Part shown: positions 1 through 26,730 of the stretch, one piece after another
Numbering within the stretch: the first letter of the stretch is position 1
How the letters are laid out: the number at the start of each line of letters is the position of its first letter
DNA from: a virus
IMG/VR virus record: IMGVR_UViG_3300028920_000235
Location: 1 to 26,730 of that record
DNA length: 26,730 nucleotides
Reading direction: 5' to 3' (one strand)
Program-made: the position numbers and the translations under genes
The notes under the pieces: model-generated
What the model saw: the letters and a program-made list of their open reading frames with translations, nothing else
Told to the model about the DNA's origin: nothing
The model's database searches: none

Positions 1-2
1 TG

Positions 3-461
3 ATTATTTTAGTATTTATGGCAGTTTTAATGTCATGTGAAAAAACATAAATTTATCAAGAAATTTATCCGGAACCTGAAAACACTTTATTTCTTTATGA
101 TCTAATTTCAAAATTCAGAAATGAAGTTGATTATAGGTTTCTTGATAATAATTACACTCAATATAATGGAATGTTTTATTATAGTAGAACAACAGGAATA
201 AGAGCTAGTACATATTATGGTGATTTAGGTCTTTTGAATAAGGTTATTTACATTATTAATGACAGTGTTGATATGAATGATGTTCTTGCTGAACTAAATG
301 AAAATTTAACTATTGAAAATGATACACTTTGGATTGAATCAATTGCATATCCAGACATTAGTTCACCATATATGCATCAAGACACTAATTTGTGGGTTTT
401 GCTTCCAGATACTGAAATTGATAGTGATAAGTTTGTTTTAACTGCATATAAAAAACAATAA
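3..461 (+). pseudogene. Lipoprotein-like reading frame interrupted by an in-frame TAA
   Basis: The frame is open from the window edge, so its start is missing. It begins with a hydrophobic stretch ending in a lipobox (LMSC, with Cys at 36-38) followed by EKT, which is what a lipoprotein signal peptide looks like. TAA at 48-50 then stops it, but the same frame stays open to the TAA at 459-461 with protein-like sequence such as IYQEIYPEPENTLFLYDLIS. An intact version would be a secreted lipoprotein of about 150 residues. Because the frame is identical on both sides, a single nonsense change explains the break better than an indel. Translation could restart at ATG 171, giving 96 residues without a signal peptide. 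I recognise no family beyond the lipobox. Phages sometimes use small lipoproteins for superinfection exclusion, but nothing here shows that role. Confidence 0.5.
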
Positions 462-462
462 T

Positions 463-642
463 ATGTTTTTAGATGAAAAGCTTCTTCAGATCTGCATTGA
501 TACTGAAATTAATTCTGGTGAAGATGTTCAGAATTTAAATACTATTCTTTGCACTGAATGTGAAGAAGCTTTAAAAGGATATATTGACTTAACTAAGCCA
601 AAAAAAAGAAAGTTAAAATTCTTTCTGGATTGTGTATCCTGA
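463..642 (+). CDS. Small hypothetical protein, 59 aa, possibly frameshifted near its end
   Basis: ATG 463 lies one base after the preceding stop. The product is acidic at first, has a CTEC pair near residue 31, and turns basic (KPKKRKLKFF) before ending at TGA 640-642. Skipping one base at about 625 joins it to an open +1 frame ending in FWIVYPEDHRRFIVKIKQE with stop TAA 680-682. The next gene starts at 684, which matches the tight spacing used throughout this block. The original gene therefore probably ended at 682 with about 72 residues. Whether the shift is a mutation, a sequence error or programmed cannot be told. No family recognised. Confidence 0.5.
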   Translation: MFLDEKLLQICIDTEINSGEDVQNLNTILCTECEEALKGYIDLTKPKKRKLKFFLDCVS

Positions 643-683
643 AGATCACAGAAGATTTATTGTTAAAATAAAACAGGAATAAG

Positions 684-845
684 ATGGAATCTAAAATTGG
701 CGCTGCTAAAGTAAAGATGATTAATCTGAAATGGCAAATCATGAAAACAAGCTTCTTTCAATTCAAAAAAAGAAGAAATTTGAGATTAGAAGCCAAATCT
801 CTTGCAAAGTTATATAACATTGAGTATAAAAATAAGAACTTATAA
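684..845 (+). CDS. Small basic hypothetical protein, 53 aa
   Basis: This short frame runs from ATG 684 to TAA 843-845. It fills the gap between its neighbours exactly: one base separates its stop from the deformylase ATG at 847. The product is rich in Lys and Arg (for example FFQFKKRRNLRLEAKSLAKL) and has no cysteine pairs or membrane segment. The basic character would suit nucleic-acid or ribosome contact, but that is only a guess from composition. No family recognised. Confidence 0.5.
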   Translation: MESKIGAAKVKMINLKWQIMKTSFFQFKKRRNLRLEAKSLAKLYNIEYKNKNL

Positions 846-846
846 C

Positions 847-1389
847 ATGAAATTTAAAATAATACCAAATCAACAAACACCAAAAGTGCAGAAACATGAC
901 AATTCCTGCATCAAAGAAAAAACTAAAGAATTAGTGAATTTTGTGTTGTTTGCTTCCAAACAGGAAAATACAGTTGGCCTTTCAGCAAATCAGGTTTCAT
1001 TGGATGGTGAAAGATTTATGATCCGTGCATTTGCTTTTGTGAATATGGAAACAAAATCTTGGGATCTAGCCGTTAATCCTGTAATTAAAAAAGCATATGG
1101 AATAAATGAAATCAAATATGAAGGTTGTTTGACTTGGAAAGGAATGACAATAATTGCAAAAAGAGCAAGGAAAGTTGATGTTTCATATCACACATTGAAA
1201 GGTGAATTTATACAGAAAACATTTAAAGGATTAACTGCACAGATCTTTCAGCATGAAATGGACCATTTAAATGGTATTGAAGAAAAAATGACACCATATA
1301 AAATAAAAGAAACTTCGCAAAAAATTGAAAGGAATGCCAAATGTCCATGTGGATCCGGTCAAAAGTATAAAAATTGTTGTTTAGTTTAA
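847..1389 (+). CDS. def: Peptide deformylase with C-terminal SEC-C zinc motif
   Basis: Deformylases are metallohydrolases that remove the formyl group from the N-terminal formyl-Met of nascent chains on the ribosome. All three family motifs are present in this 180-residue protein: GLSANQV (44-50, for GxGLAAxQ), EGCL (92-95, with metal ligand Cys94) and HEMDH (136-140, with the two His ligands and catalytic Glu137). The last 15 residues form a SEC-C type zinc motif, CPCGSGQKYKNCC (166-178), as at the end of SecA and in YchJ-like proteins. I chose ATG 847 over the upstream TTG 802 because it follows the preceding stop directly and TTG 802 lies inside that gene. Phage deformylases are known, but usually as short core domains, so the added zinc tail is unusual. 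The assignment is secure; the role of the tail is inferred. Confidence 0.92.
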   Translation: MKFKIIPNQQTPKVQKHDNSCIKEKTKELVNFVLFASKQENTVGLSANQVSLDGERFMIRAFAFVNMETKSWDLAVNPVIKKAYGINEIKYEGCLTWKGMTIIAKRARKVDVSYHTLKGEFIQKTFKGLTAQIFQHEMDHLNGIEEKMTPYKIKETSQKIERNAKCPCGSGQKYKNCCLV

Positions 1390-1400
1390 AATTTTAAAAT

Positions 1401-1610
1401 ATGAGATTAACAAATGATTTTAAAAAAGGTGATATTTATGTTGATTCACAATTTAAAAAATTTGCAACAGAATTAACATTTGAATTTCAAAAGGAAGGTG
1501 TAAATCATTTTTCAGTGAAAGATCCTGGTGATTATTGTACTGATGAAAATGGATTTGTATTTTTTCCAAAAAGTGAATCTTTATTTAAAAAGCCTAAAAC
1601 ATGGGATTAA
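1401..1610 (+). CDS. Hypothetical protein, 69 aa
   Basis: ATG 1401 starts 11 bases after the deformylase stop, behind an A/T-rich leader. The product alternates charged and aromatic residues and has no signal peptide, membrane segment or cysteine motif. Its end overlaps the next gene by 10 bases, with ATG 1601 inside the last codons, so the two are probably translationally coupled. No family recognised. Confidence 0.6.
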   Translation: MRLTNDFKKGDIYVDSQFKKFATELTFEFQKEGVNHFSVKDPGDYCTDENGFVFFPKSESLFKKPKTWD

Positions 1611-1960
1611 GTGCAACTGAAAGGATGCGCAGGTGGCGCAAAAACAATCCAATGAATGCAGCTTATAATAATTTAAAGAATAATGCAAAAAGAAGGGGAA
1701 AACCTTTTGAATTGACATTTGAACAATTCAAGCAATTTGCGATAAAAACAGAATACATTGCTAAAAAAGGAATTTCTGCAACTTCATACACTATTGACAG
1801 AATAAATGAAGAATTGGGATATACAATTGACAATATTCAGGTGCTTCAAAATTCTGATAACATAAAGAAATATAAACGCTTTCGATTAGGTGAATTAGGA
1901 CAACCAGAATTCAGGATAGAAACAGTCAAATCACCTGATGTTAGCAATTGTCCTTTTTGA
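1601..1960 (+). CDS. HNH-like endonuclease without zinc cysteines, 119 aa
   Basis: The C-terminal half has the layout of phage HNH nucleases of the SIDRI...GYTxDNIQxL type: YTIDRINEELGYTIDNIQVL at about residues 67-86, then an Asn-rich helix (NSDNIKKYK). The N-terminus (MRRWRKNNPMNAAYNNLKNNAKRRGK) is basic and could bind DNA. The usual Cys pairs that hold the fold in many HNH proteins are absent, and Asp of IDRI stands where the first HNH His would be expected. It is therefore either a zinc-free relative or an inactive one. It could be a free-standing homing nuclease or a replication-linked nicking enzyme. The ATG overlaps the upstream gene by 10 bases. Confidence 0.6.
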   Translation: MGLSATERMRRWRKNNPMNAAYNNLKNNAKRRGKPFELTFEQFKQFAIKTEYIAKKGISATSYTIDRINEELGYTIDNIQVLQNSDNIKKYKRFRLGELGQPEFRIETVKSPDVSNCPF

Positions 1961-1996
1961 AAATAAAGAAAATTATAATTTCAAAAACTTAGTAAA

Positions 1997-2398
1997 ATGA
2001 AAATAAGAAGACTTTACACAAAGGAACAGTTTATTAGTTATTTAAAAGAAACTAATGATATTGATCATTCAAGAAAACTTGGTTTGATATTTAGATTTAA
2101 TGATTTACAAAAGCAATTCTTCAAAAAAGAAATGGCTGTTAATTTAATAGAAAAGCCAAAGAAATATGAAAAATATTTAAAATGTGGATCATTTGGTGCT
2201 TTGACTTTATCTGAACTTGAAGCATGTCAAAAATATAATAAAGCTAAAAAGAAAAAAATCTTCAAAAATTTAAGAATCACAGAATCTGGTGAATTTGTTG
2301 TTTTTAAAGATTTAGCAATCAGGATCAAGGGGTTAACTTTGCATGAATTATCAGAACAGACCGGTGGTGAAATAGAAACTATAAATTTGGAAATATGA
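1997..2398 (+). CDS. Hypothetical protein, 133 aa
   Basis: A basic soluble protein starting at ATG 1997, 36 bases after the HNH-like gene. It contains a very basic stretch (YNKAKKKKIFKNLRI) in its second half. There is no signal peptide or membrane segment. Its stop overlaps the next start as ATGA at 2395-2398, so it is probably part of the same operon. No family recognised. Confidence 0.65.
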   Translation: MKIRRLYTKEQFISYLKETNDIDHSRKLGLIFRFNDLQKQFFKKEMAVNLIEKPKKYEKYLKCGSFGALTLSELEACQKYNKAKKKKIFKNLRITESGEFVVFKDLAIRIKGLTLHELSEQTGGEIETINLEI

Positions 2399-2667
2399 TT
2401 GCAGGATATGGATTCACATCAAATGATCAGACCACATTGCCAGATTTCGATTATAGAAATACAATACTGACAATAAGACATCAGCGTGAAATTGAAATTA
2501 AGTTTACTGAAACAAAAACACAACGTAGTTTAAGACTATTAAAAGAACGTATGTTTGTGAATCCTAAGATTAAACTAAAAAAGAATTTTAACGTTAAAAC
2601 TCATAATTTGAAAATAAGAAATCAATTGCCACAAAGAATAAGGTTAAATGAAAAACCAATATTATGA
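2395..2667 (+). CDS. Hypothetical basic protein, 90 aa
   Basis: It is joined to both neighbours by ATGA overlaps (2395-2398 and 2664-2667). The C-terminal two thirds are strongly basic, with repeated patterns such as KIKLKKNFNVKTHNLKIRNQ, suggesting an extended nucleic-acid-binding tail. There are no cysteines and no hydrophobic segment. No family recognised. Confidence 0.6.
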   Translation: MIAGYGFTSNDQTTLPDFDYRNTILTIRHQREIEIKFTETKTQRSLRLLKERMFVNPKIKLKKNFNVKTHNLKIRNQLPQRIRLNEKPIL

Positions 2668-3044
2668 AAGATGAAATATTTTGCAAAATAGTCACTGAAT
2701 TTGATGGTGAACCGGTTAATCATCCGGATCAGATCAAGAAAATGACATTCACCGGTCAGGAACTAAAAGAATACACAGAACATGTGCTTAATTTTTTCTT
2801 TGATGGTGGTGGTGAAATACACATAAACGGTCCAGGTGGATCCATGGGTGGAAAACATGTTGTTGTGTGTGGATCCGGACCAGATATAATGAACCACACT
2901 TTAAAAGCAAAAATGATTGAATTTAGCAATACAGGTGAAAATATTGCTGCTAATTTAAAAGAACGTTTTAAACCAATTTTTGAACCAAAATCAGGTCAAG
3001 AAAACAGACGTGAAAGAAGAAAAAATATAAAAAAGAGAAAATGA
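2664..3044 (+). CDS. Hypothetical protein with a Gly-rich central loop, 126 aa
   Basis: The middle of the protein has a Gly-rich stretch (DGGGEIHINGPGGSMGGKH), and the C-terminus is a basic helix (RRERRKNIKKRK). The glycine pattern resembles a P-loop only superficially: there is no GxxxxGK[ST] spacing, so I do not call it an NTPase. ATGA overlaps tie it to the gene before and to the HTH gene after. No family recognised. Confidence 0.6.
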   Translation: MKDEIFCKIVTEFDGEPVNHPDQIKKMTFTGQELKEYTEHVLNFFFDGGGEIHINGPGGSMGGKHVVVCGSGPDIMNHTLKAKMIEFSNTGENIAANLKERFKPIFEPKSGQENRRERRKNIKKRK

Positions 3045-3238
3045 ATAAAAATTTAATCAATCCAGAACAATTATCTGATTACCTTCCTGATAAACCAACT
3101 ATTGGGACAATTTATCAATGGGTTCATCACAAAAAGATCCCATTTGTGAAAAAAGGTAAAAAATTATTTTTTGATAAAACTGAAATAGATAATTGGGATG
3201 AAAACAACAGACCTGAAACAATTAAAGCAGCTTTATAA
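3041..3238 (+). CDS. Excisionase/MerR-like HTH DNA-binding protein, 65 aa (copy 1)
   Basis: The sequence matches the small winged-HTH family annotated as helix-turn-helix 17 or excisionase-type: a helix (PEQLSDYLP), a recognition segment (TIGTIYQWVHHKKIPF), then a wing (VKKGKKLFFDKTEIDNW). It would bind DNA as a small regulator or architectural factor. Its 3' end overlaps the primase gene by 41 bases, so the two are co-expressed. A clear paralogue lies at 6902-7099. No integrase is visible in the window, so excision is not supported; regulation or origin binding is equally possible. Confidence 0.75.
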   Translation: MNKNLINPEQLSDYLPDKPTIGTIYQWVHHKKIPFVKKGKKLFFDKTEIDNWDENNRPETIKAAL

Positions 3239-5333
3239 ACATTTTTCAATTATTCCAGTTAAGGAAACAAAAGCACCTGCAATCAGGACATGGAAACCTT
3301 ACAGAGAAAACAAAATTGAATTTGAAAAGCTTTCAAAATACAGTCACTTTGCAATAATATGTGGCTTTGATAATCTTGAAGTTATTGATATTGATAATCA
3401 TTTTGGTGATGCTGATGATTTATATCAATATATCATTGACAATATTCCTGGTGAATTTCCAGAATTTCCGATAATAAGCACAAAAGGTGGTGGATATCAC
3501 ATTTACTTCAAATGCAAAGAAATAGAAGGAAATCAAAAATTAGCGCAAAGGATAAACGACAAAGGCAGGCCAGAAACACTTGTTGAAACTCGTGGTGCAG
3601 GTGGATATGTAGTTGGACCACCAACAGAAGGATATGATTTAATTGCAGGAAACATTTTTGATGTTCCAAAGATATCTGAAGATCAAAGGAATGTGCTGAT
3701 TGAAATATGTAAATCACTGCATGAAATTGATCCAAATGCAAAGCAAGAATCAAAAAACACAAACAATGATTCTTCAGAAAAACCAGGTGATCTGTATAAT
3801 AATGATGCAGGATCCATTGAAGAAACAATTGGATTGCTTAAAAAAGCAGGATGGAAAACTTCAGACAATAAGCACTTTACAAGACCAGACAAAAAAACAG
3901 GTGTTTCTGCAACATTTGGGAAAGTTGGATTAAACAAATTTTATGTGTTTTCATCAAATGCATTTCCATTTGAACCAGATGAATCATATACAATGTTTGG
4001 TGTTCGTGCAACACTTCTTCATGGTGGTGATTATTCAGAATGCGCAAAAGAACTACATCAAAAATTCAATTCCTTAGATATAAAACTTCCTGCAAAAAAA
4101 GAAAAGAAAAAAGAAAAACCGGCTCCAAGGAAATCAAAAGACAAATGGAAAGTTTTGATGCAGATAATCAAAGATTGGGGTTTGAAGTTTAGGTTTAACG
4201 AATTAACAAAAGTGTTGGAATTTAGCAGAAATGATCAAAAATTTGAACAATTAGGATTGTTGATTGGTGATATTATCCGTGAAATGGAACTTAACAGGGG
4301 TGTTAAAGCAATATCATCATCAAAGGTGTTGGAAATGATAAGCAACACCACAATATGCGAAATTTACAACCCTATTAAGAAATTTTTCAACATGCTTCCA
4401 GAATGGGATGGTGAAGATCATTTTCAAAAGCTCACAAAATATATTGAACTGGCCATTGATGAAAAGCCTGATTTCTTTTATTCAATGTTAAAAAAGCATG
4501 TGATTAGAGCTTGTAAATGTGCTTTATATCCTGAATACACCAACAGAATGGTTCTAACTTTTTATGGTGGTCAAGAAATTGGGAAATCAATGTTTTTCCG
4601 GTGGTTGGTTCCAAATGAAATTTACAATGAAGAACCAATTAATCCTGCTGATAAAGATAGTATTTTAGCATTAAGTAGATATTTAATTATTAACCTGGAA
4701 GAATTGGATTCACTAAATAAAAAGGATGTTTCAAAATTGAAAGCATTTATTTCACGTGGTGATGTTACAAAACGTGTTGCATATGGCAGGCATGAAGAAA
4801 AGTTTACAAGAATTTCAAGTTTTGTTGGAAATACAAATAAATCAGATATTCTTGCAGATGAAACCAACACCAGGTGGATCATTGTAAAAGTGAAAAAATT
4901 TAACTGGAAAGCATACACAAAAGAAATTGATCCATTACAATTATGGTCACAAGCTATTCATGAAATGAAACTTGGTCCGGAAAGTGGTGAATTAAATATT
5001 GCAGAAAAAGGTGAAAGAGAACTTAGAAATAATCAACAATTCCTTGAAACAACACAAGAACGTGAAATTTTAATGAAATATTTTGATGAAGGTGAAGATC
5101 TAATGACAGCAACCGATGTTAAAATATTAATAGAAAGGAAAATTCCAAATATTAAAATAAATTTAAACCAATTAGTCAGAGAATTAAGAAGGGTTCATGG
5201 TGAAAGTGAATTGGACCGTGTTGGTGGAAAGGTTGGAAGATATTATAAATTAAAAAATAGTTTTATTCCTGATTATGCTGACATGCATGGTGATTTTAAA
5301 GCTGTTCAATCTAAAGATGAACTTCCTTTTTAA
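3198..5333 (+). CDS. Primase-polymerase/VapE-type helicase fusion, 711 aa
   Basis: This is the probable replication protein. The N-terminal domain is a bifunctional primase-polymerase (AEP/Prim-Pol type): catalytic DID in EVIDIDNH (61-68), STKGGGYHIYF (94-104) and RGAGGYVVGPP (132-142). The C-terminal half is a VapE/VirE-type SF3-like ATPase: Walker A GGQEIGKS (457-464), Walker B region LIINLEE (496-502), and the family-typical stretch SSFVGNTNKSDIL with a downstream Arg (NTRWIIV). A basic linker (KKEKKKEKPAPRKSKDK) joins the two. It should prime and unwind phage DNA. The start at 3198 overlaps the HTH gene by 41 bases and fits the usual Prim-Pol N-terminus. The last five residues are DELPF, very like the acidic SSB tail; this is unusual. 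Confidence 0.9.
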   Translation: MKTTDLKQLKQLYKHFSIIPVKETKAPAIRTWKPYRENKIEFEKLSKYSHFAIICGFDNLEVIDIDNHFGDADDLYQYIIDNIPGEFPEFPIISTKGGGYHIYFKCKEIEGNQKLAQRINDKGRPETLVETRGAGGYVVGPPTEGYDLIAGNIFDVPKISEDQRNVLIEICKSLHEIDPNAKQESKNTNNDSSEKPGDLYNNDAGSIEETIGLLKKAGWKTSDNKHFTRPDKKTGVSATFGKVGLNKFYVFSSNAFPFEPDESYTMFGVRATLLHGGDYSECAKELHQKFNSLDIKLPAKKEKKKEKPAPRKSKDKWKVLMQIIKDWGLKFRFNELTKVLEFSRNDQKFEQLGLLIGDIIREMELNRGVKAISSSKVLEMISNTTICEIYNPIKKFFNMLPEWDGEDHFQKLTKYIELAIDEKPDFFYSMLKKHVIRACKCALYPEYTNRMVLTFYGGQEIGKSMFFRWLVPNEIYNEEPINPADKDSILALSRYLIINLEELDSLNKKDVSKLKAFISRGDVTKRVAYGRHEEKFTRISSFVGNTNKSDILADETNTRWIIVKVKKFNWKAYTKEIDPLQLWSQAIHEMKLGPESGELNIAEKGERELRNNQQFLETTQEREILMKYFDEGEDLMTATDVKILIERKIPNIKINLNQLVRELRRVHGESELDRVGGKVGRYYKLKNSFIPDYADMHGDFKAVQSKDELPF

Positions 5334-5399
5334 CTATTTAGAATGAATTTAAATTAATAAACTTTTACAAGTAATTACAAATAAATATAAATAAAATAT

Positions 5400-5407
5400 T
5401 AATTTTG
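5400..5407 (+). promoter_or_regulatory. Candidate Bacteroidota-type -7 box (TAATTTTG)
   Basis: TAATTTTG fits the Bacteroidota -7 consensus TAnnTTTG. It lies 23 bases before ATG 5431, in the 97-base gap after the primase gene, where a new transcript could begin. No clear TTG/TTTG -33 box is visible at the expected distance, so the call is tentative. Confidence 0.4.
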
Positions 5408-5430
5408 TTAAACACATAAAAAATAAAGAT

Positions 5431-5751
5431 ATGATTAAAAAATTTAAAACTTGGATTGTATTTCAGCTTGTGACATTTAAAGGATGGGTTGTTTTCACAT
5501 ACAACAGTTGGTGGAACACAAGACATCTAAAAAAAATGACAAAAGATGCTGATAAAAAACATGAATTAACAGGAAAACAATTTTTTGTTGTTCCTGCATC
5601 TAAAACCAGACTGATGGTTGTTGATAATTCTTATGTTAAAGCATATAATAAAATGGCATCTAAACAGAAAAGACCAAAAATAACACATCCGCAACTTTTA
5701 GAAATGTGCTATTATAAAACACCTTCAGGAACCTATGGAACCAATAGATAA
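5431..5751 (+). CDS. Hypothetical protein with Trp/aromatic-rich N-terminus, 106 aa
   Basis: The first 30 residues are hydrophobic and aromatic (WIVFQLVTFKGWVVFTYNSWW) and may associate with the membrane. The rest is soluble and basic, with a stretch (KQFFVVPASKTRLMVVDNSYV) that looks like a small beta domain. It is the first gene after the candidate promoter at 5400. The next gene starts inside its last codons at 5735. No family recognised. Confidence 0.65.
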   Translation: MIKKFKTWIVFQLVTFKGWVVFTYNSWWNTRHLKKMTKDADKKHELTGKQFFVVPASKTRLMVVDNSYVKAYNKMASKQKRPKITHPQLLEMCYYKTPSGTYGTNR

Positions 5752-5893
5752 TTTATTAATAACTATTGCTGATAAATTAACAGAAGAAGATCTGTTTGAA
5801 TCTAATGTTGAAGAAGCTATTCTTGAAGAAGATATTATGGATTTTAGAAATAATTTAAAAGAAATATTACATGGAAATTCAGCTAACAATTGA
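5735..5893 (+). CDS. Small acidic hypothetical protein, 52 aa
   Basis: ATG 5735 lies inside the end of the preceding gene (17-base overlap) and the frame runs to TGA 5891-5893. The product is strikingly acidic (LTEEDLFESNVEEAILEED) and likely helical. Small acidic phage proteins often act as inhibitors or DNA mimics, but nothing specific shows that here. The following gene starts within it at 5871. No family recognised. Confidence 0.5.
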   Translation: MEPIDNLLITIADKLTEEDLFESNVEEAILEEDIMDFRNNLKEILHGNSANN

Positions 5894-6029
5894 AGGTTTT
5901 GAATTGCCTAAAAAAAGAAAACAAAATGTCACTTTGATGGACAAATCATATTTCATTAAGATGAACATGAAGGAAAAAATGCCAAATCTTTATAAATACA
6001 TAATGAAAAATGGAAGATATAAAAATTGA
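5871..6029 (+). CDS. Small basic hypothetical protein, 52 aa
   Basis: ATG 5871 overlaps the previous gene by 23 bases, and TGA 6027-6029 overlaps the next gene's start at 6010. The product is basic (ELPKKRKQN, NMKEKMPNLYKYIMKNGRYKN) and Met-rich. The layered overlaps on both sides support it as a real coupled gene. No family recognised. Confidence 0.5.
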   Translation: MEIQLTIEGFELPKKRKQNVTLMDKSYFIKMNMKEKMPNLYKYIMKNGRYKN

Positions 6030-6237
6030 CAATGCACCACCGGCGCCAAAAAAAGAAATGAATATTAAAATTTTAACTGAGTTAAACACTGAAATTTCTG
6101 GTTTAATTGACAAATTAAATCCTTTCGATAAAGAAGGACAAACAGACATAACTACTGCAATAAAACTTCTAAAAGAAGCAGGAACAAGAATTGCACAATT
6201 CTATTATAAACCAAATAATCTTGAAAAAGATGCTTAA
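6010..6237 (+). CDS. Hypothetical protein, 75 aa
   Basis: It starts at ATG 6010 inside the preceding gene and ends at TAA 6235-6237, overlapping ATG 6230 of the next. After a Pro-rich segment (APPAPKKE) the rest looks helical (ILTELNTEISGLIDKLNPFDKEG). No membrane segment or cysteine. No family recognised. Confidence 0.6.
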   Translation: MEDIKIDNAPPAPKKEMNIKILTELNTEISGLIDKLNPFDKEGQTDITTAIKLLKEAGTRIAQFYYKPNNLEKDA

Positions 6238-6529
6238 AAATTTTAATAGAAAAAACAGATTATTCAGAAAAATAACTTCTGAAATGAAAAATCAATTCAA
6301 ATGCACTGACAATAAGGATTGCACTATTTACAGAAAATATGTTGGTGATAGTATTCTGGAATATGAAATTCCATTGCAAATTTTAGATGTTTTTCACAAC
6401 AAAGAATCATTTTATGTTGCAAAAATGTTGTTTTTTGTAATGCGAACCACAAAAAACATGAATGGTTGGAAGGTCATAAAATATAAAGAATTAGTTGAAA
6501 TTTATAATTTGATAAAAAATGAATCTTAA
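6230..6529 (+). CDS. Hypothetical basic protein, 99 aa
   Basis: I place the start at ATG 6230, which overlaps the preceding stop by 8 bases, rather than at the upstream non-ATG start at 6191 inside that gene. The product has a basic N-terminus (MLKNFNRKNRLFRKI), a Cys pair 8 residues apart (CTDNKDCTIY) and a mixed alpha/beta remainder. Its end overlaps the DnaA-like gene by 11 bases. No family recognised. Confidence 0.6.
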   Translation: MLKNFNRKNRLFRKITSEMKNQFKCTDNKDCTIYRKYVGDSILEYEIPLQILDVFHNKESFYVAKMLFFVMRTTKNMNGWKVIKYKELVEIYNLIKNES

Positions 6530-6905
6530 AAAACAAAAAGTTTCTGCATATATGATTCCAGGTGTTAATGATCCTGATTCTATAAAAAAACCAAAAAGAA
6601 AATATCTTTTTATTGAAGAAGTGAAACAGATTGTTGCATTATATTTTGGAATTCCTTTGTTTAATTTGTCCTTAAAAAATAAAAGCAGAAAAATAGTTGA
6701 ACCAAGGCAAGTTGCACATTATTTTGCAAGAAAATATACAGAAGAAAGTTTTGCTTTAATTGGAAAGGAAATTGGTGGTGTTGATCATGCAACTGTGATT
6801 CATTCTATTAAAACAATTGATGATTTAATTGATTCAAATAGAATGTTTGAAAAAAAGATTCAGGAAATTAGCACTTTAATGATAAATAAAAGGGACCAAA
6901 AATGA
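6519..6905 (+). CDS. Stand-alone DnaA domain IV-like DNA-binding protein, 128 aa
   Basis: Residues 30-107 match the C-terminal DNA-binding domain of DnaA. They include EPRQVAHYFARK (61-72), the counterpart of the basic-loop helix, and GGVDHATVIHS (86-96), the DnaA signature usually seen as GGRDHTTVLHA. DnaA domains I-III, including the AAA+ ATPase, are absent; only a short basic lead of about 28 residues precedes it. It should bind DnaA-box-like sites without ATP-driven assembly. It could mark a phage origin for the primase-helicase, or compete with host DnaA. It overlaps its upstream gene by 11 bases and its downstream HTH gene by 4. Confidence 0.85.
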   Translation: MNLKKQKVSAYMIPGVNDPDSIKKPKRKYLFIEEVKQIVALYFGIPLFNLSLKNKSRKIVEPRQVAHYFARKYTEESFALIGKEIGGVDHATVIHSIKTIDDLIDSNRMFEKKIQEISTLMINKRDQK

Positions 6906-7099
6906 TGGAAACAGATAATTTAATTAAAATTGATGAACTGTGTGAAATGCTTGTTGACAAACCATCAAAAGCAACAGTTTACAAATGGACGAGTAATGGA
7001 TTAATCCCTTTCATAAAAAAAGGCCGGACATTGTTTTTTGATAAAGAAATAATCAAATCATGGGATAATAATGGACGTCCTCATTTAACAATTGTGTAA
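6902..7099 (+). CDS. Excisionase/MerR-like HTH DNA-binding protein, 65 aa (copy 2)
   Basis: It is a paralogue of the protein at 3041-3238: both are 65 residues and share DKP...T.Y.W.....IPF.KKG..LFFDK..I..WD.N.RP. The fold is again a short HTH followed by a wing with FFDK. It follows the DnaA-like gene through an ATGATG overlap at 6902, so the two DNA-binding proteins are made together. Possible roles are regulation of the replication genes or origin architecture. Confidence 0.75.
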   Translation: MMETDNLIKIDELCEMLVDKPSKATVYKWTSNGLIPFIKKGRTLFFDKEIIKSWDNNGRPHLTIV

Positions 7100-7100
7100 T

Positions 7101-7184
7101 ATGGTAAATTTATTAACATTTATAATTGCAACATTATTTTATTTGCTTCTAATAGTATATTCATTAAAATATTTAAAAACATGA
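7101..7184 (+). CDS. Tiny membrane peptide, 27 aa
   Basis: ATG 7101 directly follows the HTH gene stop. It encodes a single hydrophobic segment (LLTFIIATLFYLLLIVYS) ending in LKYLKT, a typical single-pass topology with a basic C-terminus. Its stop overlaps ATG 7181 of the next gene. It is too short to be certain, but the start/stop spacing fits the block. Function unknown. Confidence 0.4.
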   Translation: MVNLLTFIIATLFYLLLIVYSLKYLKT

Positions 7185-7357
7185 AACAATTATTATTTGA
7201 TTTTTTTTGGTGGATTACTTATAAAAAAGTAAGAACTAAAGATTGTGATTGTAAAGGTTGCATTTTTGAAAATGGTGATTTTTGTGATAAATATTGGACA
7301 AAATGCGAACCAGAAGGAAAACATTATATTTATGTAGAACGTTTTAATAAAAATTAA
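7181..7357 (+). CDS. Small Cys-rich protein, 58 aa (probable zinc knuckle)
   Basis: ATG 7181 overlaps the preceding stop by 4 bases. Five cysteines lie at residues 22, 24, 27, 35 and 42 in CDCKGC...CDKYWTKC, spacing suited to a single zinc site. The protein at 14008-14181 shares the CxxC ... C[DE]K..YWT pattern, so the two may be related. The N-terminus is aromatic (LLFDFFWWITYKK). No named family recognised. Confidence 0.55.
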   Translation: MKQLLFDFFWWITYKKVRTKDCDCKGCIFENGDFCDKYWTKCEPEGKHYIYVERFNKN

Positions 7358-7361
7358 AAAC

Positions 7362-7757
7362 ATGAAAACAGAATACTATTTATTTTTGATTTTGACAATT
7401 GCATCCATATTGTCACAAATTCCACATGCTTATTATACTTTTAATAGTTTTTCAAAACTGAAAGATCCACTAAAAGTAATTCAATCTGTTGTTTTTTGCA
7501 GTATTTTAAGTGTTGCAATCTTCAGCTTTGTATGGATAGGAAAATTAAAATTAGCACTTTTAGGTGCTTTAATTGAAATAATAATTAATTTATATTATTA
7601 TTCAATGGAATTTTGGTCTGAAGGATATGGTCAAAAGAAATTAAAATTTAAATCCACATTGACTTTTTGGAGAAAAAACTGGATTGCAATCTTTTTTGGA
7701 TTGCTATTGCCGTTATTAATTTATGTATTTGCAGAACAAATGAAAGGACTTGTGTAG
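7362..7757 (+). CDS. Four-helix integral membrane protein, 131 aa
   Basis: There are four hydrophobic segments, near residues 5-25, 41-60, 63-82 and 107-127, with basic loops (KLKDPLK, WRKNW) between some of them. No signal peptidase site and no lysis-type motif is visible. A holin is one possible reading for a phage membrane protein of this size, but it sits among replication genes with no endolysin beside it, so superinfection exclusion or host membrane modification is as likely. The stop is shared with the next start. Confidence 0.6.
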   Translation: MKTEYYLFLILTIASILSQIPHAYYTFNSFSKLKDPLKVIQSVVFCSILSVAIFSFVWIGKLKLALLGALIEIIINLYYYSMEFWSEGYGQKKLKFKSTLTFWRKNWIAIFFGLLLPLLIYVFAEQMKGLV

Positions 7758-8017
7758 TGGATAAAAAAGATGAATATTCAACAAAAATAATGAGCCAATT
7801 ATCCAAAATGTTTCGTGAAGATTCTGATAATTTTATTGATAAAGAAGAATTTAAAGACAGTAATAATTTGACTGAATTTATTCATTGTTTAGCAAATGTA
7901 ATTCCAACAATTATGTATAATAATTTGACAGGAAGCGATTTGAATACTTTAGATTTTAATCATATTGCCAATAAATTATGTTTTCAGTTTAGTGAAAAAC
8001 GCAAAAAAATAGGATAA
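7757..8017 (+). CDS. Hypothetical acidic protein, 86 aa
   Basis: I place the start at GTG 7757, whose first base is the last base of the preceding TAG; ATG 7790 is an alternative giving 75 residues. The product has an acidic middle (FREDSDNFIDKEEFKDS) followed by a helical part (NLTEFIHCLANVIPTIMYN). It lies 2 bases before the annealing-protein gene. No family recognised; the context suggests a recombination accessory factor. Confidence 0.55.
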   Translation: MDKKDEYSTKIMSQLSKMFREDSDNFIDKEEFKDSNNLTEFIHCLANVIPTIMYNNLTGSDLNTLDFNHIANKLCFQFSEKRKKIG

Positions 8018-8019
8018 AA

Positions 8020-8538
8020 ATGGAAAAAGAAACCTTTCAATTTAGCAATAGACAAGAATATATTGAAACACTTGACAGTGTTATGCCTGATAATTATATA
8101 ATGAAAAGAAATCTTGGAGCAGGAAAAACAGCAACATATCTTCCTGTACCTATTCAGGAAGCAATTGCAGATATGATGTTTCAGGAATGGAATATAATTG
8201 ATGAAAAATATGATATTTTAATAAATGAAATTGTTTGTACTGTTAAAATTTCATATGTGCCATCATACCCGGGTGCAAATGAACAATTCTGCACAGGATC
8301 AGCAGCAATTGCAATTCAAATGGATTCAAAATCAACTATCAGTGATTTTCCAAAAAATAAAAAATTAAATGCATTAGAATACAATTTGCCAGGTGTTCGG
8401 AAACGTGCAGAAGGAACAGCCTTGGAAAATATTGGAAATATTTTTGGAAGAAATATTGGAAGAAAACTTGATAAAGATACTAGCCTTGAATCTAATTTTA
8501 AAATCAGAAAATATGGAAACAAAGAAAAAACCAAATAA
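8020..8538 (+). CDS. Probable Rad52-like single-strand annealing protein, 172 aa
   Basis: The core resembles small phage annealing proteins of the Rad52 superfamily. YLPVPIQEAIADMMFQEWNI (40-59) leads into a beta-rich middle, then a helix A130...AL...FGRNIGRKL150, like the Rad52 pattern in which alternating small residues are followed by FGxxxG. Such proteins pair complementary strands after exonuclease resection. The next gene, overlapping by 26 bases, encodes a YqaJ-type exonuclease, and this pairing is the strongest support. The C-terminus is a flexible basic tail. Family assignment is by motif and context, so moderately sure. Confidence 0.7.
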   Translation: MEKETFQFSNRQEYIETLDSVMPDNYIMKRNLGAGKTATYLPVPIQEAIADMMFQEWNIIDEKYDILINEIVCTVKISYVPSYPGANEQFCTGSAAIAIQMDSKSTISDFPKNKKLNALEYNLPGVRKRAEGTALENIGNIFGRNIGRKLDKDTSLESNFKIRKYGNKEKTK

Positions 8539-9334
8539 AGTTTTTGGTGAAACACTGAAAGTCTTTAGTGGTGAATTGCCAAAATTAAATATTAATGCAG
8601 AAACAGAACATCAACTTCAAAGAACAGAAGAATGGTTTGAACAAAGAAGGGGTCGTTTTACCGGGTCCAGGATTAAAGATCTAATGGGTTGCAACAGATC
8701 CACTTCAAAGATGGAATGGGGTCGTGCTGAAAAATTAATTGATTTCAATGAAAAATCAATTAAATACATATATGAAAAAGCAAAAGAAAGGCAAAGGGGA
8801 AAAGTGATCCAAACACCTGTTTCTGTTGCAATGAAATATGGTACAGAAAACGAAGATATAGTTTTTAAAATTCTTCAAAAAGATTTTCCAAACCATGTTT
8901 TTGAAAATGTTAGTTTCATTGCAATTAATGAATATTTGGGTGCAAGTCCGGATGGGAAAGTTACCATAAAACGAAATGAAAAGAAAAAGAAAATTGGACT
9001 TGAAATCAAGTGTTCAACTGGATGGAATGGTGTCTTTGAAAGAATTGAAATTGCTTGTGATCAGTCACACAAAGACTTTTGGCAGCTTCAAACAGAAATG
9101 ATGGCTTTAGAAACAGATGAAATCATGTATGTTGTTGCAGAACCTTCAGAAAGCATTTTTGAACCTAATATAACAGATATTTCATTTGTTTATGTTCATG
9201 CATCACCTGTTCATCAAAAAGCGATTAAGCAACGTGCAGAAATAGGAAATAAAGCAATTGAATTGTTTTTAAAAGGTATGAATATAAATCAAGCTGTCCA
9301 AAAGGCAGCAAGTGAATTTGAAATTAAAGATTAG
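8513..9334 (+). CDS. YqaJ-type phage recombination exonuclease, 273 aa
   Basis: This is a PD-(D/E)xK nuclease of the lambda-exonuclease/YqaJ group. Visible motifs are RTEEWFEQRRGRFTGSRI (37-54), MKYGTENE (107-114, Glu motif), GASPDG (143-148, catalytic Asp), GLEIKC (162-167, E-x-K) and WQLQTEM (190-196). It should resect double-stranded ends to give single strands for the annealing protein just upstream. I chose ATG 8513 over an upstream non-ATG start at 8393 because the domain begins after it and the overlap is then only 26 bases. A complete, well-conserved gene. Confidence 0.92.
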   Translation: METKKKPNKVFGETLKVFSGELPKLNINAETEHQLQRTEEWFEQRRGRFTGSRIKDLMGCNRSTSKMEWGRAEKLIDFNEKSIKYIYEKAKERQRGKVIQTPVSVAMKYGTENEDIVFKILQKDFPNHVFENVSFIAINEYLGASPDGKVTIKRNEKKKKIGLEIKCSTGWNGVFERIEIACDQSHKDFWQLQTEMMALETDEIMYVVAEPSESIFEPNITDISFVYVHASPVHQKAIKQRAEIGNKAIELFLKGMNINQAVQKAASEFEIKD

Positions 9335-9381
9335 CAATTAACTATAATGATATAAAGTAAAAACACTATAAAATAAAAGTT

Positions 9382-9549
9382 ATGGAAGAAAAAGAAAAAA
9401 AAGAATTAAACGAGAAAATGCAAAAGATTTTAAAAGAAAATAATCTTGATTGGCAATCTGTTCATTTATGGATAATGAACAAAGGTTACGTAATAATTGA
9501 CCAAGAAGAATATGACGAACTTGTTGAAGCAGCACAGTATGAAGTTTAA
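9382..9549 (+). CDS. Small hypothetical protein, 55 aa
   Basis: ATG 9382 lies in a 392-base interval between the exonuclease and the SMC-like gene. The N-terminus is highly charged (EEKEKKELNEKMQKILKEN), likely a short coiled coil, followed by a possible small domain (VIIDQEEYDELVEAA). It uses GAG and other G/C-ending codons that neighbours mostly avoid, hinting at a different origin. No family recognised. Confidence 0.5.
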   Translation: MEEKEKKELNEKMQKILKENNLDWQSVHLWIMNKGYVIIDQEEYDELVEAAQYEV

Positions 9550-9561
9550 TACGTTATAGAC

Positions 9562-9714
9562 ATGAATCCAATTATAGAAGAATATGTTCCTTTTGTAGTA
9601 AAAGAAGTTTTGTCGAAAACTGAAACACCAAAGGATGAAAAAGAGTTAATTGAATTTTGTCAAGCTCTTACTGAACAAATAATTAAAAAAATTGAACTAA
9701 CAAGATTAAATTAA
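9562..9714 (+). CDS. Small hypothetical protein, 50 aa
   Basis: ATG 9562 follows the previous stop by 12 bases and the frame ends at TAA 9712-9714. The product is mostly helical and amphipathic (VVKEVLSKTE, ELIEFCQALTEQIIKKIELT). Like its neighbour it uses some codons uncommon in the window (TCG, GAG). No family recognised. Confidence 0.45.
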   Translation: MNPIIEEYVPFVVKEVLSKTETPKDEKELIEFCQALTEQIIKKIELTRLN

Positions 9715-9726
9715 TACTTTATAAAT

Positions 9727-11454
9727 ATGAAAACAAAAGAAGTTAAAATTATAGGGTTGCAGATACTGCAACAAGTTGGAATCCTGAAAGCTTGCAATTT
9801 GACTTTTGATGATAACAACAGATTGATTGTTGTTAAAGGTGGTGTTGGTGATGGGAAAACAACACTTCAGAAATCATTGCAATTAGGAACACAAGGAAGT
9901 AAAACTTTAGTTGATAAAAAACTTTATGGTGACATAAACACTGAAGTTCAACTTTTAGATGGTGAAATAAATATTTGGGTTGGTTGCAAATCAGATAAAC
10001 ATGGTGCATTGACTTATGTTCTTTACACCAAAGATTCTGAAGGTAAAATTGTGAAGGATCCAATTATTGATGGTGTAAAAGCAACACCGGCCAAATATCT
10101 GGAAATGCTTCAAACAGAATTAACTTGGAGAATTAACGAATTAACTTCAGAAAATCCAACGGTTCAAAAAAAGATCCTTTTAAGCTTGTATCAATATGAA
10201 CTACAAAAACAAGGTGTTATTTTTGATATAAAAGATCCTGGATATAAAGAATCTATTCTTGGAAAAATTGAAACTGCTGAAAACAAAAGGAATCAATGGG
10301 ATGCAACCAGAAAACAATTTGGTGGAATTGCAGAAGATTTAAAATTGCAAGGCATATTTCCAGACAGACCAGACACTGTTCCTGATTTTATTGATCTTGA
10401 AAAAATAGAACAAAATATTAAATCAGTCGAAAAAGAAAAAACAACTAAAGAAATTGAAGCAAAAACTGCAAAAGAAAAAGAACTTCAAGAAATTAAAACA
10501 GAAGCTGCTGAATTAACCACTAAATGCATTAGTTATAATGCAAAATTGGAACAGGAATTTTCAAAGATAGTTCAAGGATATAATAATGAAATTGAAAATG
10601 GAAAACAAATTAATGAACTAACTATTGATATTACAACAGAGATAAATAAATTAATTAATCTTGGTGGAATAAGCCAGGAAAATGGATCTTCTTTAATTTC
10701 TGCTTTATCTGACAGCTTAATAATAACTGAAGATCCTGTTAAACCATTAGAGCCTTTATACATTGAAATAAATGAAGAAAACAAAGTTACAAATGTTTCT
10801 GCTTCTGCATATTCAGGTGAAGCACAACAATTGATCCAAAAGATCCTTGATTTAAGACAAAGATATTCAGATGTTGAATCTGAAGAAGTTAAACTGGATC
10901 TGACAAAATTCGATAAAAAGCTTCTGGAATTAGAAGAATCAAAGAATCAAGCAATTGAAAATAATAAAACTGTTAAAGCAGTTGATTCTTTTCATGAGTG
11001 GCGCAATGCAAATGAAGAAGTTATTTCACTGAAAAAGAAATATGTCAAAATGTTAAGTGAAATTAACACTGGTGTTGATGGTTTGAAAATTGTTCCTGAA
11101 GAAAATGATTCTGGAAAATTAGATATTTTCTTAATGTATAATGGCAAATTTGATCCTGCTTATTTTGGCAATGAAGATCTTGAATTTAGAAAGCTTTCTG
11201 CATATTCAGGAACACAAAAGCCTGTTGTTTGCTTATTAATTCAGAATTATTTATTAAGCAAAAAACCAAAAGCAATGCGATACATGTATATTGATAATAT
11301 TCCAATTGACTTGAAAACAAGATTACTTTTATCAGATATGTGTGAAAAGTTAGATTTAAGAATCTTTTTAAACATCACCGGTGATTTTGATAAAAATGCA
11401 ATTGAAAATGGTGAAATATTAATTGAAGGTGGTGAAGTGTTTTTTAATAAATAA
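9727..11454 (+). CDS. SMC/Rad50-like ATPase, 575 aa
   Basis: The ends form an ABC-type ATPase head. Walker A is GGVGDGKTT (38-46); the signature-like LSAYSGTQKP (490-499) is followed by VVCLLIQNYLL; the Walker B strand is YMYIDNIP with Asp523. The middle has two helical, Lys/Glu-rich stretches (about 225-300 and 370-445), much shorter than in true Rad50 or SMC, and no CxxC zinc hook. Asn524 stands where the catalytic Glu usually follows the Walker B Asp, so hydrolysis may be slow or use another residue. No Mre11/SbcD-type nuclease is present. The neighbouring exonuclease and annealing genes suggest a role in DNA end processing or recombination. Confidence 0.8.
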   Translation: MKTKEVKIIGLQILQQVGILKACNLTFDDNNRLIVVKGGVGDGKTTLQKSLQLGTQGSKTLVDKKLYGDINTEVQLLDGEINIWVGCKSDKHGALTYVLYTKDSEGKIVKDPIIDGVKATPAKYLEMLQTELTWRINELTSENPTVQKKILLSLYQYELQKQGVIFDIKDPGYKESILGKIETAENKRNQWDATRKQFGGIAEDLKLQGIFPDRPDTVPDFIDLEKIEQNIKSVEKEKTTKEIEAKTAKEKELQEIKTEAAELTTKCISYNAKLEQEFSKIVQGYNNEIENGKQINELTIDITTEINKLINLGGISQENGSSLISALSDSLIITEDPVKPLEPLYIEINEENKVTNVSASAYSGEAQQLIQKILDLRQRYSDVESEEVKLDLTKFDKKLLELEESKNQAIENNKTVKAVDSFHEWRNANEEVISLKKKYVKMLSEINTGVDGLKIVPEENDSGKLDIFLMYNGKFDPAYFGNEDLEFRKLSAYSGTQKPVVCLLIQNYLLSKKPKAMRYMYIDNIPIDLKTRLLLSDMCEKLDLRIFLNITGDFDKNAIENGEILIEGGEVFFNK

Positions 11455-11460
11455 ATAATT

Positions 11461-11676
11461 ATGGAATTAGAAAAATTTCAAGTGTATAATTTATCAGATC
11501 TTTCTGAAGGTGATAGGTTTTATTTTGCAGGATCCAAATGGAATATATGTGATTTTATAACTACAAACAAAGGAAGATTTGAAAGTGAAAATCAATATTC
11601 CTGGAAAAATAGCAATAATAAAGAATATAAATCATCAAAAAACAGACAAGTTGTTTTTTTAAGACATTCTGAATGA
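11461..11676 (+). CDS. Hypothetical protein, 71 aa
   Basis: It starts 6 bases after the SMC-like gene and its TGA (11674-11676) overlaps the helicase ATG at 11673. The sequence looks like a small beta-rich domain (SEGDRFYFAGSKWNICDFIT) with a polar, Lys/Asn/Ser-rich end. The pattern 'G[DQ]..YF.G....' is also seen in the protein at 14591-14971 (KEGQKIYFLGEDLPFKV), so they may share a small SH3-like fold. Function unknown. Confidence 0.6.
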   Translation: MELEKFQVYNLSDLSEGDRFYFAGSKWNICDFITTNKGRFESENQYSWKNSNNKEYKSSKNRQVVFLRHSE

Positions 11677-13276
11677 TAAGTTTAAGATATTACCAAGAAT
11701 CAGTTATAAAATCAATAAAACAAAAATTCACTGCCAGTTTGATGCATCTTTTAGTTTGTGCGCCAACTGGCAGTGGTTAGGTAAAACAATAATTTTTACT
11801 TTTTTATCAAAATTAGTTGCAGCAAAGAAGAAAAAAATTCTTATTTTAACGGATCGTGCAGAATTACTTCTTCAGGCCGGTGGATCTTTAAAGAAAGTTG
11901 GATTAAATGCATTTTATATTCAGGCAGGATGCAAAAGCGTTTCAAATGCTTTCAATGTTTATATTGCAATGTCACAAACATTAAGAAGAAGAATTGATTC
12001 TGAATATTGGATTAAATTTTTGTTTAATATTGATTTATTTATTGTTGATGAAGCTCATAAACAAGAATTTAATTATCTTTTTGAAAGTGGATTGCTGAAT
12101 GGTAAACATGTAATTGGATTCACTGCAACTTGCAAAAGGTCCGGAAAAATGCGACAATTAGCACTTGATTATGAAGAAATAATTGAAAGCATTTCCATAC
12201 AAGATTTAATTGAACAAGGATATCTTGTCAATGATGATTACTTTGGACCATCATGTCCAAATTTGGATGGTGTTGAAATTGACAGAATGAAAGGTGATTA
12301 TAAAGAAAACCAAATGTTCCAAAGATTTAACAATCCAAAATTATATGCAGGTGTTGTTAAAAATTACAATGAAATTGCACCAAATACAAAAGCTTTAGTT
12401 TTTTGCGTAAATATTGAACACTGCATTAAAACAGCAATTGAATTTAATAGTCATGGAATTAGCGCAAAATTTATTGTAAGTAATGTTTCAAAGCCAAAAT
12501 TACCTTCTGACATTAATGATGCAGGTAAAATGGCCAGATATGAAGAAAGGAAGCGTATCTTTGATTTATATCAACACTATCACAGTTTGCATTCAGGTGA
12601 CAGAGAAAGTGTCTTTAATGGCCATAAAAATGGCAAATTCCAGGTGCTTATAAATGCAGGAATTGCAACAACTGGATATGATGATCCAACAATTGAAACA
12701 ATTATACTAAACAGAGCAACGGCATCAACAACCTTATTGTTGCAAATGTTAGGACGTGGATCAAGGCCATCACCAGGAAAAACCCATTTTAATATTTTGG
12801 ATTTTGGTGGAAATTGTGAAAGATTAGGATATTATTCAGAAAACAGGCTTTGGTCATTATGGCATGAAGCAACAGAAGGTGATGGATTGCCACCAATTAA
12901 AGAATGTGGATATGATTCAGAAGGAACACCTATTTTGACAAATGGAAAGAAAGGTTGCAGAAGATTAATTTTAGCATCTTACAAAATTTGTCCTTTTTGT
13001 GGTTTTAAATATCCGGATAAAAATATTTCTGAAATAGATCTAGCTAGCATCATGTTTGATTCTTCACAAAAAAAAGCTGTCAAAGTAAAAAAGATAAAAG
13101 ACATGTCATTTGAAGAATTGCACGATTATCAGAAAGTAAAAGGACATAAACAAGCATGGTTGTGGCGACAATTATGGTATAAAGGCAGGGAAAAAGCAAT
13201 TGAAGAATTTGGAAACAAATATGGATGGAAAAAAGCAACAAAGATGAAAGCAGTTGCATTTTGTCAGAACTTTTAA
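11673..13276 (+). CDS. DEAH-box superfamily 2 helicase with interrupted P-loop (recoding candidate or lesion)
   Basis: ATG 11673 overlaps the upstream stop as ATGA. The first 35 codons give a helicase N-terminus (LRYYQESVIKSI) and the start of motif I, CAPTGSG. TAG at 11778-11780 then stops the frame. In the -1 frame the protein continues with KT completing the P-loop, then LILTDRAELLLQAGG (Ia), VDEAH (II, 12044-12058), GFTATC (III), LVFCV (IV), NAGIATTGYDDP (V), QMLGRGSRP (VI) and a CPFC half-knuckle. Hopping from GGT 11775-11777 to GGT 11780-11782 gives a 532-residue protein with an exact APTGSGKT. A plain -1 shift would give APTGSGLGKT. All other motifs are intact, so either the product is made by recoding or the lesion is very recent. 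Confidence 0.85.
11729..11782 (+). other. Candidate translational-bypass element (hairpin, GGT takeoff, TAG, GGT landing)
   Basis: The arms CACTGCCAGTT (11729-11739) and AACTGGCAGTG (11765-11775) are perfect 11-bp inverted repeats around a 25-base loop; a U-G pair can extend the stem by one. The 3' arm ends on the first base of GGT 11775-11777, which is followed by TAG 11778-11780. A second GGT (11780-11782) is in the frame of the rest of the helicase. Matched Gly codons with UAG right after the first, next to a hairpin, are features of the T4 gene 60 bypass. The geometry here (5-base step) differs, so the function is only a hypothesis. Confidence 0.45.
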
Positions 13277-13347
13277 TTTATATTCATTCTAAACAAATAT
13301 ATATATATTTTTACATCATTAAATTATTAATTTAAAAAGAAAGAAAA

Positions 13348-13734
13348 ATGTCAACAAAAAGGTATTCAGGAAGCTTGGCTTTGACCAAGATGAAACATGT
13401 GATTATGGATCACAAAAACAAGGATGGACGTGTTATCCGTGGAATTTTTATCCCAGTTGAAGCAAATCACCTTGTTCCAGGGAAAGAAAATGCATATTAT
13501 ATGCCAATTAGTGTAAACACTAATGATGAAGCAGATCAATATGGTCAGAATGGTTTCATTGGTCAACAGGTAGATTCTAAAACTTACAAAGAAGCAGATG
13601 ATGCACAAAAAGAAGAATTTAAAAAATTGCCAATTTTAGGTAACATAAAAGATTTTTCAGGAAATGCAAATGACAATTCTGGATCTGCAAGTGCTGCTGT
13701 GATTAATCCAGAAGAAGATGATCTTCCATTTTAA
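13348..13734 (+). CDS. ssb: Phage single-stranded DNA-binding protein, 128 aa
   Basis: About 100 residues compatible with an OB-fold (GSLALTKMKHVIM, IRGIFIPVEAN, AYYMPISVN) are followed by a flexible Asn/Gly/Ser/Ala linker and the acidic tip EEDDLPF. That tip is the hallmark by which SSBs recruit replication and repair partners. It should coat single strands made by the exonuclease and helicase. A 71-base AT-rich gap with a TATATATATATA run and an A-rich leader (AAAAAGAAAGAAAA) precede it; a separate promoter may lie there but no clear TAnnTTTG box is seen. The next gene overlaps its stop (TAATG). Confidence 0.8.
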   Translation: MSTKRYSGSLALTKMKHVIMDHKNKDGRVIRGIFIPVEANHLVPGKENAYYMPISVNTNDEADQYGQNGFIGQQVDSKTYKEADDAQKEEFKKLPILGNIKDFSGNANDNSGSASAAVINPEEDDLPF

Positions 13735-14018
13735 TGGATAATTCACTAAAAATAAAAAGTCCACCGGAACACAATTTCCAATTAATTGCTGTTCCAGGTG
13801 AACTTTTAACAAAACCACTAAGTAATTATAAATATTTATATGATGAAAAATATAAATATAGAATCATTGAATGGATCCCTTTTGAAAAAGGAATGGCCAT
13901 TTCTTCTTCTGTTAAATTTTTGGCTATTGGACAGGAAATTTCAGATAAAAGAATTTGGAACACATATGACAGAAGTAAAAGAATTGTTTTCTTTATAACT
14001 GAAAGATATGAATTGTGA
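13734..14018 (+). CDS. Hypothetical protein, 94 aa
   Basis: ATG 13734 overlaps the SSB stop by one base. The product is soluble and aromatic-rich (YKYLYDEKYKYRIIEW) with a beta-like end (RIVFFITERYEL). The small Cys-rich gene starts inside its last codons at 14008. No family recognised. Confidence 0.6.
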   Translation: MDNSLKIKSPPEHNFQLIAVPGELLTKPLSNYKYLYDEKYKYRIIEWIPFEKGMAISSSVKFLAIGQEISDKRIWNTYDRSKRIVFFITERYEL

Positions 14019-14181
14019 AAATTGCAAATACAAAGGAAGTGAAACACCTGTTGGTGATTATGTAATTTACATTTTTTGTGAAAAACATAAATACTGGACC
14101 AATGTTGAATCAGGTTGCAGTCTTATGAAATATTATCCTAAAACATTATTAAAAAATGACAGAACAAAAGCTTCAACATAA
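14008..14181 (+). CDS. Small Cys-rich protein, 57 aa (probable zinc knuckle)
   Basis: The frame runs from ATG 14008 to TAA 14179-14181, overlapping both neighbours (11 bases upstream, 26 downstream). Cysteines at residues 3, 6, 24 and 37 form CENC...CEKHKYWTNVESGC, suited to one zinc ion, with His27 as a possible alternative ligand. The CxxC ... C[DE]K..YWT pattern recalls the protein at 7181-7357. No named family recognised. Confidence 0.55.
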   Translation: MNCENCKYKGSETPVGDYVIYIFCEKHKYWTNVESGCSLMKYYPKTLLKNDRTKAST

Positions 14182-14587
14182 TCTGATAATGAAATTCAGT
14201 CAAAAGCATCCAGAACAACGTGGATTGCTTTTTGAAGTAAATAATGATACAGTGAACATGAAACATGCTGTAAAAAGGCGATCCATGGGGATGATTGCCG
14301 GTGTTTCTGATCTTGTTTATGTTATTCCTAAATGTGCAATTATTGCAGGAATTGAATTGAAAGCTGAAGGATCCACACACAAAACAACACACATCAAGAA
14401 TCAAATTGAATGGGGACAAAAGATCATTGATCAAGGTGGATTCTATTTAATTACTTCAAGTTTAGATAATGCTTTGTTTTTTATTGAATCTTTAATGAAT
14501 GATGATTATATTTCAGCAATAAAACTTCAGCAAAAATGCATTCTTTTTGCTTTCAAGCAGATGAATAAAAAAACTATAAAATTTTAG
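14156..14587 (+). CDS. VRR-NUC domain nuclease, 143 aa
   Basis: The residues follow the VRR-NUC layout: Glu3 in the first helix, Asp52 in GVSDL (49-53), Glu67-x-Lys69 in IELKAEG, and Gln83 in NQIEWGQK. Phage VRR-NUC proteins are PD-(D/E)xK enzymes thought to cut branched DNA, such as Holliday junctions. Here it would resolve intermediates of the exonuclease/annealing pathway encoded upstream. Length is typical of single-domain phage members. ATG 14156 overlaps the Cys-rich gene by 26 bases. Confidence 0.85.
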   Translation: MTEQKLQHNLIMKFSQKHPEQRGLLFEVNNDTVNMKHAVKRRSMGMIAGVSDLVYVIPKCAIIAGIELKAEGSTHKTTHIKNQIEWGQKIIDQGGFYLITSSLDNALFFIESLMNDDYISAIKLQQKCILFAFKQMNKKTIKF

Positions 14588-14590
14588 AAT

Positions 14591-14971
14591 ATGAAAAAAA
14601 TAAAAGAAGGACAAAAAATTTATTTTTTAGGTGAAGATTTGCCATTTAAAGTGATAATTGCTGATGAAAACTTTGCTATCTGCACCAGAGATTTATGCAA
14701 GAAATATGATTCTGAATTGTTAGAACATGAAGTTGAAATGGATGCATATTCTTCTATTGAAGAAGCATATCACAACACGAAGAATGAAATGGTTTATTCC
14801 ATAATCGACTTTAAAAACAATGTAAGGGGACCCCATGATTTTGTTTTTAATCCATATGATTTTAAAGATATTAATTCAATTAAAGAACTATTAAGTGATT
14901 TAATATCTGGGAAAGCTGATATTTCAGGAAGAAATATGTGTGATTTAAACATTGACTGGAATAAAACTTGA
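14591..14971 (+). CDS. Hypothetical protein, 126 aa
   Basis: This is the last gene of the rightward block, starting 3 bases after the nuclease stop. It opens with a short beta-like stretch (GQKIYFLGEDLPFKVIIAD) similar in pattern to the start of the protein at 11461-11676, then has an acidic helical middle and a C-terminal part (GPHDFVFNPYDF) of unknown role. No membrane segment. No family recognised. Confidence 0.65.
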   Translation: MKKIKEGQKIYFLGEDLPFKVIIADENFAICTRDLCKKYDSELLEHEVEMDAYSSIEEAYHNTKNEMVYSIIDFKNNVRGPHDFVFNPYDFKDINSIKELLSDLISGKADISGRNMCDLNIDWNKT

Positions 14972-15052
14972 CATTAAAAAAATATTGTTATACATTTACT
15001 ATCTCATTGTAATTGTAATTTTTTCATAAGGTTTAAATGGTTTAATTATTTG

Positions 15053-15081
15053 AAAAGCAGCTTTTAAAAGCTGCTTTTTTT
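15053..15081. terminator. Bidirectional terminator hairpin between convergent gene blocks
   Basis: The 26 bases at 15053-15078 are a perfect palindrome: AAAAGCAGCTTTT followed by its complement AAAAGCTGCTTTT. On the plus strand a T run continues to 15081. The minus-strand copy also ends in TTTT. It sits between the end of the rightward block (14971) and the end of the leftward tail block (stop at 15080-15082). The GC core GCAGC stands out in an AT-rich gap. It could terminate transcription from both sides. Confidence 0.8.
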
Positions 15082-15553
15082 ATGCAGATGTTTTTATGTT
15101 GTCAATCTTTCCATTTGAAATGTCAAGTGTTATTCCAGGCCAGGATCCACCAACAGCACTAAATGCTGCTGCAAGTTTTGTGTTTAATTCAAGGATAAAA
15201 GCTTGAAAATCTAAATTTAATCCATTATATTTCACAAGAAAATCACCGGATCCACCAATTTCACAAGTTCCATCATTTTTTAATAATATATCAAACACTT
15301 CAGAACCATCAGAATCTGTTGCATAAATTCTAAATTCACCTTCTTCTGTTTTGTCTGAATTATTTAAATAACCAAGTATAACAGACTGTGCAACATCACT
15401 TGTCTTACAAAATACAGCAATCTGATCTTTTACAGGTTTAGAATCAATTCCAAAAGGCGAAACAGAATCAGCAGTTTGCACATCTGATTTTCCATATCTT
15501 AAAACCTTAATAAATTCACTGGTCGCTTCTTTTACTCTTGTTAAACTAATCAT
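15080..15553 (-). CDS. Baseplate spike/assembly protein, Mu gp45-like, 157 aa
   Basis: The N-terminal region has the Mu gp45 type of sequence: SVSPFGIDSKPVKDQIAVF, matching the (P)YGxDSRP...A pattern of that family. A small beta domain and a Gly-rich stretch (CEIGGSGDFLVKYNG) follow. In Mu the homologue forms the trimeric central spike that pierces the outer membrane. I cannot see the HxH iron site typical of some spike tips. It is the last gene of the leftward block and overlaps the gp44-like gene by 4 bases. Confidence 0.75.
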   Translation of the reverse strand: MISLTRVKEATSEFIKVLRYGKSDVQTADSVSPFGIDSKPVKDQIAVFCKTSDVAQSVILGYLNNSDKTEEGEFRIYATDSDGSEVFDILLKNDGTCEIGGSGDFLVKYNGLNLDFQAFILELNTKLAAAFSAVGGSWPGITLDISNGKIDNIKTSA

Positions 15554-16548
15554 TCAAAAATATTTTTAAAATCAGTATTGCTGTAAATCTCAGGTAAAAC
15601 ACAAGTGACAACATATTTATCAATTGTTTTTGAAGATCCTGATATTTGGACCTGTTCAACAAATAATTCTGTTGGCTTGTTGATTTTAATGGAAGGTGCA
15701 ACAAGACTGATTGTGTTTCCTACGTTTACAAATTTAGTTGTTTTAAAGTTTATTTTTATACTTGAAAGCTCTGATGATAAAGCATTTCTTGCTGCTTTTT
15801 TCACATCAAAAACATCACCTGAATTCATTTTTTTTACTGAAGGTCTAAATTTATCAACATATGGATTTTGAATTGTGTGTTCAGTTGCATCTGGATTATC
15901 TTTTGAAGCTTCCTTTAAAATAGTAATTTCACTATGTAATAACTGACTATTAATGTAAAGTTGTATATTTTCAATGCCTGGATTCCCTTCTTCAAAATAA
16001 ACAACAGGTCTAAATTTTGATTGATCATATCTTGAAAAAACCAATTCACCAAAATTATTTCTTGTTAAAAATATATTTCTTTGTGAAGCTAAATTGTTTA
16101 AAAATTGTTTTATAGTAATTCCAGGTTCAGTTGAAACTTTTGCATATTTTTTTTCAAGATCATCAATTACATTAGATGTAAAAACATATTTAAGTCCAAA
16201 TGCTTCCAATATTCGTTCGCTTATCTGTATTAATGATAAGTTATCAAATTGTAAGGGATATAAAGAAACAGGAATATTGCAATCTTCAAGTATTCCTGGC
16301 AATCCATAACCATTTATTCTTATCAATTCAGGTTTAGATGTAGATCTTAATTTTGGTGCTAAAATAGTTCCTGTAATTAATAAATTATTATTATCATCAA
16401 ATATTTTACATTCAGGGTATTTTAAAAAATATTCTAAAACATCACGTTTTGCAGAAAAAGAAAATGCATCTGCAATGGAATTATATTTTAAAATAATCCT
16501 ATAATCTGAAAAAAAATTGTAGTTTTTATTATTAACTTCTATTTTCAT
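15550..16548 (-). CDS. Baseplate hub protein, Mu gp44-like, 332 aa
   Basis: The sequence has the hub-protein layout of Mu gp44/P2 gpD relatives: an N-terminal beta domain (MKIEVNNKNYNFFSDYRII...FSFSAKRD), a region for inserting the ring (VSLYPLQFDNLSLIQISERI) and PGITIKQFLNNLASQRNIFLTRNNFGELVF, typical of this family. It forms the central ring of the baseplate to which the spike attaches. It overlaps its upstream neighbour by 4 bases and the spike gene by 4 bases. Confidence 0.85.
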   Translation of the reverse strand: MKIEVNNKNYNFFSDYRIILKYNSIADAFSFSAKRDVLEYFLKYPECKIFDDNNNLLITGTILAPKLRSTSKPELIRINGYGLPGILEDCNIPVSLYPLQFDNLSLIQISERILEAFGLKYVFTSNVIDDLEKKYAKVSTEPGITIKQFLNNLASQRNIFLTRNNFGELVFSRYDQSKFRPVVYFEEGNPGIENIQLYINSQLLHSEITILKEASKDNPDATEHTIQNPYVDKFRPSVKKMNSGDVFDVKKAARNALSSELSSIKINFKTTKFVNVGNTISLVAPSIKINKPTELFVEQVQISGSSKTIDKYVVTCVLPEIYSNTDFKNIFE

Positions 16549-17747
16549 ACATAATAAACGATTTTACGCCCTTTTTTTAGAATTAAATATTCTTTTAATG
16601 CAATATCATTCTGGCTAATAAATAAATCAATATTATCATCACCAGGTCCATAAAAACGATGTGCTAAATTTATTATATTATTATCTTTTTCTAAAATATG
16701 TGTTCTTTCTTGTTTACTATTAAAAGCAACATCTGATAAAGATCCTAATGTGAAATTAATAATATAATCTAATTTAAGTGATAATTCTTTGTTTTGATCA
16801 TAAGAAAGATCATCAAGATTAGTCAAAAAAGTATTGTATGCATTAAATAAAGATTCTATAATTAAAACAACTGAAGATCTGTTTCCAAATTCTTCAATAT
16901 CTGTATTTATTAAGTTCTTAGATAATTCAGTTAACAATGTTGTTGACTGTGATTCATATAATATTTGTTTTTCTTCAGTGGTTTCAGATCCTAAAAAAAT
17001 AGAAGCAAAATCATTAAAAACATTAAGCATTTGATCAACTTTTTGATTTACATTCTGTTTTATAAGAAAAGGAAAATTAATCAAATCAATTGCCTGACTT
17101 ATATATCTTGAAGCATCAGAAATTAAACCCTGCGCTGCTGATGATGCTGTTCTAATTTTATCTTTAAGCAAAGCAGCATCTGAATCTGATTGAATTAAAA
17201 CATTATATCTGGAACCTGTATTTAAAACAGAATCATTTGCAGGATCAATTGTTTCAGGTGATGGTGTTTCTATTTCATCAACAAAAACAGCTTCTGTTTC
17301 TTCATCTAATTCTGATTTTTTAAATTCAATTTCCTTAATTGCATTTATTTCATCACTTGGATATTTTTGACTTATTGTTTCCCATACTACACCAGTTATT
17401 TTTGACACATTATATTGTGAATTATCAATTGTAAGATTCAAAGGTTGTACAGATATTTCACCATAAAAAGGATGTGAAATTTTCCACGGCCGTTTATCTT
17501 GTGCTGACAATTCAAAAGCATTTGATTGATCAATACAATCTTCACCTTGAAAATATAATAAAATAGGATATTGTTTGCCCTGCATTTCTTTTCTTTCAAC
17601 ATAAGTTCCTTGTATTCCTATGAAATCAAAACCTTCAGTGTTGAACCTTATGTTTTTAATTGAATTCTTCCATAATGGCTTGTATGTTTTCCCATCACCA
17701 GTTATTATAATTAATTCAGTTTCCTTAAGTCTTGTTAACCAACTCAT
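16545..17747 (-). CDS. DNA circularisation/tail protein, Mu gp43 (N)-like, 400 aa
   Basis: The N-terminal 120 residues follow the DNA-circularisation protein family: a beta strand set with GIQGTYVERKEMQGKQYPIL, then ISHPFYGEISVQPLNLTI (family pattern HPxxG.l.v). A Ser/Glu-rich linker and a long helical region follow, and the end (IINLAHRFYGPGDD...LKKGRKIVYYV) recalls the LysM-like tail end of this family. In Mu-like phages it joins the tail tube to the baseplate hub. The neighbours, gp44- and gp45-like genes, fit this order. Confidence 0.75.
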   Translation of the reverse strand: MSWLTRLKETELIIITGDGKTYKPLWKNSIKNIRFNTEGFDFIGIQGTYVERKEMQGKQYPILLYFQGEDCIDQSNAFELSAQDKRPWKISHPFYGEISVQPLNLTIDNSQYNVSKITGVVWETISQKYPSDEINAIKEIEFKKSELDEETEAVFVDEIETPSPETIDPANDSVLNTGSRYNVLIQSDSDAALLKDKIRTASSAAQGLISDASRYISQAIDLINFPFLIKQNVNQKVDQMLNVFNDFASIFLGSETTEEKQILYESQSTTLLTELSKNLINTDIEEFGNRSSVVLIIESLFNAYNTFLTNLDDLSYDQNKELSLKLDYIINFTLGSLSDVAFNSKQERTHILEKDNNIINLAHRFYGPGDDNIDLFISQNDIALKEYLILKKGRKIVYYV

Positions 17748-18460
17748 TTTAAATATTTTTTAATTTGTTTTTCAGCGTTCTTTTTAAAAAATACACCCAT
17801 ATTGCTTGATGCTTTTAATCCTGCCGGACCAATAAAAGGTGCTTTTTGTAAACTGACAGATCTTCCTTTTTCATAAGAATATAATGGATCAGCTTTAATA
17901 AATAAATTACTATTTCCTTGTTTTTTTATAGTCCTTATATGCAAAAGTACATTTTCAAACAATACAAATCCATTTTTTCCGGCCTTAAATGCAGCTTTTA
18001 TAAATCCCTGATCTTTAAAAATTGGTTTTCTTCCTTTATTTTTGCTTTTTATGTTTTTTAAATAAAACCTTTTTGAAACTAATTTTGATTGACTTTTTGA
18101 AACTCTGGATGGATTCATTGGAATAAAATCACGATTTTTAACTGTTCCACCAAATTCCTGTTTGTTAAGTTCATCACCTGCATTTGATTTCCCTTTAATA
18201 ACACCCATTTCTGACTGCATTTGATTAATATTAAAAGTATTTGAAACCTTATTTACAGATGTGTGTGACCTTATAAATGATTTTTTTCTTGTTGTAAATT
18301 TTGATGCAAATGTTTTTTCAACATGCTTTTGTTTTGCTTCAAATGCAGCATCATTTAATGTTGCACGAACCGCAACTGGCAATGCAGACTTGTGAACTTT
18401 TTCAAGTTTATTTGCAAGCTTTACAGCTTCATCTGTATTGACATCAAATGCATGTTTCAT
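17744..18460 (-). CDS. Tail completion/minor tail protein Z-like, 238 aa
   Basis: The N-terminal helices (KLANKLEKVHKSALPVAVRA, TLNDAAFEAKQKHVEKTF) match the pattern of minor tail protein Z and HK97 gp10-like tail proteins, in which helix residues AxRxxLNxxAxxxxxxxx are conserved. It is basic throughout and Lys-rich. Its start overlaps the preceding stop by one base (TAATG) and its end overlaps the gp43-like gene by 4 bases. The assignment rests on the first 60 residues only and is moderate. Confidence 0.55.
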   Translation of the reverse strand: MKHAFDVNTDEAVKLANKLEKVHKSALPVAVRATLNDAAFEAKQKHVEKTFASKFTTRKKSFIRSHTSVNKVSNTFNINQMQSEMGVIKGKSNAGDELNKQEFGGTVKNRDFIPMNPSRVSKSQSKLVSKRFYLKNIKSKNKGRKPIFKDQGFIKAAFKAGKNGFVLFENVLLHIRTIKKQGNSNLFIKADPLYSYEKGRSVSLQKAPFIGPAGLKASSNMGVFFKKNAEKQIKKYLK

Positions 18461-19095
18461 TAATTTCCTGTTCCATAAACTATATAAAAACCTAATGAAT
18501 CAATGGAAGGATTTGACAAAGCGTTTGCAGGCAAAGCATCTGGTGATGGTTGGAAATAAAATTTATTATAAAGGCCACCACTTCTGAAATAAATTTTATG
18601 TTCTTTTACCGTGGTTCCATTTACTGAAAAAGCATCCCAATACACTAAATTTATATCATTACCATCTGCCATTGATGGAACATATCCTGTTGGTGGATCC
18701 CATAATTCCAAAACAGATCCGATTAATGCACCTGCTGTATTTGGTAATTTATTGCACCATAAATGAACATTTCCTGCATTATCCTTAAAATATCTAAGTT
18801 TTGATTCAACATTTGTTGTATCATCCCATCCCTGTCCTGATATCAAAGTTGCATCAATCCAATCTTCCTGTATTTGAAGTGTCTTTTTTAATGCTTCAAT
18901 TAACTGATATCCATTTGCTTCATTATCTTCATTCCCATTAGGTGTTAATCCGGCTAAATTCATTAATTTTTGAAAAAATTGAATTGGATCCTGATTGACA
19001 CCTTCACCAACTAATGTTTCATGGTCTTTTATTTTGCCATTTAAAAAATCAGCATCTGAATTATCAATTCCTTGTTGTAAACTTAAATCTTTCAT
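18460..19095 (-). CDS. Probable tail fibre/receptor-binding protein, 211 aa
   Basis: It follows the gp48-like gene, where Mu-like phages carry their fibre genes. The N-terminus is helical (SLQQGIDNSDADFLNGKIKD), leading to a Gln/Leu-rich segment (YQLIEALKKTLQIQEDWI). The C-terminal 120 residues are aromatic and beta-rich (VHLWCNKLPN, IYFRSGGLYNKFYFQ), suited to a trimeric tip. I prefer ATG 19095, just after the preceding stop at 19100, over an upstream TTG at 19113. The fibre assignment is mainly contextual. Confidence 0.55.
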   Translation of the reverse strand: MKDLSLQQGIDNSDADFLNGKIKDHETLVGEGVNQDPIQFFQKLMNLAGLTPNGNEDNEANGYQLIEALKKTLQIQEDWIDATLISGQGWDDTTNVESKLRYFKDNAGNVHLWCNKLPNTAGALIGSVLELWDPPTGYVPSMADGNDINLVYWDAFSVNGTTVKEHKIYFRSGGLYNKFYFQPSPDALPANALSNPSIDSLGFYIVYGTGN

Positions 19096-19099
19096 AATA

Positions 19100-20653
19100 T
19101 TATATATAATCAATTAGTAAAAATCCGGCTGTTTGCACAGGTTTAATGTTTAACATTAAAAGCCTGAATTCATTCTTTCTTTCTTCATCTACATTTGCCC
19201 TTGTTCCAAAAACTTCACCACCAATAAAAAATGTGAATCTTAAATTTATATTATCCCCAAAATTAAATGATTCATCTTTTAATTCATCAACATAATTTGC
19301 AATTTTAGTGTATTCCAAAGCATCCGGATTATCATAAACACTAGCACCATAATAAATATCACCATACAAAGATGCAATTGGATTGTAAACTTCATAATTT
19401 CCACCACCTGCATCAAATCTATTTTCATGAACATAAACATCAAATCCTGCTGACCTCAATTGGCCCTGTAAATATAAATAATGTTGTCTTGCAGGAATAT
19501 CACCTGGATGTTGCATTTTTCTTAAAATTGACGCTTTTCTTTCTTCTAAAGTTAAATTTGTATTTATATACAATCCCAATGCACGTTCCCAATTAAATGC
19601 ATCTTCTTCAGTAAAATCATTATTATCTGGCAATATACTGCTTAAAATATCAACATTTGCTTTCAATGCTCTGCTTTCTGACAATGATAAACCTTCATGG
19701 AATTTTGAAAAAATATTTTGATAATTTAACCACCATGCACGACCTGTTGGATATAATTGTTTTGACAATTTAACTAATTGATCTTTAAATATTAAAGTAT
19801 TATAAGTGACTGTAATATCTGAAATTTTTATTCTGTGATTTCCTGAATCAACAATTATTAATGTTTCATCATGACAAAATCCCATTAATGGAAAATAAAA
19901 TTCATCATCACCAGATCCAACAGTTCCATATGAATCAATAAAATTACTACTTCCATTAAAAAATAATATTTTTTGATCCTGTCTATCCACAACAGCAAAA
20001 ACACCATCTTCATCAATAATATTTATTATTCCTGTTGGATAATTAAAAACAGTATCTGAAACCTTAACAATAAAAAATCCAGTTAAATTAAATGTTTTTA
20101 CATCTTCATTTCCAGAATCTGCAATAATAAGATTATTATTTACAACTGCAATTCCTTCTGGAAATTTAAATTGATGATCACTAGATCCATAACTTCCAAA
20201 TTCAAATAAAAATGTTCCTGCAATTGTGTGTGTTTTTATTCTATGATTTTGCTTATCTACAATATAAAGATTATTGTTATTATAAGTAATTCCAACAGGA
20301 TATTTAAAATTTGAATTTCCTGTTCCTTCAGATCCAAATTCAGATAAAAATGTTCCATTAACTTGATGTTTTTTTATTCTGTGATTTGCTGAATCTGTTA
20401 TATATAAATCAGTTCCATCATTAGTAATGCATTCCGGAAATAAAAAATTATCATTTCCGGATCCATTTGTTCCAAATTTACGCAAATAAACACCATCTAA
20501 ATCAAAAACCTGAATTCTATGATTCTGCTTATCTACAATAAAAATTTCATTATTTAAAACCGTTATTCCTGAAGGGAAAGAAAATTGACCATCACCTGAT
20601 CCATTTGAACCAAAAGAACTATTATATAAAACATCAACAGAAAAATCAGCCAT
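19100..20653 (-). CDS. NHL six-repeat propeller fused to Mu gp48/YmfQ-like baseplate protein, 517 aa
   Basis: Residues 12-286 hold six NHL repeats, each of the form FGS.G.G...F.(F/Y)P.GI......(L/I)YI.D..NHRI..., which should close as one six-bladed beta-propeller. From about residue 288 the sequence is a Mu gp48/YmfQ-type tail protein: LSKQLYPTGRAWW, a helical part, then DAFNWERALGLYIN, matching the WExxLGL motif of that family. Homologues are short baseplate proteins that link to the fibres. The propeller is an extra domain at the N-terminus; it could bind a cell-surface glycan or protein, or stabilise the fibre hub. No stop or frameshift separates the two parts, so the fusion looks real. 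Confidence 0.85.
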   Translation of the reverse strand: MADFSVDVLYNSSFGSNGSGDGQFSFPSGITVLNNEIFIVDKQNHRIQVFDLDGVYLRKFGTNGSGNDNFLFPECITNDGTDLYITDSANHRIKKHQVNGTFLSEFGSEGTGNSNFKYPVGITYNNNNLYIVDKQNHRIKTHTIAGTFLFEFGSYGSSDHQFKFPEGIAVVNNNLIIADSGNEDVKTFNLTGFFIVKVSDTVFNYPTGIINIIDEDGVFAVVDRQDQKILFFNGSSNFIDSYGTVGSGDDEFYFPLMGFCHDETLIIVDSGNHRIKISDITVTYNTLIFKDQLVKLSKQLYPTGRAWWLNYQNIFSKFHEGLSLSESRALKANVDILSSILPDNNDFTEEDAFNWERALGLYINTNLTLEERKASILRKMQHPGDIPARQHYLYLQGQLRSAGFDVYVHENRFDAGGGNYEVYNPIASLYGDIYYGASVYDNPDALEYTKIANYVDELKDESFNFGDNINLRFTFFIGGEVFGTRANVDEERKNEFRLLMLNIKPVQTAGFLLIDYI

Positions 20654-20661
20654 TTTTAAAC

Positions 20662-21828
20662 TTAAGTTAAATTATCTAAATAAGGAATATCACCATCAGT
20701 GAATTCATAAATTGTTATTGGATTTCCATCAACTTCAACAGTCAAAGATTCAAATGTTGCATTATTTCCTAAAACACTTCTAACAACACCATAAATGTCT
20801 GTTTCATACAACAAATCAGTCTGTTGATCATTAGGATCATCTGCACCATCAACAAAAGGCCTAATGTTAAATAAAAATGAAACAATTGCATCTTCTATTG
20901 ATGAAATATATGATGAATCACTTAAATTAGTTATTTCAATATCAACTGGCAAAACGTTAACAGGAAGATAATTGATTTGAAAAGCACTTATTGGACGCCT
21001 TCCTCGTTCATTTAATGGTTTTGTTGTGTCTGGATCAAATTCAACAACTTCTTCAACATCATCTAAAATTGCAGATGATGGTGTTCCATATCCATCAGTT
21101 GAATCATCTGGATTTGCTTCAACATATAAATCAATAATCCCTGGATCACCTGATTTTGCATATGGATAAACCTTCCTTACACCTTGTGCATCTGCGGACC
21201 ATTCCCTGTAATCCGTTTTTGCACCACCTTGTGATTCAAGCCTATATGCTGCAATTACTTTTTCCCTATATTCTTCAGTTGTTTCTGCTTCCAAAGGGGT
21301 TGTGTCTACACTCGAAACTGTTCCAAAACTATTCACATCAGCAATGGGTTGTGTTACCTGTAAACTATCACCAACATTTAAAGCTGCATTTGCACCAAGG
21401 TCCAAAGCTCTTAAGGAAATGCTTCCTGATGTACCTGTAAATGTAAATAAAGTATCTAAGACAAATAATTTATCCGGTGATGTTGCAGTGTCTAAACTTT
21501 TGTAAGTTGTTCCAGGTGCAATTGTAGCACCAATGGATCCAGAAACAGCAACAGTGTATTCACCTGCTGTTGCAGCATTTGGATATCTTCCAAGTTTAAC
21601 AAATCCAAATCTGCTTAATGTTCCATTCAAACTTTCAGGATCTGCAAGGTCCGGAAAAACATTTTTATACGTAAATGCATTTGTTAAATAAAATATCTTC
21701 AATTTAGCAGCTTGGACAACAGAAAATGCAATTATCACAGCTTTTCCAATAACAGAACTGGTCCCTAATTTATTGCGCAAATCAGCTAAAATTGAAGTAT
21801 ATAAATCATTTAATGTTGGTGTTGTCAT
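20662..21828 (-). CDS. Baseplate wedge protein J, Mu gp47-like, 388 aa
   Basis: This is the baseplate J family. After a helical N-terminus it has the beta-rich middle with SGSIGATIAPGTTY (family: G..G..ipaGt.l), a region of Ala/Gly-rich strands, then TEEYREKVIAAY and the conserved QGGAKTDYREWSADAQGV (typical [GS]GxxxDYxxWA). A C-terminal part carries LPVNVLPVDIEI and two helices. It should form the outer wedge of the baseplate. It starts 4 bases after the gp46-like stop. Confidence 0.92.
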   Translation of the reverse strand: MTTPTLNDLYTSILADLRNKLGTSSVIGKAVIIAFSVVQAAKLKIFYLTNAFTYKNVFPDLADPESLNGTLSRFGFVKLGRYPNAATAGEYTVAVSGSIGATIAPGTTYKSLDTATSPDKLFVLDTLFTFTGTSGSISLRALDLGANAALNVGDSLQVTQPIADVNSFGTVSSVDTTPLEAETTEEYREKVIAAYRLESQGGAKTDYREWSADAQGVRKVYPYAKSGDPGIIDLYVEANPDDSTDGYGTPSSAILDDVEEVVEFDPDTTKPLNERGRRPISAFQINYLPVNVLPVDIEITNLSDSSYISSIEDAIVSFLFNIRPFVDGADDPNDQQTDLLYETDIYGVVRSVLGNNATFESLTVEVDGNPITIYEFTDGDIPYLDNLT

Positions 21829-21832
21829 GTTT

Positions 21833-22306
21833 TTATATTGTTATTGTTTCAATTAATTCTTGTTTTGTGCCATCCCAAATAAACTTAACTTTTGTTGATT
21901 GTTGATCAGGTTCCTGCAAATCAACTTCTAATTGAAATTTATTAATTCCAACAATAGATCCTTCAACTTCAATATTTGCATATTTTTTTAAATATTTTAA
22001 ATCTTCCAATGCTGCATCTTCTAACAATGAAATTCCTGCTGAATTCAATGCAACTTCTGTCAATCTTTTTTCAAATAAAGAATTAAACTGAAATTCTTCA
22101 TCTAACAATTCATTTCCAAACCAATCAAGTCTTTGATCTAATTCACTTAAATCATCAGATGTGCTTTGTTCAATATTTCCACCAAATAAAGCCAAATAAA
22201 CTTGATTTGTTAATCCGGATATTGATATGATATCATCATTTTCAATTCTCAAATCACCACCTGATCCGGATTCATATATCATTATATCAATTATGTCGGC
22301 TGCCAT
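21833..22306 (-). CDS. Baseplate wedge protein, Mu gp46-like (gp25-type), 157 aa
   Basis: It has the Mu gp46 layout: an N-terminal strand with GGDLRIENDDI, a loop (LTNQVYLALFGG), then SELDQRLDWFGNELLDEEF, equivalent to the RRGWWGD-type motif of this family, followed by helices and strands. These proteins belong to the T4 gp25 type and help trigger sheath contraction. It overlaps the tape measure gene by 16 bases, with its start inside the tape measure C-terminus. Confidence 0.8.
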   Translation of the reverse strand: MAADIIDIMIYESGSGGDLRIENDDIISISGLTNQVYLALFGGNIEQSTSDDLSELDQRLDWFGNELLDEEFQFNSLFEKRLTEVALNSAGISLLEDAALEDLKYLKKYANIEVEGSIVGINKFQLEVDLQEPDQQSTKVKFIWDGTKQELIETITI

Positions 22307-24153
22307 CCTAATGTGTTTGATAATTTAACCATTCCAGATTCATCATTGATAATTTCAGCATTTGTTCCTGGATTTGCTGTAAGATTAATATCAACTTTTT
22401 CATTCTTTGTTTTTTCAATCCTTTCTGTTCTTACCTGTTCAACAGTTGCATCTGGATTCAATGCAGCTTGTTGTTCAGGTGACTGTCCTGTTTCTTCCAA
22501 AAGCCTTGATTTTGTTGCTCCAAGACTTTTAAGTGTTTCTAATCCAAATTTTTCTTTACTTATTTTTGCAATTATAGCAAAAATCCCAATTAATGGATCT
22601 ATTACTTGAATCAACAATTCCTGTCCCCACATTTTAAACACACCACCAAGTCCTTCTTCTTGAAATTTATTTTTTATTCTGGACCAGTCATTTTCAAATG
22701 TTGCAACAATTTCATCCCAATTTTTAACCAACAAAATAATCCCTGCAACAACAGCAGCAAGTGCAGCTAGAATCCATGTTAATGGGAATCCCCACATTGC
22801 TGCATTCAATAACCATTGTGCAGCAGTTGCAAGGCTTGTTGCAACATTATAAGCACCTAATGCAACAGCAGAACTGCCAATTGCAATTGATGCACTTCCT
22901 GACAATGCACCCATTATTCCAAGTGCAATGTTATATGATACAATTGCAATCTTTGTTGCAATCATAATTGATTTATATGCAATAAATCCTTTTACTAATT
23001 TCCAAACAAAAGAAATAATTCTTTCCATATTATCACCAACAAAAATCATTGCATCTTTTACTTTCTGTAATGATTCAGATTGTGAATCTGTTGTTGTTGT
23101 TGCATTTTTAAAGGCTGCAATCATTTCTGTGTAACGACCTTTTAATGTATTCATTTTAATATCAGCTTGTTCAAATGCCGTATTTGTTCCTGTAACTGCT
23201 TTTGTAAATCCTTTAAATTTATCAATATTTTCCAAAAGAATATTTCCTGTGACAATATTTCTTTGACCAAAAGTTTTTTGCATGAAAGCATCCCTTTCAA
23301 GTGCAGTTCCAAAACTGTCAGCTTTTTTCCTTGCTTCTTCCAATGCATCATTTATATTGAAAATTCCAGATTTATATCCAACACCGGCTGCTTGAAGTCG
23401 CAAAATTGTTCCACGCAATGCAGTTCCTGCTTCTGCTCCAAATAATGATTTTGTGCCTAAAGTTTCAACAAGTCCAATTGATTCTTCAAGTGTTATGTTT
23501 GCAGCATCTGCAACCGCACCAAAACCAACCAATGATTCATTTATTTTTGTAATATTTGCGGACCCTGCAACAGATCCTGCTGCAAGTGCATTAATGGTCC
23601 TATTTGCCTGATCTGCACCAAGATTAAATTGATTCATTGCACCTGTCAAGTTTTCTGCTGACAATTGTAAATCATCACCACTTGCTTTTGATAATGTAAT
23701 TACTGCATCTGTAACCATTCCAAGTGCATCTGCACTGGCTAAAAGTTCAGGTTTTGCAGATCCAACAACTTCAAATGCTTTTGCTGTATCACCTGCGAAA
23801 ACTTTCTGCTTCTTTGACACCTTATCAATCTGATGTTCAAAAGATTTAAATGCATCACCAGTAACACCGGTGATTGCAGATAAACTTGCCAAATTATCTT
23901 CAAGTTGAACATTTGCTGTACCAATGGTCATTGCCAATGCTAGTCCACCAAATGCCAAACCTAATGATCCCAATTTGCCAATTAAACCTGATATTCCTTT
24001 TCTAAGCCTTCTTTCTGCTCTTTGAACCCTATTAAATGCAGATGTTGCTTTAACACCAAAAGAAGAAACTGATGCAGTCATTCTTTTAACTGTTTGTGTT
24101 AATTTATCAACACCAAGAAATGTTGTTGAAACAACAAGTGCTTTATTAGGCAT
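22291..24153 (-). CDS. Tail tape measure protein, 620 aa
   Basis: The tape measure family is clear: the N-terminal region with ITGVTGDAFKSFEHQIDKVS and LSAENLTGAMNQFNLGADQA, then repeated Gly/Ala helices, and hydrophobic segments (IAIVSYNIALGIMG, WILAALAAVVAGIILLV) followed by KNWDEI, typical of contractile-tail members. It sets tail length and is ejected during infection. Its ATG overlaps the frameshifted chaperone stop by 8 bases. At 620 residues the tail is probably of modest length, near 90 nm by the usual residue-to-length rule. Confidence 0.9.
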   Translation of the reverse strand: MPNKALVVSTTFLGVDKLTQTVKRMTASVSSFGVKATSAFNRVQRAERRLRKGISGLIGKLGSLGLAFGGLALAMTIGTANVQLEDNLASLSAITGVTGDAFKSFEHQIDKVSKKQKVFAGDTAKAFEVVGSAKPELLASADALGMVTDAVITLSKASGDDLQLSAENLTGAMNQFNLGADQANRTINALAAGSVAGSANITKINESLVGFGAVADAANITLEESIGLVETLGTKSLFGAEAGTALRGTILRLQAAGVGYKSGIFNINDALEEARKKADSFGTALERDAFMQKTFGQRNIVTGNILLENIDKFKGFTKAVTGTNTAFEQADIKMNTLKGRYTEMIAAFKNATTTTDSQSESLQKVKDAMIFVGDNMERIISFVWKLVKGFIAYKSIMIATKIAIVSYNIALGIMGALSGSASIAIGSSAVALGAYNVATSLATAAQWLLNAAMWGFPLTWILAALAAVVAGIILLVKNWDEIVATFENDWSRIKNKFQEEGLGGVFKMWGQELLIQVIDPLIGIFAIIAKISKEKFGLETLKSLGATKSRLLEETGQSPEQQAALNPDATVEQVRTERIEKTKNEKVDINLTANPGTNAEIINDESGMVKLSNTLGWQPT

Positions 24154-24720
24154 TTACTGCTGAATTTATTTGTTTAACATATTCTTTTGCATCTTTATAC
24201 CAATAAAATAAACCATAATAATCCAAATCATCTAAATACAATTTATCAATATCAGACACACTCCATTTATAAAGACGTGCCACCGATTTGATGGCAGCAT
24301 CTCTATTTTCTAAAACTATCGTGGTAAAAAAAAAGCAGCAACTTGACTAATTAAAAAATAATCATCCGCTTGTACTTTTTTAAAAATTGCAGAATTTTGT
24401 TTTGCAAGAAATGCAAAAATCCTTCTGGTTTTTTCCATATCACTTTTACCAATCATTTTTGATTCCATTTCACCAACTGTCACACGTCTTTTTATAAAAC
24501 GTATTTCAGAAATTGCTTCTGAATTGTCTTCATACTCAATTGGATCATCTAATTTAACAGAAACAGATCCATCTTCAGCAATCAAAATGTTTCCATATTC
24601 AATTCCCTTAATAAATTCATCTTTTTCTGTTTCAAGATTTTCAAGTTTTCTTGCACTAATATTTAATGATTCAACAAATCTTTGAAAATCCAATTCTGCT
24701 GTTTCTCTGTCTACTTTCAT
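24146..24720 (-). CDS. Frameshift-extended tail assembly chaperone (GT product), 191 aa
   Basis: Reading the upstream ORF and then shifting -1 in the T9 run gives a single protein ending at TAA 24148-24146. The extension of 59 residues (TTIVLENRDAAIKSVARLYK...SDIDKLYLDDLDYYGLFYWY...) resembles the second half of P2/Mu type tail chaperones, which is only translated after frameshift. No ATG lies in this frame, so it cannot be made alone. Both products are expected to assemble with the tape measure, whose gene starts within the end of this one. Confidence 0.8.
24316..24720 (-). CDS. Tail assembly chaperone (G product), 134 aa
   Basis: This unshifted form ends at TAG 24318-24316, just past the slippery run. 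Its helical, charged sequence (AELDFQRFVESLNISARKLE... VTVGEMESKMIGKSDMEKTRRIF) fits the small chaperones found between tube and tape measure in myoviruses. It starts 2 bases after the tube gene stop. It is normally made in large excess over the frameshift form. Confidence 0.75.
   Translation of the reverse strand: MKVDRETAELDFQRFVESLNISARKLENLETEKDEFIKGIEYGNILIAEDGSVSVKLDDPIEYEDNSEAISEIRFIKRRVTVGEMESKMIGKSDMEKTRRIFAFLAKQNSAIFKKVQADDYFLISQVAAFFLPR
24326..24334 (-). other. Programmed -1 ribosomal frameshift site (T9 run)
   Basis: Nine T residues (on the minus strand) give T TTT TTA in the zero frame, which is a classical X XXY YYZ heptamer. Slipping back one base puts TTT TTT in the same P and A sites and continues into the GT extension. 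The position between G and T frames in front of the tape measure gene is the standard place. No downstream hairpin is obvious by eye. Confidence 0.8.
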
Positions 24721-24721
24721 T

Positions 24722-25135
24722 TTATGATAATTGTTTTAATTTGTTATCAAAAGCTAATTTTAAAGTAATCTGTGCAGTATTTGTGGAACCAGGAATGTCA
24801 CCAACCGGTTTTCCTTTACCACCCCAAATTTTGCCAGAAATGTGATCAATAGTCCAATCTGCTAAAACAGTGCTTTCTGCAAGTGCAACAAGCTTTTGTT
24901 GTTCATCAACATCAGTCATGTCCCATGCAATTGGTGGACATTCAAAAGAAGCCCTTCTGAAGTTCATTTGATCAATCATTTTACCATTTCCTGTTGATGA
25001 ATTATCATCATCATTACTTCTATAACCACCAAGTTCAAGTGTGCCATCTTCATTTGATTTACAAAAAATAACACCAGAACCAATTGTTGGATGATTGTAT
25101 GTGATTTCTGTTATATCACCACCTGTGAATCCCAT
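24722..25135 (-). CDS. Tail tube protein, 137 aa
   Basis: Small beta-rich protein located between sheath and chaperone genes, the standard place of the tube gene. Motifs such as GGYRSNDDDNSSTGNG and WTIDHISGKIWGGKGKPVGD suit a tube subunit (Mu gpM type). The family-level match is weak by eye; position is the main support. Confidence 0.75.
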   Translation of the reverse strand: MGFTGGDITEITYNHPTIGSGVIFCKSNEDGTLELGGYRSNDDDNSSTGNGKMIDQMNFRRASFECPPIAWDMTDVDEQQKLVALAESTVLADWTIDHISGKIWGGKGKPVGDIPGSTNTAQITLKLAFDNKLKQLS

Positions 25136-25152
25136 AATTTATTCCTTTCTTT

Positions 25153-26688
25153 TTATGATGAAAAATTAAATCCAACAGCAGCATCTGTGCTAACAATGTG
25201 TGCTGTTGATGTTCTTTTATATTTAAATGCAACATCCATTCTTGCAGGATTTGTTTCATTTATACCAACCAAAAGATTTTCTTCAGAAAAATCAGGATCT
25301 GCAATCAATGCCAATTCTGCTAATGAAGCAATTAAACTAATATGAATTTGCTTTGCTTGCTTTGGTGATATTGTGTTGTCAACTCTGGATGGTGAATTGT
25401 CCGGAACAATAGTTTTATCTTGGATGTCCCTTTGCATTATAATCAATTCGTTAAATCCAACATTCCAATCCACATTTAAATCCCTTACAAATCTAAATAA
25501 TGGTGGATTTTCACCATCAGGATGATAAGTGCAAATAAAATCTTCAACTGAATATTTTCCACTTCTTAAACTCACAGTTGAACTTCCTTTTTTCACCATA
25601 AAATCCCTTGCATTATAATCAGAAAAATCACCAATATCTTCATTTTCTGGAACAGGCATATCTGGATAAGACTTTGCACTATTGTCCAAATGTGGTGAAT
25701 TTTGCGCTATCGGGGCAAATGTCATACACATATTTGCAGCAGCTTCCCATGGGAAACCATCTGAATTTGGTGCAGGACAATGCACATTTGTCACTTGATC
25801 TTGTCTTGCTGTAACATTTGTAATTGCAACAACATTATCTTTATCTGACAAGGTGCTTCCATACAATGCAACAAAAGGTTTAAAAACAGAAGGTTCATAT
25901 CTTCCTGTTGGTGTTGTTGGATCAGGCACACCATTAAATGTTTCTAATGCTGAAAAAGTTTCAGATCCATATGGATTTAAAACAATAGTGTTCCAATTTT
26001 CACCAAAATCTGCAAGTGCATCAGTCAAATCAGTAGCACCTGTTCCATCAACATTTGAAACTTCAGAATAAACAACACCTGCTGCTTCATTTTGCGTGTC
26101 AATTTCAACAGAAAGAATTGCTGTTGCACCCTTCCATTTTGTAGTTAATTCAACATCTGCTGTTGCTTCTGCTGCTGTAACTGGTGCAGCTAAAACATTA
26201 TTAATTGCATCAACAATTTTATCTTGAACATCAGCTTGAAGATCACCAACAACAAGGTCAATATCATAAGAAACACCATCAATGCTGTCCCTTCCATTAA
26301 TCCTAATTTTGTGTGTTACATTTTTAGTCACAGCAGTAGCAACTGCAATTCCTAACGTGTACACACCTGCTGTTGCTGCAACATTTTCTTCCTGTGGATA
26401 AATTATTGTTGGAATTCCACCAAGTGGATTTCCTGAAACTGGCCTTAAAATTCTAGCCATTTGATGCAATGGTGATCCATATCCATATTTATCTGCAACT
26501 TCTTTTGCAGTAATAAATTCAAATGGATCAGTTTCCAAAGTCGCTTGATTTGCCGTGTTTGCTTCACCTAAAACTGCAATTCTTTGTGGCAAATAAGGGG
26601 TGGCCGGATTAAAAACGGCCGGTTTAATTTTATAACCAACGATTCTTGAAACCCTGGTTAAATCTATTGCTGTACTTAATACTGACAT
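25153..26688 (-). CDS. Contractile tail sheath protein, Mu gpL-like, 511 aa
   Basis: Length, position and sequence match the contractile sheath family: an N-terminal segment (IAVLGEANTANQATLETDPFE), a variable central domain (IDGVSYDIDLVVGDLQADVQD), then the core with FGENWNTIVLNPYG, VAITNVTARQDQ, WEAAANMCMTF and the C-terminal FRFVRDLNVDW...LIIMQRDIQDKTIV region. It surrounds the tube and contracts during infection. It is the first complete gene of the leftward block. The 42 bases upstream (26689-26730) show nothing I can assign. Confidence 0.9.
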   Translation of the reverse strand: MSVLSTAIDLTRVSRIVGYKIKPAVFNPATPYLPQRIAVLGEANTANQATLETDPFEFITAKEVADKYGYGSPLHQMARILRPVSGNPLGGIPTIIYPQEENVAATAGVYTLGIAVATAVTKNVTHKIRINGRDSIDGVSYDIDLVVGDLQADVQDKIVDAINNVLAAPVTAAEATADVELTTKWKGATAILSVEIDTQNEAAGVVYSEVSNVDGTGATDLTDALADFGENWNTIVLNPYGSETFSALETFNGVPDPTTPTGRYEPSVFKPFVALYGSTLSDKDNVVAITNVTARQDQVTNVHCPAPNSDGFPWEAAANMCMTFAPIAQNSPHLDNSAKSYPDMPVPENEDIGDFSDYNARDFMVKKGSSTVSLRSGKYSVEDFICTYHPDGENPPLFRFVRDLNVDWNVGFNELIIMQRDIQDKTIVPDNSPSRVDNTISPKQAKQIHISLIASLAELALIADPDFSEENLLVGINETNPARMDVAFKYKRTSTAHIVSTDAAVGFNFSS

Positions 26689-26730
26689 GTTTTTTGTTTT
26701 TTAAGAATTATAAATTTCTAAATAAAATCC

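Follow-up and report, generated by a model that had tools for sequence, protein, structure and literature searches.

A candidate short translational bypass in the P-loop of phage DEAH-type helicase genes, recurrent across lineages

Background

To our knowledge, efficient translational bypassing was previously known, among phages, essentially only from gene 60 of T4, and otherwise from yeast mitochondria. Bypassing in T4 gene 60 involves a 5' stem-loop, whose refolding has been proposed to help move the mRNA forward, together with a stop codon in the A site; the insert itself has been proposed to protect against the neighboring homing endonuclease mobA (PMC5009743, PMC11194080, PMC3014915). Shorter natural counterparts have long been presumed, according to a 2016 review (PMC5009743). 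The byps of Magnusiomyces capitatus are many short inserts that are skipped in translation, often with a partly matched landing codon; they occur in mitochondria, where they are spread through most genes, and have been described as independent of context (PMC5009743). In synthetic E. coli stop-hops, peptidyl-tRNA crosses a stop codon and lands on a matching codon close by (PMC5009743).

The locus described here lies in a 26,730-base IMG/VR virus record, the whole of which is referred to below as the window. It shares four features with T4 gene 60: disjoint conserved open reading frames, an immediate stop, a matched landing codon, and a 5' stem-loop. The gap, however, is 50 nt in T4 gene 60 and 5-8 nt in the helicases, and the 3' arm of the helicase stem reaches the take-off codon, unlike that of gene 60. 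T4 gene 60 has a stem-loop at or after the stop and a KKYK nascent peptide; neither such a take-off stem-loop, which is perhaps needless for a very short gap, nor a KKYK-like nascent peptide was identified in the interrupted helicase genes, and both absences count against bypassing. The host gene also differs, being interrupted at the P-loop of a DEAH-type helicase in many independent lineages, whereas gene 60 is known from one phage. The lack of a take-off stem-loop places the window as a variant of programmed bypassing rather than a homologue of gene 60. The helicase inserts are like the byps in being short and skipped, but they occupy a single P-loop site, follow a strong 5' stem-loop, and belong to phages of bacteria. 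Synthetic stop-hops were test constructs, whereas a helicase hop would be natural, recurrent, and tied to an RNA structure that is conserved. Among open-licence papers, literature searches returned no previous description of bypassing in a helicase gene.

An interrupted helicase gene in the window

Tail genes are encoded on one strand of the window and replication genes on the other. With the window helicase as the query, the closest helicase among annotated phages was that of Cellulophaga phage phiSM. The helicase reading frame is broken within the ATP-binding site (P-loop) by five extra bases, the first three of which are a stop codon; positions 11760-11792 read GCGCCAACTGGCAGTGGTTAGGTAAAACAATAA. 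ORF1 (11673..11777, + strand, as are all features below) has 35 codons and runs from the N-terminal Q-motif region to ...APTGSG, the first part of the Walker A motif, a region whose counterpart in intact homologues aligns at the equivalent position. Its translation from the ATG at 11673 is MISLRYYQESVIKSIKQKFTASLMHLLVCAPTGSG, followed by TAG at 11778-11780. The proposed take-off codon is the GGT (Gly) at 11775..11777, the insert that would be bypassed is TAGGT at 11778..11782, and the proposed landing codon is the second GGT, at 11780..11782.

The remainder of the helicase, in another frame, is open from the GGT at 11780 to the stop at 13274-13276. ORF2 (11783..13276), which would restart at AAA, the Lys codon of GKT, has 497 codons and carries all of the helicase domains (ResIII and Helicase_C, with a match to the phrog_16 DNA helicase); its dN/dS was about 0.10 against the intact homologue L018. 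The original prediction, that the helicase reads ...APTGSG-TAG with a second GGT in the frame of the rest of the protein, was confirmed by sequence and translation (11775-11782), and its view that the open downstream remainder is a helicase also held. As it had further proposed, excision of the five bases gives exactly APTGSGKT, the canonical P-loop, with the spacing seen in intact homologues. No other frame breaks were found among the window genes that could be aligned to relatives. At 12122-12133 the window encodes TATC in place of TATP, a helicase motif that is nearly invariant across the family.

Recurrence of the interruption in other phages

All 12 of the first homologues lacked the insert and read PTGSGKT, PTGAGKT, or similar. 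A wider family search, in which a stop after the glycine codon was not required, yielded 42 viral loci and one genome contig (43 unselected homologues); the insert was missing from 40 of the 42 viral homologues and from the Chlorobiota homologue. Frame breaks were found in three of the 43. Two of these, L039 and L049, were at the same codon boundary as in the window, reading GGC-TGAGAGC-AAG (7 nt) and GGC-TGAGC-AAA (5 nt), respectively, and the only other one, in L055, was elsewhere in the gene; such a coincidence of position exceeds what chance would give. L055 and Streptococcus phage Javan170 (L181) were set aside as plain frameshifts at other gene positions.

Pattern scans, which did require a stop after the glycine, identified further interrupted helicases: L061/L065, L064, L068 (Nonlabens phage P12024L), L087/L089, L090, L119, L141, L150, L161, L163, L164, and the family L073/L095/L096/L105. 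In total, no fewer than 13 phage helicase lineages besides that of the window share the interruption, represented by 17 distinct sequences; with the window, there are 14 lineages and 18 distinct interrupted sequences, and the carriers include two sequenced isolates, the Nonlabens phages P12024S and P12024L. The anatomy is simple: a glycine codon, a stop at once, a gap of 5, 6, 7, or 8 nt, and then Lys-Thr in any frame. In a helicase tree, 12 interrupted genes required 11 changes, at least seven of them forced by well-supported branches. The pattern for the window's own site matched no further record, and a scan of 395 genomes of the phylum of the Chlorobiota metagenome-assembled genome gave zero true TRRGY cases. 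Most of L071-L137 and L138-L177, as well as L062, L063, L066, L184, and L185, were discarded as chance pattern matches without open helicase frames.

Alignment of homologues, which had been put forward originally as a check on whether the insert is conserved, thus gave a divided answer: the closest relatives are intact, and lineages farther away share the interruption. The original prediction had also named intact homologues, with no relative sharing the insert, as an outcome that would speak against it; this is true of the closest relatives and fails in the wider search. The window helicase has no relative closer than 68% identity, which counts against bypassing. The intact P-loops of these nearest relatives would fit a sequencing or assembly error in the window, but such an error is extremely unlikely, given that TAGGT is found at the same codon in independent metagenomes (L061/L065 and L087/L089) and in two cultured isolates, and that the window has a matching 12-bp hairpin missing from the intact L018-L021.

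A stem-loop upstream of the take-off codon

In the window, this predicted hairpin spans 11728-11776, where 11728-11739 pairs with 11765-11776 in a 12-bp helix (-23.4 kcal/mol, z -4.1) that ends on the take-off codon. The 5' arm (11728..11739) is TCACTGCCAGTT and the 3' arm (11765..11776), with its end inside the take-off codon, is AACTGGCAGTGG; an upper helix (11743-11747 with 11758-11762) and the apical loop are predicted between them (11743..11762). The hairpin, like the recurrence and the link to homing endonucleases considered below, goes beyond what was originally proposed.

An RNA helix precedes the insert in each of the 18 distinct interrupted genes, and its 3' arm stops 0-4 nt short of where the take-off codon ends. 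The mean folding z for the 75 nt before the insert was -4.1, compared to -0.8 in 40 intact homologues (p=1e-7), and averaged -0.3 in ten further intact genes from other families. Helices reaching into the last 15 nt had a median of -21.1 kcal/mol in interrupted genes (n=18) and -7.8 kcal/mol in intact ones (n=50; p=3e-9). Intact homologues mostly lack the 5' helix, as do L018-L021, the neighbors of the window. On the 3' side of the insert there was no surplus structure (mean z 0.08). None of the scans selected sequences for their capacity to form a helix upstream, and the comparison therefore does not depend on the way in which the cases were detected. In two subfamilies, 93% and 81% of the pairs were maintained, versus 25-56% for slid partners; there were a few compensatory changes, and covariation taken alone is weak with 5-6 sequences.

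One intact gene from the window's clade, L022 (IMGVR_UViG_3300020045_010010), has a perfect 10-bp helix near the P-loop glycine (L022:1429-1503, -18.3 kcal/mol) and is possibly a gene that lost its insert; intact L180 (-13.1 kcal/mol) may be a similar case. A hairpin without an insert, as in L022, requires either reversion or a hairpin that was there beforehand, and this counts against bypassing.

Insert, stop codon, and landing triplet

The 5-nt inserts are TAGGT, TAGGC, TAGGG, TGAGC, and TGAGT, and the longer ones are TAAGGA (6 nt), TGAGAGC (7 nt), and TAAATGGA, TGACAGGA, and TAACCGAT (8 nt). A GGN codon occupies the take-off position in every interrupted homologue, and all three kinds of stop (TAG, TGA, and TAA) were seen directly after it. 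L073, L095, L096, and L105 are phage contigs that decode TGA as tryptophan; in them TGA occurs at conserved Trp positions of the helicase, and the stop at the P-loop is TAG.

The final triplet of each insert would keep two or more of its three base pairs with the tRNA-Gly that reads the take-off codon, and in the window this triplet is an identical GGU. The scans for TAGGY and TGAGY imposed part of the landing triplet, and their re-pairing statistics were excluded as evidence; the triplet is unbiased only in the window, L039, L049, and the cases from some scans. One scan placed no constraint on the remainder of the insert, and there the insert ended in GGN in five of the eight true cases. Four lineages have the non-Gly landing triplets AGC, AGT, and GAT, which counts against bypassing.

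The range of gaps also bears on whether the ribosome could pass the insert by programmed frameshifting or stop readthrough, which would leave two or three extra residues in the P-loop (GSG-LG-KT in the window). A stop in the A site with upstream structure is also typical of +1 frameshifting, -1 slippage fits a 5-nt insert, and readthrough fits the 6-nt insert of L163. However, since the gaps are 5, 6, 7, and 8 nt, with every frame relation, neither one type of frameshift nor readthrough explains the cases: -1, +1, and in-frame readthrough would all be demanded at one codon, and no slippery sequence is common to them. Walker A would be lengthened in each product, whereas intact homologues keep its exact spacing, and the Gly-like landing triplet would be left without explanation. 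Frameshifting or readthrough is therefore quite unlikely. Four gap lengths need three frame relations, and therefore only skipping would restore GKT throughout. A 5-base bypass with matched glycine codons and a stop directly after take-off, as first suggested from the window sequence, appears to be the best fit to all of the comparative data.

Conservation and selection

GGN-TAGGT-AAR was kept in all five of L073, L095, L096, L105, and L090, at 46-82% protein identity. The dN/dS values in this group were 0.13-0.45 downstream of the insert and low upstream as well, which indicates, at the level of sequence comparison, that both halves of the helicase are under purifying selection. The ORF1 peptides, about 30-50 aa long, share only Q-motif and P-loop sequence, which is present in intact genes too.

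P12024S and P12024L kept the insert through 41 substitutions (dN 0.016, dS 0.093), with 25 synonymous and 16 non-synonymous changes downstream. The helicases annotated in GenBank for these phages (P12024S, 18319-19629, JQ823122; P12024L, 19138-20448, JQ823123) start after the P-loop and are probably misannotated owing to the insert. Taken at face value, this start, at an ATG just past KTV, would favor two separate genes, with termination after 35 codons and downstream re-initiation producing a helicase that is truncated at its N terminus and lacks the P-loop glycine, and the Shine-Dalgarno-like TAAGGA within the L163 insert would fit as well. Yet in most cases (the window, L061, L064, L090, and the L073 family) no ATG lies close to where the frame resumes, an SF2 helicase minus its Walker A motif should be inactive, and purifying selection on the N-terminal part would have no explanation; re-initiation is thus very unlikely indeed.

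Proposed mechanism

Programmed translational bypassing of the T4 gene 60 kind, over a gap of 5-8 nt, is considered the probable route of helicase expression, with a probability of roughly 85% on the sequence comparisons above. In the window, the ribosome would read 35 codons to the P-loop glycine codon GGT and stall with UAG in the A site. The peptidyl-tRNA-Gly would then detach from the take-off codon, and the upstream stem-loop (11728-11776) would refold, favoring forward movement of the mRNA. With GGN in the P site, the 3' arm of the stem-loop would be inside the ribosome, and for this reason refolding would push the mRNA forward. The tRNA would re-pair with the glycine codon GGU 5 nt downstream, and translation would restart at AAA to give a helicase with an intact APTGSGKT. 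In P12024S and P12024L, the fusion product would span CAPTGAGKTVMF. We infer the ribosome hop, the hairpin as its driver, and the efficiency of the hop.

A possible origin in immunity to homing endonucleases

A gene for a free-standing, homing-type endonuclease abuts the start of the helicase in five of the 14 lineages. The adjoining gene is NUMOD4-HNH in L067, HNH in L150, HNH (phrog_374) in L141 and L164, and GIY-YIG in L163; in annotated intact relatives of L141, L150, and L164, the spacing from the upstream gene to the helicase is 0-13 nt. Among intact controls, one of 30 upstream genes was an endonuclease (Fisher p about 0.007, with controls imperfectly matched by family). This one, L060, is from the Chlorobiota metagenome-assembled genome, where a NUMOD4-HNH-like gene (L060:866-1408) lies directly 5' of an intact helicase P-loop. 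In the other nine lineages, the window among them, the helicase has no endonuclease gene beside it; this and the L060 exception count against an endonuclease origin. An HNH/endonuclease VII-like gene (phrog_3322) is found at 1601-1960 of the window, about 10 kb upstream of the helicase.

The P-loop site is also one at which introns and inteins with homing endonucleases are inserted, between the Gly and Lys codons. In a faecal phage homologue, L183 (MT835492.1), an intron-like insertion of roughly 1.2 kb (L183:714-1917) sits exactly between GGT and AAA; it holds a LAGLIDADG gene, and, as in a group I intron, T is the last base of the 5' exon and G that of the insertion. Unlike such elements, the 5-8 nt inserts are too small for self-splicing and encode nothing. 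By Rfam search, neither the window nor the P-loop of L183 contained a group I intron; the sole Rfam match was a group I intron (RF00028, 86.9 bits) at L105:9641-9952 (- strand). The helicase frame on the L105 contig also ends early after AAETG, and the P-loop insert is present there as well.

An intron insertion point in one homologue and adjoining homing-type endonuclease genes in five lineages could also mark the inserts as inactivation scars, left where a homing site underwent intron loss or repair of a double-strand break, in helicases that are now dead pseudogenes. Scars are very unlikely, however, because the insert is deeply conserved under purifying selection, the downstream frames are open for 300-528 codons, and an immediate in-frame stop is present in every case, TGA-recoding phages included; nor would a strong hairpin be expected in 18 of 18.

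For genes expressed by bypassing, the comparative analysis points, with slightly better than even odds, to an insert that destroys the target of a homing endonuclease recognizing P-loop DNA, is made tolerable by bypassing, and forms, in some phages, part of an endonuclease-linked cassette, in parallel with the proposal made for mobA and the insert of T4 gene 60. Because no such gene adjoins the window helicase, the origin proposed for the window comes from its relatives. Immunity to endonucleases as the origin is less certain than bypassing itself.

Conclusions

The 18 candidate sequences from 14 lineages, two cultured phages among them, have a simple common anatomy, which makes the roles of the 5' stem-loop, the stop codon, and the landing codon directly testable by comparison, as is the suggested connection of homing endonucleases with bypassing. 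Gene callers truncate helicases that carry a P-loop insert. It seems marginally the better supposition that a widespread miniature class of bypass (5-8 nt, with a 5' stem-loop, from Gly to Gly) arose repeatedly in the P-loops of phage helicases as cassette-borne immunity to homing endonucleases aimed at this conserved sequence. If this is true, T4 gene 60 would be one large example of a general anti-endonuclease strategy.
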